Positions 1-64,000 of a DNA stretch of 64,000 nucleotides are shown here, one piece after another. Under the pieces are notes generated by a model that was given only the letters and a program-made list of their open reading frames with translations, was not told the origin of the DNA and did no database searches. Source of the DNA: Sulfurospirillum sp. UBA12182 (GTDB taxonomy: Bacteria; Campylobacterota; Campylobacteria; Campylobacterales; Sulfurospirillaceae); the NCBI GenBank assembly GCA_002742765.1, contig DLUF01000027.1, positions 1-64,000 on the forward strand, in the 5' to 3' direction. Every line of letters begins with the position of its first letter. Within the stretch, counting starts at the first letter, position 1. A program made the translations under genes and the position numbers.

Positions 1-626
1 ATCACAACTATTCTATCACTCATGCTGAGTGCTTCTTCTTGATCATGCGTAACAAATACAAAGGTGATACCAAGCTGACGCTGTAACTCTTTTAACTCTA
101 CTTGCATCTGTTTTCTAAGTTTAAAGTCCAATGCACTCAAACTCTCATCAAGCAAAAGGAGTGAGGGTTTGTTCACTACTGCTCTTGCTATGGCAACTCT
201 TTGTTGTTGCCCTCCGCTTAGTTCTCGTGGCATTTTTTTAGCGTATGCTTCTAATTTGACGATTTTGAGGATTTTTTCGACTTCTTCTTTGATTTTCTCT
301 TTTGGGTATTTTTTCATTTTCAAACCAAAAGCAACATTTTCAAAAACACTCAAATGAGGAAATAATGCATAACTTTGAAAAACAGTATTTGTTCCTCTTT
401 TATGAGGTGGAATATCTATGATAGATTTACCCTCTAAAAAAACTTCTCCTTTATCAATCCCCTCAAAACCACCAAGCACTCTTAGAAGTGTTGTTTTCCC
501 ACAACCACTAGGTCCAAGGAGTGTTAAAAACTCACCATCATAGATATCTAAATCGATATCAAATAAAACTTGTGTATCAGCGTAAAATTTGTTGAGCAAA
601 GATATCGTAACAAGACTTTTTTCCAA
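1..626 (-). CDS. potA: Spermidine/putrescine ABC transporter ATP-binding protein (partial, C-terminus outside window)
   Basis: ATPase subunit of a polyamine importer, acting at the inner face of the cytoplasmic membrane. About 208 residues are visible. They hold Walker [10 protein letters not shown], a Q-loop in [12 protein letters not shown], the signature [14 protein letters not shown], Walker [13 protein letters not shown] and the switch His in [10 protein letters not shown]. The wording around the Q-loop and after the signature is close to Escherichia coli PotA, which is why polyamines are preferred over other substrates of this ATPase family. The start is taken as TTG at 626, because GGAAGGG lies just upstream and no ATG is available. 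It follows the DUF155 gene by 12 bases, so the two may be co-transcribed. The permease and binding-protein genes would lie outside the window. Confidence 0.85.
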
Positions 627-638
627 ATCCCTTCCTTA

Positions 639-1418
639 TCAAAATATGTGGTCTATGAGGTTAAAAACAATCTCAAAAGCAATCAAGAGTATGATAATCC
701 ACTCCAAAAAAGAGGAGTATTTGTGGTTTTGTTCATTTCCTAAGACGTTTAGTAACTCTTGGATTATCTCTGCTTTTTTATTGAGCACTTCTAAGCGCGA
801 GTTGATATCAAGATATCTCACAAGCGTATCATAGTATTTTTCATACTCAGGATACTCCCAGAAAAAATCAGGGGTATCAAGTAAATCATAATGCAAATAT
901 ACCTTGCTTTTCACCAAAAAAAGCTCTCCGATTTTTTTAGAAATCTCTTTTTTGTTTAACTTAATCTCGCCATACTGAGCTAACTCCTGCGGGATAGCGG
1001 CATTTTGCTTGATACTTTTTCCTATCTTTTTTTCAAACTCTTCAACTTTTAGACTTTGAGCGATAGCATAAGAGAGAGCGATTTTTGTAAGTTCATCATC
1101 ATCTGCTAACATGATTGAATCGAGCTTAACCATAAAATCTTGTGCATTAAAAAACTCAAACTCTTCGATGAAACTCTCTTCATACTTTTTGATTGCTACC
1201 TCTTCGAGATAGTCTAAAAAAAACTTTGTATTTTCATAGCTTACATTCCAAAAAACACTCACACCAAAATCAAAAACAACGATATACTCATCTTCGTCCA
1301 AAAAGACAGAGATAGCACCTTTTGTTTGTGTTGCTTTATATCTTTTTGCTATGTGTTCAAACAACTCTTTGTTAAATTTTTCACACATGAGATATGCGAT
1401 GAGTCTTTTACTTTCCAT
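639..1418 (-). CDS. DUF155 (RMND1/Rmd1-type) membrane-anchored protein
   Basis: Conserved protein of unknown biochemical role; the eukaryotic relatives act in mitochondrial translation. About 259 residues. The mid-N-terminal stretch VVFDFGVSVFWNVS is the family hallmark. The C-terminus ends in one hydrophobic helix (EWIIILLIAFEIVFNLI), which should anchor the protein with the bulk in the cytoplasm. The ATG at 1418 is preceded by AGAAG. A longer in-frame extension to 1544 is hydrophobic, AT-rich and would overlap the divergent promoter, so it was rejected. The stop is 12 bases from potA. Confidence 0.75.
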   Translation of the reverse strand: MESKRLIAYLMCEKFNKELFEHIAKRYKATQTKGAISVFLDEDEYIVVFDFGVSVFWNVSYENTKFFLDYLEEVAIKKYEESFIEEFEFFNAQDFMVKLDSIMLADDDELTKIALSYAIAQSLKVEEFEKKIGKSIKQNAAIPQELAQYGEIKLNKKEISKKIGELFLVKSKVYLHYDLLDTPDFFWEYPEYEKYYDTLVRYLDINSRLEVLNKKAEIIQELLNVLGNEQNHKYSSFLEWIIILLIAFEIVFNLIDHIF

Positions 1419-1524
1419 ACTAACTTCTTTTGATATAAAAATAAAAATGATTATACAGCAAAGTCTATTACAAAACCATAACCAAATGGAGTATAATATG
1501 CAAAAATACGATAAAGAAGTTTTT

Positions 1525-2118
1525 ATGATTGAAGATATACTCAAAGAAGAATGGTTTGTACTCTATGGTATCCCTTTGCTTATAGCCTTAGCCCGTATAG
1601 TAGATGTGAGTATCGGAACTTTGCGGATTATATTTGTAGCTAAAGGCTTAAGGCTCTGGGCGCCTATACTAGGCTTTTTTGAAGTGAGCATTTGGTTGGC
1701 GGCTATCTCTCAGGTTATGGCTAACATCAACAGCATTACAAACTTTTTTGCCTATGCCATAGGTTTTTCACTTGGAAATTATTTGGGTATGTTTATAGAG
1801 AACAAGCTTGCACTTGGGCATGTCGTTGTGCGTATCATCACAAAAAGAGATGCAACAAGGCTCATCGCTAAACTAAGAAGGTCTGATTATAATGTCACCG
1901 TTGTTGATGCCGAAGGCAATATGGGAGAAGTAAGCGTTATCTTTACCGTGATTAAGCGTTCACGTGTCACAAAGATAGTAAGGCTTATCAAACACTACAA
2001 CCCAAGGGCAGTTTACTCGATAGAAGATGTCCGTTATGTGAGTGATACAACATTTGCTACAAAAGCACCTAGAGTCTCAAAAAATTTTACCAGACTTTTG
2101 CCTTCTTTAAAAAAGTAA
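1525..2118 (+). CDS. UPF0316 / DUF2179 integral membrane protein
   Basis: Membrane protein of about 197 residues and unknown function. Three hydrophobic segments fill the first half (for example ALARIVDVSIGTLRIIFVAK and GFFEVSIWLAAISQVM, both typical of UPF0316). The C-terminal half is a soluble domain like DUF2179. The start at 1525 is chosen because AAAGAAG sits six bases upstream and family members begin close to this point; longer in-frame starts back to 1351 run into the divergent gene. A TATAAT box at 1493-1498 fits a transcription start just upstream of the ribosome binding site. The MFS gene follows 50 bases downstream. Confidence 0.75.
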   Translation: MIEDILKEEWFVLYGIPLLIALARIVDVSIGTLRIIFVAKGLRLWAPILGFFEVSIWLAAISQVMANINSITNFFAYAIGFSLGNYLGMFIENKLALGHVVVRIITKRDATRLIAKLRRSDYNVTVVDAEGNMGEVSVIFTVIKRSRVTKIVRLIKHYNPRAVYSIEDVRYVSDTTFATKAPRVSKNFTRLLPSLKK

Positions 2119-2173
2119 GGTTTAAAACTAATTAAGGTAAAATCACTCTTATTTGAATTTGAAAGAAGACATG

Positions 2174-3490
2174 ATGATAAAAGCAATTTTTCCTTTGAGT
2201 CTCATAATCTCACTTCGTTTTTTAGGTCTTTTTATAGTTTTACCAGTCTTATCTGTATATGCTTTAAATTTAGAAGGCTCCAATGAGCTTTTAGTCGGTA
2301 TAGCCATAGGCGGATATGCCTTAACCCAGATGCTTTTACAAGTCCCTTTTGGGATGCTCTCAGATAAGATAGGGCGTAAAGCCACCCTTACTTTTGGGCT
2401 TATTATCTTCATCATAGGCTCGCTAATTTGTGCTTATTCTACTGAGATTTATACTCTGATTTTCGGGAGACTTTTACAAGGAGCAGGAGCCATCGGAGCT
2501 GTTGCTAGTGCGATGATAAGCGACATGGTAAGAGAAGAAATCCGTGCAAAAGCGATGGCTTTTATGGGAGCTAGCATCGCTTTGTCTTTTGCGGCTTCTA
2601 TGGTACTAGGACCTCTCATCGGTGCTTACTTTGGGATAGATAAACTCTTTTTTCTTACTGCTTTTTTTGCGCTTAGTTCTATCGTGATTTTATACTTAAA
2701 AGTTCCAAATCCACCACGCATAACACATAACTACGAAAACAATACTCAAGAGATTTTTGCCATTTTAAAAGACCCTGACCTTGTGAAGATGAATATCACT
2801 AATTTACTACAAAAAGGGATGATGACTCTGGCTTTTTTAGTCATACCTATTTTGATGATACAAGATTATGAATTTGCAAAAAAAGAGCTTTGGATGGTTT
2901 ATGTTCCTGCCATGATATTTGGTATCTTTGCGATGGGTTTTTCTGCTGTGATGGGAGAGAAGAAACAAAAGCCAAAACTCGTACTCATAGTTGGTATTTT
3001 ACTCTTTGGACTCTCTTTTTTTGTTATGGGGATAGCGCATAATCCTTATGTTTTTATCTTAGGGGTTATCTTGTTTTTCATAGGGTTTAATATCCACGAA
3101 CCCCTCTTACAATCTCTTGCTAGTAAGTACGCTAAAGTCCATCAAAAAGGGACAGCTTTGGGAGTTTTTAACACTTTTGGCTATCTTGGAACTTTTAGTG
3201 GGTCACTTTGGGGTGGACATATCTTAAAATGGTATGGAATGGATATGGTCTCTTATATCGTTATCATCACCTGTCTTTTATGGGTTGTCCTTATCTTCAC
3301 ACTTAAAAATCCAATCTACACAAAAAACCTCTACGTTCCTTTTAAAGAGTTCAAAGAGGATAAATTATCCAATTTAGAGCTTGAAAAAGGTATTATTGAG
3401 TGGTATAAAAATGAAAACGAGGAACTTCTTGTTATCAAATACGACTCGAAAATCATCCATGAAGAGAAGATTTATACGCTTATAAACTGA
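2174..3490 (+). CDS. MFS transporter, YajR-like
   Basis: Probable proton-driven exporter of the cytoplasmic membrane; substrate unknown. About 438 residues with twelve predicted membrane helices. The loop 2-3 motif A is clear (GMLSDKIGRKATL), and PLLQSLASKYAKVHQKGTALG lies in the second half. After the last helix there is a soluble tail of about 65 residues, an arrangement seen in YajR-type drug-efflux-like carriers. Start codons at 2171 and 2174 are adjacent; 2174 gives better spacing to GAAAGAAG. The stop overlaps the start of the YqaA gene (TGATG), so translation is probably coupled. Confidence 0.8.
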   Translation: MIKAIFPLSLIISLRFLGLFIVLPVLSVYALNLEGSNELLVGIAIGGYALTQMLLQVPFGMLSDKIGRKATLTFGLIIFIIGSLICAYSTEIYTLIFGRLLQGAGAIGAVASAMISDMVREEIRAKAMAFMGASIALSFAASMVLGPLIGAYFGIDKLFFLTAFFALSSIVILYLKVPNPPRITHNYENNTQEIFAILKDPDLVKMNITNLLQKGMMTLAFLVIPILMIQDYEFAKKELWMVYVPAMIFGIFAMGFSAVMGEKKQKPKLVLIVGILLFGLSFFVMGIAHNPYVFILGVILFFIGFNIHEPLLQSLASKYAKVHQKGTALGVFNTFGYLGTFSGSLWGGHILKWYGMDMVSYIVIITCLLWVVLIFTLKNPIYTKNLYVPFKEFKEDKLSNLELEKGIIEWYKNENEELLVIKYDSKIIHEEKIYTLIN

Positions 3491-3912
3491 TGGTTTATCT
3501 CTATCTTTTTTTCATTGCTTTAGGCTCTGCAACCTTGCTTCCTGGTGGAAGTGAGGCTCTTTTGCTTTATCTAAACTCAGAAAAAAACAGCACTTTGTTA
3601 CTGCTTTTTGTAGCTACATTAGGCAATACTTTAGGCTCATTTATAAACTATATGCTAGGGAGATATGCTAGTGCTTGGGCGGAGAAAAAAAACTATATCA
3701 AATCTTTACATGTAAAAAAATCAAAAGAGTATTTTGATAGGTTTGGGGGTTTTGCTCTTTTGTTCGCTTGGGTACCGCTCATAGGAGACCCCATCACCTT
3801 TGTAGCTGGAATGCTACGATATAACCTCTTGGTTTTTACTGTTTTGGTGACACTTTCAAAATTCTCCAGATACGCCTTTTTACTCTATATTTTTAATACT
3901 TACTCGCCATAA
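3490..3912 (+). CDS. YqaA/DedA-family small membrane protein
   Basis: Small integral membrane protein (140 residues) of the SNARE-associated/YqaA group. Its role is unknown; relatives of the wider DedA family act in envelope homeostasis and lipid flipping. Hydrophobic segments span nearly the whole length, with the typical LPGGSEALLLYL and WVPLIGDPITFVAGMLRY blocks, including the conserved Gly-Asp-Pro. The start overlaps the stop of the MFS gene. The 3' end overlaps the convergent toxin gene by 13 bases. A TTTACATGTAAA copy at 3705 is read as Leu-His-Val-Lys. Confidence 0.8.
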   Translation: MVYLYLFFIALGSATLLPGGSEALLLYLNSEKNSTLLLLFVATLGNTLGSFINYMLGRYASAWAEKKNYIKSLHVKKSKEYFDRFGGFALLFAWVPLIGDPITFVAGMLRYNLLVFTVLVTLSKFSRYAFLLYIFNTYSP

Positions 3913-4170
3913 TGACTCCACATCCTCAAAATTCTCACAACTCTATCTTCAGGTCTTACTTGATATACAAGCCTATGTTTGATATTTATCCGTCTTGAGT
4001 ATGCGCCTTCTAAATTGCCGATTAATTTTTCATAAGAGGGTGGTGTTCTAAAGGGGTCTTGCTTTAAAATCTCTATGAGCTTTTGTGCCTTTACATGTAA
4101 ACCTACATTGGAGAGTTTTTTTTGCATCTTTGAGTGCCTCTTTTGAGTAGAGTATCTTGTACTCTACCAC
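3900..4170 (-). pseudogene. yoeB: YoeB/Txe-type mRNA interferase toxin, frameshifted at a poly(A) tract
   Basis: Ribosome-dependent mRNA endonuclease of the YefM-YoeB type II toxin-antitoxin family, split into two frames. A GTG start at 4170 overlaps the antitoxin stop and gives the family-like N-terminus VEYKILYSKEALKDAKK. The frame then fails inside a run of eight A (plus-strand T8 at 4116-4123). The rest of the toxin continues in the next frame to 3900, with SRRINIKHRLVY and the C-terminal HYGE typical of YoeB. With seven A the gene would read through as 89 residues, the usual family length. It is therefore either inactivated, phase-variable by slippage, or a sequencing error. An internal ATG at 4127 gives only a 75-residue fragment. 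Function is secure by family; the present state is not. Confidence 0.75.
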
Positions 4171-4409
4171 TCGACATCCTCGCTAAATTCACTATCTAAA
4201 GCACGCATCGCTTCTTGGATAGAATTTGCCATATTTGGTATGGAACTTAAGTAGAGTGTTTCTGCTATCGCATTGTAATCTTCTTGGGACATCATGACTA
4301 CATTTGCCTTTTTACCAGTAATGATGATAGGCTCGTGAGATAAGGCTGTTTCATTGATAAGATTATAGATGTCTGAACGCGCTTGAGTAGCCGTAACTAT
4401 CTTTGTCAT
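4164..4409 (-). CDS. yefM: YefM/Phd-family antitoxin
   Basis: Antitoxin of 81 residues that should neutralise the YoeB-type toxin and repress its own operon through an N-terminal DNA-binding Phd/YefM fold. The N-terminus TATQARSDIYNLINE and the middle EPIIITGKKANVVMMSQEDY are characteristic. The C-terminal part that would clamp the toxin ends in DVEW. ATG at 4409 is preceded by GAGGAG. The stop overlaps the toxin GTG by several bases, so the two are translationally coupled. A near-consensus promoter with a palindrome in its spacer lies directly upstream. With the toxin frame broken, this antitoxin may be an orphan. Confidence 0.88.
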   Translation of the reverse strand: MTKIVTATQARSDIYNLINETALSHEPIIITGKKANVVMMSQEDYNAIAETLYLSSIPNMANSIQEAMRALDSEFSEDVEW

Positions 4410-4430
4410 TCTAACTCCTCTTTTTTTTAA

Positions 4431-4459
4431 ATTGTACTTAAAAGCGTACGCTTTGTCAA
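4431..4459 (-). promoter_or_regulatory. yefM promoter with palindromic operator in the spacer
   Basis: On the minus strand, TTGACA (plus 4454-4459) and TACAAT (plus 4431-4436) are separated by exactly 17 bases, a near-perfect sigma70 promoter. The spacer contains the perfect palindrome AAAGCGTACGCTTT (4441-4454), which also touches the -35 box. YefM antitoxins repress by binding palindromes at their own promoter, so this is the obvious operator candidate. Operator function is inferred. Confidence 0.75.
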
Positions 4460-4512
4460 GTAATTATAAAAGAATCATCTACGAAACGATAGAGATTGTT
4501 TTTTGCAAACCT

Positions 4513-5205
4513 TTACATGTAAACTCTATTTTTCCCTGCTTCTTTACTCTTATACATGTTTTTGTCGATTGTATCAATCTGTTCTTTAAGGTCTTTGTCG
4601 TGTTCTAATGCACCAACACCAAAGCTTGCTGTTATGAAAAAACCATTTGAAAAAGGGTGATTTTGTATCTTTTCTCGAAGTCTTTGGGCTAGTTGATACG
4701 CTTCTTGGGCTAAAGTGTGATAGCACAAGATAACAAACTCATCTCCACCCCATCTTATAAGAACATCACTTTTACGGTTAAAAGCTTTGATAAGGCCTGC
4801 TAACTCCTGCAACACAGCATCACCAAAAACGTGACCAAAATCATCATTTATCTTTTTAAAATCATCTATGTCAAAGATAACAAGAGAACAATCTATCTTC
4901 TCATTGATAGCTTTTTTGATGAGCTGTATCCCTTTTCTTCTGTTAAAAACATCAACCAAAAAATCTGTATTTGCTCTTTTATGTATCTTTTTTATCTCAA
5001 ACATTCTTCTTAAAGTAAAAATAAAGAGATAAAAAAACGAGATGCAAACAAGTAAGATAGTTTCAAACAAACCTTTCTTATCCATCAGTTTGTGAAGATT
5101 CTCTACATTTGCTATAAAAAACAAAAATACTGCTGTTAATAAGATAAAAAATATTAAGACCATCGTATCAAGGACTATCCCCTTATACTCTAATTCCTGC
5201 TTCAT
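4513..5205 (-). CDS. Membrane-anchored diguanylate cyclase (GGDEF)
   Basis: Predicted to make the second messenger cyclic di-GMP. 230 residues: two hydrophobic segments in roughly the first 65 residues (around TMVLIFFILLTAVFLFFIA and ILLVCISFFYLFIF), then a GGDEF domain with FDIDDFKKINDDFGH and the intact catalytic loop RWGGDEFVIL. The product-inhibition site RKSD sits five residues before it, as in feedback-controlled cyclases. There is no EAL domain. The final codons and stop (Val-Tyr-Met-stop) are supplied by a TTTACATGTAAA palindrome at 4512-4523. It is divergent from the HTH gene at 5342. Confidence 0.88.
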   Translation of the reverse strand: MKQELEYKGIVLDTMVLIFFILLTAVFLFFIANVENLHKLMDKKGLFETILLVCISFFYLFIFTLRRMFEIKKIHKRANTDFLVDVFNRRKGIQLIKKAINEKIDCSLVIFDIDDFKKINDDFGHVFGDAVLQELAGLIKAFNRKSDVLIRWGGDEFVILCYHTLAQEAYQLAQRLREKIQNHPFSNGFFITASFGVGALEHDKDLKEQIDTIDKNMYKSKEAGKNRVYM

Positions 5206-5341
5206 TTTGCTCTTTTTGTGTTATTTTCAAAAATATTTTTTTATTCTAATTAATATTAGCAAAATATTTGCTTTAAATAACATATTAAAGATAAATTTTT
5301 GCTAATTTTCTTTACAGATTTTTTTCTATAAAGTAGCTAGT

Positions 5342-5536
5342 ATGAAATACACACAACAAGACATAGCAAGAATTTTGGGTGTCACACCCATGACCATACG
5401 AAACTGGCGCAAATATAAGCCAAAGCTCTATGAGATAGTCATGAAAGGCTTTGCTTTTGATGAGCTTATCCAAAAAAATGAAAAAAATCTCGAAGAACTC
5501 AAAGAGTTAAAAGTGAAGCTAGAAGCTAAACAATAA
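5342..5536 (+). CDS. Small helix-turn-helix protein
   Basis: 64-residue protein. The first 30 residues form a clear DNA-binding helix-turn-helix (TQQDIARILGVTPMTIRNWRKY). The rest is a charged, Lys/Glu-rich helix (NEKNLEELKELKVKLE) that could dimerise as a coiled coil. It may be a small regulator, but its target is unknown; neighbours are a divergent diguanylate cyclase and a downstream toxin-antitoxin pair with its own promoter. No strong ribosome binding site precedes the ATG at 5342. Confidence that it is real rests on the clear HTH pattern. Confidence 0.65.
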   Translation: MKYTQQDIARILGVTPMTIRNWRKYKPKLYEIVMKGFAFDELIQKNEKNLEELKELKVKLEAKQ

Positions 5537-5559
5537 CTCACATTAAAATTAAAAACTAC

Positions 5560-5588
5560 TTGACACCATATTTGCCTTGGAGTATAAT
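5560..5588 (+). promoter_or_regulatory. Consensus sigma70 promoter of the second toxin-antitoxin operon
   Basis: TTGACA at 5560-5565 and TATAAT at 5583-5588 are separated by 17 bases, matching the consensus exactly. It lies 38 bases before the antitoxin start, with AGAGGAAT as ribosome binding site in between. A promoter this strong suits autorepressed toxin-antitoxin operons. Confidence 0.85.
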
Positions 5589-5625
5589 TATCTTCAACAT
5601 TATGTGTATAATAAAGAGGAATATA

Positions 5626-5928
5626 ATGCTGACATATAAACCTAATGAGCTAATGAGTAGTACAGATATAGCAAAAAACTTTGGGAGTGTTCTCGCAAAG
5701 TTGGCAAATCATGAAGTCCAGAAAATAGGCGTTTTAAAAAACAATAAACTCGATTTTGTTATTTTACGAAATGATGAAATCGACAATCTTGTTTCTCAAG
5801 AAATTGAGCGGTTAAAATTTGAAGAAAATAAGAAGATAGTAGCAGAACAAGTGAAAAAACTTAAAAACAATGAAGCTACATTTTATTCGCTAGAAGAACT
5901 AGAAAAACATCTTGATGGTTCACGTTAG
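5626..5928 (+). CDS. Type II antitoxin, Phd/YefM-like
   Basis: 100-residue antitoxin candidate. The N-terminal part (MSSTDIAKNFGSVLAKLANHEVQKIGVLKNNKLDFVIL) resembles the Phd/YefM DNA-binding fold, with the usual hairpin of small residues and a later Asp/Glu/Lys-rich helix that would wrap the toxin. The ATG at 5626 follows AGAGGAAT and is preferred over the upstream in-frame starts, which lie in the promoter. It overlaps the toxin gene by 14 bases and has its own consensus promoter. The family assignment is by pattern only and could equally be described as RelB-like. Confidence 0.75.
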   Translation: MLTYKPNELMSSTDIAKNFGSVLAKLANHEVQKIGVLKNNKLDFVILRNDEIDNLVSQEIERLKFEENKKIVAEQVKKLKNNEATFYSLEELEKHLDGSR

Positions 5929-6202
5929 ATACGAAAAAGAGTTTGTACTTTCTCTTGAAAAAAAGCTTCGCTATATAGCACTAGATAATCCTAAGGCTTC
6001 AAAATCTTTTCAAAAAGAGATATTACAAAGGTGTGAAGCACTCAAGGAAATGCCTTTTAGATGTAGAAAATCTCTTTATCATGATGATGAAAACATACGA
6101 GATTTAGTATATAAAGGCTATACAATAGTTTATGCTATAGAAGAGAAGTTTATTTCTGTACTAGCACTTATAAATCAAGAATCATATCTCCCTAAAACAT
6201 AA
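5915..6202 (+). CDS. RelE/ParE-superfamily toxin
   Basis: 95-residue toxin partner of the upstream antitoxin. The pattern FVLSLEKKLRYIALDNPKAS, then CEALKEMPFRCRKS and the C-terminal IRDLVYKGYTIVYAI, fits the ParE/RelE barrel, whose members either cut mRNA on the ribosome or poison gyrase. Which of the two applies cannot be told here. The ATG at 5915 overlaps the antitoxin 3' end, so they should be co-translated. No frame disruption is seen, so this module looks intact, unlike the YefM-YoeB unit 1.5 kb upstream. Confidence 0.8.
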   Translation: MVHVRYEKEFVLSLEKKLRYIALDNPKASKSFQKEILQRCEALKEMPFRCRKSLYHDDENIRDLVYKGYTIVYAIEEKFISVLALINQESYLPKT

Positions 6203-6232
6203 TTTCAAAAACCTTACATGTAAAGAGATTTT

Positions 6233-7003
6233 ATGAACGAACAAAACCTTATATCTATCCAAAAATATGCTGTTAAAAACAAGCTCAGTACATTTGCTGT
6301 GATAAAAAAGATAAACTCAGGAGAGCTACAAACTATCAAAAAAGATGACAAAGAGTTTATCGTCGATACAAGCACACAAGAAAAAGAGATAAAAAAATCT
6401 TCGATGAGAAGAGCAGAGTTTAGCGTAGAAGACAAAGAGATTTTTCTTGAGATACTAAACTCTTGTGAATACGGAACACTTTGCCTTTTTGACAAGCAGT
6501 TTCCTTATAGTGTTCCTTTAAATTTTGCTTATCTTGAAGACAAAATCATCTTTCATGGAGCAAATGAAGGGAAAAAAATCACGCTTATCGAACAAAATCA
6601 AAATGCTAGTTTTAACATCGTAAAACCATACTCTTTTATCCCCTCTTATTTTAGCAATACCACTTCTGCTTGCCCTGCGACACAGTTTTTTGCAAGCATT
6701 TTGATAAATGGTAAAGTATCTATACTTACACAAGCACATCAAAAAGCCAAAGCCCTTGAAGCGCTGATGCAAAAAATGCAACCTCAAAAGGGCTATGAAA
6801 GTATAGATGAGACAAACCCAATCTATACAAAAATGCTCACGAAAACAGCTGTTTTTGCTTTAGAGATAGAAAATTTTACTATCAAAATCAAAGCAGCGCA
6901 AAACCTCACCAAAGAAGCTAAAGAAAATCTCTTCAACAAACTAGAACAAAGAGGCGAAGAGATAGATTTAAAAACGATTGAGCTTATAAAAAAATATAGC
7001 TAA
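6233..7003 (+). CDS. Pyridoxamine 5'-phosphate oxidase-like flavin-binding protein with N-terminal extension
   Basis: 256 residues. Residues about 60-210 match the FMN-binding split-barrel family related to NimA/PPOX (CEYGTLCLFDKQFPYSVPLNFAYLE; KIIFHGANEGKKITLIEQN; ILINGKVSIL), which bind flavin or heme and act as oxidoreductases or resistance proteins. The first 55 residues (LISIQKYAVKNKLSTFAVIKKINSGELQTIKKDDKEF) look like a MerR-type or excisionase-like winged helix fused in front, which is unusual. The start is preceded by AAAGAGA, which overlaps a near-perfect palindrome copy at 6213-6224. The 3' end overlaps moeA tail to tail. Confidence 0.75.
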   Translation: MNEQNLISIQKYAVKNKLSTFAVIKKINSGELQTIKKDDKEFIVDTSTQEKEIKKSSMRRAEFSVEDKEIFLEILNSCEYGTLCLFDKQFPYSVPLNFAYLEDKIIFHGANEGKKITLIEQNQNASFNIVKPYSFIPSYFSNTTSACPATQFFASILINGKVSILTQAHQKAKALEALMQKMQPQKGYESIDETNPIYTKMLTKTAVFALEIENFTIKIKAAQNLTKEAKENLFNKLEQRGEEIDLKTIELIKKYS

Positions 7004-8208
7004 ACTTTTAAAACCTTTACAATCTCACCTTTTTTAATCAGTTTTGTCTCTTTCTCTACTCGAAGCAAGGCAGCATTTTCCAGTAAGTTAGTTATGATAG
7101 CACTACTTCCTACTCTCTTGCCTTTTAAATCAACACAAAGTTCACCACCTTGAAATCTAAGATTACAGGCAGTAAATTCGGTAAATTTTGAACGTTTTTC
7201 ATAATCTTCTAATATCTTAGCTTCTATATACTCTAACTTTGGACTCTGCCCTAACATAGCTCTGATAGTTGGTAAAACATACACCATACTCATAACAGCA
7301 CTACTATAAGGAAATCCAGGAAGAGCGAAGATAAATTTTGAGCCAAGCTTTACAACTCTTATATGGCGTCCTGGTTTTACAAAAGCTCCATCTACAATAT
7401 ACTCTGCCTCTAAATCCTTGATAATATCTTTCACAAAATCAAAATCTCCAACACTCACACCACCAGTTGTTATAACGATATCATTGCTTTTGAGTGATTC
7501 TAAAAGAGCTTTTTGGATACTCTCTTTGTCATCTTTTACAAGTGGAAGCCTTGAGGACTGTGCTCCATTTTGCGCACAAAGAGCTTGCAGTATCACATGA
7601 TTTGAACTTCGTATCTGAGCAGGTTTTGTTTTAGGTTCACCTATATCTACTATCTCGCTTCCAGTAGAGAGAATAGTAACTTTAGGTTTATGGTAAACTG
7701 TTACTTGTGTAAACCCAAGTTCGGCCATAATCCCAAGTTCAGCATACCCAATCTTTGTTCCTTTTTTGATAAGTACTTCACCTACCTTATAGTTTTCACC
7801 TATCTCTCTAACTTGAAAACCTTTTTTCACGCTCTCTTTTATCTGAATCTCATCACCAACAACTTCAACATTTTCGATAGGGATAAGCGTATCACTTCCC
7901 TCACTCATGAGTGAACCAGTAAAAGTCTTTACACAAGTTCCCTCTTCTACTTTAGTACTTATATCAGTCCCCGCTGGAAGTCTATCAGCTATCTTTAAAA
8001 CCCCTTTTTCTTGGTCAATAAATCTTATAGCATAACCATCCATCCCTGAAGTTTCATACTCTGGAGAATTTTCACTCGCTACAACATCCGTTGCAAGCAC
8101 TCTTCCAAGAGATTGGGTTAAAAAAACATTTTCTATACTTGTTTGTACACCCTCAATCGCCCTATATAAATCTTCTAACGTTTCATCAAAGTCTTTAAAG
8201 GATTTCAT
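7000..8208 (-). CDS. moeA: Molybdopterin molybdenumtransferase
   Basis: Inserts molybdenum into adenylated molybdopterin, the last general step of molybdenum cofactor synthesis, in the cytoplasm. 402 residues, the normal length, with SGMDGYAIR near the N-terminus, the MoCF-binding block TGGVSVGDFDFVKDII and LPGFPYSSAVM. The C-terminal domain ends in KKGEIVKVLKV. It overlaps moaE by four bases and forms an operon with moaD and moaE upstream. The cofactor serves enzymes such as nitrate reductase or formate dehydrogenase, none of which is in this window. Confidence 0.95.
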   Translation of the reverse strand: MKSFKDFDETLEDLYRAIEGVQTSIENVFLTQSLGRVLATDVVASENSPEYETSGMDGYAIRFIDQEKGVLKIADRLPAGTDISTKVEEGTCVKTFTGSLMSEGSDTLIPIENVEVVGDEIQIKESVKKGFQVREIGENYKVGEVLIKKGTKIGYAELGIMAELGFTQVTVYHKPKVTILSTGSEIVDIGEPKTKPAQIRSSNHVILQALCAQNGAQSSRLPLVKDDKESIQKALLESLKSNDIVITTGGVSVGDFDFVKDIIKDLEAEYIVDGAFVKPGRHIRVVKLGSKFIFALPGFPYSSAVMSMVYVLPTIRAMLGQSPKLEYIEAKILEDYEKRSKFTEFTACNLRFQGGELCVDLKGKRVGSSAIITNLLENAALLRVEKETKLIKKGEIVKVLKV

Positions 8209-8645
8209 TTTAACAGTCCTGCGCCACTTAAAAGATGGCTTCTATCTTTTGCGTAAACTCTCTTACCGTCTATAAGGTCGTATTTCCAGATAGGAGCATT
8301 TGCTTTGAAATCTTCTACAAAATCATTGATAAGCTTCAGTGCTACTTTCCGCTGAGGGCTAACCACCGCTGAGATGTATGAGCTTGTATGATTTGGAACA
8401 TCTCCGCGAGAATGAGCCATCAACAGATAAGCTCCCTGTTCTTTCGCCTTTTGTTGCCAAGCATCAAACCAACTTTGAAGTATGGGCTCATAGATATCAA
8501 AACTAAGTCCACTGATACCGTCTTCATCTCGTACAATTCCTATAAAAGGGATGTAAGCACCATAGTTTTTATCTCTCATATCGTTAAACCATCGGTTAGT
8601 TATCTCTTCAACATTTAGTGGTCCATCATGTAACTCTAACGCCAT
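8205..8645 (-). CDS. moaE: Molybdopterin synthase large subunit
   Basis: Transfers sulfur from MoaD thiocarboxylate to precursor Z (cPMP), forming molybdopterin. 146 residues. The conserved core is present: GIVRDE, AHSRGDVPNHTSSYISAVVS and PIWKYDLIDGKR, which contains the catalytic lysine. The ATG at 8645 has GGAGG upstream within the moaD 3' end and begins two bases past the moaD stop. It overlaps moeA by four bases. MoaD, MoaE and MoeA thus form one compact operon. Confidence 0.95.
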   Translation of the reverse strand: MALELHDGPLNVEEITNRWFNDMRDKNYGAYIPFIGIVRDEDGISGLSFDIYEPILQSWFDAWQQKAKEQGAYLLMAHSRGDVPNHTSSYISAVVSPQRKVALKLINDFVEDFKANAPIWKYDLIDGKRVYAKDRSHLLSGAGLLK

Positions 8646-8647
8646 GT

Positions 8648-8869
8648 TTAACCTCCACAAACAGGAGGTAAAAGTGAGATTTTATCGTTTAGTTCGATTT
8701 TTACATCAAGGGAACAAACCAAAGTATCATTGATAGCGACTGCACAAATCTCTAACCACTCTTGAAGCTCGCTATCACCTTTAAATATCTCTTTTAACTC
8801 TGCTAACGTTTTTATATCTACTTCCATAGGCTCTTTTTGTATAGGACCTAAAAATTCTACTTTTGCCAT
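8648..8869 (-). CDS. moaD: Molybdopterin synthase sulfur-carrier subunit
   Basis: Ubiquitin-like sulfur carrier of 73 residues ending in the required Gly-Gly (LLPPVCGG), which is adenylated and thiocarboxylated before sulfur is passed to MoaE-bound precursor. The length and the NDKISLLPPV tail are typical. The gene overlaps the 3' end of the threonine aldolase gene by 13 bases, so four genes (8857-9903 to 7000) probably form one transcript. Confidence 0.92.
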   Translation of the reverse strand: MAKVEFLGPIQKEPMEVDIKTLAELKEIFKGDSELQEWLEICAVAINDTLVCSLDVKIELNDKISLLPPVCGG

Positions 8870-9903
8870 TTTACTATCTCCATAATATCATTAATCAATT
8901 CATCTACTCTTTGTTGAGTCGAGTTCCAAGAAAAAACAAATCTATTAGACCCACCTATAAAAGCATGAAAAATCCAACCTTTTTTCTTCAACTCTACCTC
9001 AATCTCTGGTTTAAATTTCAAAAAAACTTCATTTGCTTCCACAGGAAACATCAATGTTACACCATCTAAGCCCTCAACTTTAGTGGAAAAATAACTTGCC
9101 ATAGCATTTGCATGTTTTGCATTTTTAAGCCAAACTCCATCATTTAAAAGTCCTAGCCACTGGGCTGAGATAAAACGCATCTTTGAAGCGAGTTGTCCTG
9201 CTTGTTTAACACGATATTCAAAATCCTCCGCAAGGGCTTTGTTAAAAAACACCACAGCTTCACCAAATGCCATACCATTTTTTGTTCCACCAAAACTAAG
9301 CACATCAACCCCAGCCCTCCAAGTCATATCCGCAGGACTACATCCCAAACTAACTAAAGCATTTGCGAATCTCGCTCCATCCATATGGATTTTAAGATTG
9401 CGTCTAGTAGCAACTTTTTTGATTGCTTTTATCTCTTCTAAGGTATATACGACACCAACTTCATTGGATTGTGTAATGCTTATAACCTTTGGTTTTGGAT
9501 AGTGGATATCATCTCTTTTTGTAGCTATCTCCTCTATGCTAGTAGGATTGAGCTTTCCGTTTTCTCCTCCCGCTAACAAAAGTTTCGAGCCATTTGATGC
9601 AAACTCTGGCGCACCACACTCATCTGTTTCAACATGAGCTAACTCATGGCAGATAACACTATGATAAGATTGACACATCGAAGCCAAGGAAAGGGAGTTT
9701 GCCGCAGTTCCATTAAAAACAAAAAAGACTTCACAATCACACTCAAAAATCTCTCTTATTTTATTTGAGACTTCATGCGTATAAACATCATTGCCATATG
9801 CGGGAGCACTTCCGTTGTTTGCATCTATGAGAGATTGGAGAACTTCTGGGCAGATGCCAGAGTAATTATCACTTCCAAACTGCTCTTCATTAAAGTGTTG
9901 CAA
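8857..9903 (-). CDS. ltaE: Low-specificity L-threonine aldolase
   Basis: PLP enzyme that cleaves threonine or allo-threonine to glycine and acetaldehyde. 348 residues. Seen: substrate/PLP-binding GTAANSLSL, HVETDECGAPE, the Asp-containing HMDGARFANALVSLG and the Schiff-base lysine in SFGGTKNGMAFGEA. The start appears to be TTG at 9903, with AAGGA seven bases upstream; no in-frame ATG lies nearby. It heads the moaD-moaE-moeA run on the minus strand, with no obvious functional link. Related beta-eliminating lyases share the fold, but the fit to threonine aldolase is good. Confidence 0.88.
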   Translation of the reverse strand: MQHFNEEQFGSDNYSGICPEVLQSLIDANNGSAPAYGNDVYTHEVSNKIREIFECDCEVFFVFNGTAANSLSLASMCQSYHSVICHELAHVETDECGAPEFASNGSKLLLAGGENGKLNPTSIEEIATKRDDIHYPKPKVISITQSNEVGVVYTLEEIKAIKKVATRRNLKIHMDGARFANALVSLGCSPADMTWRAGVDVLSFGGTKNGMAFGEAVVFFNKALAEDFEYRVKQAGQLASKMRFISAQWLGLLNDGVWLKNAKHANAMASYFSTKVEGLDGVTLMFPVEANEVFLKFKPEIEVELKKKGWIFHAFIGGSNRFVFSWNSTQQRVDELINDIMEIVKWQK

Positions 9904-9992
9904 AAAAAATCCTTAATCTAAAAGTAGGGACATTATACCATCTGTTTTTTTTCTAAACAATTACATAGCTTAATTAACTCTTTTTTTTAGAG

Positions 9993-10020
9993 ATGACCTT
10001 AAGTCAATTACTGTTATAAT
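9993..10020 (+). promoter_or_regulatory. Probable mqnA promoter
   Basis: TATAAT at 10015-10020 is preceded at 16 bases by ATGACC (9993-9998), a partial -35 match. A second TATAAT-like box follows near 10032. Both sit 28-55 bases before the mqnA start in the only gap between divergent genes. Confidence 0.5.
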
Positions 10021-10047
10021 CTTTGCTATTTTATAATAAGGCACAAA

Positions 10048-10713
10048 ATGATTTTTGGAAAAATAGATTATATAAACTTACTCCCTTTTCATGTATTTCT
10101 AAAAAGATATCCTATGACAAACGCTTTGAAAAAAGCTTGTGAACACAAAAAATCCTATCCCTCTGCTATCAATAAAAAATTTAGAAAAAGAGCAGTTGGC
10201 GGAGCTGTAATCTCTAGTATAGAAAGTGCTAGAAAAGGAGTAAAAACTCTTCCTTTAGGAATTGTTGCTAAAAAAAATGTAAAAAGCGTTATCATCAAAA
10301 AAGATACGAAAAGTGCTACTGACCCCCAATCAGCAACCTCAAACATCTTAGCAAAAGTACTTAAGATAGAGGGGCAAGTTCTTATAGGAGATAAAGCTTT
10401 AAAGGCTTACTTAAATGCTCCAGATGAGTATATAGACTTGGCTTTAGAGTGGAATAAAAAGCATAAACTGCCTTTTGTTTTTGCTAGGCTTAGTATAAAT
10501 AGTCATTTAAATACTTATAAAAAAATCTCAGACAGTTTTAAAAACAATCGTATTAAAATACCAGCATACATACTAAGTGGTTACGCACAAGAGAGGGGAA
10601 TCTCCCCTAAAGACATAAAAGAGTATCTCAAACTTATAAGCTATAAGATTGAGAAGAAAGAGCAGTTGGGTTTGAAGCTATTTTTAAAAAAAGCCAAACA
10701 CATAAAAAGATAG
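10048..10713 (+). CDS. mqnA: Chorismate dehydratase, futalosine menaquinone pathway
   Basis: Converts chorismate to 3-[(1-carboxyvinyl)oxy]benzoate, the entry step of menaquinone synthesis by the futalosine route, which Campylobacterota use. 221 residues with the family start FGKIDYINLLPFHVFLKR and later AVGGAVISSIESARKG. The periplasmic-binding-protein-like fold has no signal peptide, as expected for a cytoplasmic enzyme. mqnD lies 38 kb away in the same window, so the pathway genes are scattered. gdhA follows after 50 bases and may be co-transcribed. Confidence 0.88.
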   Translation: MIFGKIDYINLLPFHVFLKRYPMTNALKKACEHKKSYPSAINKKFRKRAVGGAVISSIESARKGVKTLPLGIVAKKNVKSVIIKKDTKSATDPQSATSNILAKVLKIEGQVLIGDKALKAYLNAPDEYIDLALEWNKKHKLPFVFARLSINSHLNTYKKISDSFKNNRIKIPAYILSGYAQERGISPKDIKEYLKLISYKIEKKEQLGLKLFLKKAKHIKR

Positions 10714-10763
10714 TTTCTTTAACAAAAACGCATACGCGTCAAAAAAAGAGAAAAAGGCAAATT

Positions 10764-12125
10764 ATGTCTGTATCAAAGTACGTAGACAAAGTTCTTGAAA
10801 AAATCGTAGAAGAGACTCCTGGGCAAACAGAATTTTACCAAGCTGTTGAAGAGGTTCTTCACTCCCTCTCACCTCTTTTAGAGGCTGAACCAAAATATGA
10901 TGATTTTAACATCCTAGAGCGCATCGTTATCCCTGAGAGAACCATCATTTTCCGAGTTGTTTGGCTCGATGATGCTGGAAAAATTCAAACGAATATGGGA
11001 TATCGTGTTGAGTTCAACTCTGCCATAGGACCATACAAAGGTGGACTACGTTTTCATCCTTCTGTAAATCTTGGAATTATAAAATTTTTAGGATTTGAGC
11101 AAATCTTTAAAAACTCCCTCACTGGTTTAAATATCGGCGGTGGTAAGGGTGGTTCTAACTTTGACCCAAAAGGAAAAAGTGAAAATGAGATTATGAAGTT
11201 TTGCCAAGCTTTTATGAGTGAACTTTATAGACATATAGGCGAGACAAAAGATATCCCAGCTGGTGATATCGGTGTTGGAGCTAGAGAACTTGGTTATATG
11301 TTTGGACAGTACAAAAGACTTACAGGAACTTTCGAGGGTATCTTAACTGGAAAAGGGTTAAACTGGGGTGGTTCTTTAGTACGAAAAGAGGCTACTGGAT
11401 TTGGTTCTGTTTACTTTGCTGAAGAGATGTTCAATAAACGAGGTGATAGTCTCAAAGGTAAATTAGCGAGTGTTTCAGGAAGTGGAAATGTGGCTACATA
11501 TACCATCCAAAAACTTTACGATATGGAAGCAATTCCTGTTACATGTAGTGACTCTCGTGGGATGATTTACCATAAAAGTGGTATAAACCTTGATACTTTA
11601 AAAATCATCAAAGAAGTAGATAGAAAATGTCTCTCAGAATACGCAAAACTACACAAAGATGCAACTTATATCCCTGTACATCAATATCCTGAAGGTAGAA
11701 ATGCTGTTTGGAGTGTTCCTGTACAAGCAGCCTTCCCTAGTGCAACGCAAAATGAACTGAATTTAGAAGATGTAAAAACACTCCATAAAAATGGTTGTCA
11801 GCTTATTTGTGAAGGTGCAAACATGCCTTCAACTCTAGCGGCTGTTGATTATATAGTTAACTCTGATATCCTTTATGGTCCAGCAAAAGCTGCAAATGCT
11901 GGTGGTGTTGCAACAAGTCAATTAGAGATGAGCCAAAATGCAAGTATGCAAAAATGGTCTTTTGCTGATGTTGATAACAAACTAAGAACTATCATGAAAT
12001 CTATCTTTAATATCTCTTATGAAACATCTAAAGAGTTCAATGATGAGGGTAACTTAGTTCTAGGAGCAAATATCGCAGGATTTAGAAAAGTAGCTGATTC
12101 TATGATCGACCAAGGTGCGGTTTAG
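10764..12125 (+). CDS. gdhA: NADP-type glutamate dehydrogenase
   Basis: Assimilates ammonia by reductive amination of 2-oxoglutarate. 453 residues, the length of the hexameric small class. The block GGKGGSNFDPKGKSENEI, the catalytic PAGDIGVGARELGYMFGQYK and the Rossmann motif SGSGNVATYTIQKL are all present, with KWSFADVDNKLRTIM in the C-terminal part. NADP preference is inferred from similarity to the anabolic class. One degenerate palindrome copy (GTTACATGTAGT, 11538-11549) is in frame. The gene ends at a strong hairpin built from two further palindrome copies. Confidence 0.95.
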   Translation: MSVSKYVDKVLEKIVEETPGQTEFYQAVEEVLHSLSPLLEAEPKYDDFNILERIVIPERTIIFRVVWLDDAGKIQTNMGYRVEFNSAIGPYKGGLRFHPSVNLGIIKFLGFEQIFKNSLTGLNIGGGKGGSNFDPKGKSENEIMKFCQAFMSELYRHIGETKDIPAGDIGVGARELGYMFGQYKRLTGTFEGILTGKGLNWGGSLVRKEATGFGSVYFAEEMFNKRGDSLKGKLASVSGSGNVATYTIQKLYDMEAIPVTCSDSRGMIYHKSGINLDTLKIIKEVDRKCLSEYAKLHKDATYIPVHQYPEGRNAVWSVPVQAAFPSATQNELNLEDVKTLHKNGCQLICEGANMPSTLAAVDYIVNSDILYGPAKAANAGGVATSQLEMSQNASMQKWSFADVDNKLRTIMKSIFNISYETSKEFNDEGNLVLGANIAGFRKVADSMIDQGAV

Positions 12126-12128
12126 TAG

Positions 12129-12163
12129 TTTACATGTAAGAGCTTTTGGCTCTTACATGTAAA
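12129..12163. terminator. Bidirectional terminator made of two inverted TTTACATGTAA copies
   Basis: TTTACATGTAAGAGC (12129-12143) and GCTCTTACATGTAAA (12149-12163) are perfect inverted repeats of 15 bases around a five-base loop. It lies in the 57-base gap between convergent gdhA and upp, so it can serve both. Each arm carries the TACATGTA core that recurs across the window. A proper T-run is weak on both sides. Confidence 0.8.
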
Positions 12164-12182
12164 GATTAAAGTTTTATGGTTT

Positions 12183-12806
12183 TTAAGTGTTAAAAACTCT
12201 ATCCCCAGCGTCACCAAGACCTGGAACTATATATCCATTTTCATTTAGTCCATCGTCTATGCAAGCCGTGTAAACTTCTACATCTGGATGAATCGCAGTA
12301 AATTTCTTAAGCCCCTCTGGTGCAGAAACCAAAGCTAAAAACATGATGTTTTTAATCCCTTTACTTTTTAGAAAATTCACAGCATCTATCGCTGTTCCAC
12401 CTGTTGCAAACATAGGATCGATTATGATAGCAGTTCGTTCAGTATGGTCACTTGGAAGTTTTGCATAGTAAAATTCCGCTTCAAGTGTCTTTTCATTTCT
12501 TTGAAAACCTAAAAATCCAACACTCGCATCAGGAATGAGTTTAAATATCCCATCAAGCATACCAAGAGCAGCTCTCAAAATCGGACATATCATTATCTTT
12601 GTGTTTAGCTTTTTTGCATTTGCTGTTGCTACTGGTGTTTTTACTTTTACATCACGAAGAGGTAAATCTCTTGTCGCTTCAAAAAGCATGAGATAAGAGA
12701 TTTCATCAACTAAAAGTCTAAACTGAAATGGCTCAGTCTTTTCATCTCTTAAGATAGAAAGTTTGTGTTGAATCAGTGGATGGTCTATAACGTTTACATT
12801 TTTCAT
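12183..12806 (-). CDS. upp: Uracil phosphoribosyltransferase
   Basis: Pyrimidine salvage enzyme: uracil + PRPP to UMP. 207 residues, the normal length, with the PRPP loop IIDPMFATGGTAIDAV and the C-terminal uracil-binding GYIVPGLGDAGDRVF. Its start codon lies inside a 21-base sequence that is repeated exactly 82 bases upstream, and an 11 bp hairpin ends just before the GGGGA ribosome binding site. It is probably transcribed with adk upstream. Confidence 0.95.
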   Translation of the reverse strand: MKNVNVIDHPLIQHKLSILRDEKTEPFQFRLLVDEISYLMLFEATRDLPLRDVKVKTPVATANAKKLNTKIMICPILRAALGMLDGIFKLIPDASVGFLGFQRNEKTLEAEFYYAKLPSDHTERTAIIIDPMFATGGTAIDAVNFLKSKGIKNIMFLALVSAPEGLKKFTAIHPDVEVYTACIDDGLNENGYIVPGLGDAGDRVFNT

Positions 12807-12900
12807 ATCAATTGTCCCCTTTTTTCGAAACTAATTTCGAAAAAATTCCTCGCGACTGAAGCACGAAGTAAACTTCTGTATTTTTCATATCAATTGTCCC
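12798..12900 (-). repeat. Hairpin leader element (copy A) flanked by 21-base direct repeats, upstream of upp
   Basis: Between adk and upp, the plus-strand 21-mers at 12798-12818 and 12880-12900 are identical; each carries a ribosome binding site, an ATG and four further codons. Between them lies, on the minus strand, AGGAA, a perfect 11 bp hairpin (12820-12845, arms TTTTTTCGAAA and TTTCGAAAAAA, loop of four) and then GGGGA. The upstream ATG opens a 26-codon reading frame (12888 to 12808) whose TGA overlaps the upp start region. The hairpin part matches copies upstream of the dCMP deaminase gene and fliQ. The direct repeats look like a duplication made when the element arrived. Confidence 0.75.
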
Positions 12901-13542
12901 TTACTTTAAAAGTGCAAACATATCTTGTGTCACTTCGTTCACATCTTTTGTTCCATCAAGTTCTACCATAACGCCCATATCTGTATAATACGCTATAAGA
13001 GGTGCTGTTTGCGCATGGTAAGCTTCAAGTCTACTTTTTACAGTTTCAGCATTGTCATCTTTTCTGATGATAAGCTCCCCTCCACAATAATCACAAATAT
13101 CTGCAACTTTTGAAGGATTAAATTCTACATGAAATGAAGCACCACATTTTGAACAAACTCTACGACCTGTTATACGTCCTACGATAAGTTCATCTGGAAC
13201 ATTTAAAGATATCACTTTATCAAGGCTAATTCCCATATTTTTCATCAACTCTTCAAGAGCCTCAGCTTGAGCTAGAGTTCTTGGGAACCCATCAAGGATA
13301 AAACCTTTTTTACAATCAGCCTGCCCTAGTCTCTCTTTGATAATTCCTATAATAGTGCTATCTGGAACAAGTTTTCCCGCGTCCATATAACTTTTTGCTT
13401 CCATACCCATCGCAGTTCCATTGGTGATAGCAGCTCTTAGCATATCTCCTGTTGAAATTTGAGGGATGTTAAATTTTTCAATTAGATATTTAGCCTGTGT
13501 TCCTTTGCCAGCACCTGGTGCTCCAAAAAGCATTAAATTCAT
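12901..13542 (-). CDS. adk: Adenylate kinase
   Basis: Interconverts ATP + AMP and 2 ADP. 213 residues. P-loop GAPGAGKGTQAKYL at the N-terminus, AMP-binding QISTGDMLRAAI and DGFPRTLAQAEAL are present. The long LID carries four cysteines (CSKC ... CDYC), so it is a zinc-type LID. The ATG at 13542 is chosen because GGAGAG lies five bases upstream; a TTG three bases earlier is possible. It leads into upp on the same strand and follows the malic enzyme terminator. Confidence 0.95.
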   Translation of the reverse strand: MNLMLFGAPGAGKGTQAKYLIEKFNIPQISTGDMLRAAITNGTAMGMEAKSYMDAGKLVPDSTIIGIIKERLGQADCKKGFILDGFPRTLAQAEALEELMKNMGISLDKVISLNVPDELIVGRITGRRVCSKCGASFHVEFNPSKVADICDYCGGELIIRKDDNAETVKSRLEAYHAQTAPLIAYYTDMGVMVELDGTKDVNEVTQDMFALLK

Positions 13543-13629
13543 CAAGTCTCTCCAATTTTTTGTTGAAGATACTATACAAAAATTGTGGTTAAGATGAGAT
13601 TAGATTTTTTACGAAGCGGAAAAAAGAGA

Positions 13630-13658
13630 AGTTAAAGTGAGAAAAACTCACCTTAACT
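13630..13658 (-). terminator. Rho-independent terminator of the gltX-malic enzyme transcript
   Basis: On the minus strand a 12 bp stem with one mismatch (plus arms AGTTAAAGTGAG and CTCACCTTAACT, loop of five A/T) is followed by TCTCTTTTTT. It begins ten bases after the malic enzyme stop. Confidence 0.85.
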
Positions 13659-13667
13659 TTTATGGAC

Positions 13668-14948
13668 TTATTTTTTTATTTCAGCGTCTAAGATAGCTTG
13701 AAGTTTTGCTTTATATGCTTCTACATCAAAGTCTTTTACTCTAGCAACACCATCTTTTACAGCAGCTTCCGCCACAGCAGCACTTACCCATACAAAAACT
13801 CTTCTATCAAATGGTTTAGGAATGATATAATCTCTACCAAACTTCAAGTCTTCACCATTGTACGCAGCTTTTACATAATCAGGTACATCTTCTTTTGCTA
13901 ATTTTGCCAAAGCAACAGCAGCTGCCATCTTCATACCTTCAGTTACCTTAGTAGCTCTCACATCAAGAGCACCTCTGAAGATAAATGGAAAGCCAAGAAC
14001 ATTGTTTACTTGGTTAGGATAATCACTTCTACCAGTGCCCATCATCACATCATCTCTAACTTCAGCAACTACCTCTGGAAGGATTTCTGGAATTGGATTT
14101 GCAAGAGCAAAGATGATTGGATTTGGATTCATACTTGCTACCATCTCTTTACTTACGATGCCAGGAGCTGAAAGTCCTAAGAACATATCCGCACCACGCA
14201 TCGCATCTTCTAGTGTTCTGTCTTCAGTTTCAAGTGCGAACTCTGCTTTATGCTTATTAAGGTCATTACGTCCTGCGTGAATAACACCTTTTGAATCTAT
14301 CATTATGATATTTTTTGCACCAAGTAACTTATACATTTTTCCGCAAGCGATACCAGCAGCTCCTGCGCCTGAAACAACTATCTTCATCTTTTCAATATCT
14401 TTACCACTAATCTCAAGGGCATTGATAATACCAGCTGTTGTTATCATCGCTGTTCCATGTTGGTCATCATGCATAACGGGGATATCTACACAAGCTTGAA
14501 GTTTTTCTTCAATATCAAAACATTGCGGTGCTTTGATGTCTTCTAAATTAATTCCACCAAATGTTGGAGAAAGTGCTCTACAAATCTCTACAAATTTATC
14601 AACATCATACTCATCAATTTCAAGATCAAAAGCATCAACATCAGCAAATTTCTTAAATAAAACCGATTTTCCTTCCATTACTGGTTTTCCAGCTACTGGT
14701 CCTAAATCACCTAAACCTAAAATCGCTGTTGAGTTTGTTATAACAGCAACTAAATTACTTTTATTAGTATATTTATATGCTAATTCATTGTCTTTTTGAA
14801 TTTCCAAACAAGGATGTGCAACTCCTGGAGAGTATGCCATTGATAAATCTCTTGCCGTATCACATACAGTTTTTACTTCAATCGCTATTTTCCCACCGAT
14901 ATGGTACTCTAAAGCTTCTTCTTTTGTAACTTTACCTTGATTGCTCAC
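13668..14948 (-). CDS. Malate dehydrogenase (oxaloacetate-decarboxylating), malic enzyme
   Basis: Oxidative decarboxylation of malate to pyruvate, giving NAD(P)H. 426 residues, the short class without a phosphotransacetylase tail. Seen: [14 protein letters not shown], the metal-binding [15 protein letters not shown] and the nucleotide fold [20 protein letters not shown]. The GTG start at 14948 overlaps the gltX stop by one base, with AGGAG upstream inside gltX, so translation is coupled. Together with a dicarboxylate symporter and serine deaminase elsewhere in the window, it suggests the cell can use organic acids. Confidence 0.92.
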
Positions 14949-16336
14949 TATTTACTCCTATCTAATAGATTATCAATTCTTTGAATCACATTTTTATATC
15001 CAACTACACTCAAAACATCAAATACAGATGGACTCACCGCATTCCCTACCATCGCTATTCTTATCGGTTGTGCTAAGTCTTTCAACTTTTTGCCCTGCAT
15101 TTCCAATAATTCTTTTGCTTTTATTTCAAAATCTTGCGTACTTATCAAATCTCCACTCGCTTTTAACACTTCATTATATGCACTTAAAAGCTCTAGTGAT
15201 TCTTTGTTTAAAAATTTTGTTACTGCTTGTTCATCATACTCTTTTGGAGTATTTAAAATAGAGCTTGCCATCAGAGAAAATTCATTCATATCTTTTGCTC
15301 TATCTTTAAGGAGATTTACCAAATCTTCCGCTTTTTCAAACTCACTCAAATCCGTACCATACTCTTTTAAAACATCTATGAGTCTTTTTGTCGGTAGAGA
15401 TTTTATGTATTGGGTATTTATCCACTCAAGCTTTTGAGCATTGTAAGCTGAAGCTGATTTGTTGATATCATTTGGATCAAAAAATTCTTGCATTTCACTA
15501 AGAGAAAAAATCTCTTGATCGCCATGACTCCAACCAAGACGAATGAGAAAGTTCAAGAGTGCTTCAGGCAAATATCCCATTTTTTTATACTCCATAACAT
15601 CCATCGCTCCATCTCTTTTTGAGAGCTTTTTTCCTTGTGGATTAAGGATCATTGGAACATGATAAAACTTTGGAATTTTAAATCCTAAAGCTTCATAGAT
15701 AACCATCTGTTTTGGAGTATTTGAAAGGTGATCGTCTCCACGAATCACATCTGTAACTCCCATAAGAGCATCATCTATCGTTACAACAAAATTATACAAA
15801 GGAGTACCATCTGCACGAGCTATAACAAAATCATCAAGCAAATCTTGAACATTAAATTTTACTTCGCCTTTGACTCCATCAACAAAGCTTATCTCTCCAC
15901 TAAGTGGTGCTTTGATGCGAACTACTGGTTCTACTCCAGCAGGAGGAGTGCCGTTAAAATCACGGTATCTTCCATCATAACGTGTGCGTTCTTTGTTTGC
16001 TTTTTGCTTCTCGTATAATTCCTCTTTTTCTTGAGTACTCATATAACAATAATACGCTTTCCCCTCATCTAAGAGTTGCTGTACGTATTTTTTATAGATA
16101 TCAAAACGCAAAGACTGATAGTAAATCTCTTCATCATGACTCAAACCTACCCATTTGAAAGCTTCAACGATAGCATCTGCCGCTTCTTTGGAATTACGCT
16201 TTAAATCAGTATCTTCAATACGCAAAAGAAATTTTCCACCACACTTTCTCGCCCAAAGATAACTATATAGTGCTGTTCTAAGTCCGCCTATATGCAAATA
16301 TCCTGTTGGAGAAGGAGCAAAACGAGTTACAACCAT
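14948..16336 (-). CDS. gltX: Glutamyl-tRNA synthetase
   Basis: Charges tRNA with glutamate. 462 residues. Class I signatures [20 protein letters not shown] (HIGH motif) and [15 protein letters not shown] (KMSKS-type) are intact. The ATG at 16336 with AAAGG upstream is preferred over a seven-codon extension. Campylobacterota commonly carry two GltX paralogs, one acting on tRNA-Gln; which one this is cannot be decided from this sequence alone. It is followed directly by the malic enzyme gene. Confidence 0.92.
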
Positions 16337-16553
16337 TACACAAACCTTTATCACCACTTTTTAAAGTGGCTATTATTATATTATTATTTTATGTCAAAAC
16401 TATGTATAACACAATATTATGTAAAAAATAAAAATCGCAATCGAGGAAAATTAAGTATTGATTTAAATTTAGTTTTTTGAAAAAAATGTTATCATAGCCG
16501 ACTTATATAGTCTCATGATTATATAGATATTTTACTTAACAAGGAATATAATA

Positions 16554-17396
16554 GTGAAACTTTTCCCTCGTATACTCATAGCATCTACGCTTATTTCTAG
16601 TCTATCCTTTGCTGGTATGGTAAATGGTATTGCTGTAATCATCAACAAAGAGCCTATAACACTCTATGAGGTATACAAATATTCAGAACATTTCAAAATA
16701 GCAAAAAAAGAAGCTTTAGACATCCTTGTAAGACAAAAACTAGAAGATGCTGAAATTAAGAGACAAGGCATTGATGCTGATATTTTTGAAGTAGATAGTT
16801 ATATTCAAAATCTCGCTAAACAAAATGGCATGAGTGAATTTGACTTTCTAAAAATGCTCCAAGCTCAAAAAGTTGACATAGATGTTTATAAAAAAGATTT
16901 AAAAACCAAACTTAAAAGAGATAAACTTTACCAAAGAATTATCCAAGAAAAAGTAGGAAGAATCGACGAGAGTGAGATCAAAGAGTTTTATGAAGCAAAT
17001 AAAAACCAATTCTCTTTTGCAAATGAATACACACTCAAAGAGTTCAAAGCTCAAAATGAAAACCTTTTGCAATCCATACTCCAAAATCCTATGCTAAGAC
17101 CAGAAGGTGTAAGTATCGAAGACAAAGTACTTTCTCATGCAAATCTTTCCCATACAAATCAAGCTCTTTTAGCACAAACGCCAGAGGGAAAATATAGCTC
17201 TATCACTCAAGAAAACGGTGTTTATATGATGTATTATGTTATAAAAAAAGAGGGAATTTCTTATATACCTTTTGAAAATGTAAGAAATAACATTTATGGT
17301 TATTTATATAAACAAAAAGAGCAAAAAGCGATAGAAGATCATTTTGAAAAACTAAAATCTTCTGCAAATATCCAAGTTCTTAGAAATCCAAATTAA
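16554..17396 (+). CDS. Periplasmic SurA/PpiC-type peptidyl-prolyl isomerase-like chaperone
   Basis: 280 residues beginning with a signal peptide (LFPRILIASTLISSLSFAG). The N-terminal chaperone region (VNGIAVIINKEPITLYEVYK ... ALDILVRQKLEDAEI) is SurA-like, and the C-terminal half holds a weak parvulin-like segment (QTPEGKYSSITQENGVYMMYYV). It probably assists outer-membrane protein folding; Campylobacter PEB4 is a comparable protein. The start is GTG at 16554 with AAGGA upstream. The 217-base gap before it is very AT-rich and holds no gene. The stop overlaps the convergent gene by four bases. Confidence 0.8.
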   Translation: MKLFPRILIASTLISSLSFAGMVNGIAVIINKEPITLYEVYKYSEHFKIAKKEALDILVRQKLEDAEIKRQGIDADIFEVDSYIQNLAKQNGMSEFDFLKMLQAQKVDIDVYKKDLKTKLKRDKLYQRIIQEKVGRIDESEIKEFYEANKNQFSFANEYTLKEFKAQNENLLQSILQNPMLRPEGVSIEDKVLSHANLSHTNQALLAQTPEGKYSSITQENGVYMMYYVIKKEGISYIPFENVRNNIYGYLYKQKEQKAIEDHFEKLKSSANIQVLRNPN

Positions 17397-18073
17397 TCAG
17401 CAAGTAAAGAGGAGATTTTATCTTTTAGAAGCTCTGTGTTATGAGCTTTTAAAAGTTCCTCGTGTGAAATGTCTTGTGTAAGATGAGACTGAAGTTCTTT
17501 TAAACTCTCTTTTGAAATCTCTTGATTTGAACTCATAGCTGCTAAAGAGTTAAAAGAGACAATCCCCAGATGTTCTTTTGTTTTTGTTAGCTCTTCTTGA
17601 AGGTTATAAAGCTTTGTTTCAAATACCTCCAATCCTTCTTTATCTTGGATATTCAAATCTTCTATATTGATTATCTCACTAAGCATAAAACTTGGCATAG
17701 TTTGAGAAAAAGAAAAATTTGTATAAAAAATTTGCGTATTGTTATAGATAGTGTTATCGATTACATCAAGCATCTTTTCAATACCCTCTTCAAACTCTAC
17801 ATGTAAAGAATTGCTCTCTTGAGTTAAAGAGAATTGTTCCGATAATTCTTGTAGGTTTTTGCCACTCTCTTTGAGCTTTGATAAAGAGTGATAAGCGATA
17901 TCTATAAGTCCTAAAGACTCTGTATAAACTCCGAGATTTGTTGTCTTTGAACTTTTGCTTGTGAAAGTATCAGTCTCAGCCGAAATCTTCGACTGAGACT
18001 GTGAAGTTTTAAGAGTATTAGTTTTTTGTTCTATAAAATTTATATTATTCCCAAAACTTCCACTAATCTTCAT
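17393..18073 (-). CDS. Small flagellin-like protein, degenerate paralog
   Basis: 226-residue protein not assigned to a named family with certainty. The N-terminus MKISGSFGNNINFIEQ and C-terminus LLKDKISSLLAD parallel the FlaC-like protein at 21907-22662 (MKIGDSFNTQNLNYLNQ ... LLQKRVSALLV). Between them are long amphipathic helices (SLSKLKESGKNLQELSEQF; LEVFETKLYNLQEELTKTKEHLG), as in flagellin D0/D1 coiled coils. No signal peptide is seen, so export through the flagellar apparatus is possible. It lies three bases beyond accC and may be in its transcript. Confidence 0.6.
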   Translation of the reverse strand: MKISGSFGNNINFIEQKTNTLKTSQSQSKISAETDTFTSKSSKTTNLGVYTESLGLIDIAYHSLSKLKESGKNLQELSEQFSLTQESNSLHVEFEEGIEKMLDVIDNTIYNNTQIFYTNFSFSQTMPSFMLSEIINIEDLNIQDKEGLEVFETKLYNLQEELTKTKEHLGIVSFNSLAAMSSNQEISKESLKELQSHLTQDISHEELLKAHNTELLKDKISSLLAD

Positions 18074-18075
18074 TG

Positions 18076-19407
18076 CTAATGCTTTGAAAGATAATTTGTG
18101 TCAAAATTATTGTTTATAAAATCCTCATTATCCATCATTTTGAGATGAAAATCTTTAACCGTTTTTATGCCTTCAATTTGAAGTTCATTCAAAGAATTTT
18201 TCATTTTTGCTATTGCTTTTTCTCTCGTGTCTGCATGGACTATGAGTTTACCTATCATCGAATCATAAGTTGGAGGTACAACATAACCTTGATATGCATG
18301 TGAATCCATTCTTACATTTCTTCCACCAGGAACTATATACTTAGTAATCTTACCTGGACTTGGGATAAATTTTACAGGATCTTCTGCTGTAATTCTACAC
18401 TCTATTGAGTGCCCTTTGAAGTTTATCTCTTCTTGTTTAGGAAGCTCTTCTCCCTCAGCAACTTTTATCATAAGCTCGATTATATCAAGACCACTTACCA
18501 TCTCACTCACACAGTGTTCAACTTGTAATCTCGTATTCATCTCCATAAAATAAAAATTCTTTTGATTATCGAGTAAAAATTCAAATGTTCCTGCATTTTC
18601 ATAGCCTAAAAACTTTGTCGCTTTTACTGCTGTCTCATGCAATTTTGCTCTTGTTTGTTCATCTAAGATTATAGCGGGGGACTCTTCAATCAGTTTTTGA
18701 TGTCTACGTTGTAAAGAGCAATCTCTCTCACCTATGTGAATGGCATTTCCAAAAGAGTCTCCGATAACTTGTACTTCTATGTGTCTTGGATTTTTGATGT
18801 ACTTTTCCATATATAAAGTACCATCTCCAAAAGCACTCAAAGCTTCACTCTCAGCGGCTAAGAAAGCTTTCTCCAAATCTTCTTCTTTGTCTACAACTCT
18901 CATACCACGACCACCGCCACCTGCACTCGCTTTGATGATAACTGGATAGGTAATCTGTTTTGCTAGCTCTTTTGCTTGTGAGATACTCTTTAAAGCACCT
19001 TCACTACCTTCTATAACTGGTACGCCTGCTTTTTTCATCACCTCTTTTGCTTTTGATTTATCACTCATTAAAACCATAGCGTCCACAGAAGGTCCGATAA
19101 ATTTTATATTGTGGTGTTTACAAATCTCAACAAAAGTTTGATTTTCACTCAAAAACCCATAGCCTGGGAAAATTGCATCACAACCACTAATCTCTGCGGC
19201 ACTTATGATGGCTGGGATATTGAGATAACTTTTAGAACTTGGAGCTTCTCCGATACAGATACTTGCATCTGCATACTGCAAATAAAGAGCGTCTTTATCA
19301 GCTTTTGAATAAACTGCTATGGCTTGCTTACCCATCTCCTTAATCGTTCTAATAGCACGAAGAGCTATCTCCCCTCTATTGGCAACAAGTATTTTTTCTA
19401 TCTTCAT
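18076..19407 (-). CDS. accC: Acetyl-CoA carboxylase biotin carboxylase subunit
   Basis: ATP-dependent carboxylation of biotin on AccB, the first half of malonyl-CoA synthesis. 443 residues. Present are KILVANRGEIALRAIRT at the start, the ATP-grasp glycine loop SAGGGGRGMRVV and the catalytic region EMNTRLQVEHCVSEMV. ATG 19407 has GGAGG upstream. It follows accB by 64 bases on the same strand. Confidence 0.95.
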   Translation of the reverse strand: MKIEKILVANRGEIALRAIRTIKEMGKQAIAVYSKADKDALYLQYADASICIGEAPSSKSYLNIPAIISAAEISGCDAIFPGYGFLSENQTFVEICKHHNIKFIGPSVDAMVLMSDKSKAKEVMKKAGVPVIEGSEGALKSISQAKELAKQITYPVIIKASAGGGGRGMRVVDKEEDLEKAFLAAESEALSAFGDGTLYMEKYIKNPRHIEVQVIGDSFGNAIHIGERDCSLQRRHQKLIEESPAIILDEQTRAKLHETAVKATKFLGYENAGTFEFLLDNQKNFYFMEMNTRLQVEHCVSEMVSGLDIIELMIKVAEGEELPKQEEINFKGHSIECRITAEDPVKFIPSPGKITKYIVPGGRNVRMDSHAYQGYVVPPTYDSMIGKLIVHADTREKAIAKMKNSLNELQIEGIKTVKDFHLKMMDNEDFINNNFDTNYLSKH

Positions 19408-19471
19408 CTTACTGCCTCCTCTTACTTCAGCCAAGCTAAGGTTAAATTCTTAGCACTAAAGCTTATAGACA

Positions 19472-19927
19472 TTAAATCTTCTCCACAGCAAAGAGTGGCA
19501 TATCAAATTCTATCGGTTGTCCATCATCAACTAGGATTTCTAATATCTTACAATCAAATTCTGCTTCGATTTCATTCATGATTTTCATAGCTTCTATGAT
19601 ACCAACTGGTTGTCCTTTTCTCACGATGCTTCCAACTTTTACAAATGCTTCTGCACCAGGAGCTGGAGCTTTATAAAATGTTCCTACCATAGGAGAATTG
19701 ATACTTTGTGAAGCCAATTTTGGAGCTGGAGTTGCTGCTTCTTGTACAGCTGGTGCAGTAGGTGCGGCTAGAGTGACTGGTGCACTTAGCGGAGCTGGAG
19801 CCATTACGGGGGCACTTTCAAACCCTTTTTGTAACTCTATTGAAAAATCACCATTTTTTATCTTTACTTTTGTTATATCACTCTCATCGAAAAAACGCAT
19901 TAAATCTTTGATATCTTTATTTGTCAT
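19472..19927 (-). CDS. accB: Biotin carboxyl carrier protein of acetyl-CoA carboxylase
   Basis: Carries biotin between carboxylase and transferase. 151 residues: N-terminal helical domain, then an Ala/Pro-rich flexible linker at about residues 45-85, then the biotinyl domain with the attachment lysine in EAMKIMNEIEAEFD and the preceding SPMVGTFY. Its motif reads AMKI rather than the more common AMKM. ATG 19927 follows AAGGGA. accB-accC is the usual order. Confidence 0.93.
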   Translation of the reverse strand: MTNKDIKDLMRFFDESDITKVKIKNGDFSIELQKGFESAPVMAPAPLSAPVTLAAPTAPAVQEAATPAPKLASQSINSPMVGTFYKAPAPGAEAFVKVGSIVRKGQPVGIIEAMKIMNEIEAEFDCKILEILVDDGQPIEFDMPLFAVEKI

Positions 19928-20025
19928 ATAGTTTCCCTTATATCTATTTTTAAAATACAAAATTCTTTACATTTTACTATTATCTGCATATTAAACTACT
20001 TAAGAATACTGACCAAGAGTTCTAA

Positions 20026-20463
20026 TCAAGAGCTTATCTGTTCGATTATCACTCCGTTATCTTTTATAAATTTTGCGACTACATCGGAGTTTGTATGCTC
20101 ATAAGCTCTATCATATACAATTCTTTTTATGCCACTTGCGATAATATTTTTACTGCATTCACTACAAGGCTCAAGTGTCACATAGATAGTAGCATCCTTG
20201 ATACTTATACCCTCACGAGCCGCCCAAATGATAGCATTCATCTCTGCGTGTATCTCATAAGTTTTACTCCACTCATGGTGTTCACTTGTATATTGATGTT
20301 CCCAATGTTCACAACAGTTGATATAACCTGCTGGCGTTCCATTATACCCTGTACTTAGGATCCTTCCATCTCTCACTATCACAGCGCCCACTTGTTTTGA
20401 AACACATTTGCTAGCCTTTGCAATCTCATGTGCAATATTTATAAAATTTCTATCTGTTAACAT
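20026..20463 (-). CDS. dCMP/cytidine deaminase family protein (ComEB-like)
   Basis: Zinc deaminase of 145 residues, most likely dCMP to dUMP for thymidylate supply. Zinc ligands and the catalytic glutamate lie in IHAEMNAIIWAA and TLEPCSECSKNI. The extra CCEHW/HEW segment (INCCEHWEHQYTSEHHEW) is typical of the dCMP deaminase/ComEB group with a second metal site. The start codon is preceded by GGAGAAAT at the foot of a repeated hairpin element. In Gram-positives ComEB lies in a competence operon; that link is not implied by the context here. Confidence 0.88.
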   Translation of the reverse strand: MLTDRNFINIAHEIAKASKCVSKQVGAVIVRDGRILSTGYNGTPAGYINCCEHWEHQYTSEHHEWSKTYEIHAEMNAIIWAAREGISIKDATIYVTLEPCSECSKNIIASGIKRIVYDRAYEHTNSDVVAKFIKDNGVIIEQISS

Positions 20464-20471
20464 ATCTTATT

Positions 20472-20515
20472 TCTCCTTTTTCAAGAAGTAATTCTTGAAA
20501 AATTCCTCTCACTCT
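20472..20515 (-). repeat. Hairpin leader element (copy B), upstream of the dCMP deaminase gene
   Basis: On the minus strand GAGAGGAA is followed by a perfect 11 bp hairpin (plus 20477-20502, arms TTTTTCAAGAA and TTCTTGAAAAA, loop of four) and then GGAGAAAT, the ribosome binding site. Layout and flanks match copies before upp and fliQ, but the inner stem sequence differs while still pairing. A further inverted pair TCTCAC/GTGAGA lies just upstream. Confidence 0.7.
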
Positions 20516-20561
20516 TGTGCTTGTTACTCTCTGTGAGAAAGCTTTCACTGTGTGAAGAATT

Positions 20562-21329
20562 TTAAAATTTTTTGAGTATCTCTTCTATACTTTTTTCAAA
20601 ATCTGGATGATTAAAAACATCTCCATGCGTAGTATCTTGTAACGTTACATGTAAAGCTAGATTTTGAATATTCTCTTTTAGTTTATCAAAATGATACTTT
20701 GTAATTACTGTATCATTTACTACTTCAATAAGCCCGATTGGGGTATCTATGTTTTGTAGATTTTTTACTGATTCAAAGCGATGTTTTAGTAGTAAATCTA
20801 TCGGGAAAAATGGATACTGCTTTTTTGCCATTGAAGCTATGGAATCATAAGGCGTGATGAGGATAACACCTTGTGCTTTTCGTTTACTAGCGACATAAGT
20901 AGCCACACCAGTTCCTAAACTCCTACCGATGAGGATAACATCTTTATCTTTTGCATATGTATCATATATCTTTAAAGCGTCCTCGCAAAGAGCATCTTCA
21001 CTAGGAGTTCCACTACTGTGAACATACCCTCGGTAGTTAAATGTAACGATATCAAAGTTTTCCAAACTCTTTACATGTAAAAGAAATCTTGTAGCATCAT
21101 CTGCATTCCCACCAAAATAGATAATCAAAGAATCACTATTGGCTTTTTTATACACGCCTTGAAGTACTGCATCTTTGACTTGTAAAGTTATCTCTTTTGT
21201 GTTTTGCAAAGAGATAGGCTCTTGTTCTTTGATAGCTTTTGAATTAAAAACGATAGATGTCTGAAAAAAGTAGAGATACGCCATCGCTAAAAGATATAAA
21301 ATCACTAAAGCTAACAAAGCTAGTTTCAA
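20562..21329 (-). CDS. Alpha/beta hydrolase, membrane-anchored
   Basis: 255 residues with one N-terminal hydrophobic segment (LALLALVILYLLAMAYLYFF), then an alpha/beta hydrolase fold: nucleophile elbow GRSLGTGVATYVAS, oxyanion region IIYFGGNADDATRF and a C-terminal His in DTTHGDVFNHPDF. It resembles the BEM46/YqkD-like serine hydrolases of unknown substrate. It overlaps the upstream methyltransferase by four bases (ATGA), so they are co-translated. Two palindrome copies inside read as Leu-His-Val. Confidence 0.8.
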   Translation of the reverse strand: MKLALLALVILYLLAMAYLYFFQTSIVFNSKAIKEQEPISLQNTKEITLQVKDAVLQGVYKKANSDSLIIYFGGNADDATRFLLHVKSLENFDIVTFNYRGYVHSSGTPSEDALCEDALKIYDTYAKDKDVILIGRSLGTGVATYVASKRKAQGVILITPYDSIASMAKKQYPFFPIDLLLKHRFESVKNLQNIDTPIGLIEVVNDTVITKYHFDKLKENIQNLALHVTLQDTTHGDVFNHPDFEKSIEEILKKF

Positions 21330-21910
21330 GTGATATCCTTTTTTATCATAACACTCATATCGTTTTCCAAATACCCATCAATCATCTTACATGTAAAGCC
21401 TTTCTCTACAAAAAAAGACTCCATCTCTTGCTTTGTTTTGTAATTAAAAGTTTCACTCTGTTTTACACCACAAAGAAAGTTAAAAACAATCCCTTTTGTA
21501 GCATGGACTAGCATTTTTTCTAAAAAAAGCCATGTCTCAAATGAAGAGAGGATGTTTAAACTTCCACTTGCAACATACCAATGAGCGAGAGGTAACTCAT
21601 CTTTGAGTATATCTCTTTGCAAAAAAGCTGTTTTACTAAAGCTTTTTTGAGCAATTTTGATAAACTCTTCAAAGCTATCAATACCTATGTAACTTTTTGG
21701 TATCAAATCTCTCTCCAACCAAAATCCATACAAATCCCCAAAACCACAACCAGCATCTACGATACTGCTTTTTTTTATCTCATCTGCTAAAAGTTCTGTG
21801 ATAACTAAAAAACGTATCTCTTGAGTTTTGGGAGAACTCCAACTAAGTCCTTGTGGAGTTCTCCCATATTTTTTGAAAGTTTTTGCGTAAAAAGTTTTAT
21901 TCTTTATCAC
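21326..21910 (-). CDS. Class I SAM-dependent methyltransferase
   Basis: 194 residues with a SAM-binding motif I VDAGCGFGDLYGFW and the acidic strand SYIGIDSFEEFIKIA. The substrate is unknown. It sits between a FlaC-like secreted flagellin gene (overlap of four bases) and the hydrolase gene (overlap of four bases). The three are therefore one transcript, though no common function is evident. A palindrome copy near the end reads Phe-Thr-Cys-Lys. Confidence 0.8.
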   Translation of the reverse strand: MIKNKTFYAKTFKKYGRTPQGLSWSSPKTQEIRFLVITELLADEIKKSSIVDAGCGFGDLYGFWLERDLIPKSYIGIDSFEEFIKIAQKSFSKTAFLQRDILKDELPLAHWYVASGSLNILSSFETWLFLEKMLVHATKGIVFNFLCGVKQSETFNYKTKQEMESFFVEKGFTCKMIDGYLENDMSVMIKKDIT

Positions 21911-22662
21911 ACTAAAAGAGCTGAAACTCTTTTTTGTAACAAGCTACTCTGATGAGCTTGCGCTAAAATAGAGCTTTGAAGTTTTGTCTGATTTTGATTT
22001 AATTCATTGATTTTTGTATCCATGCCACTCTCTTGCATAAAAGAGGCTGAACTCGTTAGATTTGAGACTGCTGAGAGAGAGTTTGTGATACTTACTGCGA
22101 ACTGTTGCATAGACGAACCCACACTTGAGCGTGTAGTGTTTAGGTTTTCTCTAAAGCTTTGTATCGCACTTTGGTCTTCTATACTAAGCTCATCCAAACC
22201 ACTCACTTCCAAAGAACCTGTACTCACAACACCTGCGCCTGTTTCAAAACTCATAGAATCATTTAACAAAGCTTTTCCGTTGTAAGTTGTCTCTTCAACG
22301 ATATCTTGCATAGCTTGTTTTGTAGCATTAAATTCTTGGGTAAGCATATTTTTTTGGTCAGTACTTAAAGCAGCATTGTTATATCTTACAGAGAGTTCTT
22401 CTAACTTACTTGAAGATTTTGAGATATTTGAAAGGGCTGCATCAGCAACTTGTAACATCCCAACTGCTTCATTTGAGTTTTGCACTCCTTGCGTAAGCGT
22501 AGAAATCTGAGAGTTAAGTGCGTCAGCTATAAGTAGATTTGCACTATCTTTGCCACTAAGTTCTCTTGTCGCTGCGATCTTAGAGAGTATGTCAGAAACG
22601 CCATTTTTATTTTGATTTAGATAATTTAAATTTTGAGTATTAAAGCTATCACCGATTTTCAT
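21907..22662 (-). CDS. Short flagellin-like protein, FlaC-type
   Basis: 251 residues, close to the length of Campylobacter FlaC, a flagellin-like protein secreted by the flagellar export apparatus. It has flagellin D0/D1-like helices at both ends (SGKDSANLLIADALNSQIST; QNSNEAVGMLQVADAALSNI; C-terminal SSLLQKRVSALL) but lacks the variable D2/D3 region and the usual RINTN start. It could be a minor filament component or a secreted effector. It is not next to the main flagellin. A related but more degenerate gene is at 17393-18073. Confidence 0.72.
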   Translation of the reverse strand: MKIGDSFNTQNLNYLNQNKNGVSDILSKIAATRELSGKDSANLLIADALNSQISTLTQGVQNSNEAVGMLQVADAALSNISKSSSKLEELSVRYNNAALSTDQKNMLTQEFNATKQAMQDIVEETTYNGKALLNDSMSFETGAGVVSTGSLEVSGLDELSIEDQSAIQSFRENLNTTRSSVGSSMQQFAVSITNSLSAVSNLTSSASFMQESGMDTKINELNQNQTKLQSSILAQAHQSSLLQKRVSALLV

Positions 22663-22743
22663 AGTTTACTCCTTAACTCTTAAGTAATCTATTATACTCT
22701 TGAAGGGTAAATTTGTCAATAAAAGAGAATTTTATAAAGTTTT

Positions 22744-23346
22744 TCAACTCTCTATTTTTGCAAGTAAGCGTAAACCCTCTGGGCTTAGAAAAGAGCGTAA
22801 AGTCCCCTCTATACGCCTGAGACCACCTTGTATGTTATACTCATTCATCTCTTCACCGATACTCTCTAAAAATGGATGCCAAAACTGCAAGAACATCAAG
22901 ATAGTATCGCTTAAATGAAGTATCATGTTATCAAGAGGCAAATGCATCCAACCTTTGTTATGAAAATCAAGTAGCATTATCTCTATACGTTTTTTATAAG
23001 CAAGATTGTCTGTTTTAAATCTCTCTTTGAGTCTCTCATCACGTGAGAGCAAAAAGAGTAATTCTCGATAAAAAAAGCGGTATTTCCAAGAGATAAGGGC
23101 AAATTTTTTGTGTTGTTCATTTAACTCTTGAAGAGTTTGGGGGATATATGAAGTATCGGGGAAAAGTTCATCAAACATCCTCTCATAAAGTGAAAAGATA
23201 ATTTCTTCACGATTCTTATAATGATAGTGTAAATTGCCAGGGCTTATACCCATAGCTGCTGCTATATGATTTGTTGTGGCTGCTTGTGTGTTAGAGGTGT
23301 TGAACAACTCTAAAGCAGTTTCTAAAATCTTATCTTTTGTTTTCAT
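22744..23346 (-). CDS. TetR/AcrR-family transcriptional regulator
   Basis: 200 residues. The N-terminal helix-turn-helix is clear (TKDKILETALELFN ... TTNHIAAAMGISPGNLHYHYKNREEI); the C-terminal ligand domain is divergent, as usual. It lies downstream of the LigB-type dioxygenase and YceI genes on the same strand, so it may be their regulator. A candidate operator of matching style lies upstream of yceI (24785-24843). Ligand unknown. Confidence 0.85.
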   Translation of the reverse strand: MKTKDKILETALELFNTSNTQAATTNHIAAAMGISPGNLHYHYKNREEIIFSLYERMFDELFPDTSYIPQTLQELNEQHKKFALISWKYRFFYRELLFLLSRDERLKERFKTDNLAYKKRIEIMLLDFHNKGWMHLPLDNMILHLSDTILMFLQFWHPFLESIGEEMNEYNIQGGLRRIEGTLRSFLSPEGLRLLAKIES

Positions 23347-23382
23347 GTTAACTTCTCCGCATGAATTGTACCAAAATGTTGT

Positions 23383-24153
23383 TTATCTCCACAAAAATCC
23401 ACTTACCTTTGTACTCATAAATATAGAATCAAAAACAACTTCTGCACTTTGTGTGCTTGCACCAAAACATACATGTAAAGGTAAAAGATGCTCTTCTCTT
23501 GGATGGGCATACCTGGCCTCAGGTGCTTTATCCCACTTTATAAGCTTTGTCTTTGTGCTCTCATAATCACCACTTTGTAATGTTTCTTGCAACCACTTAT
23601 CAAACTTTTCTCCTTGAATACTTGGCGAACCATAAGCCCTCATGTTGTGAAAGGAAAGACCAGAACCAACTATCAAAACACCCTCTTCTTTAAGTTTTCT
23701 TAGTGCTTCTCCCATTTGGATATGTAACAAAGGAGAGAGTGAGTTTGATAAAGAGAGCTGAATGATAGGGATATCTGCTTTTGGATACATGAGTTTTAGT
23801 GGAACAAACATACCATGATCATAGCCACGTTTTTCATCTATAACAGATTTTAACCCTTTTACATGTAAGAGTTCTTGAACCCTTTTTGCTAGGCTTGGAC
23901 TCCCTTTTGCCTTGTACTCAATCTCATAAGACTTTTCTCCAAATCCATAGTAATCATAGATGAGTGAAGGCTCACTCGCCCCTGTAATGCTAGGTTGCGT
24001 CTCTTCCCAATGCGCACTGATAACAAGGATAGCTTTTGGATTTCCTAATTTTGTTGGTATGTTTTTTAAAAAAGCAGTTAATTCACTCTGACTTGGTTCA
24101 TCAAAGAGTGGCAAAGGGCCTGCTCCATGAGGAAGATATAAAATCGGTAGCAT
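23383..24153 (-). CDS. LigB/DODA-type extradiol dioxygenase (YgiD-like)
   Basis: 256 residues of the class III extradiol ring-cleavage family, non-heme iron or zinc dependent. Conserved blocks: YLPHGAGPLPLFDEP, VISAHWEE, RGYDHGMFVPLKLMYP, LIVGSGLSFHNMRAYG and ARYAHPREEHLLPL, which supply the metal-binding histidines and the acidic residue. Bacterial YgiD-type members act on DOPA-like catechols; the native substrate is unknown. It is transcribed between yceI and the TetR gene. Confidence 0.88.
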   Translation of the reverse strand: MLPILYLPHGAGPLPLFDEPSQSELTAFLKNIPTKLGNPKAILVISAHWEETQPSITGASEPSLIYDYYGFGEKSYEIEYKAKGSPSLAKRVQELLHVKGLKSVIDEKRGYDHGMFVPLKLMYPKADIPIIQLSLSNSLSPLLHIQMGEALRKLKEEGVLIVGSGLSFHNMRAYGSPSIQGEKFDKWLQETLQSGDYESTKTKLIKWDKAPEARYAHPREEHLLPLHVCFGASTQSAEVVFDSIFMSTKVSGFLWR

Positions 24154-24197
24154 GATTTTCTCCTAAAGTTTGGGGAGAGAAAACTCCCCGATAAGAA

Positions 24198-24764
24198 CTA
24201 CTGACGTATGCCTTGTGCTTCTATGAGAAGCTTGACAGTTTCATCTACAACAACACCACCTGTCTCAAGTGCTTTGTTCCAAGTTAAGCCAAAATCTTTA
24301 CGATTTATCTCTCCTTCTAGGATAAATGCGCTACGAACATTCCCCCAAGGGTCTTTTATCTCTCCACCTATCTGGGCTTTTAGGACAACTGGCTTTGTAA
24401 CACCTTTGATTGTGAGCTTACCATAAACTTTTTCTCCTTCTTGTTTTGTGAACTCAAAAGTTATCTCTGGATGATTTTGAACATCAAAAAAATCAGCCGA
24501 ACGCAAGTGGTTATCTCTATCTTTGTTATCTGTGTTGATAGATGTAGCTTTGATAAGCCCATTGATAGCAGTAAATTTACCATCTGTGATGTCAAAAGTG
24601 CCTTCAAAATCGCTAAATTTTCCACTTACATTGCTTATCATCATATGTTTGACTTTAAAGCCTATATTTGAGTGAGTTGCGTCAACTTTATAGAGAGCCG
24701 CTGATGCGATTGAAGAGCTTAGCGCAAGAGCTGCAACTGTGTTGAGTATAAATGATGTTTTCAT
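24198..24764 (-). CDS. YceI-family periplasmic lipid-binding protein
   Basis: 188 residues with a signal peptide (FILNTVAALALSSSIASA) and the lipocalin-like YceI fold: YKVDATHSNIGFKVKHMMIS, LRSADFFDVQNHPEITFEFT and RKDFGLTWNKALETGGVVV. Family members bind polyisoprenoids and are often induced by acid, osmotic or solvent stress. It is the first gene of a probable yceI-dioxygenase-tetR transcript. Inverted repeats bracket its presumed promoter. Confidence 0.9.
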   Translation of the reverse strand: MKTSFILNTVAALALSSSIASAALYKVDATHSNIGFKVKHMMISNVSGKFSDFEGTFDITDGKFTAINGLIKATSINTDNKDRDNHLRSADFFDVQNHPEITFEFTKQEGEKVYGKLTIKGVTKPVVLKAQIGGEIKDPWGNVRSAFILEGEINRKDFGLTWNKALETGGVVVDETVKLLIEAQGIRQ

Positions 24765-24784
24765 TTTAATTCCTTTTTTAGTGT

Positions 24785-24843
24785 ATTTACTCTAAAAATA
24801 TAACAAGATAAAACTTAAATCTATATTAGAGTAAATGCTCTAA
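24785..24843. promoter_or_regulatory. Inverted-repeat operator region upstream of yceI
   Basis: ATTTACTCTA (24785-24794) and TAGAGTAAAT (24827-24836) are perfect inverted repeats 32 bases apart. The second half is also part of a local dyad, TTAGAG-N6-CTCTAA (24826-24843). They bracket the likely yceI promoter. Binding by the TetR-type protein encoded at the end of the same gene run is an inference. Confidence 0.5.
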
Positions 24844-24859
24844 ATTATAAAGAAGATAA

Positions 24860-27023
<2,164 letters not shown>

Positions 27024-27027
<4 letters not shown>

Positions 27028-27710
27028 ATGTAGCTATCATACCAGCTCGAGGTGGAAGCAAGAGAATACCAAAAAAAAACATAAAAGAGTTTTGTGGCAA
27101 ACCTATGATAGCCTACTCCATAGAAGCTGCAAAAAAAAGCGAACTTTTTGATAAGATTGTAGTAAGTACAGATGATGAGAGCATAGCACAAGTTGCTAAA
27201 AGTTTTGGGGTAGAGGTACTGGAGCGTCCAAAAGAGTTGGCTGATGATTTTACACCAACAATTCCTGTTATCGCTCATGCCATCAAAGAGCTTGAACTTT
27301 TAGAAGCCACCAGTGTATGTTGCATCTATGCAACTGCTCCTTTTGTACAAGCTTCGTTTTTACAAGTTGCTTACCAAAAACTTCTTACATGTAAAGCTTC
27401 GTACTGTTTTAGTGCTACAACTTTTGCTTTTCCAATTCAAAGAGCTATAAAACTAGAAAACGAAAGAGTTTCGATGTTTGAGCCACAACACTTTAACACC
27501 CGTAGCCAAGATCTCGAAGAGGCCTATCACGATGCTGGGCAGTTTTATTTTGGTCTGCCTAGTGCTTGGCTAGAGGGAAAAATGCTCTTTAGTAAAGACT
27601 CTACTATCATCAAACTGCCTAGATATCTTGTTCAAGATATAGATACCCTTGAAGACTGGAGGCGAGCGGAGCTTATGTATAAAGTCTTAGAAAATGAAAA
27701 TCTGATATAA
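27024..27710 (+). CDS. pseF: Pseudaminic acid cytidylyltransferase
   Basis: Activates pseudaminic acid as the CMP-sugar. 228 residues with the nucleotide-binding start IIPARGGSKRIPKKNIKEF, FDKIVVSTDDESIAQVA and the C-terminal PRYLVQDIDTLEDWRRAEL. An uninterrupted run of nine A (27071-27079) codes the Pro-Lys-Lys-Asn segment. In pathway order pseG should follow directly, but an mntA-hepT module now separates them. The last codons (Leu-Glu-Asn-Glu-Asn-Leu-Ile) are repeated at the end of hepT. Confidence 0.95.
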
Positions 27711-28391
27711 TATCTCAAGGAGGCTATCATGGATAAAACAACACTACTTTTAAAACTCAAAGCACTCCAACCAATCTATCAAAAAGAGGGTGTATTACTG
27801 CTCGGTATCTTTGGCTCTTATGCAAGAGGAGAAGAAAAAGAGATGAGTGATATAGATATTCTCATCGAAACAACTCCTCAGTTTTTAAAAACTTATAAAG
27901 GGTTTAGAGCCTTTTCAAAACTTGATGAGATGAAAGAAGAGTTAGAAAAAATATTTCAAAAAAATATTGATTTTGTAGATAAAGAAGGCTTAAAACAGCA
28001 TAACAACTCTTATATATTGGAAAATACACTTTATGTATCCTAAAGACGAATTGGTCAAACTCCAAAGCGCAAAAAATAAAATTGATACTATCTACGCCAT
28101 CACCAAAAGGCATGGTGGCATTACAAATGCACTCAAGGACATAGAGGGACAACCAGCGATTCTCATGCTTCTTGTAGCTATTTCAGAGCAATTTTCAAAA
28201 TTAGCTAAAAAACAATCTTTGATACTCACAAACTTTAATCAAGAAGATATTAAAGGATTGATTTCTGTAAGAAATTATATAGCGCATGATTATGATGGCA
28301 TAAATCTTTCTATCATAGAAGATGATTTGAGAGAAAATATGCCAAAAGTTTTAGAAACTATCAACCAAATTTTAGAGAATGAAAATCTTAT
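27687..28391 (+). mobile_element. Inserted mntA-hepT module bounded by a 20-base imperfect direct repeat
   Basis: TTAGAAAATGAAAATCTGAT (27687-27706) at the pseF end and TTAGAGAATGAAAATCTTAT (28372-28391) at the hepT end/pseG start match at 18 of 20 bases. The repeat codes the pseF C-terminus in the first copy, and both the hepT C-terminus and the pseG start in the second. The 665 bases between hold only mntA and hepT. This is what would be left if the pair were placed at an overlapping pseF/pseG junction and the junction duplicated. No transposase is present. Confidence 0.65.
27729..28043 (+). CDS. mntA: MntA-type nucleotidyltransferase antitoxin
   Basis: 104 residues of the minimal nucleotidyltransferase fold. 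The active-site motif GIFGSYARGEEKEMSDIDILIE is complete. In the HepT-MntA toxin-antitoxin family, this protein neutralises the HEPN ribonuclease by adding AMP groups to a tyrosine next to the catalytic histidine. It has its own strong ribosome binding site (AAGGAGG) and a TATAAT box at 27706-27711 at the pseF stop, so it may be transcribed independently of the pse operon. It overlaps hepT. Confidence 0.88.
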   Translation: MDKTTLLLKLKALQPIYQKEGVLLLGIFGSYARGEEKEMSDIDILIETTPQFLKTYKGFRAFSKLDEMKEELEKIFQKNIDFVDKEGLKQHNNSYILENTLYVS

Positions 28392-28395
28392 TTAG
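28033..28395 (+). CDS. hepT: HepT-type HEPN ribonuclease toxin
   Basis: 120 residues of the HEPN family with the catalytic RX4HXY motif intact (VRNYIAHDYDGI), including the tyrosine that MntA modifies. The fold is all-helical and dimeric in known members. The last residues before the stop, Glu-Asn-Glu-Asn-Leu-Ile, equal those of PseF. This suggests the original hepT 3' end was replaced by a copy of the pseF tail. It overlaps the pseG start by 17 bases, so pseG translation may now depend on hepT. Confidence 0.88.
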   Translation: MYPKDELVKLQSAKNKIDTIYAITKRHGGITNALKDIEGQPAILMLLVAISEQFSKLAKKQSLILTNFNQEDIKGLISVRNYIAHDYDGINLSIIEDDLRENMPKVLETINQILENENLI

Positions 28396-29266
28396 ATGTG
28401 ACAGCTCAAGTACCATAGGTCTTGGGCATGTTATGCGTGATCTTGTCTTAGCAAAAGAGTTGAGTGAAGATGAGATTCATTTTGCTTGCCAAAACTTAAA
28501 AGGCAATATCAATGAAACTATCCCTTATCCTTTACATGTACTCTCATCAAATGACCCAAAAGATCTGATAGAACTCATCAAAACTTTACATGTAGATTTG
28601 CTCATTATCGACCACTATGGCATAAAATATGAAGATGAAAAATCTATCAAGGAAGCAACAAAAGTGCAAATCCTAAGCTTTGATGATACCTATGAAAAGC
28701 ACTATTGCGACATTTTGCTCAACCACAACATAAGCGCAGATGCCTCGCGTTATAAAAACTTAGTACCAAGCCATTGTGAACTTCGCTGTGGAAGTGCTTA
28801 TACTCTCATAAGAGATGAATTTAAAAAAGAAAAAGAGAAAAAAAGAGATAAGACATATGATGTACTCTTAGCGATGGGCGGGGCCGATAGTGCAAATCTC
28901 AATATACCAATTCTTAAAAAACTGCCATCTTCTTACCATGTAAGCGTCCTTACTACAAGCGCAAATGCCAATTTGGAAGCATTAAAAGAGTATGTAAAAG
29001 ACAAGCCAAATATATCTTTACATGTAAACTCACAAGAAGTAGCAAAACTCATAAATCAAAGCCGTTTTGCGATAACCACACCTAGTGTGATGGTGCATGA
29101 GATACTGTATATGGACATCCCATTTTTGGCGATTAAAACTGCTTCAAATCAGGACGATATATATGAGTATCTGAAAAAAAATGGTTACAAAGTTTACAAG
29201 AGTTTTGAAGAATGGTATGATTATGTTTTAAAACATAATGTAGAGGTTTATAATGTTTTACAATAG
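28379..29266 (+). CDS. pseG: UDP-2,4-diacetamido-2,4,6-trideoxy-beta-L-altropyranose hydrolase
   Basis: Releases UDP from the pathway intermediate. 295 residues. Start RCDSSTIGLGHVMRDLVLAK with the catalytic His, and GGADSANLNIPILKKL in the C-terminal GT-B-like domain. Three palindrome copies (28533, 28587, 29019) read as Leu-His-Val. The 3' end differs from a second, truncated pseG tail found beyond the next gene (30583-30692), so the present C-terminus (after about residue 255) is probably a recombinant. It overlaps the ATPase gene by 14 bases. Confidence 0.92.
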   Translation: MKILFRCDSSSTIGLGHVMRDLVLAKELSEDEIHFACQNLKGNINETIPYPLHVLSSNDPKDLIELIKTLHVDLLIIDHYGIKYEDEKSIKEATKVQILSFDDTYEKHYCDILLNHNISADASRYKNLVPSHCELRCGSAYTLIRDEFKKEKEKKRDKTYDVLLAMGGADSANLNIPILKKLPSSYHVSVLTTSANANLEALKEYVKDKPNISLHVNSQEVAKLINQSRFAITTPSVMVHEILYMDIPFLAIKTASNQDDIYEYLKKNGYKVYKSFEEWYDYVLKHNVEVYNVLQ

Positions 29267-30581
29267 AGAAGCTGAACTTAAAACACTTGAAAATGAGTAT
29301 AGACAAGAGAGTTCCTCTTTCACTGTTATATACGGCAGAAGAAGAGTTGGGAAAACAGCACTGATACAAGAGTTTATAAAAAATAAACCAGCTATATTCT
29401 TTTACGCTACAGAAGCAAATATCCTCATCCAGCTGGAAAACCTCAAGTCTCAAATTTTAACCCTTATCAACAAGCCTTACTTAAAAGATATCTCACTCCA
29501 AAGTATAGAGCAGCTTTTTGCCTTGATAGAAGAGTATGACTTCCAAAAAAAACTTGTTTTCGTTATAGATGAGTACCAAAATCTAGCAAAACTAGACAAA
29601 AGCACTTCGAGTAGACTCCAAGCTATATGGGATATCCCGCTAAAGTCAAAAAATATCCACCTCATCCTCTGCGGCTCTGTTGTTTCCATGATGCACAGCG
29701 AAGTCTTAGACTACAGTGCCCCACTTTATGGTAGAAGAACATCAAGTATTCATCTCAAGCAACTACAGTTTCGATATATAAAAAATTTTATTCCAAACTT
29801 GACTCTCGAAGATCAGATGAGGGTATTTGCATCATTTGGCACTATCGCAAAATACCTAGAGACATATGATGGCAAAAAAAGTTTTGATGAAAACATAAAA
29901 GATAATATTCTAAATAAAAATAGTTTTCTCTACTCGGAAGGGTATTTTCTGCTCAAACAAGAATTAAATGACTTGACAAATTATTTTTCCATCTTAGAAT
30001 CCATCTCAAAGGGAGAAACAAAGATAGGCAATATCGCCTCAAAGCTTCAAGTACCAGTCACTCACCTCACAAGATACCTAGCAAAGCTTATCGATTTGGA
30101 CATCCTCACTAAAGAGACTCCAATTACAGAACCCAATCCACTCAAAAGCAAAAATGGACGCTACAAATTTAAAGATAATTTTCTAGCATTTTGGTTTTTT
30201 TATGTTTATAAAAATTACAACTTTTTAGAAATCAATCAAACAGATGTTGTTTTACAGGAGATAGAACAAAACTTCAATGATAGATTTGTCTCTTTTGCAT
30301 TTGAGGATTATATAAAAGAGGATATTTTACATAATCCTCAAAAATATCTTGATTTTGTGCCTTTAAAAGTTGGAAGATGGTGGAACAACAAAGAGGAAAT
30401 AGATATCGTCGCATTTGACGATAATAACATAGCTTTTATAGAGTGTAAATGGCAAAATAGCCCTACATCTAAGAAAGTGGAGGCGGAACTAATCAAAAAA
30501 TCCCTATCTCTCATAGGAGATAAAATCCCTAGCTATAAGGTGATAACAAAAGAGGATTATTTAGGTAAGAGCAATGTCTAA
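29253..30581 (+). CDS. Archaeal-type ATPase with C-terminal DUF234 nuclease-like domain
   Basis: 442 residues: an N-terminal P-loop ATPase (VIYGRRRVGKTALIQEF; Walker B KLVFVIDEYQNLAKL), a middle winged-helix stretch (KGETKIGNIASKLQVPVTHLTRYLAKLIDLDIL), and a C-terminal DUF234 domain whose EEIDIVAFDDNNIAFIECKWQ matches the Asp...Glu-x-Lys pattern of PD-(D/E)XK nucleases. Such genes are common accessory genes of unknown role, suspected of defence or mobile-element functions. It has no place in pseudaminic acid synthesis and separates pseG from the rest of the operon. The flanking pseG duplications point to insertion. Confidence 0.85.
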   Translation: MFYNREAELKTLENEYRQESSSFTVIYGRRRVGKTALIQEFIKNKPAIFFYATEANILIQLENLKSQILTLINKPYLKDISLQSIEQLFALIEEYDFQKKLVFVIDEYQNLAKLDKSTSSRLQAIWDIPLKSKNIHLILCGSVVSMMHSEVLDYSAPLYGRRTSSIHLKQLQFRYIKNFIPNLTLEDQMRVFASFGTIAKYLETYDGKKSFDENIKDNILNKNSFLYSEGYFLLKQELNDLTNYFSILESISKGETKIGNIASKLQVPVTHLTRYLAKLIDLDILTKETPITEPNPLKSKNGRYKFKDNFLAFWFFYVYKNYNFLEINQTDVVLQEIEQNFNDRFVSFAFEDYIKEDILHNPQKYLDFVPLKVGRWWNNKEEIDIVAFDDNNIAFIECKWQNSPTSKKVEAELIKKSLSLIGDKIPSYKVITKEDYLGKSNV

Positions 30582-30582
30582 A

Positions 30583-30692
30583 ATTACTTCAAATCAGGAC
30601 GATATGTATAGGCACCTGAAAAAAATGGTTATGCAGTGCTGGAGAATTTTGATGAAAATATCTTAAAAGAAAGATTACCATGGAGACTATAG
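30583..30692 (+). pseudogene. pseG: Remnant of a second pseG 3' end
   Basis: CTTCAAATCAGGACGATAT at 30587-30605 is identical to 29142-29160 inside pseG, and similarity continues beyond it. If one A is restored in the run at 30619-30625 (seven A here, eight in pseG), the frame reads NQDDMYRHLKKNGYAVLENF, continues in the pattern expected of a PseG tail and ends at TAG 30690-30692. That end overlaps the next start codon by 13 bases, like a natural operon junction. It is best read as the original pseG end, stranded when the ATPase gene was inserted. Confidence 0.75.
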
Positions 30693-31375
30693 TTATAGCA
30701 ACAATAAAAGAGTGGAATATATCCAATTTTTTTGCGTTACAAGAAAAATATAAAGACAAATATAATTTTATTCTTATCAAGGATGAAGATAAGCTAACTT
30801 TTGATTATCTTAATAAAATTACACCAAAATATGTTTTTTTCCCCCATTGGTCTTGGATTGTCCCAAAAAATATTTACAACAATTTTGAATGCATAGTCTT
30901 CCATATGACTGACTTGCCATTTGGAAGAGGAGGAAGCCCTTTACAAAACCTTTTACAAAGAAAAATATATCAAACAAAAATTTCTGCAATAAAAGTTGAA
31001 GACGGTCTTGACACAGGGGATATTTATCTTAAGGAAGATTTTGATATTTCTAAAGGGAGTGCACATGAACTCTATCTTAAAGCATCAAAAATCATCTTTG
31101 AAAAAATGATACCATTTTTACTGGAAAACTCTATTCTCCCCAAAAAACAAAACGGAAAAGCAACTATTTTCCAAAGAAGAATACAAAGAGAAAGCAATAT
31201 TTTTCATTCACAATTTAAAGATATTAGGCAAATATACGATTTTATAAGAATGCTAGATGCTCCAAGCTATCCTAAAGCGTATCTAGATATGGGGGAATTT
31301 AGAGTAGAGTTTAAAAATGCTAAACTGAAAAATGGAAAACTCAGTGGAAATTTCGAGGTTAAAACAAATGACTAA
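30680..31375 (+). CDS. Formyltransferase-family protein of the glycosylation operon
   Basis: 231 residues similar to the 10-formyltetrahydrofolate-dependent formyltransferase fold: PKYVFFPHWSWIVPKNIY, VFHMTDLPFGRGGSPLQNL (the His and the Gly-Gly-Ser-Pro loop of sugar N-formyltransferases), VEDGLDTGDIYLKEDF. It probably formylates an amino group on a nucleotide sugar. In this setting that would make an N-formyl form of pseudaminic acid. Relation to methionyl-tRNA formyltransferase is only by fold. The next gene, a deacetylase, could free the amino group it uses. Confidence 0.78.
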   Translation: METIVIATIKEWNISNFFALQEKYKDKYNFILIKDEDKLTFDYLNKITPKYVFFPHWSWIVPKNIYNNFECIVFHMTDLPFGRGGSPLQNLLQRKIYQTKISAIKVEDGLDTGDIYLKEDFDISKGSAHELYLKASKIIFEKMIPFLLENSILPKKQNGKATIFQRRIQRESNIFHSQFKDIRQIYDFIRMLDAPSYPKAYLDMGEFRVEFKNAKLKNGKLSGNFEVKTND

Positions 31376-32048
31376 AAAAATACTTATAGTAGCCGCTCAT
31401 CCAGATGACGAAGTCCTTGGATGTTTTGGTACAGTTGCAAAGCTTATCAAGGAAGGATATGAAGCCTATACTTTAATCTTAGGAGAAGGAAAAACAAGTA
31501 GAGATGAAAAAAGAGAAGTATCAAGCAAGAAAACAGAACTTGAAACTCTCAATCAAGAAATTATCAAAGCAAATAGTAAAATAGGTATTAAAAAAGTTTT
31601 TACTTACAACTTCCCTGACAATAGATTCGACAGTGTGGACTTGCTTGATATTGTCAAAATTATTTCAAAAATAAAAGAAGAAATACAACCAGAAATTGTA
31701 TTTACTCACTACAACAATGACCTCAACATCGACCATCAAATCACTTACCAAGCAGTTATTACTGCAACAAGACCCATGAAAGGCGAAAGTGTGAAAGAAA
31801 TATATAGTTTTGAAATACTCTCTTCTACTGAGTGGAATTATCCCCTTGGTTTTTCTCCCGACACTTTTTTCAACATCAATGACACTGTAGATTTAAAAGT
31901 TGAAGCTATGCAAATATATCAATCTGAACTATGCAAATACCCTCACCCAAGAAGCCTAGAGGGAATTAAAATATTGGCAAATCTACGAGGCATAAGTGTT
32001 GGTGTAGAGTACGCAGAAGCATTCAAAAGTGTGAGAATTATTCGATGA
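31368..32048 (+). CDS. PIG-L family N-deacetylase
   Basis: 226 residues with the zinc motif VAAHPDDEVLGCFGT and the downstream THYNNDLNIDHQITYQAV, both characteristic of PIG-L/LmbE deacetylases, which remove N-acetyl groups from amino sugars. The ATG at 31368 overlaps the formyltransferase stop, and the gene overlaps pseH by four bases. Its place between a formyltransferase and pseH suggests it removes an acetyl group from a sugar intermediate or the finished sugar. The exact substrate is unknown. Confidence 0.85.
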   Translation: MTKKILIVAAHPDDEVLGCFGTVAKLIKEGYEAYTLILGEGKTSRDEKREVSSKKTELETLNQEIIKANSKIGIKKVFTYNFPDNRFDSVDLLDIVKIISKIKEEIQPEIVFTHYNNDLNIDHQITYQAVITATRPMKGESVKEIYSFEILSSTEWNYPLGFSPDTFFNINDTVDLKVEAMQIYQSELCKYPHPRSLEGIKILANLRGISVGVEYAEAFKSVRIIR

Positions 32049-32506
32049 GTATCCTAACAAGTTTTACAAAACTTCCACTAAATAAATTAGAAATGATTCT
32101 TGATTGGAGAAACAATCCAACAATTAAAAACAATATGTATACAAAAGAATGTATTACTTTGGAAGAGCACTTAAAGTTTGTAAAATCTCTTCAAAACTCA
32201 ACAGAAAAAAAATATTTTTTAGTTTCAAATGATAACTTTGATATAGGAGTAATCTATTTTACAAGTATCTCTAAACTTTCTTGCTATATGGGAATCTACG
32301 CTAACCCAAATCAAAAAGGTGTTGGAGAATTACTAATGCAAGAAATTATTAAATATGGTTTTAATACATTATCGTGCCAAGCAATAAAAGCAGAGGTTTA
32401 CAAAAACAACCAAAGGGCTATCAAGCTATATGAAGCCTTTGGCTTTACCACCATCAGTCAGAGCAAGAACCTTTTAAAGATGGAGCTAAAAAATGAAAAT
32501 CGGTAA
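32045..32506 (+). CDS. pseH: UDP-4-amino-4,6-dideoxy-N-acetyl-beta-L-altrosamine N-acetyltransferase
   Basis: GNAT-fold acetyltransferase of 153 residues: start with MILDWRNNPTIKNNMYTKE and the acetyl-CoA region GVGELLMQEIIKYGF, then QAIKAEVYKNNQRAIKLYE. These fit PseH, third enzyme of the pathway, and the position in the operon agrees. It overlaps the PIG-L gene (ATGA) and pseI. Confidence 0.85.
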   Translation: MSILTSFTKLPLNKLEMILDWRNNPTIKNNMYTKECITLEEHLKFVKSLQNSTEKKYFLVSNDNFDIGVIYFTSISKLSCYMGIYANPNQKGVGELLMQEIIKYGFNTLSCQAIKAEVYKNNQRAIKLYEAFGFTTISQSKNLLKMELKNENR

Positions 32507-33530
32507 TTTTGATTTACAAAATGATGGAGTATTTGTTATCGCTGAACTCTCAGCCAACCACAACGGCAATCTTCAAAATGCGCTCGACACCATAAAAGCA
32601 GCGCATGAGATAGGGGCAAATGCCATCAAGCTCCAAACCTATACCGCAGATACTCTTACTTTAAACTGTGATAAAGAAGACTTCATCGTCAAAGGCGGAA
32701 CGCTTTGGGATGGCAAAAGCTATTATGAGCTTTACAAAGAGGCGTATACTCCTTGGGAGTGGCATAAAGAGTTATTTGAGTATGCTAGAAGCTTGGGGAT
32801 AGATATCTTCTCAACGCCTTTTGACAAAAGTGCTGTTGATTTTTTAGAACAATTCAACCCAAGTGCTTACAAGATAGCCTCTTTTGAGATAACAGATTAT
32901 GAGCTTGTTCGCTACACTGCTTCAAAGAAAAAGCCTATCATCATCTCAACTGGCATCGCCTTAAAAGAAGAGATAGAAGATGTTGTGCGTATCTGTAAAG
33001 AAGTGGGCAATGAAAATATCATTCTTTTGAAATGTACCTCAGCCTACCCAGCACCCCTAGAGTTGGCAAACTTAAAAACTATCCCTGATATGAAAGAGAC
33101 TTTTAAAGTGGAAGTTGGCTTTAGTGACCATACTTTGGGCATCACAGCTCCTATCCTAGCTGTTGGACTTGGGGCTTGTGTGATTGAGAAGCATTTTATA
33201 CTCAAACGCTCTATCGGTGGTCCTGATGCAGAGTTTTCTCTTGAAAAAGAGGAGTTTGCCTCGATGATAAAAGCGATAAGAGAAGCCCAAAAACTCTTAG
33301 GAACACCTACTTATAACACAGAGGTAAAAGATATCAAAGGAAGAGCATTTTGCCGAAGCCTTTATGTGAGTCAAGATATAAAAAAAGGGGAAGTTATAAG
33401 CGAAGAAAATATCCGCTCAGTTCGTCCTGGACATGGATTGCATCCAAAGTATCTAAAAGATATCTTGGGTAAAAAGGCGAAGAGGGATTATAGCTTTGGT
33501 GAGAGGTTTAAACTTGAGGACATTGAGTAA
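32493..33530 (+). CDS. pseI: Pseudaminic acid synthase
   Basis: Condenses the released 6-deoxy sugar with phosphoenolpyruvate to form pseudaminic acid. 345 residues: NeuB-type TIM barrel (FVIAELSANHNGNLQNALD, LLKCTSAYPAPLELANLKTI, VGFSDHTLGITAPILAV) and a C-terminal SAF/antifreeze-like domain (RSVRPGHGLHPKYLKDILGK). The length is normal. Start overlaps pseH by 14 bases. Confidence 0.95.
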   Translation: MKIGNFDLQNDGVFVIAELSANHNGNLQNALDTIKAAHEIGANAIKLQTYTADTLTLNCDKEDFIVKGGTLWDGKSYYELYKEAYTPWEWHKELFEYARSLGIDIFSTPFDKSAVDFLEQFNPSAYKIASFEITDYELVRYTASKKKPIIISTGIALKEEIEDVVRICKEVGNENIILLKCTSAYPAPLELANLKTIPDMKETFKVEVGFSDHTLGITAPILAVGLGACVIEKHFILKRSIGGPDAEFSLEKEEFASMIKAIREAQKLLGTPTYNTEVKDIKGRAFCRSLYVSQDIKKGEVISEENIRSVRPGHGLHPKYLKDILGKKAKRDYSFGERFKLEDIE

Positions 33531-33591
33531 AATCAAATTTTTGGTACTATAATTGCTTTTAGAATTATAATTTCAATAAAGGTCTTAACAC

Positions 33592-34212
33592 ATGAAATCA
33601 TACAAAACAGAACAAGAAGAGTTTTGGGCTGGAGAATTTGGAACAAACTATGTTAATCGCAATCAATCACATCATCTCATTGCTTCAAACATTGCCCTTT
33701 TTTCAAAAATAATTTCCAAGACAAGAGGAGTGACCTCCATTATAGAATTTGGAGCAAATATAGGTTTAAATCTACAAGCACTACATACACTCCTACCACA
33801 TGCTTCCTTGAGTGCAATTGAGATTAACGATTCTGCGGTAGAGCAACTAAGAAAAAATGATTTCATACATATATACCACGAGTCTATTTTAGAAACAATG
33901 CTTACAGGACTTTATGATTTAACACTGATTAAAGGTGTTTTAATACATATAAATCCAAACGAACTTTCAAATGTTTATGAAAAGCTTTATGATTTTTCTA
34001 AACGCTATATATGCATAGTTGAATATTATAATCCAACTCCTGTTGAAATAAGCTATAGAGGATATGAAGGAAGACTATTTAAGAGAGATTTTGCTGGTGA
34101 ATTAATGGATAAATACACTGATCTTAAGCTTGTTGATTATGGTTTTGTTTATCATAGAGATGCTAATTTTATCCAAGATGATTGCACATGGTTCTTGCTG
34201 GAGAAAAAATGA
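33592..34212 (+). CDS. Pseudaminic acid biosynthesis-associated methylase
   Basis: 206 residues. Start TEQEEFWAGEFGTNYVNRN and the SAM-binding IIEFGANIGLNLQALH match the methyltransferase family found linked to pseudaminic acid clusters. It probably methylates the sugar or its derivative. A TATAAT box at 33548-33553 and the 61-base gap after pseI suggest an additional internal promoter. It overlaps the Maf gene by four bases. Confidence 0.85.
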   Translation: MKSYKTEQEEFWAGEFGTNYVNRNQSHHLIASNIALFSKIISKTRGVTSIIEFGANIGLNLQALHTLLPHASLSAIEINDSAVEQLRKNDFIHIYHESILETMLTGLYDLTLIKGVLIHINPNELSNVYEKLYDFSKRYICIVEYYNPTPVEISYRGYEGRLFKRDFAGELMDKYTDLKLVDYGFVYHRDANFIQDDCTWFLLEKK

Positions 34213-36137
34213 AAAATTATGAAGCTATTTACGAAAAAAATTTAAATGCCTTACGCATTGCAAATTTTCAACTTTGGAAGCAACTTTCTGATTTTCAAGA
34301 AAACAGCCGCTTTGAGCCTACTCCTCAAAATGAATACTTTGATATATTGGATACCCTAACAAATCAATTTTTTTATAACGATGTCTCAAGTGTGATGGAA
34401 AAGAATCTTCGCTTTTTTAACCAGTACACGGAACAGCCTTTTCTTTACTTTTTTGGTATAGGAAATGGATATATCATCAAGCAACTTTTAGATCAAACCA
34501 AGCAAACCATAACTGTCACAGAACCTTCCTTAGAATTACTTTTTATTGCTCTCCACTTGGAAGATTTTAGCACATTTCTCCAAGATAGAAGACTACAACT
34601 TTTTTTGGCAGATGAACTTGAATTTGCACCTCTTGTGAGTTATCTAAATCAAGATGTTCGAATTTACTATGCAAGGCTTTATAACTTACATCTTGGCGCT
34701 CCTATCTATCAAGCACTCTTTGAAGAAGCATACATCAAAACAAATAAGCTTTTTGTGGATGCTATGGAGTTTATCATCACCAATTCAGGGAATGACATCA
34801 AAGATGCTCTCATGGGACTTGAACATCATATTTACAATATCCCCCGTATGGTTGCAGGAACTCAATTCCAAGAGTTTATCAAGCATAAAAATGCCGATAC
34901 AGTCATCATGGTTTCAACAGGTCCTAGCCTAACAAAACAACTCCCTCTTTTAAAAGAGATTCAAAACCATGCAACCATTATCTGTGCCGATTCTGCCCTC
35001 AGGATTCTTTATGCACACGATATCACTCCTGATATCTGTGTTTCGTTGGAGCGAATTCCTTATGTGGCTGAACTTTTTATCGATCTTCCTTCAAGCTATA
35101 AGCAAAAAGTTGTTTTTGTAAGAGCTTCATTAGAACACAAGTCTGTTTTTCCAACGCTTGAGGGGTGCAAAGATATACTCGTATTGAGACCGTATAAGTA
35201 TAACACTTTATTTGGATTAGAACCTTATGGCATTTTGTGTTCTGGTACCAGTGTTGCCAATATGGCACATGAGTTAAGTGCTTTTATGGACTACAAAACG
35301 TGCATCATTATCGGACAAGATTTGGCTTATGCATCAGATGGAAACACTCATTCTAAAGGACATATTTTAGGAGAGAAAGACAGCTCTATCAGTGAAAAAG
35401 AAGAGAAGATTCAGATTCCCGCCTATGGTGGAGAAGGCATTGTCTATACCAATAGAACATGGCAGCTTTTTAGAAATGGTCTCATCCAAACAGTAGATGC
35501 CACTAAAAACAGGATGCTCACCATCAATGCTACTGAGGGTGGTGCTAGGATAGATGGAACAAAAGAGTTATCGTTCAAAGAAGCAATAGAGCTTTATGTT
35601 ACCAAATCTACATGTAAAACCCCTCTCAAACTTCCTAAAACATCCAAAAAAGAAGCAAAAAAATACTATACCCTAGTCTGCGAGCAGATAGATACTATCT
35701 TAAAAGAGGGAGAAGTGCTTCAAAAAAAGTTTGAAGAGGCGTTTTTAACTCTTGCTAAAACATGTAAAAAGCTCGAAAAGCTCCCTGAGAAAAAACAACT
35801 CAAAGTATTCTCTGAAAAAAAGATTATCAAGCTATTGAACCTTATCTCCAATACGCGTGGTATCATGGAAGAAAATCTTTATTTTAAAAAGTTTTACTGG
35901 GAGCTCATGCAATCCCTTGTGGTTCACTACGAACTTGAATTGGCACGTATTAAGTGCATCAAGCCAAACTCTCAAGAAGACAACACTCTCAAAGCTCTCA
36001 ACTGGATATTTAACCATTCACACTACTTCTATACGATAGCAGGAGGTATTGACAATGTCATATTCACGATCAAAAAAGCAAGAGAAGAGAGTTTGGAAGA
36101 GTTGCCAAAAAGTTTAGGGTTTTTGCTTAAAAGATAA
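34209..36137 (+). CDS. Motility-associated factor (Maf, DUF115), putative flagellin glycosyltransferase
   Basis: 642 residues. The central DUF115 domain is recognised by VIMVSTGPSLTKQLPLLKEI, ICADSALRILYAHDITPDIC and GQDLAYASDGNTHSKGHI. Maf proteins are thought to transfer pseudaminic acid to serine or threonine on flagellin. The ATG at 34209 overlaps the methylase stop. The C-terminal region is helical and Lys/Glu-rich. Convergent with the flagellin gene, its probable substrate, across a pair of terminators. Confidence 0.9.
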   Translation: MKNYEAIYEKNLNALRIANFQLWKQLSDFQENSRFEPTPQNEYFDILDTLTNQFFYNDVSSVMEKNLRFFNQYTEQPFLYFFGIGNGYIIKQLLDQTKQTITVTEPSLELLFIALHLEDFSTFLQDRRLQLFLADELEFAPLVSYLNQDVRIYYARLYNLHLGAPIYQALFEEAYIKTNKLFVDAMEFIITNSGNDIKDALMGLEHHIYNIPRMVAGTQFQEFIKHKNADTVIMVSTGPSLTKQLPLLKEIQNHATIICADSALRILYAHDITPDICVSLERIPYVAELFIDLPSSYKQKVVFVRASLEHKSVFPTLEGCKDILVLRPYKYNTLFGLEPYGILCSGTSVANMAHELSAFMDYKTCIIIGQDLAYASDGNTHSKGHILGEKDSSISEKEEKIQIPAYGGEGIVYTNRTWQLFRNGLIQTVDATKNRMLTINATEGGARIDGTKELSFKEAIELYVTKSTCKTPLKLPKTSKKEAKKYYTLVCEQIDTILKEGEVLQKKFEEAFLTLAKTCKKLEKLPEKKQLKVFSEKKIIKLLNLISNTRGIMEENLYFKKFYWELMQSLVVHYELELARIKCIKPNSQEDNTLKALNWIFNHSHYFYTIAGGIDNVIFTIKKAREESLEELPKSLGFLLKR

Positions 36138-36163
36138 AGTATCCCCAAAAGGGGATACTTTTT
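36136..36163 (+). terminator. Terminator of the glycosylation operon
   Basis: AAAGTATCCCC, AAAA, GGGGATACTTT forms an 11 bp perfect stem, followed by T (36159-36163). It begins at the stop codon of the Maf gene. Confidence 0.92.
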
Positions 36164-36186
36164 AAAAAGACTATTGAAGTAGTCTT
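36164..36186 (-). terminator. Probable flagellin terminator
   Basis: On the minus strand AAGACTA and TAGTCTT (plus 36167-36186) pair around a six-base loop and are followed by TTTTT. It overlaps the remnant flagellin 3' end. Confidence 0.6.
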
Positions 36187-36239
36187 AGTACATTTTCAGA
36201 GAAACGTGTATCGTTGCTACGCAACTTTACCGATTGTTA
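36171..36239 (-). pseudogene. Remnant of a second flagellin C-terminus
   Basis: Beyond the flagellin stop, the minus strand reads RFSENVLRLLQ and then TAG (36171-36173). NVLRLLQ-stop is exactly the end of the intact flagellin (QQNVLRLLQ), but with different codons. The frame is closed upstream by the flagellin stop region. It may be what is left of a tandem flagellin gene lost by recombination. It is short, so chance cannot be fully excluded. Confidence 0.5.
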
Positions 36240-38195
36240 CTACTGTAACAATCTCAACACGTTTTGCTGAACAGCATTAGCTTGACTCATAGCATAAGAT
36301 CCAGACTGAGCTAGGATATTGTACTTAGAGAAGTTCGCAGATTCTGCTGCAAAGTCAACATCACGAAGTTGCGATTCAGCTGCTTTCACGTTAACTTGCG
36401 TTACAGAGATATTGTTCACAGTAACTGTTAGCTGATTTTGAACAGAACCTAGATCCGCTCTTGTTGCATCAAGCTCCTTAATAGCTGCTTCTGTGATGTC
36501 CATAGCGAGCATCGCTCCCTCTTTTGTTAGCATAAGACCAACAGCATCATCATTATCTATAGTACCATCGCCATTGCTATCTTTTTGTCCAGTCGTAAGC
36601 TCACTTAGTTTATGTGCAGTCACAATCTCTTCAAGATTAACTCCAGTACCAGTCGTTGTTAAACCAGCATCACTATAGTGCGTAGCTGTTACATCCATAA
36701 CTTCTAAGCCATTTTTAGTAAGCTCTAGAGAACCTGCATATGTACCATCATTGATACCTGTTGCAAGAGTAAATGTCTCTAGCTTCATCGCTCTACCATC
36801 AGATTTGAGTGTTAGAGTACCATCCGCTTCTAGTGATGCACTAACGCCTGTAAGGTCTTTTTTCTCATTGATAGCTGTTACAAGAGCATTGTTACTATCT
36901 CCAGCAAGGATAGACTGACCAGATTCCATGATCACTACACCATTTATCTTCATATCTGCAGCAAGTGTCCCAGCTGAAACACCTATGAGACTATTTGCTT
37001 CAACATTGGCAACTGCTTTTACACCAGTAAGAGAAGTAGTCTCATTGATAAGGTCTGCTACACGTCCTAGACCAGTAGAGGCAACACCCTCTCCTGAAGT
37101 ATTTGTCAACTGAACTCCTGTGAGATCTACACCTTCAACATTATACCTAACATAATCAGAGGCTTCAAATGGTGACCCAACAACCGCTCTAGTTGTCAAA
37201 CTTGCAGTCGTTCCTCCTGCACTAGCAGTTGCCAACGCATTATCTGCGGTACCAATAATATTTCCAGCTGAAGAAATATTAGTAATTGTCAAATTCGATA
37301 CTGTACCTGCTGTATCAGTAAGTTTTATAACATCACCTACTGCAAAACCACTTACATCAGAAACTGCTACAGTAACCGCGGCGGCGGCTGTTGTAACTGC
37401 AGTTGTTATTGCTGCTATTTTATTCGTATCTTCAGATACGCTACTTACAACAGATATAGTAGTACTTCCCGTAATAGCTTTTGCAAGCCCTTCCGTTAAA
37501 TTAATTTGTCCATCAGATGTAATGCTTGCAATCTGATAATCTCCAACTCCATCAATTCGAATTGTATCACCTTTAGCTAATCCTGTTAAAGAACTAGCAG
37601 CAGAAATAACGCTTGATCCTTGAGCAGCAGCTGTAACAGTTGCTGTATTTCCTAGCTGTACAATATCATTTCGTGTAGCAATACTACCAATCGCCAAAGA
37701 CTGCGTATTGTTAATAGATGCATTGATAGTTTGGTTAGAGTACGCACCGACTTGGAACTCTTTGTTAGAGTATTTACCAGAAAGAAGTACTTGACCGTTG
37801 AATGAAGTTGTTTTAGCGATGTTATCCAACTGCTCAAGCAAGCGATTAACGTCTTTTTGGATCGCTTCACGAGACGCTGTTGTTTGAGTGTCGTTCGCTG
37901 CTTGGATCGCTTTGGTTTTGATGGTATCGAGGATTTTGAGTTGCTCGTCCATCGCCTTATCTGCAGTTTGGATCAAACCGATAGCGTCATTTGAGTTAGC
38001 AATCGCTTGACCAAGACTGTTTGCTTGTGAACGAAGAGAGTCAGCGATAGCCATACCCGATGCATCATCAGCCGCTGTGTTGATTCTCAAGCCTGAAGAC
38101 AATTTTGAAAGTGAATTGTCCAAACTTCTGTTATTCATTGAAGCCGCTGTATGAGCGTTAAGCGCTGCAATGTTAGTATTAATTCTGAAACCCAT
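36240..38195 (-). CDS. flaA: Flagellin, large class
   Basis: Filament subunit of 651 residues. D0/D1 N-terminus GFRINTNIAALNAHTAASMN, then NSNDAIGLIQTADKAMDEQL, and C-terminus VDFAAESANFSKYNILAQSG and QANAVQQNVLRLLQ. The central 350 residues are variable and rich in Thr, Ala, Gly and Ser, offering many O-glycosylation sites. Two neighbouring segments look like repeats of one beta module (GLAKGDTIRIDGVGDYQIAS and GFAVGDVIKLTDTAGTVSNL). ATG 38195 follows AAAGGA. A sigma28-type promoter lies 54 bases upstream. The pse/Maf operon that should decorate it is next door. The symbol is generic. Confidence 0.93.
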   Translation of the reverse strand: MGFRINTNIAALNAHTAASMNNRSLDNSLSKLSSGLRINTAADDASGMAIADSLRSQANSLGQAIANSNDAIGLIQTADKAMDEQLKILDTIKTKAIQAANDTQTTASREAIQKDVNRLLEQLDNIAKTTSFNGQVLLSGKYSNKEFQVGAYSNQTINASINNTQSLAIGSIATRNDIVQLGNTATVTAAAQGSSVISAASSLTGLAKGDTIRIDGVGDYQIASITSDGQINLTEGLAKAITGSTTISVVSSVSEDTNKIAAITTAVTTAAAAVTVAVSDVSGFAVGDVIKLTDTAGTVSNLTITNISSAGNIIGTADNALATASAGGTTASLTTRAVVGSPFEASDYVRYNVEGVDLTGVQLTNTSGEGVASTGLGRVADLINETTSLTGVKAVANVEANSLIGVSAGTLAADMKINGVVIMESGQSILAGDSNNALVTAINEKKDLTGVSASLEADGTLTLKSDGRAMKLETFTLATGINDGTYAGSLELTKNGLEVMDVTATHYSDAGLTTTGTGVNLEEIVTAHKLSELTTGQKDSNGDGTIDNDDAVGLMLTKEGAMLAMDITEAAIKELDATRADLGSVQNQLTVTVNNISVTQVNVKAAESQLRDVDFAAESANFSKYNILAQSGSYAMSQANAVQQNVLRLLQ

Positions 38196-38248
38196 GATAA
38201 ATCCTTTTATCTGAAATTTGAGGGGCATCCTTGCCACTCTTGTAAACT

Positions 38249-38275
38249 AAATCGTACATGTAAAAAAAAAGTTTA
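38249..38275 (-). promoter_or_regulatory. Sigma28 (FliA) promoter of flagellin, containing a TACATGTA core
   Basis: Minus strand TAAACTTT (plus 38268-38275), 11 bases, TACGATTT (plus 38249-38256), close to the FliA consensus TAAAGTTT-N11-GCCGATAA. The palindrome core TACATGTA (38255-38262) runs from the spacer into the -10 box. It would place the mRNA start about 45 bases before the flagellin ATG. Confidence 0.75.
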
Positions 38276-38361
38276 TAGGGTAAAACTATTTTTTTTCATT
38301 TCTTCATTTAACTTTTTTTTGCTACAATCACAAAATCAAAAAACATATATATAGGTAATAA

Positions 38362-40434
38362 ATGAAAAATCTCATCATAGTTGAATCTCCAACAAAAGCA
38401 AAAACTATCAAAAATTTTTTAGGAAAAGAATTCGAAGTTATCGCATCTAAGGGTCATGTACGTGATTTGCCAAAGAGTAGTTTTGGTATCAAAATAGAAA
38501 ATGAAACTTTTCTTCCAGAGTATAGAACTCCAAGAGACCACTCAAAGATAGTTAAAGAAATCAAAGATTTAGCGAAAAATGCAGATAAAGTTTATATCGC
38601 AACGGATGAGGATCGAGAAGGTGAAGCTATCGGCTACCATATCGCCATGGCGATAGGCGAAGACCCAACAAAACTTCCTCGTATAGTTTTTCATGAAATT
38701 ACTAAAAATGCTATAAACCATGCTTTACAAAATCCTAGAAATCTTGATCTTAACAGTATCAATGCGCAACAAACAAGAAGACTTCTTGATAGAATAGTAG
38801 GGTATAAACTCTCTCCTTTATTAGCTTCAAAAATCCAAAAAGGACTAAGTGCAGGTCGTGTACAAAGCTCTTCTTTGAAGATAGTTGTTGATAGAGAGAA
38901 AGAGATACGCTCCTTTGTACCTCAAGAATTTTGGTCACTTGATGGAGTATTTGATAAAACTATCGAAGCCATTCTTAGTAGTTTTGAAGATGAAAAGATA
39001 GAGAAGATGACTATCGCGGATGGGAAAAGAGCAAAAGAGATAAAAGAGAAATTAGAAAAACAAAGCTTTATCGTCTCTTCCATAGAAAAAAAGGAGAGAA
39101 AAAGCTCTCCTGCTCCTGCGTTTATGACATCAACTTTACAACAAAGTGCTTCTAGTATATTAGGTTTTTCTCCTAAAAAAACGATGATGCTCGCGCAAAC
39201 ACTATATGAAGGCGTTGCTACACACATGGGTGTGCAAGGTGTTATCACCTATATGAGAACAGACTCTCTTAACATCGCCAAAGAAGCTTTAGTTGCAGCA
39301 AGAGAGCAAATCTTAGAGCAGTATGGAAAAGATTATCTTCCAAAAGAGCCAAAATACTATGCAACCAAAAGTAAAGGTGCCCAAGAAGCTCACGAAGCTA
39401 TACGTCCAACACTTTTAGACTTCACACCAGCAAGAGCAAAAGAGTATCTCAAAGGTGATGAACTAAAACTTTATACACTTATCTACAACAGATTCTTAGC
39501 CTCACAAATGAACTCGGCTCGATTTGAATCGCAAACAATTATCTTTAAAAGTGAAAGTGGAGAGTTTAAAGCAAGTGGTAGAAAGCTACTTTTTGATGGT
39601 TTTTATGCAGCTTATGGAGATAGTGACAAAGACAAATTACTCCCTGAATTAAAAGTAAATCAAAAGGTTGAACTTTCAAAACTTGAAGCAAATCAACACT
39701 TCACTGAACCACCTTCAAGATACTCAGAAGCTAGTTTGATTAAAAAATTAGAATCTCTTGGTATCGGTCGTCCTTCAACATATGCACCAACGATATCTAT
39801 ACTTGTTGCACGTGATTATATCAACATTGAGAAAAAACAACTTGTACCAACAGAGATAGCTTTTACCGTTACAGAACTTTTAGAAAAACACTTTCCTGAG
39901 ATTGTTGATAGCTCGTTTACCTCAAATATGGAAGAGACTTTAGACTTAATTGCGGAAGATAAAGCTGATTGGCAAAAAGTTCTAGCAGATTTTTATACTC
40001 CTTTCATCTCCCAAGTTGATGCTGGATTAAAAAATATCAAAAGCCAAAAAGTAGCTATCCCAACAGGGGAAAAATGTCCTCTTTGTGATAGTGAGCTTGT
40101 TAAAAGAAAAGGGCGTTTTGGAGAATTTATATCTTGTAGCGCGTTTCCAAAATGTAAATACACACAAAATTTAGGTGGAAGAGTAGAAAAGAAAGAACTT
40201 GTAACACTAGATGTAAAATGTCCTGATTGTGGAGGAAATATCGTTGAGAGATTTTCTCGTCGTGGAAAATTTTATGGCTGTGCCAACTATCCAAAATGTA
40301 AATTTGTAGCAAATTTTGAACCAACAAATGAAAAATGTCCGAAATGTGGTGGGATGATGGGGAAAAAAGAGCTCAAAACAAAAAGCTACTATGAGTGCTT
40401 TACATGTAAAGAAAAAGTGGACATAAAAGCATGA
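38362..40434 (+). CDS. topA: DNA topoisomerase I
   Basis: Relaxes negative supercoils. 690 residues: TOPRIM domain (IVESPTKAKTIKNFLG; TDEDREGEAIGYHIA), catalytic domain with the active tyrosine in VITYMRTDSLNIA, and three C-terminal Cys4 zinc modules (CPLCDSEL...CSAFPKC, CPDCGGNI...CANYPKC, CPKCGG...CFTCK). The last Cys pair is encoded by a perfect TTTACATGTAAA (40399-40410). The stop overlaps bioB (ATGA). Confidence 0.96.
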   Translation: MKNLIIVESPTKAKTIKNFLGKEFEVIASKGHVRDLPKSSFGIKIENETFLPEYRTPRDHSKIVKEIKDLAKNADKVYIATDEDREGEAIGYHIAMAIGEDPTKLPRIVFHEITKNAINHALQNPRNLDLNSINAQQTRRLLDRIVGYKLSPLLASKIQKGLSAGRVQSSSLKIVVDREKEIRSFVPQEFWSLDGVFDKTIEAILSSFEDEKIEKMTIADGKRAKEIKEKLEKQSFIVSSIEKKERKSSPAPAFMTSTLQQSASSILGFSPKKTMMLAQTLYEGVATHMGVQGVITYMRTDSLNIAKEALVAAREQILEQYGKDYLPKEPKYYATKSKGAQEAHEAIRPTLLDFTPARAKEYLKGDELKLYTLIYNRFLASQMNSARFESQTIIFKSESGEFKASGRKLLFDGFYAAYGDSDKDKLLPELKVNQKVELSKLEANQHFTEPPSRYSEASLIKKLESLGIGRPSTYAPTISILVARDYINIEKKQLVPTEIAFTVTELLEKHFPEIVDSSFTSNMEETLDLIAEDKADWQKVLADFYTPFISQVDAGLKNIKSQKVAIPTGEKCPLCDSELVKRKGRFGEFISCSAFPKCKYTQNLGGRVEKKELVTLDVKCPDCGGNIVERFSRRGKFYGCANYPKCKFVANFEPTNEKCPKCGGMMGKKELKTKSYYECFTCKEKVDIKA

Positions 40435-41282
40435 GTTCTCCTATCTTTTTATGCGCCATCTGCAACGTCTCTAGTGGTAGTTGTAGTGAAGATTGCAAAT
40501 TTTGTACTCAAAGCATACATCATAACGCCGATATCAAACGCTATAAAAATAAACCTGTTGAGCTTATCGTTACTGAAGCAAAACAAGCAAGAGCAAATGG
40601 AGCTACTGGATTTTGTTTAGTGACTGCTGGGAAAGGACTCAGCGATAAAAAAGTTGAATTTATCGCCAAAGCTGCTTATCAAATCAGACAAGAAGTTCCT
40701 GAGCTAGAAAATATAATCGCTTGCAATGGTACGGCAACTCTTGAACAATTAAAAGAGCTAAAAAGAGCTGGGGTCAACGCCTACAATCACAACCTTGAGT
40801 CTTCAAAAGAATTTTATCCTCATATCTGTAACACCCACTCATGGGATGAACGGTTTCTTACATGTATAAATGTAAAAGAGGCTGGGCTAAATCTTTTATC
40901 TGGTGGTATCTTTGGGCTTGGAGAAAGCGAAGAAGATAGAGAGAGCTTTATCGCGTCTTTAAAGGAGTTAGAACCAAAAACTATCCCTTTGAATTTTTTT
41001 CATCCAAATCCAGCACTTCCACTCAAAGTTGCACCACTCGATATAGATACTGCTTTATCTTTGATAACAAGAGTAAGAAAACAGATACCAAATGCCATGA
41101 AGATTATGGTAGCAGGTGGGAGACAATTCACTTTTAAACATCGACAAAATGAGATTTTTGAAGCTGGTGCTAATGCCATAGTTATAGGAGATTATCTCAC
41201 AACTAGTGGCAGTGGAGCAAAAGCAGATATCGAAATGATTACTTCTTTGGGATTAAAACTAGCAAAAAACTGCCATGGCTGA
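40431..41282 (+). CDS. bioB: Biotin synthase
   Basis: Radical SAM enzyme adding sulfur to dethiobiotin. 283 residues, shorter than the E. coli enzyme, as in Campylobacterota. The iron-sulfur motif CSEDCKFCTQS is CX3CX2C. Also present: YNHNLESSKEFYPHICNTHSWDERF, LSGGIFGLGESEEDR and IMVAGGRQFTF. It overlaps topA and the antiporter gene. Biotin is needed by AccB, encoded 20 kb upstream. Confidence 0.93.
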   Translation: MSSPIFLCAICNVSSGSCSEDCKFCTQSIHHNADIKRYKNKPVELIVTEAKQARANGATGFCLVTAGKGLSDKKVEFIAKAAYQIRQEVPELENIIACNGTATLEQLKELKRAGVNAYNHNLESSKEFYPHICNTHSWDERFLTCINVKEAGLNLLSGGIFGLGESEEDRESFIASLKELEPKTIPLNFFHPNPALPLKVAPLDIDTALSLITRVRKQIPNAMKIMVAGGRQFTFKHRQNEIFEAGANAIVIGDYLTTSGSGAKADIEMITSLGLKLAKNCHG

Positions 41283-42435
41283 AATCAACATCCTTTTTTC
41301 AATCTCTGTGATACTTTTTTTATCACCTTTTCTCTCAAGGTACCTTCGTATACCTACTCCATCGATTGAGATTGTTTTAGGTGCACTTTTAGCTTATTAT
41401 GGATTGATTTCTGATTTTTATCTTTTTGAGATGATTGCACATGTGGGGTTTTTCTATCTTATGTTTATGGCTGGAACAGAAGTAGATTTGAAGATATTTA
41501 TCAAAGCAGATAAGGCTATTTTAAAAAAAGCTGTTATCTATCTAATTTTCTTATATATCCTAGCAACTTTTAGTGTTTTATACTTTGATTTGCATGAAAT
41601 CCTTATCATCATAGCACCAACACTTTCTGTTGGATTGATTTTAGCTCTTTACAAAGATTATGGGAAAAACGCTCCATGGCTTAATCTTTCGATGTTTGTA
41701 GGGACTATTGGTGAGCTAGTGAGTATCTCTTTGCTTACCTTTGCTGGTGCTGCTTTAGAGTTTGGTATAGGCTTTGAACTTTATAAAGCTGTTGCTTATC
41801 TAACCTTACTTCTTGGTGGTATGATAGTTATTTTTAAATTCTTCCATGTTATCTTTTGGTGGTATCCTGGATTGAAAACCTATCTTATGCCTTATGTAGA
41901 TAAAGAAGAACAAGACTTAAGACTCTCTATGGCTCTGTTTTTTCTTATGATAGGCATCATGCTTGTCTTGCATCTTGAAGTTGCTTTTGGTGCTTTTTTA
42001 GCAGGCATCTTTATAGCTACATTCTTTGAGCATAAAGAGGATTTGCCACATAAAATCTCCTCCTTTGGCTTTGGCTTTTTGGTTCCTATATTTTTCATCT
42101 ATATTGGTTCAACCTTTAAAGTTGCAAATCTCTTTCAAGAAGGAGTTGTACAAACCTCTTTTCTCATAGTTGCAATCATGCTTTTTTCGAGAGTTTTTTC
42201 CTCTTTTGTCTTTTATAAAAATTTAGATAAATTTGATATCTTAAGATTTGCACTTTCCCAATCAATGCCACTGACATTAATGATAGCTATTGCAACAATC
42301 GCCTTTAGATCCAATAGCATTGATGCACTTTTATATTCTGCTCTTTTGCTTTCAGCTATCTTTGAAGTAATCATAGGTATGATAGGCATCAAAGTGATAA
42401 CTTTTTTACAGTCAAATATAAGAAAACTTAATTAA
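41275..42435 (+). CDS. CPA2-family cation/proton antiporter
   Basis: 386 residues, about twelve hydrophobic helices. Conserved features of the KefB/NapA-like group: IPTPSIEIVLGALLAYYG, FMAGTEVDLKIF, FGAFLAGIFIATF and VPIFFIYIGSTF. There is no cytosolic TrkA-N domain at the C-terminus, so it is a plain exchanger for Na+ or K+. The start overlaps bioB by eight bases. Followed by a 125-base gap before gltA. Confidence 0.88.
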   Translation: MAEINILFSISVILFLSPFLSRYLRIPTPSIEIVLGALLAYYGLISDFYLFEMIAHVGFFYLMFMAGTEVDLKIFIKADKAILKKAVIYLIFLYILATFSVLYFDLHEILIIIAPTLSVGLILALYKDYGKNAPWLNLSMFVGTIGELVSISLLTFAGAALEFGIGFELYKAVAYLTLLLGGMIVIFKFFHVIFWWYPGLKTYLMPYVDKEEQDLRLSMALFFLMIGIMLVLHLEVAFGAFLAGIFIATFFEHKEDLPHKISSFGFGFLVPIFFIYIGSTFKVANLFQEGVVQTSFLIVAIMLFSRVFSSFVFYKNLDKFDILRFALSQSMPLTLMIAIATIAFRSNSIDALLYSALLLSAIFEVIIGMIGIKVITFLQSNIRKLN

Positions 42436-42485
42436 ACGTGGTCATTTAAGTTAAAAAATAAAATTAATCTTACTTATCATCTTTT

Positions 42486-42546
42486 TATAATAAAAATGTG
42501 AGTATTATATTTGAAAATTGACTTGATAGTAAAAGTTAAATATATT
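42486..42546 (+). promoter_or_regulatory. Promoter region of gltA
   Basis: Two candidates: a TATAAT box at 42486-42491 with no clear -35, and TTGACT (42518-42523), 17 bases, TATATT (42541-42546). The second matches the consensus better but would start transcription within the AAGGA ribosome binding site, so the first may be the working one. Confidence 0.5.
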
Positions 42547-42560
42547 CAGAAAGGATTTTT

Positions 42561-43838
42561 ATGCCAAATAAAACGCTTACGGTAACTGACAATCGAACAG
42601 GAAAAAGTTTTGATTTTCCTATACTAGAGCCTACTATTGGACCTGATGTTGTTGATATCTCAGAATTTTACAAAAACACAGGTATGTTTACGTTTGATAG
42701 AGGTTTTACTTCTACTGCTAGCTGTCGTTCTCGTATAACTTATATAGATGGTGGTGAAGGTAAGTTAATGTATAGGGGTTATGATATCTCGTATTTAGCT
42801 ACACAGAAATCTTTTCTTGATACTGCTTATCTTCTTTTACATAAAGAACTCCCAACAAAAGAGCAACTTGACTCTTTTAGTTTAGAACTAAAAAAAAGAT
42901 CATTTGTACATGAAAGTATGAAAAAACTTTTTGATGCCTTTCCTGATAATGCTCATCCAATGGCAATACTTTCATCAGCTGTCGCAGCACTTTCAACATT
43001 TTATTTTGATCATCTTGATCTTGATTCTCCAGAAGAGGTAATGGAGATGGCACACAGGATAGTAGCAAAGATACCTACTATCGCAGCTTTTTCATATAGA
43101 TACTCAAATGGACTTCCTGTCATCTATCCTGATCTCTCAAAAGGCTTTACAGAAAACTTTTTATATATGCTAAGAGGATATCCTCATCATCATGTAGAGT
43201 TATCTCCTATCGAAGTGCAAGCTTTAGATACTATCTTTACTCTCCATGCTGACCATGAACAAAATGCTTCAACAACTGCTGTTCGTGTTGTTGCATCAAC
43301 TCATGCTCATCCTTATGCAGCTATCAGTGCTGGTATCGGTGCATTATGGGGAAGAGCACATGGTGGAGCAAATGAATCTGTTATCAGACAGCTTGAACTG
43401 ATAGATAATGTTGATAATGTTGAAAAATACATCGCAAAAGCAAAAGATCCAAATGATCCATTTAGACTTATGGGCTTTGGTCATAGAGTATATAAAAACT
43501 TTGATCCAAGAGCTACGATACTAAAAAAACTAAGAGATAGACTCTCTGATGAGCTTAACATAAATTCACAATATGTAGAAGTAGCAAATAAAATAGAACA
43601 AATTGCGCTGAACGATGAGTACTTCGTAAGCAGAAATCTTTACCCAAATATAGACTTTTACTCTGGACTTATCTTAGATGCTCTTAAAATTCCAAAAGAG
43701 ATGTTTGCTGTAATCTTTGTTATTGGAAGAACTCCAGGTTGGATTGCACAATGGATAGAGTTAAAAGAACAACCTGATATGAAGATAGCTAGACCAAGAC
43801 AGCTTTATCTTGGGCCAAATGATAGAACACCTCAGTAG
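42561..43838 (+). CDS. gltA: Citrate synthase
   Basis: Condenses acetyl-CoA and oxaloacetate, entering the TCA cycle (oxidative or, in relatives, the reductive branch). 425 residues of the hexameric type. Catalytic His blocks LHADHEQNASTTAVRVVAS and FRLMGFGHRVYKNFDPRA, and the Asp-bearing YPNIDFYSGLILDAL near the C-terminus. Own gap and promoter upstream; ends 17 bases before a hairpin. Confidence 0.95.
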   Translation: MPNKTLTVTDNRTGKSFDFPILEPTIGPDVVDISEFYKNTGMFTFDRGFTSTASCRSRITYIDGGEGKLMYRGYDISYLATQKSFLDTAYLLLHKELPTKEQLDSFSLELKKRSFVHESMKKLFDAFPDNAHPMAILSSAVAALSTFYFDHLDLDSPEEVMEMAHRIVAKIPTIAAFSYRYSNGLPVIYPDLSKGFTENFLYMLRGYPHHHVELSPIEVQALDTIFTLHADHEQNASTTAVRVVASTHAHPYAAISAGIGALWGRAHGGANESVIRQLELIDNVDNVEKYIAKAKDPNDPFRLMGFGHRVYKNFDPRATILKKLRDRLSDELNINSQYVEVANKIEQIALNDEYFVSRNLYPNIDFYSGLILDALKIPKEMFAVIFVIGRTPGWIAQWIELKEQPDMKIARPRQLYLGPNDRTPQ

Positions 43839-43854
43839 TGTTGTATTGTTTTTT

Positions 43855-43878
43855 AAGTAGAGATAGTTTTCTCTACTT
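43855..43878. terminator. Stem-loop between convergent gltA and the AMIN gene
   Basis: AAGTAGAGA and TCTCTACTT pair perfectly (9 bp, six-base loop). A T-run precedes rather than follows it on the plus strand, so it is not a classical terminator, but its place between convergent 3' ends suggests a transcript end. Confidence 0.5.
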
Positions 43879-44532
43879 AACTCTTATCTGATACCCTTCC
43901 TCAGTCTCTTCTAAATTATAAAGATACTGCCCGTCTAATTCTATTACTAAACGATAATACCCATTATGATTACCAAATATAACTTTTGTAAAAGGCTTTA
44001 CATCTACTAAAAAATTCTTTGTTGTAAAGGAGAGGTCTTTTTTGAAGTCTATAACTATCTTATATGGGTCTGTAACTAAAAAATCCCTTAGTTTTTTATC
44101 TTTTGTTTTAATCCAAAGATTGTTTTCTATGAAGTCTATTGTTAGTCTATTTTGAAAATCCACACTCTTTTTAATCTCTATTTTTACTTCACTCTGTTCT
44201 TCTTCATCACTTATGGAAGGTATTGGCTCTTGCATAGTAACGGATTTATCTTGCAATTTTTGCAATACAAATTCATCATGCCAATCTATATTTTTATCGA
44301 TTAAAACAACTTTACTTTCTATGCTTCCATCAAGATTTTGATAATGCAGTTCCATACTTTTTAAAATTCTTGCACTACTAGGCAAAGTAATACTTTGTGC
44401 TACAAACTCTTTTCGAGTATCTTTTATACTTGTGGCTTCGCCAATGTCTTTTGAAGATTTTAAGGGAACAAAAGGGTTTTCTCTAGCAAAAAGAGCTACA
44501 CTTAAAAACAAAAAAAACAAACTTTTCAACAT
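43873..44532 (-). CDS. AMIN-domain periplasmic protein
   Basis: 219 residues with a signal peptide (LKSLFFLFLSVALFARENPF) and a C-terminal AMIN-like beta domain (LTIDFIENNLWIKTKDKKLRD; KIVIDFKKDLSF; YYRLVIELDGQYLYNL). AMIN domains target proteins to the envelope and peptidoglycan. It closes the recA-eno-ftsB-AMIN operon and starts two bases after the ftsB-like gene. Confidence 0.78.
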   Translation of the reverse strand: MLKSLFFLFLSVALFARENPFVPLKSSKDIGEATSIKDTRKEFVAQSITLPSSARILKSMELHYQNLDGSIESKVVLIDKNIDWHDEFVLQKLQDKSVTMQEPIPSISDEEEQSEVKIEIKKSVDFQNRLTIDFIENNLWIKTKDKKLRDFLVTDPYKIVIDFKKDLSFTTKNFLVDVKPFTKVIFGNHNGYYRLVIELDGQYLYNLEETEEGYQIRVK

Positions 44533-44534
44533 CT

Positions 44535-44816
44535 TTATCTCCCTTTACTATCAGGGTCTAAACCTTTTAATTCAAAATACTCTTTTTGTAAAATCGCATT
44601 TTGTTCTTTAAGGTCTGAAACCTTTTTTTCTAAAACTTCTTTATCTGATTGCAAGTTCAAAAGAACATCTAAAGAACTCTTTCCAAAAAGTAAATTTCCA
44701 ACATAGATACCAAAAAAAACAACCACAAAAAAAAGAAGAGTTATCTTAAGATAAAAAAGGACTCCTCGTGGATTACCCTTTATCTGTTCATCTAACTCTT
44801 CTAGTATTTCGCTCAT
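44535..44816 (-). CDS. FtsB/DivIC-like septum protein
   Basis: 93 residues: short N-terminal cytoplasmic part, one membrane helix (FYLKITLLFFVVVFFGIYVG) and a coiled coil (NLQSDKEVLEKKVSDLKEQN), as in FtsB/DivIC septum initiators. It sits after eno with a 10-base gap, an arrangement also seen for ftsB downstream of eno in other proteobacteria. That supports the divisome assignment. Confidence 0.82.
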   Translation of the reverse strand: MSEILEELDEQIKGNPRGVLFYLKITLLFFVVVFFGIYVGNLLFGKSSLDVLLNLQSDKEVLEKKVSDLKEQNAILQKEYFELKGLDPDSKGR

Positions 44817-44826
44817 TTATTTATGA

Positions 44827-46107
<1,281 letters not shown>

Positions 46108-46111
46108 CTAG

Positions 46112-47128
46112 TTATTCTATCTCTACTTCAAGTTTCCCACCCAAAGCCTCTTTAATTCTATTTTCTATCTCTAAAGCAACTTCTGGGTTCTCTTTTAAAA
46201 ATGCTTTTACATTTTCACGCCCTTGCCCTAGTTTGGTCTCTTTATAGCTAAACCAAGCACCACTTTTATCGATAACATCTAGCTTCACACCATAATCAAC
46301 CAGTTCTCCTTCTTTGGAGATGCCCTCACCAAACATGATATCAAACTCAGCAACTCTAAAAGGAGGAGCAACTTTGTTTTTGATAACTTTTGCTTTTACA
46401 CGATTTCCTATCTGATCTTCACCTTGTTTGAGTGTAGCTACTTTTCTAACATCAATTCGTACTGAAGCATAGAATTTTAAAGCATTTCCACCTGTCGTAG
46501 TCTCTGGGCTTCCATATCCCATCGTTCCTATCTTCATACGGATTTGATTGATGAAAACTACGGTTGTATTCATTTTATGAACAACACCAGTGAGCTTTCT
46601 AAGAGCTTGAGACATCAGACGTGCTTGAAGACCCACATGTGTATCTCCCATGTCACCTTCGATTTCACTTTTTGGAGTAAGTGCAGCAACAGAGTCGATA
46701 ACGATGACATCTACTGCTCCACTACGAGCAAGAGTCTCTACGATATCTAAAGCTTGTTCACCAAAATCAGGCTGAGAAACAAGAAGATTTTCTGTGTCTA
46801 CGCCTAAGTTTCCAGCATACTTTACATCAAGTGCGTGTTCAGCATCCACAAATGCACAGATACTTCCTTTTTTCTGAGCTTGTGCGATAATCTGTAAAGC
46901 TAAAGTGGTCTTTCCTGAGCTTTCAGGTCCATACACTTCTATGATTCTTCCTTTTGGAACACCATCAACTCCTAAAGCGATATCAAGCCCCAAAGAACCT
47001 GTACTAATAGCGTCTATCGGTTCAATCTCTCTATCGCCTAAACGTACTAAAGCACCCTTACCAAAAGCCTTATCTATCTGCTTTACAGCTAAATCTAAAG
47101 CTTTTCTTTTGTTTTCATCAATTTGCAT
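46112..47128 (-). CDS. recA: Recombinase RecA
   Basis: Strand exchange and SOS co-protease. 338 residues: Walker [48 protein letters not shown] and DNA-binding loop 2 ([20 protein letters not shown]). First gene of the recA-eno-ftsB-AMIN operon. No LexA-type SOS box was recognised in the 155-base gap upstream, which fits Campylobacterota, many of which lack LexA. Confidence 0.97.
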
Positions 47129-47282
47129 ATATTAACCCTTTTATATGAATTTTTATTTTATCATTTTGTGCTTGAAAAAGTCTTTAGAACTTTTTTATTT
47201 CATTTTATCTCAAAAAAGTTTTACTGCAAAAAAATATTTCATTTCGTAATATTTAGTAAAAAAGCTTTACATGTACACCAAG

Positions 47283-48098
47283 CTATTCAACGGCAACCAA
47301 AGCCTTTAGATTTTTACATGTAAAGAGTTTGACACTTTCACTCTTAAGTGATTTTAACTCACTACTAAACCCTCTTTTTGCAAAAATCAAGAACATATCT
47401 GCTTTTATCCCAACTGCCTCACAAGTAGTTTTTAACTTCCCTAATTCACTCTTCTTTATCTTAGCATTGCTATATTTGCAAACACCTACTATAATCTGAT
47501 TTGCACGAGTTCTTCCTACTAAGTCTAACTCATTTTTTTCATCCCAGTATCTTCCAAGCTCATAGATTCTATCTTCTTCAAAACTTTTTCTCACAAACTC
47601 ATGGCAAAGTTGTTCAAAAACAACAGCCCTTAAATCACTCAATTTATTTTCAAAGTTCTCAAAAAACTCCGTATAATCTCCCTCTTTGATACCTCTAAAA
47701 AATGGTGAAACAAGGGCAAACCAAAATCTTAAAAATGGTGAAGCAAAATGAAGTTTATCAGAAACTTCTTTATTAGAATTATTTGTTTTTAGGTGATGAT
47801 AAGAACTCTCTAGTGATAAAATGCCATTTTTTCTTAATGTATTAATACACTCCATACCCTCACTAAAAGAGACTTTTGCTCGCTTAAAAGCAGAATTTGT
47901 CCTTCTATCTCCTCTAGCTAAACCACTTAAAATAGCGTGTAAAACATTTTCTCCATCAGTAAAATCACTCACAAGATTTCTTAGATTTTTGTACTCATCT
48001 AATATATGTTTTTGTACGAGTTCCTCTATGGGTTTACTTGTATCTAAATGGATATCCAATCCTCCAAAAACACTAAAATAGTCTATCGCAATTTCCAT
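47283..48098 (-). CDS. Lone DUF234-domain protein without its ATPase
   Basis: 271 residues corresponding to the C-terminal part of the ATPase-DUF234 proteins (compare 29253-30581): FASPFLRFWFALVSPFFRGI, AVVFEQLCHEFVRKSF, ELGRYWDEKNELDLVGRT. The nuclease-like motif is altered: where the other protein has Glu-Cys-Lys, this has Val-Cys-Lys (IIVGVCKYSN), so nuclease activity is doubtful. No P-loop is present. The role is unknown. The last codons contain a perfect TTTACATGTAAA, and another core lies just past the stop. Confidence 0.7.
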   Translation of the reverse strand: MEIAIDYFSVFGGLDIHLDTSKPIEELVQKHILDEYKNLRNLVSDFTDGENVLHAILSGLARGDRRTNSAFKRAKVSFSEGMECINTLRKNGILSLESSYHHLKTNNSNKEVSDKLHFASPFLRFWFALVSPFFRGIKEGDYTEFFENFENKLSDLRAVVFEQLCHEFVRKSFEEDRIYELGRYWDEKNELDLVGRTRANQIIVGVCKYSNAKIKKSELGKLKTTCEAVGIKADMFLIFAKRGFSSELKSLKSESVKLFTCKNLKALVAVE

Positions 48099-48264
48099 AT
48101 CGCTTAATTTATTTGTTTTACAAAAAGCACTAAACTGCTTTTGTATGGATTTATCAATCTTTATAATGTTCTATCCTTTTTTATTAACATTATACTCATT
48201 TTTCATGCCTTTCTTATCAAACTTTTTATATAATACTAAGACAAACAAGCAAGGAATTTCTCAA

Positions 48265-49128
48265 ATGAAAAAGGTTAGCGTAGCCCACTCTCCTGATGCA
48301 GATGACATTTTTATGTATTATGCTATAAAATTTGGTTGGGTTACATTAGAAAATACAGAATTTGAAAATATCGCATTAGATATACAAACACTCAATTTTG
48401 AAGCACTTAAAAACACTTACGATGTAACAGCGATTAGTTTTGCCCTTTATCCTCTCATCAAAGACGAGTATGCTCTTTTAAAAACAGCTGTGAGTTTTGG
48501 CGAGGGATATGGACCAAAAGTTGTCAAACTAAAAGGCAAAACACTAAAACCCAATTTTAAAGTGGCTATAAGTGGTGAACACACAACAAATGCGATGCTT
48601 TTTAAGATAGCCTATCCAAAAGCCAAAATCATTTATAAAAACTTTTTAGAGATAGAAGATGCTGTACTCAAAGGAGAGGTAGATGCTGGTGTACTTATCC
48701 ATGAGAGTATCTTGACTTTTGATGAAAACCTAGAAGTTGAGCGTGAACTTTGGGATATCTGGTGTGAACTTAGCGGTGGTGATTTACCATTGCCTTTAGG
48801 GGGTATGGCTCTTCGTCGTTCGCTTCCTCTTAGTAGTGCTATCGAGTATGAAGAGACTCTCATCAAAGCTGTACATGTAGCAAATGCTCACAGACCTTTA
48901 CTCTCAAAAATGTTACTAGAGAGAAACCTTATCAGAGTAGATGCGCCTACCCTTGAGAAGTATCTGAAGCTTTATGCCAATGACACTTCGATACAAATGA
49001 ATGAACTCCAATACAAAGCCATAGACAAGCTTTTTGAGATAGGATATAATCATGGTTTCTATGAGACGCTCATAAGAGCTGAAGATTTTCTCATTCCAAG
49101 TGAGTATCAAGAGTTAAGGAATAGTTAA
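48265..49128 (+). CDS. mqnD: 1,4-dihydroxy-6-naphthoate synthase, futalosine pathway
   Basis: Cleaves cyclic dehypoxanthine futalosine in menaquinone synthesis. 287 residues: VAHSPDADDIFMYYAIKFGW, YDVTAISFALYPLIKDEYAL, GVLIHESILTF and LPLPLGGMALRR, all typical of MqnD. The ATG at 48265 follows AAGGA; longer in-frame starts add an unlikely hydrophobic leader. Divergent from the DUF234 gene; fliQ follows after a repeated leader element. Confidence 0.92.
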   Translation: MKKVSVAHSPDADDIFMYYAIKFGWVTLENTEFENIALDIQTLNFEALKNTYDVTAISFALYPLIKDEYALLKTAVSFGEGYGPKVVKLKGKTLKPNFKVAISGEHTTNAMLFKIAYPKAKIIYKNFLEIEDAVLKGEVDAGVLIHESILTFDENLEVERELWDIWCELSGGDLPLPLGGMALRRSLPLSSAIEYEETLIKAVHVANAHRPLLSKMLLERNLIRVDAPTLEKYLKLYANDTSIQMNELQYKAIDKLFEIGYNHGFYETLIRAEDFLIPSEYQELRNS

Positions 49129-49129
49129 G

Positions 49130-49222
49130 ATGAAAAAAAGTTTAGAGTTTAGCCCTGACCCCTTTTCACTCTCTAGTGAGAGGAATTTTTTCTGGGCTTT
49201 GCTCAGAAAAAAGGAGAAATAA
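49130..49222 (+). repeat. Hairpin leader element (copy C) with a 30-codon mini-ORF, upstream of fliQ
   Basis: GAGAGGAA (49178-49185) is followed by a 12 bp stem with one G-T pair (49186-49212, arms TTTTTTCTGGGC and GCTCAGAAAAAA, loop of three) and GGAGAAAT, the fliQ ribosome binding site. A small frame opens at ATG 49130 (AAGGA nine bases upstream) and ends at TAA 49220-49222, just before the fliQ ATG. Together with copies before upp and the dCMP deaminase gene, this defines a repeated structured leader. Confidence 0.7.
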
Positions 49223-49224
49223 AG

Positions 49225-49491
49225 ATGGAATCTAAGTTAATCGGACTTGGTGTAGAAACTTTTAAAATGGCTCTTTATCTCTCGATGCCTATGCTGATGG
49301 CTGGTCTTATAGCGGGTCTTGCTATCTCTATCTTTCAAGCAACTACACAGATAAATGAGATGACACTAAGCTTTGTACCTAAGATTATCCTTGTTATCAT
49401 CGTAGCTATCTTTACTATGCCTTGGATGATGAATATGATGATAGAGTTTACGACTCGTATCATAGAGATGATTCCTACTTTTATATTTTGA
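49225..49491 (+). CDS. fliQ: Flagellar export apparatus protein FliQ
   Basis: 88 residues, two membrane helices; part of the FliPQR export gate of the flagellar type III system. LAISIFQATTQINEMTLSFVPKI is diagnostic. GGAGAAAT precedes the ATG at 49225. The stop TGA overlaps a TTG that starts murB (TTGA), an fliQ-murB adjacency also found in Helicobacter. Confidence 0.95.
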   Translation: MESKLIGLGVETFKMALYLSMPMLMAGLIAGLAISIFQATTQINEMTLSFVPKIILVIIVAIFTMPWMMNMMIEFTTRIIEMIPTFIF

Positions 49492-50267
49492 AAACACTCA
49501 ATTTAGCATCTTATAGCTCGATTAAAATCGGTCCCATGGTAGAAGTAGCTCTACTAAAAGAAGAGATAAAAACCTCTGCTTATATCATAGGAGGATGCAA
49601 CAACCTCCTTTTTTCACAAAACATTCCTCCATTGGCTATGCTTGATAAGTGTTTTGAATTTATCTATATAAAAGATAATCTCTTACATATAGGAGCAGCA
49701 ACACCTAGTGGCAAAATCCTCTCCTTTGCCAAAAAACACAATTTAGCAAATTTTGAACTTATGCAAAAACTTCCAGGAACTCTTGGGGGAATGATAAAGA
49801 TGAATGCGGGCTTAAAAGAGTGGGAGATTTTTAACTCTTTAGTGGCGATTAAAACAGATAAAGGCTGGAGAAAAAAGAGTGAGATTGAGTATGGATATAG
49901 ACATACAAATATCAAAGATACCATATTTGAAGCAACTTTTGAGATAAAAGATGGCTTTAATCATAACTTACTTTTGATGTTCAAAAAACTAAGAGAAAAC
50001 CAACCAAAAGAACCAAGTGCTGGAAGTTGCTTTAAAAATCCTCCAAATACTTATGCGGGAAAACTTTTAGACGACGCTGGCTTAAAAGGTTTTCAAGTAG
50101 GCAACATGGCTTTTAGTAAGACACATGCTAACTTCTTGGTCAATCTTGGTGGCGGTACTTACGAAGAAGCTATCACACTCATTGAGTATGCACAAAAAAA
50201 AGTTTTAGAAGATTTTGGTATCCATTTAGAGCTAGAAATCCAAATCTTAGATACTACAAGAGCTTAG
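49488..50267 (+). CDS. murB: UDP-N-acetylenolpyruvoylglucosamine reductase
   Basis: FAD enzyme completing UDP-MurNAc for peptidoglycan. 259 residues, the short class. FAD-binding [12 protein letters not shown] and [19 protein letters not shown], catalytic Ser in [11 protein letters not shown], and [20 protein letters not shown]. The start is TTG at 49488, overlapping the fliQ stop by four bases; there is no independent ribosome binding site, so translation should depend on fliQ. Tail-to-tail overlap of 14 bases with tsaD. Confidence 0.93.
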
Positions 50268-51240
50268 GATTTACCCTAATATCATCAATACCTACAAACA
50301 ATTTTTGTTTATAAGCTTCGAGGGCATAACGTCCTATCATGGCAGCATTATCTGAACAAAACTCCAAAGGGGCTACTAAAAGTTGCGCGCTATTTTGCTC
50401 ACATAAAGCTTCGATTTGCGCTCTTAAGTACTGATTTGCACTTGCTCCACCCACAATAGCAAAGTTTTTAAACTTTTGCGTTTTAAAAATCTTTTTAAGC
50501 TTTTGTACCAGATGTGTCACAGCCTTTTCTTGAAAACTCGCGCAAATATCGCAAATGATTTGTTCACTAGGATTTTCGTGCTCTAAAGTAGCAAGTCTCA
50601 CTTGATTTTTAAGCCCTGAGTAGCTAAAAGCTATTTGCCCTGAATTTGAAAGAGGTACTGTAAAACCAAAGGCTTTGGCATCTCCTTTTTTTGCATACTT
50701 TTCAACGATAGGACCTCCTGGGTAGCCTAGTTGTAACATTTTTGCTACCTTATCAAAGCTCTCTCCAAAGCTATCATCTAAGGTTGTAGCGATAAGATTT
50801 ATTTCATGAAAACTCTTTACATGTAAAACTTGTGTATGCCCACCTGAGACGAGTAAAACTCCTAAGGGAAATGTCTCTTCTTGCTTATCAATAAACAAAG
50901 AGTAGATATGCCCTTTGAGGTGATTAACAGCGATTAAAGGCAAGTTTAAAGAGATGCTAAGAGCTTTTGCCATGCTCACACCCTCAACTAAGGTAACTGA
51001 AAGTCCAGGTTCATTTGTAACAGCGATGGCTTTTAACTTGGGAAAATAAGGCTTTACATCTTCTAAGATATCGGGGAGTGCTTTCGCATGGAGTCTTGCA
51101 GCGAGTTCTGGAACAACTCCCCCATAATTTGAGTGTTCTAACTCTTGAGAAATTTTTCTATGAAAAACAAGTTTAGCATCTTCTATACGAGTGATAGCGA
51201 TAGAGCTATCATCGCAACTACTTTCTATAGAAAGTATCAA
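50254..51240 (-). CDS. tsaD: tRNA threonylcarbamoyltransferase TsaD
   Basis: Transfers threonylcarbamoyl to A37 of ANN-reading tRNAs. 328 residues, ASKHA fold: [15 protein letters not shown], the metal-binding [15 protein letters not shown] and [29 protein letters not shown] and [16 protein letters not shown]. It overlaps the Csd4-type gene by four bases. One perfect palindrome copy codes Leu-His-Val-Lys. Confidence 0.95.
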
Positions 51241-52559
51241 GATTCACCTACAAATTCAACTAAAATCATGCCAAAAAATTTATTTTCTTCTTTGCTATCG
51301 TAAAATTCTACACGATATCTCTTAGAGTCTTTATCGATAGAAAAACGTTTTAAAAAATACTTCTCTCTGATATTTAATCCCGATTCATTAGAATGTTTTT
51401 GGTTTACATAGCCTATGGCATTGACTCTTATGCCCTCTTGTGGGATAACGTTAAAATACTCTTTAACCTCAACCAAACTACCAAAATGAACCTCTTTTTC
51501 TACGCCATCAACATCTATCTTAATAGCTTTTTCAAAATGCTCATAATCAAGATACTCTGGTACTAAGGTAGTTAACTTTTTATTGCCATAGTAAACAACA
51601 TACTGATTCTCTTCTTCTAAAACCGTCATAACAGGAGAACTTGGCTTAAAAGTTATCTGATCACCTTTTTTTACAGGAAAATAGCTAATCCAAGGACGGA
51701 TACGAGAGAGTGGAATGAAAATCTTTTTATCGTTAAAAGAGATAAAAATATCATTATCTATAACATCTTTAAGAGCATGAGCATTAAGTTCAAATTTTCT
51801 TTTATACTCAATCCCCATAATATCCATAAATTTTTCTAAAGAGAGCAGTTTATAATATACTCTTTCATTGACAGGTAGCTCTTTGCTTGATTCATTACCA
51901 AAAGCTGCTTTCCCAGCATTAAGAGCAAAGTAAGTCAGCGTCTTACTCATCTCTTTTTCTTCAAAAGTTTTTTTAAGATACGTTTGAGTGTTTTTTGTGT
52001 GAAACTTATGTTCAGAGTCAAGAAGATACTGATTTACATGGGCATCAACTTCACCAGCAATTTTTTCTAAATCCCCATAAGCTACCCCATCAATCTTCGC
52101 TTGATCTATGATAGTTGCTTGTCCCCATCGTCTTGGTTGATGAAGGTTATCTATATACTTTTCTCTATAAAAACCACTTCCATCATGTAGGTTGATTACC
52201 ATTTTCACACTCTCATCAAGGATGAGTTTTTTCATACGTTCCACAAGATAATAATCTGGGTCATCTTTAGAGAGATTATCAAATTTTCTATTTAAATCCC
52301 CATTTGGTCCACGAGAACTTTTGATAATAGAATAAAAGTTAAAATTTGGAACTATCCACACTGAGCCTTTTGTAATCTCATAATGTGTTGAGAGCAAAGA
52401 TGCAGCCATGAAACTTCCTGGTTCATCTCCTTGTATTCCACCTACGATTAAAAGCCTATTTGTACTGTTTTCATCACCTTTTTTTATGAGTGCAAAATCA
52501 AAATTTTGACCCCACAATAAAGAGGTCAAAAAAATAATTAAACTAAACGATCTTAACAT
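51237..52559 (-). CDS. Csd4/Pgp1-type peptidoglycan DL-carboxypeptidase
   Basis: Trims tripeptide stems of peptidoglycan, giving helical or curved shape in Helicobacter (Csd4) and Campylobacter (Pgp1). 440 residues with signal peptide ([17 protein letters not shown]). The zinc site has the unusual Gln of this subfamily: [11 protein letters not shown], then [12 protein letters not shown] and the His in [18 protein letters not shown] 52559 overlaps the preceding gene's 3' end. Paired with an M15 peptidase upstream. Confidence 0.88.
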
Positions 52560-53289
52560 GCCAAGGTTCAAATCTTACTCCATCTTGATTATTTATTGTA
52601 TATCTCATAGAGATATAAGAGAGTTGTCTCAATCTCCAAAACTCCCTTGTAGTTGCAAAGGAAACTGTGAAATTTTTATATCCCCAGCCTTTTTTACCCA
52701 CATCAAAATCTCCAATAGAGTGGTATGAGTAAGCAGGAGGGGCTAAAGAGTGAGCAGCTTCTGTGATATTACCACCCGTACTTTTGATTTTGTTAAAGTA
52801 AAGATTCATCTGTTTTACCACACTTCTTACCCCAGAAGTGAGGTATAAAGAGTCTCCAACATCTTTTATCACTCTCTCAAAAGAGTCTTTTGAGTGCCCA
52901 TGAAAGAGATAATGTCCCGTTCCATGTACTTTAAAAACATCTTCTTCTTTGATAATAGCACTAATAGAATCAACTGTTTTCTTTCCATAAAAACCGTACT
53001 GTGAAGGGTCTTCATAAAACATTTTTTCCATAAATTCCACTTCTTTTGCGCTAAAAGCATCAAGCTGAGAGTATCTTGCAGCAACTTTGAGTGTTTCGTC
53101 AAAAGAGATGATGTTAAAGTTTCCAAACCCTACAATCTGCTTTACATTTTCTATCTTATCGCAGACAGATAAAAAAACAGGAATATCACTATCTGCCATC
53201 CAAACTGAGGTATCTTCAGGGCTTTTTACATTTGCAACAGCACTTACAGCGCTCCCCAATACCAATCCTAAAAATGCTCTTCGTTGCAT
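52543..53289 (-). CDS. M15-family D-alanyl-D-alanine carboxypeptidase-like protein
   Basis: 248 residues with a twin-arginine-like leader (MQRRAFLGLVLGSAVSAV). The catalytic zinc motif of VanY/M15B peptidases is seen: TSGVRSVVKQMNLYFN, YSYHSIGDFDVGKKGWG (His...Asp) and [10 protein letters not shown] (His). It should cut a peptide bond in peptidoglycan stems in the periplasm. It overlaps the Csd4-type gene by 17 bases, so the two wall-trimming enzymes are made together. Divergent from the symporter gene. Confidence 0.82.
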   Translation of the reverse strand: MQRRAFLGLVLGSAVSAVANVKSPEDTSVWMADSDIPVFLSVCDKIENVKQIVGFGNFNIISFDETLKVAARYSQLDAFSAKEVEFMEKMFYEDPSQYGFYGKKTVDSISAIIKEEDVFKVHGTGHYLFHGHSKDSFERVIKDVGDSLYLTSGVRSVVKQMNLYFNKIKSTGGNITEAAHSLAPPAYSYHSIGDFDVGKKGWGYKNFTVSFATTREFWRLRQLSYISMRYTINNQDGVRFEPWHVKIV

Positions 53290-53457
53290 CGTTGTTCCAC
53301 ACTCATTTTAAAGATAATCCCTTATTATACCATTATTTCATTTCTAATTATTTTAATTTTACTTAACTATTTATATAAAATTTTAATTTAATTAAAGTTT
53401 TATTTTAAATCAATAATGGTACTATAATTTTTTTAAATTTTTTGACTAAGGATTTTC

Positions 53458-54699
53458 GTGGAAAAAAAATCAATATTTAAAAATATCGGTTTTCAAATTA
53501 TCGTAGCAATGGTCTTAGGGACTATTGTAGGTGTTGTTATGGGTGAGAGTGCTGCTATGTTTGCTCCTCTTGGTACAATTTTTATCCATTTGATTAAAAT
53601 GCTCGTTATACCTTTAGTAGCAGTATCCATCATAGCAGGAGCGGCAAATCTAGGAGATAGTCCGAGTGCGGGTAAAATTGGTCTTGCCACTATAAGCTTT
53701 TTTATGCTTACTTCAGCTCTTGCTGTTGCTTTGGCTCTATTTTCAGGTGCAATTTTCCAACCAGGAAGTGGGCTTGATTTAAGTAGTGTTTCTCACATGT
53801 TTTCAAATCAATACGCAGACAAAGGTGCTCTTCCTAGTGCTATGGAAACTGTTATAGGTATGATACCTACAAATATCTTCCAATCTCTCATGGAAGCTAA
53901 TATCTTACAGATTTTAGTCTTTTGTCTCTTTTTTGGAATTGCAATTTCAAAAATACCAAATGAAAAAAGTGCCCCACTCACATCAGGTTTAGATGGTATC
54001 ATTCAAGCCCTTATCTGGATGGTAAACATCGTCATGTTAATCGCGCCAATAGGTGTTTTTGGGCTTATGGCAGAGTCTATCGGAACATATGGTTTTGATA
54101 TGCTTACTCTTGTTACTAAACTTGTGATTGTATATATCGGAGCTATTTTAGTATATGGTTTTATCTTCTATCCAATCATGATAAAACTCTTTTCTAATAT
54201 GTCTGTTATCAAGTTTATTACTGCTATGAAAAAACCTCAAGCAGTAGCTCTCTCAACAGCCTCTTCTATGGCAACACTTCCTGTTACTATGGAAACTTGT
54301 GAAGAAGATTTAAAAATATCAAAATCTACTTCTTCATTTGTTTTGCCTCTTGGAGCAACTATCAACATGAGTGGAAATGCTATTTATTATGGTTTAGTAG
54401 CGATTTTCTTTGCTCAAATGTACAACATTGACTTAGGGCTAGGAGGATATGCGGCTATCATCTTTACAGCTACTATCGGAGCTATCGGTCAAGCAGGTGT
54501 TCCAGGACCTTCATTTTTAGTAGTTGCTGTTTTACTTTCTGCTGGTATCCCGATAGATGGGTTACCACTACTTTTTGCATTAGATAGAATTTTTGATATG
54601 ATAAGAACAGCTCTAAATATAACTGGTGACGCTGTTTGTGCTGTTATCGTCGATGGATTGAATGAAAAAAAAGATTCACTAGAACCAGTAAAAATATAA
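53458..54699 (+). CDS. Dicarboxylate/amino acid:cation symporter (DAACS family)
   Basis: 413 residues. Sodium- or proton-coupled importer of C4-dicarboxylates or glutamate/aspartate. Family hallmarks: LIKMLVIPLVAVSIIAGAAN, serine-rich STASSMATLPVTMETCEEDL, PLGATINMSGNAIYYG and GDAVCAVIVDGLN. The start is GTG with AAGGA upstream. The substrate is not decidable by eye. Ends at a perfect hairpin shared with sdaA. Confidence 0.92.
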   Translation: MEKKSIFKNIGFQIIVAMVLGTIVGVVMGESAAMFAPLGTIFIHLIKMLVIPLVAVSIIAGAANLGDSPSAGKIGLATISFFMLTSALAVALALFSGAIFQPGSGLDLSSVSHMFSNQYADKGALPSAMETVIGMIPTNIFQSLMEANILQILVFCLFFGIAISKIPNEKSAPLTSGLDGIIQALIWMVNIVMLIAPIGVFGLMAESIGTYGFDMLTLVTKLVIVYIGAILVYGFIFYPIMIKLFSNMSVIKFITAMKKPQAVALSTASSMATLPVTMETCEEDLKISKSTSSFVLPLGATINMSGNAIYYGLVAIFFAQMYNIDLGLGGYAAIIFTATIGAIGQAGVPGPSFLVVAVLLSAGIPIDGLPLLFALDRIFDMIRTALNITGDAVCAVIVDGLNEKKDSLEPVKI

Positions 54700-54705
54700 A
54701 TACAT

Positions 54706-54725
54706 GAGTCCACTTTAGTGGACTC
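54706..54725. terminator. Bidirectional stem-loop between the symporter gene and sdaA
   Basis: GAGTCCACT and AGTGGACTC form a perfect 9 bp stem with a two-base loop between convergent genes; on the plus strand a short TTCT follows. Likely shared terminator. Confidence 0.75.
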
Positions 54726-54727
54726 TT

Positions 54728-56104
54728 CTAACACTCTACAACATTTACAGCAAGCCCACCAGAAGAGGTTTCTTTGTACTTTGCTTGCATATCTTTACCT
54801 GTTTGTAACATCGTTTTTATAACCGTATCTAAAGAGACATTATGTTTACCATCTCCTCTTAATGCCATTCTAGCAGCATTGAGTGCTTTAACTGCGCCCA
54901 TGGCGTTTCGCTCAATGCAAGGTATCTGAACAAGCCCTCCAACAGGATCACAAGTAAGTCCAAGATTGTGTTCCATACCTATCTCAGCAGCATTTTCTAC
55001 TTGTTCTATGCTACCTCCCATCGCTTCAGCAAGAGCTCCTGCTGCCATAGAACAAGCCACTCCTACCTCCCCTTGACAACCCACATCAGCTCCACTGATA
55101 GAAGCATTTTTTTGGTACAAAAGACCGATAGCTCCAGCACAAAGTAAAAAGTTAATCACCTTATCTTCATCAAACTCTTTACAAGAAGGGGTTAAAAACT
55201 TATTCATATAAAAGATAACTGCTGGGATTATCCCTGAAGCACCGTTTGTAGGAGCTGTTACAACCCTACAGCCACAAGCATTCTCCTCATTTACAGCAAG
55301 TGCCCATAAATCTACCCAATCAAGCACTTCTAAAGGGTCTATCATAGAAAATCCCTCTTTAGAGTGGAGTCTCTCATAGATACCTTTTGCTCTTCTTTTT
55401 ACTTTGCTATTGGGTAATTCTCCCTCATTTTTACAACCATTTTCAACACACTCTTGCATCACACTCCAGATGTAAAGTAGCTCTTTGCGTATCTGTTTGA
55501 GCGGTCTAAAAGCTTTTTCGTTTTCCATCATTAACGCACTTATGCAAAGCGAATTTTCAGAGCAAAGAGACAAAAGCTCTTTTGCACTTGAAAACTCAAA
55601 AGGAACTTTTATCATCTCTTTTGGCTTGTCTATATCCTCTTCATCTAAGATATCGCCTCCACCGATAGAATAGTAGGTTTTTGCAAGCAATAAATTCTCT
55701 TTTTTATCGTACATGTAAAGCTTGATTGCGTTAGAGTGATAAGATAAAAATTTATCATGATACAGTACAATATCATTTTGAAAATCAAATGGTATTCGCT
55801 TTATCTCTAAAAGGTTGATTTTTTGTTTTTCAAGCATATTTTCAAAGCGCATTTTTGCAACTTTGATATCTATATTTTCAGCATCAAATCCCATCAAACC
55901 CCACACAATAGCTCGATCGCTTCCATGCCCTTTTCCAGTCGCACCTAAAGAACCAAAAAGCTCAACTCGTATATGAAAACACTCACTCAATAAATTTAAA
56001 TGTGAAGCTTGTTTTAAAAAATTCTTTGCTATTTTCATAGGTCCTAGTGTGTGCGAACTTGAAGGACCAATCCCTACTTTAAAGAGTTCAAATACTGAGT
56101 GCAT
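54728..56104 (-). CDS. sdaA: L-serine ammonia-lyase (iron-sulfur type)
   Basis: Serine to pyruvate and ammonia. 458 residues, fused alpha/beta form: [34 protein letters not shown], and the catalytic/cluster region [60 protein letters not shown], whose cysteines hold the 4Fe-4S cluster. In Campylobacter jejuni serine is a main carbon source, so this fits use of amino acids. Overlaps the GGDEF-EAL gene by 17 bases. Confidence 0.95.
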
Positions 56105-58583
56105 CTTTTTGTTTCCTTAAAAGAACTTCAATCTCTTTTGCCTCTACTGGTTTAGAGAAAAGAAAGCCTTGCATCTGCGTACAACCATGTTCTAATAAGA
56201 ATTTACGTTGTAGCTCGGTTTCCACACCTTCTGCTAAAACTTTTAGATAAAGACCACTACCAAGTGCCATTATCGTTCTAGCAATAGCTCTATCTTCAAA
56301 ACTTTTAGAGAGGTTTTCTACAAAAACTCTATCAATTTTTAGTTTGGTGATAGGAAGCTGTTTTAAGTAAGATAAAGAGGAGTAACCTGTACCAAAATCA
56401 TCTATCGATATCCCGATATTGATATCTCTTAGTTTTTTAAGAAGCTCGATAGATTTTTTTGGATTTTTCATGATATAACGCTCAATCACCTCAACACCTA
56501 ACCACTCTGGTTTACATCCTGTTTGTCTTAGCGTCTTTAAAATAAACTCATAAAGCCCATCTTGTTCAAGTTGACGTCCTGCAAAGTTGATAGAAACTCT
56601 TCCTGGATTTAAACCCATCTTATACCACTGACTAATCTGTTTCATAGCTTCTTGGCTTACCCATTTTCCAATCTCTATAATCAAATTACTCTCTTCAGCA
56701 ATCTCTATAAAATAGTTTGGATAAACCAAACCTTTTTCTGGATGATTCCAGCGTATAAGTGCTTCTACTCCTTCGATAAAACCATCTTTGGCACTAACAA
56801 TAGGTTGATAATGAAGTATAAATTGATTGTGAAAAAGTGCTTCTCTTAACTCACTTTCAACTTTGATTTGATGTTCTACCTCTTCATTCATCTTATTTGT
56901 GTAGAATTTATAATTATCTCTTCCCTCTTCTTTAGCTTTTAACATCGCTGTATCAGCATTTTTAAGGAGTTCATTTACATTTATTCCATCATCAGGGTAC
57001 ATACTAATGCCGATACTAAGTTTAACAGATTGTCTTACTTCTTCTAAAATAAACTCTTCTTGAAAACTATCTTTGAGTTTATGTAAAACATTTACAACGT
57101 CATGAACATCTTTACAATTATCAAGCACAATGATAAATTCATCTCCACTAAGTCTTCCAACGATATCAGACTCACGAATACCACTTTTAAGCCTCTTTGC
57201 AACTTGTTTTAAAAGAGCATCACCAAGATGATGACCATAAGAGTCATTAATATGTTTAAATTTATCAAGATCCACAAACAAAACTGCGACTTTATAACCT
57301 TCTCGCTTTGCTCTTTTGAGTAGCTGTTCTAATCTATCAGTGAGTAAAATTCTATTTGGTAAAGAGGTTAATGTATCGTGTTTTACTTGATATTGTAAAA
57401 GTTTTTTTTGCTCAATTGCCTTTGCATGTTTTAACATCAAACGACTCTCATAATGGCGAAGAATGCGTCTTAACCTACTTGAAAAATCAAGCATAATAAA
57501 TAAGATAATAACAACAATAGCAAAAGAAACAGCAACAATCTCTACGATAGATTGATAGAGTTGCTTTTCTAACTCCTCTTCTTTGAGGCTTATCTCTTGT
57601 AAAACACTCGCCCCATAGGTATTTGTCCCTATAACCCAATCTAAATTTTCAAGATATCTGACAAAAGAGGAGTTATACTTTTTAGCTTCATCCGTATCAA
57701 ACTGCATCGAGGTAGTATGGGAGATAAAAAAACCCTCTGGGGAGATTTTTGAACCTCTTATAATCTGATTTACTTCCGAACTTCCTTGTGAAAACTGTTG
57801 TTGTTCTTTTTTAGTTGTAATCAAATTACCATCACTATCATAAGCAAAGACATAAGCCCCATCGCTATAACTTATCTCATCTAAAAAAACTTTGGCTTCC
57901 TTTTTTACCCTCTCTAAGATATCCTCTTCATATCTTGCTGTTCCAACAAAAATCCCTAATGGCTTAAAAAAATAGATATAACCTATCTTCTTTTTCATCG
58001 GGGAGTTTAATTCATCTGGTTTATACCAAAACCATTCATAAAAATCTTCCTTTTTGGTTTTTGCAATCTGTATCAAATCTTGGACGATATAAGTTCCCTT
58101 GACATCTTGGTGGTTGTACATGTAAGTGTTTTCCATATAAGGCTGGGTTGGAAGTAAAAGGTTATAACCATTTAAATCGTAGATAAAAAAGTATCCACTC
58201 AAATTTTCAAAAAAACGAATCGGTCGTAATTTCTCTTTTATCTTTTCTATTATCTGTTTTTTGGAGAGGGTTTTGTTTTCATAATAGATATTTTCCATTA
58301 TTTCAACAGCTAGTAAAACTAAGTGTTTTACTTCGAGTTTAGCCTCTTCTTTTAAAGCAGATTCATTTGACTGTAAAAATGAGGCAATAGTGTCTATACG
58401 TTCTCTAGCTTTTATTTTTGTCTCTTTGAGAAATTTTCTTTTTATCTCATCAATATCTCTTGAATAACGATCGTTTTCATACTTGATATAAATACTAACC
58501 AATAGCATAGTTGTCATAATTACACCAAGAACTGGTAAAAAAACAATCCAACGAAGAATCGGACTTTTCTTTCCATCAACCAA
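56088..58583 (-). CDS. Cache-sensor GGDEF-EAL cyclic di-GMP protein
   Basis: 831 residues: membrane helix (VFLPVLGVIMTTMLLVSIYI), a periplasmic region of about 290 residues with two Cache-type folds (LSGYFFIYDLNGYNLLLPTQ; GTARYEEDILERVKKEAKVF; DGAYVFAYDSDGN), second helix (IVAVSFAIVVIILFIMLDF), GGDEF domain (FVDLDKFKHINDSYGHHLGD) and EAL domain (EALIRWNHPEKGLVYPNYFI; SIDDFGTGYSSLSYLKQLPI). The GGDEF loop reads SGDEF, with I-site RESD five residues before. The EAL catalytic residues look intact, so net phosphodiesterase activity is plausible. It probably senses a small molecule outside the cell. Confidence 0.9.
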   Translation of the reverse strand: MVDGKKSPILRWIVFLPVLGVIMTTMLLVSIYIKYENDRYSRDIDEIKRKFLKETKIKARERIDTIASFLQSNESALKEEAKLEVKHLVLLAVEIMENIYYENKTLSKKQIIEKIKEKLRPIRFFENLSGYFFIYDLNGYNLLLPTQPYMENTYMYNHQDVKGTYIVQDLIQIAKTKKEDFYEWFWYKPDELNSPMKKKIGYIYFFKPLGIFVGTARYEEDILERVKKEAKVFLDEISYSDGAYVFAYDSDGNLITTKKEQQQFSQGSSEVNQIIRGSKISPEGFFISHTTSMQFDTDEAKKYNSSFVRYLENLDWVIGTNTYGASVLQEISLKEEELEKQLYQSIVEIVAVSFAIVVIILFIMLDFSSRLRRILRHYESRLMLKHAKAIEQKKLLQYQVKHDTLTSLPNRILLTDRLEQLLKRAKREGYKVAVLFVDLDKFKHINDSYGHHLGDALLKQVAKRLKSGIRESDIVGRLSGDEFIIVLDNCKDVHDVVNVLHKLKDSFQEEFILEEVRQSVKLSIGISMYPDDGINVNELLKNADTAMLKAKEEGRDNYKFYTNKMNEEVEHQIKVESELREALFHNQFILHYQPIVSAKDGFIEGVEALIRWNHPEKGLVYPNYFIEIAEESNLIIEIGKWVSQEAMKQISQWYKMGLNPGRVSINFAGRQLEQDGLYEFILKTLRQTGCKPEWLGVEVIERYIMKNPKKSIELLKKLRDINIGISIDDFGTGYSSLSYLKQLPITKLKIDRVFVENLSKSFEDRAIARTIMALGSGLYLKVLAEGVETELQRKFLLEHGCTQMQGFLFSKPVEAKEIEVLLRKQKDALSI

Positions 58584-58686
58584 TGACTACTCTCCAAATT
58601 TTTAGTACCTTTAGAGTACCATAAATTGCTAAATACTTCGCTAAAGTTCTTTTTTGAAAGGACTTTTTTGCTATAATTTTTCTATA

Positions 58687-59205
58687 ATGAAAAAGAAAGA
58701 AACACTTATCTACTGTGCTTTAATGCCAGAGGCTAAACCACTAATCGGCTATCTTAAACTAACTCAAACAAAACAGGGGTATTTTGAAAATGAATCAATC
58801 TTGCTTTGTGTCGGTGGTATGGGCTTTGAAAAAACAAAAAATTCTCTGCACTCACTGTTTCAAGAGTTTCATTTTCAAAAAGCAATCAATCTAGGAATTG
58901 CTGGATGCAAAGATGAGACTATCCCTAAAGGCTCGTTATTTTGCACCAATCAAGAGTTAAAAGATATCGCTTATACTTCACTCACTAGCGTCTTAACTCC
59001 ACTTACATGTAAAGATATGCTTAAGAGCACTCTAGTAGATATGGAAGCGCAAGTCTTTTTAGAAATCTGTAAACAATTTTTAAAAAAAGAGGATATTTTT
59101 GTGTTTAAAGTTGTTTCTGATTATCTTGATGATACTATTCCATCAAAAGCTTATGTCAATGAACTCATCCAAAAAAATATAAAAAAGATAACACCATATG
59201 TCTGA
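58687..59205 (+). CDS. MTA/futalosine-type nucleosidase family protein (short)
   Basis: 172 residues, shorter than the roughly 230 of MTA/SAH nucleosidase. It keeps LIYCALMPEAKPLIGYLKL, VGGMGFEKTK, NLGIAGCKD, the substrate-binding VDMEAQVFLEIC and a late Asp in FKVVSDYLDD, all of the nucleoside-phosphorylase fold. It may be a futalosine hydrolase (MqnB) or a dedicated partner of the adjacent SPL-type enzyme. There is no ribosome binding site before ATG 58687. A TATAAT box at 58672-58677 would start transcription two or three bases before it, so the mRNA may be leaderless. Confidence 0.72.
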   Translation: MKKKETLIYCALMPEAKPLIGYLKLTQTKQGYFENESILLCVGGMGFEKTKNSLHSLFQEFHFQKAINLGIAGCKDETIPKGSLFCTNQELKDIAYTSLTSVLTPLTCKDMLKSTLVDMEAQVFLEICKQFLKKEDIFVFKVVSDYLDDTIPSKAYVNELIQKNIKKITPYV

Positions 59206-60424
59206 AAAATTTGATAATGCCATCTTGCATACTCCATTTCAATCTTTACATGTAAACACTCAAAACTTTTTACGGCTAAAGTCTTTGGAGTATAGATTAA
59301 GTTTTAGTGAGATACGAAATCTCATAGAAATCGCTATCGACTTACAAATGTGGAATGAGCCATCTTTACAAGAGATTTGGATAGATGATACACAAAAGAA
59401 AAAAATCCTTTTACATGTAAAGAATTTTTATGAGACAACAAAGCTTAAACCAAAAAGCTATCCACAAAATCCAACACTCAAAACAGAACATAAAATCAAG
59501 TTTTCTACCGTTGCTAAAGAGAGTTTAGGACTTGGTTCTTGTCCAGTGGCGAGTCCAAAAACTAGGTGTTGCAACCTTATGACACTAGATGCAGTCGAGA
59601 GTTGTGGGTTTGATTGTTCTTACTGCTCTATCCAATCTTTTTACAACCAAAACACTATCACATTCGATAAAAACTTTGCACAAAAACTCTCAAACCTCAA
59701 ACTTGACCCTAACAAAAGATACCATATAGGTACAGGTCAAAGTTCTGATTCTTTGATGTGGGGGAATAAAGAGGGAGTTTTAGAAGCTCTGTTCACTTTT
59801 GCCAAAGCAAATCCAAATGTCATCTTAGAGTTTAAAACAAAATCACACAATATCTCCTATCTGCTTGAAAATGAAGTTCCCAAAAACATCATCGCTACTT
59901 GGTCACTCAATCCTCAAACCATTATCGACAATGAAGAGCATTTTAGTGCTTCTTTAGAGGAGCGTATCAAAAGCGCTAGAGCTTTAGCGGATATCGGCGT
60001 TTTAGTCGGCTTTCACTTTCATCCAATCATCGTTTATGAGGGATATGAAAAAGAGTATGAAGCCATAGTAAACAAACTCTTAGAGAGCTTTACATGTAAA
60101 GAAGTTGCCCTCGTTTCCATGGGAACACTTACCTTTATAAAACCTGTTTTAAAAAAGCTTCGTCAAAGAGCTATCGACTCTAAAATTCTACAAATGCCGC
60201 TCACGGATGCAAGTGGGAAACTCTCTTATCCACTACAAATCAAAGAGCAGATGTTTAAAATGCTCTACAAAGCATTTACCCCTTGGCATGAAAAAGTCTT
60301 TTTTTATATGTGCATGGAAGATGAAAGCCTCTGGCAAAAAGTTTTTGGATATGAGTATAAAAACAATGAAGCATTTGAAGAAGCGATGCTACAATCTTAT
60401 TTTGACAAGGTAAAATCTTTATGA
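59198..60424 (+). CDS. Spore photoproduct lyase-family radical SAM protein
   Basis: 408 residues. Radical SAM cluster motif CGFDCSYCSIQSFYN (CX3CX2C), and the SPL-type YHIGTGQSSDSLMWG, PNVILEFKTKSHNISYLL and SLEERIKSARALADIGVLVG. In spore formers the enzyme repairs the thymine photoproduct. This organism is not expected to sporulate, so the substrate here is unknown; DNA repair is possible. It contains three perfect TTTACATGTAAA copies, the highest count of any gene in the window. Overlaps its neighbours on both sides. Confidence 0.85.
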   Translation: MSEKFDNAILHTPFQSLHVNTQNFLRLKSLEYRLSFSEIRNLIEIAIDLQMWNEPSLQEIWIDDTQKKKILLHVKNFYETTKLKPKSYPQNPTLKTEHKIKFSTVAKESLGLGSCPVASPKTRCCNLMTLDAVESCGFDCSYCSIQSFYNQNTITFDKNFAQKLSNLKLDPNKRYHIGTGQSSDSLMWGNKEGVLEALFTFAKANPNVILEFKTKSHNISYLLENEVPKNIIATWSLNPQTIIDNEEHFSASLEERIKSARALADIGVLVGFHFHPIIVYEGYEKEYEAIVNKLLESFTCKEVALVSMGTLTFIKPVLKKLRQRAIDSKILQMPLTDASGKLSYPLQIKEQMFKMLYKAFTPWHEKVFFYMCMEDESLWQKVFGYEYKNNEAFEEAMLQSYFDKVKSL

Positions 60425-61086
60425 AAAATGTTCTTATGAGTGGTGGAAGTAGTGGCATAGGAAAAGCTATCAGACAAACTTTAGAAGAGGCTGGTTATCT
60501 TGTAACAAATATAGGAAGAAAGGAGGCTCAAATCATCTGTGATTTAAAAGAGCTCTCTTCGTTAGAAACTCTTGTGAGAGAGTGGCTAAAGGAAAATGAA
60601 GTTGACGTTCTTATAAATTGTGCTGGTCTTGGGGTTTTCGAGCCACATGAAGAACTCTCAACTACCAAAATCCAAGAGCTAATCGCTGTTAATCTCACTG
60701 CTCCAATCTTACTTACAAATCTCTGTTTAAGAAGTTTAAAAAGAACCAAAGGACATATCTGTAACATCACTTCCATTGAGGCGACAAAACACTCTAAATT
60801 TTCAGCTCTTTATACCGCTACAAAAAGTGGGTTGAGAGATTTTAGTCTCTGCTTGTTTGAAGAGTCAAGACGTGCGGAGGTAAAAGTCACTTCTATCAAC
60901 CCTGATATGACCAAAACAGCCTTTTTTGATAATCTCAAATTTGAACCCTCTTGCGAGCCAAACACGCACCTACTCCCAGACCAGATAGCTCAGGCGATTC
61001 TTTTTATCCTTTCAAATGATGCCGCAATCCCTGATATGACCATAAGAGCACCAAAATTTGGTATATCTAAAAAAAACACTTTATGA
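60421..61086 (+). CDS. Short-chain dehydrogenase/reductase
   Basis: 221 residues, Rossmann start LMSGGSSGIGKAIRQTL, catalytic NITSIEATKHSKFSALYTATKSG (Ser-Tyr-x3-Lys). NAD(P)-dependent oxidoreductase of unknown substrate. Overlaps the SPL-type gene (ATGA), so both are made together; a role in the same process is only suggested. Confidence 0.88.
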   Translation: MKNVLMSGGSSGIGKAIRQTLEEAGYLVTNIGRKEAQIICDLKELSSLETLVREWLKENEVDVLINCAGLGVFEPHEELSTTKIQELIAVNLTAPILLTNLCLRSLKRTKGHICNITSIEATKHSKFSALYTATKSGLRDFSLCLFEESRRAEVKVTSINPDMTKTAFFDNLKFEPSCEPNTHLLPDQIAQAILFILSNDAAIPDMTIRAPKFGISKKNTL

Positions 61087-61116
61087 TAAAATACAAAAAA
61101 TAAAAAAGGAACTACC

Positions 61117-61752
61117 TTGCAAGAGATGTGGAATAAAAAATTTGATAGAGAAGATTTTTTATACGGAATAAATCCAAATATTTTTATCAAAGAAAATGTC
61201 TCCTTTTTAAAACCTAGATCAAGAGTTATCTGTCTAGGCGAGGGCGAAGGTAGAAATGCTTTATACTTAGCAAAAGAAGGGTTTAGAGTAGAAGCCCTTG
61301 ATGCCTCTGATGTAGGGCTTATGAAACTCCAAAAAAAAGCCTTAGAAGAAGAGACTGCTATAACCATACGCCATACTCTCATCGAAAACTGGGAACCACA
61401 TGGTCTTTATGATGGAATTATCTGTTCTTTTATGCATCTACCAAAATCTGAACAAAAAGATATGTTTCTCAAATCTTTCTTATCCTTGCAAAATGGAGGT
61501 TATTTTATCGCTGAATTTTTTAGTGTTCATCAACTCCAATTCCAAAGTGGAGGACCAAAAGATGAGAATCTTTTGTATGATTTAAAAGATTTATACACTA
61601 TCTTTTCAAACCTCCCATGCAAAATCTATAAACTCTGCGAAGAGATAACTACTCTTGATGAAGGGGCTGGTCATAAGGGAGAAGCAAGCGTTATAAGAGT
61701 TATTGTCAAAAAAGAACGTCAGGTTTTAAACGAACTTTTACAATCTCACTAG
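61117..61752 (+). CDS. Class I SAM methyltransferase, TehB/thiopurine-like
   Basis: 211 residues: WNKKFDREDFLYGINPNIFI, SAM-binding VICLGEGEGRNALYLAKEGF, and GIICSFMHLPKSEQKDMFLK. This is the pattern of small TehB-like methyltransferases acting on oxyanions or small molecules. The start is given as TTG 61117 because AAAAGGA is six bases upstream; ATG 61126 is the alternative. The 3' end overlaps the convergent metallophosphoesterase gene by 47 bases, the longest coding overlap in the window. Confidence 0.8.
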   Translation: MQEMWNKKFDREDFLYGINPNIFIKENVSFLKPRSRVICLGEGEGRNALYLAKEGFRVEALDASDVGLMKLQKKALEEETAITIRHTLIENWEPHGLYDGIICSFMHLPKSEQKDMFLKSFLSLQNGGYFIAEFFSVHQLQFQSGGPKDENLLYDLKDLYTIFSNLPCKIYKLCEEITTLDEGAGHKGEASVIRVIVKKERQVLNELLQSH

Positions 61753-62833
61753 GAGCAAAGACTCTTAGAGGTGGTCCCCAGTAACCAGTCCCACTACTCA
61801 CATAAACTTGTGTTTTAGGAGAGTGTTTATAGAGTCCGTGAAGATAAGGCTGGTCTAGTAAAACTAAAAGACCAAAAGGGAAAATCTGACCTCCATGCGT
61901 ATGCCCGCAAAGAGCAAAATCTATCTCTTCTTCTTTTAACTCTTTGAGAAATTTTGGTTGATGCGCTAGTAAAATAGTCGGTAAATCCTCTCTTACACCA
62001 TCTAAAGCTTTTTGTAAATTTGGTTCTAAAAAGCCTAGCCTTCTCCCCATCAAGTCATTGACACCAACAAGATTAAGATTATCGTCTATCAAAACATTTT
62101 CATTTTCTAAAACTTTAACACCCAGAGTTTTTAAATGAGCATGTATCTCTTTGACACCGTGAAAATACTCATGATTTCCACTCACAAAATAGACTCCATA
62201 TCTGCTTTTTATCTGCTTTAAAGAATCTAATTTATGCCCGATTTCAGAAGCTTTTAAATCCACTAAATCACCAGTAATCACAACGATATCAGCATCTAAT
62301 TCATTGATTTGTTTTACAATTGAGTCCATAAACTCATACCCTAAACTCTTACCGATGTGAACATCACTTATCTGGATGAGATTGACCTCTTCTTTTAAGC
62401 CTTTGATTTTGACATAAATTTCATTTATGATAGGTGCTTTAAAACCGTTGACAAACCCTTTCAGAACATAACTAGCGACTAAAATGAGCATCGTTATATC
62501 CAAAATCGTTTTTAACATCACTCGTCTTGACGCATCAAAAGGGACTTTTTGAAGTGGCAAATGAAACAAATCATATAAAAGAGCTACACAAAAAAGCATA
62601 AAAGAGATACCTATCAAAGAGGAAAAGGCATAATACCAAAAAACTGGCATACTGCCTGAACGAAGCATCGTAAAAAAGAGTATTTCACAAACACTCATAA
62701 AAACGATAAACCACTTCAGCTTTTTTGTATGTTTTTTAAAAAAATCAATCTTACTTAAGAATCTTTTATATACATAAACATTGATACCGATAAGAACAAG
62801 CGTAGCAACAAGAGCGAAAACATATCTAAACAT
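61706..62833 (-). CDS. Membrane-bound calcineurin-like metallophosphoesterase (YkuE-like)
   Basis: 375 residues. Four or five membrane helices in the first 140 residues, then a metallophosphoesterase with all metal motifs: ISDVHIGKSLG, VVITGDLVDL, VSGNHEYFHGV, LAHQPKFL and CGHTHGGQIFPF. Relatives hydrolyse UDP-diacylglucosamine-type or other phosphodiesters at the membrane; the substrate is unknown. The 3' end overlaps the methyltransferase gene. Confidence 0.88.
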   Translation of the reverse strand: MFRYVFALVATLVLIGINVYVYKRFLSKIDFFKKHTKKLKWFIVFMSVCEILFFTMLRSGSMPVFWYYAFSSLIGISFMLFCVALLYDLFHLPLQKVPFDASRRVMLKTILDITMLILVASYVLKGFVNGFKAPIINEIYVKIKGLKEEVNLIQISDVHIGKSLGYEFMDSIVKQINELDADIVVITGDLVDLKASEIGHKLDSLKQIKSRYGVYFVSGNHEYFHGVKEIHAHLKTLGVKVLENENVLIDDNLNLVGVNDLMGRRLGFLEPNLQKALDGVREDLPTILLAHQPKFLKELKEEEIDFALCGHTHGGQIFPFGLLVLLDQPYLHGLYKHSPKTQVYVSSGTGYWGPPLRVFAPSEIVKVRLKPDVLF

Positions 62834-62937
62834 ATAAAAAATCCTTATAAATAAGCCTGCGCAATTGTATCAAATTTTTTTAAATATCAATGAAAAATCA
62901 ACTTTCATCTTTTACATGTAAAGATGCCAAAAAGTAT

Positions 62938-62960
62938 AAAGAGGGGTTTTACCCCTCTTT
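62938..62960 (-). terminator. Terminator of the AGCS symporter gene
   Basis: AAAGAGGGG and CCCCTCTTT form a perfect 9 bp stem with a five-base loop, directly after the symporter stop on the minus strand. A perfect TTTACATGTAAA (62911-62922) lies 16 bases further downstream of it, in the same 126-base gap. Confidence 0.88.
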
Positions 62961-64000
62961 TATTTTAAAGCTTTAAAGTAGCGATTTGTCTCTTTAGAGA
63001 TAACTTTTGAGAGAATTAAAAGTGCGATAAGATTTGGGATAGCCATCATACCGTTCATCATATCTGAGAAATTCCATACAAAATCAAGTTTCATCATCGC
63101 TCCAACCATTACCATCGAAACAAAGATAACTCGATAAAGTTTTACCAGATTTTCACCAAAGATAAACTCAAATGCTTTCTCTCCATAATAACTCCATCCA
63201 AGGATTGTAGAGTAAGCAAAAAGAGCTGTTGCTATGACAACAACGATAGTTCCAAAATCTCCCAAATGATATGCGAAACTTTGCATTGTAAGCGTTCCTG
63301 CACTCACTCCTTCTTGCCAAAAAGGCGAGATAAGGATGATAACAGCTGTCATCGTACACACAACTAAAGTATCTATAAAAGTTTGTGTCATACTGACAAG
63401 TGCTTGTTTTACTGGATCACTTGTTTTTGCCGCAGCAGCAGCGATAGGTGCTGAACCAAGTCCTGACTCATTTGAGAAAACTCCACGAGCAACCCCAAAA
63501 CGGATAGCCGCAGCTATAGTTGCACCGACAAATCCTCCACCTGCTGCTATCGGATTAACCGCATGATAAAAGATAAGTCCAAAAGCTGAACCGATTTTAT
63601 CGACATTCATAACCAATATAATGACAGCACAAAAAACATAAGCGATAATCATAAAAGGAACTAATATGGAAGTAAACTTACCAATTGATTTTATCCCTCC
63701 TAGAACCACTAAGGCTGTGAGAGTTAAAAGAGTAAGACCACTTACCCAAGTTGGTATCGACATCTGAGAATTTAAAATCTCTGCAACTGCGTTTGATTGG
63801 GTCATGTTACCTATCCCAAAAGCAGCACAAGCAGTAAAAATCGCAAATGCCATACCAAGTTTTGGTAATTTAGCTCCATAAGTAAGGTAGTACATAGGTC
63901 CACCCTTCATGCCGTTGGAACCACTTTGGCGGTATTTTACAGCTAAAATCGCCTCAGAATACTTCGTTGCCATCCCAACTAAACCAGTTACCCACATCCA
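62960..64000 (-). CDS. Alanine or glycine:cation symporter, AGCS family (partial, N-terminus outside window)
   Basis: About 345 C-terminal residues of a sodium-coupled alanine/glycine importer. Clear family blocks: GGPMYYLTYGAKLPKLGMAF, GIGNMTQSNAVAEIL, FGVARGVFSNESGLGSAPIA, VVCTMTAVIILISPFW and ILGWSYYGEKAFEFIFGE. About eight membrane helices are visible. With sdaA and the dicarboxylate symporter this points to uptake and use of amino and organic acids. Confidence 0.92.
   Translation of the reverse strand, partial: WMWVTGLVGMATKYSEAILAVKYRQSGSNGMKGGPMYYLTYGAKLPKLGMAFAIFTACAAFGIGNMTQSNAVAEILNSQMSIPTWVSGLTLLTLTALVVLGGIKSIGKFTSILVPFMIIAYVFCAVIILVMNVDKIGSAFGLIFYHAVNPIAAGGGFVGATIAAAIRFGVARGVFSNESGLGSAPIAAAAAKTSDPVKQALVSMTQTFIDTLVVCTMTAVIILISPFWQEGVSAGTLTMQSFAYHLGDFGTIVVVIATALFAYSTILGWSYYGEKAFEFIFGENLVKLYRVIFVSMVMVGAMMKLDFVWNFSDMMNGMMAIPNLIALLILSKVISKETNRYFKALK

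Follow-up and report, generated by a model that had tools for sequence, protein, structure and literature searches.

The window, by which we mean the whole stretch of 64,000 nucleotides of Sulfurospirillum DNA analyzed here, contains two convergent genes separated by a short intergenic gap. Upstream lies gdhA (10764-12125, plus strand; Pfam PF00208 and PF02812), which encodes glutamate dehydrogenase, and on the other side lies upp (12183-12806, minus strand; Pfam PF14681), which encodes uracil phosphoribosyltransferase. The gap is occupied by a hairpin at 12129-12163 that starts 3 nt past the gdhA stop codon and ends 19 nt from the end of upp, and that consists of a perfect 15-bp stem and a 5-nt loop with a copy of TACATGTA, an exact 8-bp palindrome with a CATG centre, in both arms. 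The 5' arm TTTACATGTAAGAGC (12129-12143) carries the copy at 12131-12138, the loop (12144-12148) reads TTTTG on the plus strand, and the 3' arm GCTCTTACATGTAAA (12149-12163) carries the copy at 12154-12161. Folding of a 41-nt segment gave -21.5 kcal/mol on the plus strand and -20.5 kcal/mol on the minus strand (z = -7.2 and -9.9, respectively), and none of its shuffles folded as well on either strand. The coordinates, Pfam matches, and folding thus bear out what a sequence-only reading of this DNA had described, namely 15-base arms that contain the motif core and form a perfect stem between convergent genes. The rest of the gap on the upp side (12164-12182) has no T-run adjoining the stem on either strand. 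A further, single motif copy is located within gdhA (11540-11547), and a 21-bp direct repeat, ATTTTTCATATCAATTGTCCC, occurs around the upp start (12798-12818) and again where the adjacent adenylate kinase gene ends (12880-12900), the repeat being a duplication of the upp start region.

The same reading had described two inverted copies of the motif. Two copies are indeed present, but their inverted orientation carries no information for the core, because TACATGTA is self-complementary and any two copies would form an 8-bp stem. The informative, non-trivial part of this stem is the complementary insert, that is, the inner five bases of the arms (AGAGC/GCTCT), together with the outer TT/AA flanks, which are part of the usual flank of the motif.

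The motif is by no means restricted to this gap. The window holds 34 copies of TACATGTA against 0.9 expected, a sample of about 692 kb from the same genome holds 369 against 11 expected, and the whole genome holds 1,019 against 45 for the backwards control. Enrichment reached at least 8-fold in 33 of the 37 Sulfurospirillaceae genomes; it was weaker, about 2- to 4-fold, in three others (G013, G014, and G025). G005 was the one family genome without any enrichment in TACATGTA; another CATG-centred palindrome, ATCATGATA/TATCATGA, is enriched there (332 copies versus 6 in the control; stretches L228-L247), is distributed evenly over genes and gaps, and has neither gene-end bias nor gene-end pairs. 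Outside the family, genomes were sampled from 22 further families of the order, and TACATGTA was enriched in none of them. Forms with one mismatch were not in excess, with 241 seen against 336 expected in the sample of the own genome and 112 against 150 in G019; these expectations are somewhat inflated, as copies of the motif enter the background model, and still no excess was apparent. Mutational decay of the motif was considered for G013, whose gdhA-upp locus reads TAGATGTA, but one-mismatch forms were not in excess in the sample of this genome either (157 versus 151 expected). The literature covered by our search, which took in few subscription journals, contained nothing on TACATGTA or on uptake sequences in Sulfurospirillum.

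Next we consider close pairs of the motif and their position relative to genes. Copies of TACATGTA separated by 1-30 nt form 44 pairs in the own genome, compared with none for the control motif and about 14 expected from random placement (P = 8e-11). With 44 pairs versus 0 and 1,019 copies versus 45, pairing by chance was ruled out, and the earlier claim that a genome-wide sequence was recruited here is supported. These genome-wide counts derive from sequence searches, while positional statistics were obtained from the 692-kb sample and from 400 kb of each of three relatives, using gene calls from a simple codon-usage caller. Convergent gaps of the own sample carried 7.86 copies per kb, tandem ones 1.31, and divergent ones 0.75, compared with about 0.41 per kb inside genes, where 257 coding sites account for about 70% of the sampled copies. 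The sequence-only reading had staked its proposal on the existence of further gene-end pairs in the genome, and these were found in 13 of 46 convergent and 10 of 327 tandem gaps, with none in 78 divergent gaps (convergent versus divergent, P = 7e-7). The sample was picked to include pair-bearing contigs and overstates the absolute pair rate, but this is not expected to be the reason why gap types differ. In G019, from which 400 kb were sampled at even spacing and without selection, pairs were found in 4 of 22 convergent, 1 of 207 tandem, and 0 of 41 divergent gaps. Once the preference of single copies for convergent gaps is allowed for, pairs are modestly over-represented in these gaps (P = 0.02).

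Inserts between the two copies show more complementarity in intergenic than in coding pairs (P = 2e-5). Among many relatives, pair-bearing loci were convergent in 23 cases, tandem in 28, divergent in 6, coding in 11, and partial in 3, and 25 were placed at locus edges. Relatives rich in the motif have many pairs, motif-poor relatives and outgroups have about none, and in a public scan pair-bearing contigs belonged mostly to Sulfurospirillum and its relatives, on which the assignment of the family to Sulfurospirillaceae is based. A looser motif pair, with copies 39 nt apart and no complementary insert, was also noticed in the window at 47268-47322, where its overlap with the end of a gene on the minus strand amounts to 40 nt.

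On the basis of its position, a role of the gdhA-upp hairpin as a terminator or in 3'-end formation is plausible. As for the features of an intrinsic terminator, there is a stable hairpin past the stop codon and no T-rich tract past the stem: only two thymines occur in the 10 nt beyond the second motif copy, whichever strand is read, and a consensus terminator scan did not list the hairpin. The same holds for the class, since gene ends with a pair average 3.53 thymines per 10 nt against a background of 3.51. By a hairpin-plus-tail score, strong stems occur at 91% of pair ends versus 31% of other convergent ends, whereas T-tails are no more frequent (20% versus 27% at a threshold of 2.5). A canonical T-run terminator is therefore not supported, there being no T-run at this hairpin nor at pair hairpins as a class. 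The gdhA-upp element had no Rfam match.

The history of the locus was traced in relatives. A hairpin follows upp in all 22 family relatives examined, mostly with gdhA still close by, and these hairpins differ widely in sequence and hold either no motif copy or one; two copies after upp were found in the own genome only. In G003, G007, and G019, a CGGGC...GCCCG sequence adjoins a single motif copy, and several genomes of genus g4 carry the motif-free AAAAAGGG...CCCTTTTT. In G002 (L192), a perfect palindrome of 26 nt, AAAGAGCCTTACATGTAAGGCTCTTT, has the motif at its centre and represents an alternative way to build a gene-end hairpin after upp. Since the hairpin is conserved in position, differs in sequence, and contains at most one copy in relatives, the motif appears to have joined a gene-end hairpin that already existed. 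The earlier statement that two motif copies build the gdhA/upp terminator needs correcting accordingly: the hairpin is made of two copies here, but relatives have hairpins with one copy or none at the same locus. The family shares the position of this hairpin, and comparison of these loci suggests that the motif was recruited into it by different routes.

Flanks of the motif vary within the family from clade to clade. The usual form in the own genome is TTACATGTAA, and another form, CTACATGTAG, was found at 202 of 379 sites in G008 and 220 of 491 in G011, compared with 4 of 1362 in G019 and 5 of 1019 in the own genome. As a share of all sites, CTACATGTAG reaches about 14% in G004 and about 35-53% in G008, G011, G017, G020, G023, and G018, versus less than 1% in the own genome and about 2% or less in genus g2 overall. 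These figures are direct pattern counts, small loci having yielded too few sites. Along the complete G019 genome the motif is evenly spread (variance/mean 1.16), with no sign of polarity.

Genes for natural transformation were present in the own genome (comEC, dprA, and a GspE/GspF-type system) and equally so in motif-poor genomes and outgroups, and are thus uninformative as to the difference between motif-rich and motif-poor genomes. Loss of competence genes was not supported as a cause of motif loss in G005 and G013, both of which retain ComEC, DprA, and GspE. D12-class methylases are common across the family. Within this class, to which the search was directed, presence does not track that of the motif: no match was found in the motif-rich G006, G028, and G033, and one was found in G005.

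Several known systems resemble the Sulfurospirillaceae motif. As the earlier reading had stated, uptake sequences are paired at gene ends elsewhere, with published examples from Neisseria and Pasteurellaceae (PMC1852404). The neisserial DUS (GCCGTCTGAA) likewise occurs clade-wide in about 1,000-2,000 copies per genome, and its close pairs, which are found in terminators, like those described here lie mainly tail-to-tail and form long stems with fewer thymines (PMC1852404). Dialects are a further shared trait, reported for the DUS of Neisseriaceae (PMC3630211). On the other hand, DUS is not palindromic, its pairs have conserved A/T tails (PMC1852404) where Sulfurospirillaceae pairs have no T-run, and uptake through the receptor ComP is proven for DUS whereas the Sulfurospirillaceae motif is a candidate only. 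The Pasteurellaceae USS (AAGTGCGGT) is similar in copy number, with 1,471 in H. influenzae, and forms inverted pairs in terminators (PMC1852404), but it too is non-palindromic. Moreover, both H. influenzae and N. gonorrhoeae have an excess of near matches to their uptake sequences (PMC1939737), which is not seen for the Sulfurospirillaceae motif. Such an excess is usual rather than part of a strict definition, and our claim is therefore that the motif works like DUS and USS, not that it is a member of either. Within the order shared with Sulfurospirillaceae, Campylobacter jejuni relies for DNA uptake on a site methylated by CtsM (PMC8468864), a short methylated site being recognized there as opposed to an over-represented 8-mer with dialects.

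Taken as analogies, the pairing of the motif at gene ends, the number of its copies, its dialects, and its even distribution agree with DNA uptake sequences. The gdhA-upp element is a gene-end hairpin with TACATGTA in its arms, and we consider it reasonably probable that TACATGTA, a family-wide chromosome-marking palindrome, serves in DNA uptake (self-recognition) during natural transformation. In the mechanism that we propose, an uptake receptor would favour motif-bearing DNA, and transformation would keep adding and repairing copies, which short non-coding gene ends would tolerate best. Pairs with complementary inserts would form the stem of a 3'-end hairpin at such ends, and this hairpin may end or protect the mRNAs of both convergent genes. 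Between gdhA and upp, the motif would have been taken up by a hairpin position conserved in the family. A more specific version, in which Sulfurospirillaceae possess a palindromic, dialect-bearing uptake sequence with a symmetric and perhaps methylated site, pairs end transcripts without a T-run, and G005 switched to another palindrome, is offered tentatively, and we would not call it probable.

The main rival holds that TACATGTA is an iterated palindrome comparable to cyanobacterial HIP1 (GCGATCGC), kept by a methylase or repair system acting on the CATG centre, with gene-end pairs reflecting relaxed constraint on non-coding DNA and the co-option of ready-made stems. As a perfect palindrome with no near-match excess, TACATGTA agrees with HIP-type palindromes by analogy; both HIP1 and TACATGTA are exact, highly over-represented 8-bp palindromes, and the CATG-centred ATCATGATA enriched in G005 recalls the alternate HIPs that replace HIP1 in some cyanobacteria (PMC4390886). 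HIPs associate with methylases (PMC4390886), for which the frequency of the D12 class in the family and the CtsM-methylated uptake site of C. jejuni offer parallels; since the latter is required for uptake, the uptake and methylation readings may not exclude each other. HIPs are denser, however, at about 1,000-2,000 per Mb (PMC4390886) compared with about 450 per Mb for TACATGTA, which is also paired at gene ends. Strong gene-end pairing and dialects are a known habit of uptake sequences, the D12 methylases do not follow the motif, and the G005 palindrome shows no gene-end preference or pairing. We regard both this rival and its account of the pairs as unlikely, if worth keeping in view.

Gene-end enrichment, long stems without a T-run, and a symmetric site that suits a dimeric binder would also be expected of an abundant architectural or transcription-ending protein, for which gene-end pairs would be double sites that block or end transcription. 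The predominance of intragenic copies, the even, unpolarized spread in G019, and flank dialects inside one family speak against such a protein and make it quite improbable; TTTACATGTAAAG is proposed as a motif-bearing pull-down bait, with a scrambled counterpart as control. A last reading takes the hairpin for a common intrinsic terminator, or else for a mobile hairpin of the REP type, in which the 8-mer is present by chance. It draws on the motif-free relatives that have a hairpin at the same locus, but it is contradicted by the genome-wide pair counts, the missing T-run and Rfam match speak against it, and it appears very improbable. For mobile hairpin repeats (REP/MITE), inserts vary between pairs, which therefore did not arise by copying of a single mobile element, and single copies, unlike REP, lie mostly within genes; this candidate was rejected.

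Over-represented uptake sequences have so far been found mainly in Neisseriaceae and Pasteurellaceae. If the uptake reading is true, Sulfurospirillaceae would add a third group unrelated to these two, with a palindromic motif whose dialects differ within a single family, and such a sequence would be new for Campylobacterota. How self tags arise and change could then be tested directly, and the methylation-based self-recognition of Campylobacter might be connected with sequence-based tagging. The gene-end hairpins would then be an independent repeat of the co-option known from Neisseria, and the motif would be of practical aid in transforming Sulfurospirillum for dehalogenation studies.

Finally, we looked at stretches that depart from the even spread in G019 and at one accessory contig. 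One 20-kb sample of this genome (L255; G019:C1:910001-930000) is motif-free, and with its flanks (L307 and L308) included, the region devoid of the motif extends over about 24 kb, has a lower G+C, and encodes two phage integrases, a CI-like repressor, and a HipA-type protein. This stretch is probably an acquired island, and its lack of the motif counts in favour of the uptake reading. The motif is not missing from all accessory DNA, however, since the plasmid-sized contig G003:C2 (39,868 bp; L302 and L306) holds 14 copies, which counts against that reading. The same contig encodes a D12 methylase, McrBC-like restriction genes, AbiEii, and proteins with Sir2 and ADP-ribosylglycohydrolase domains.
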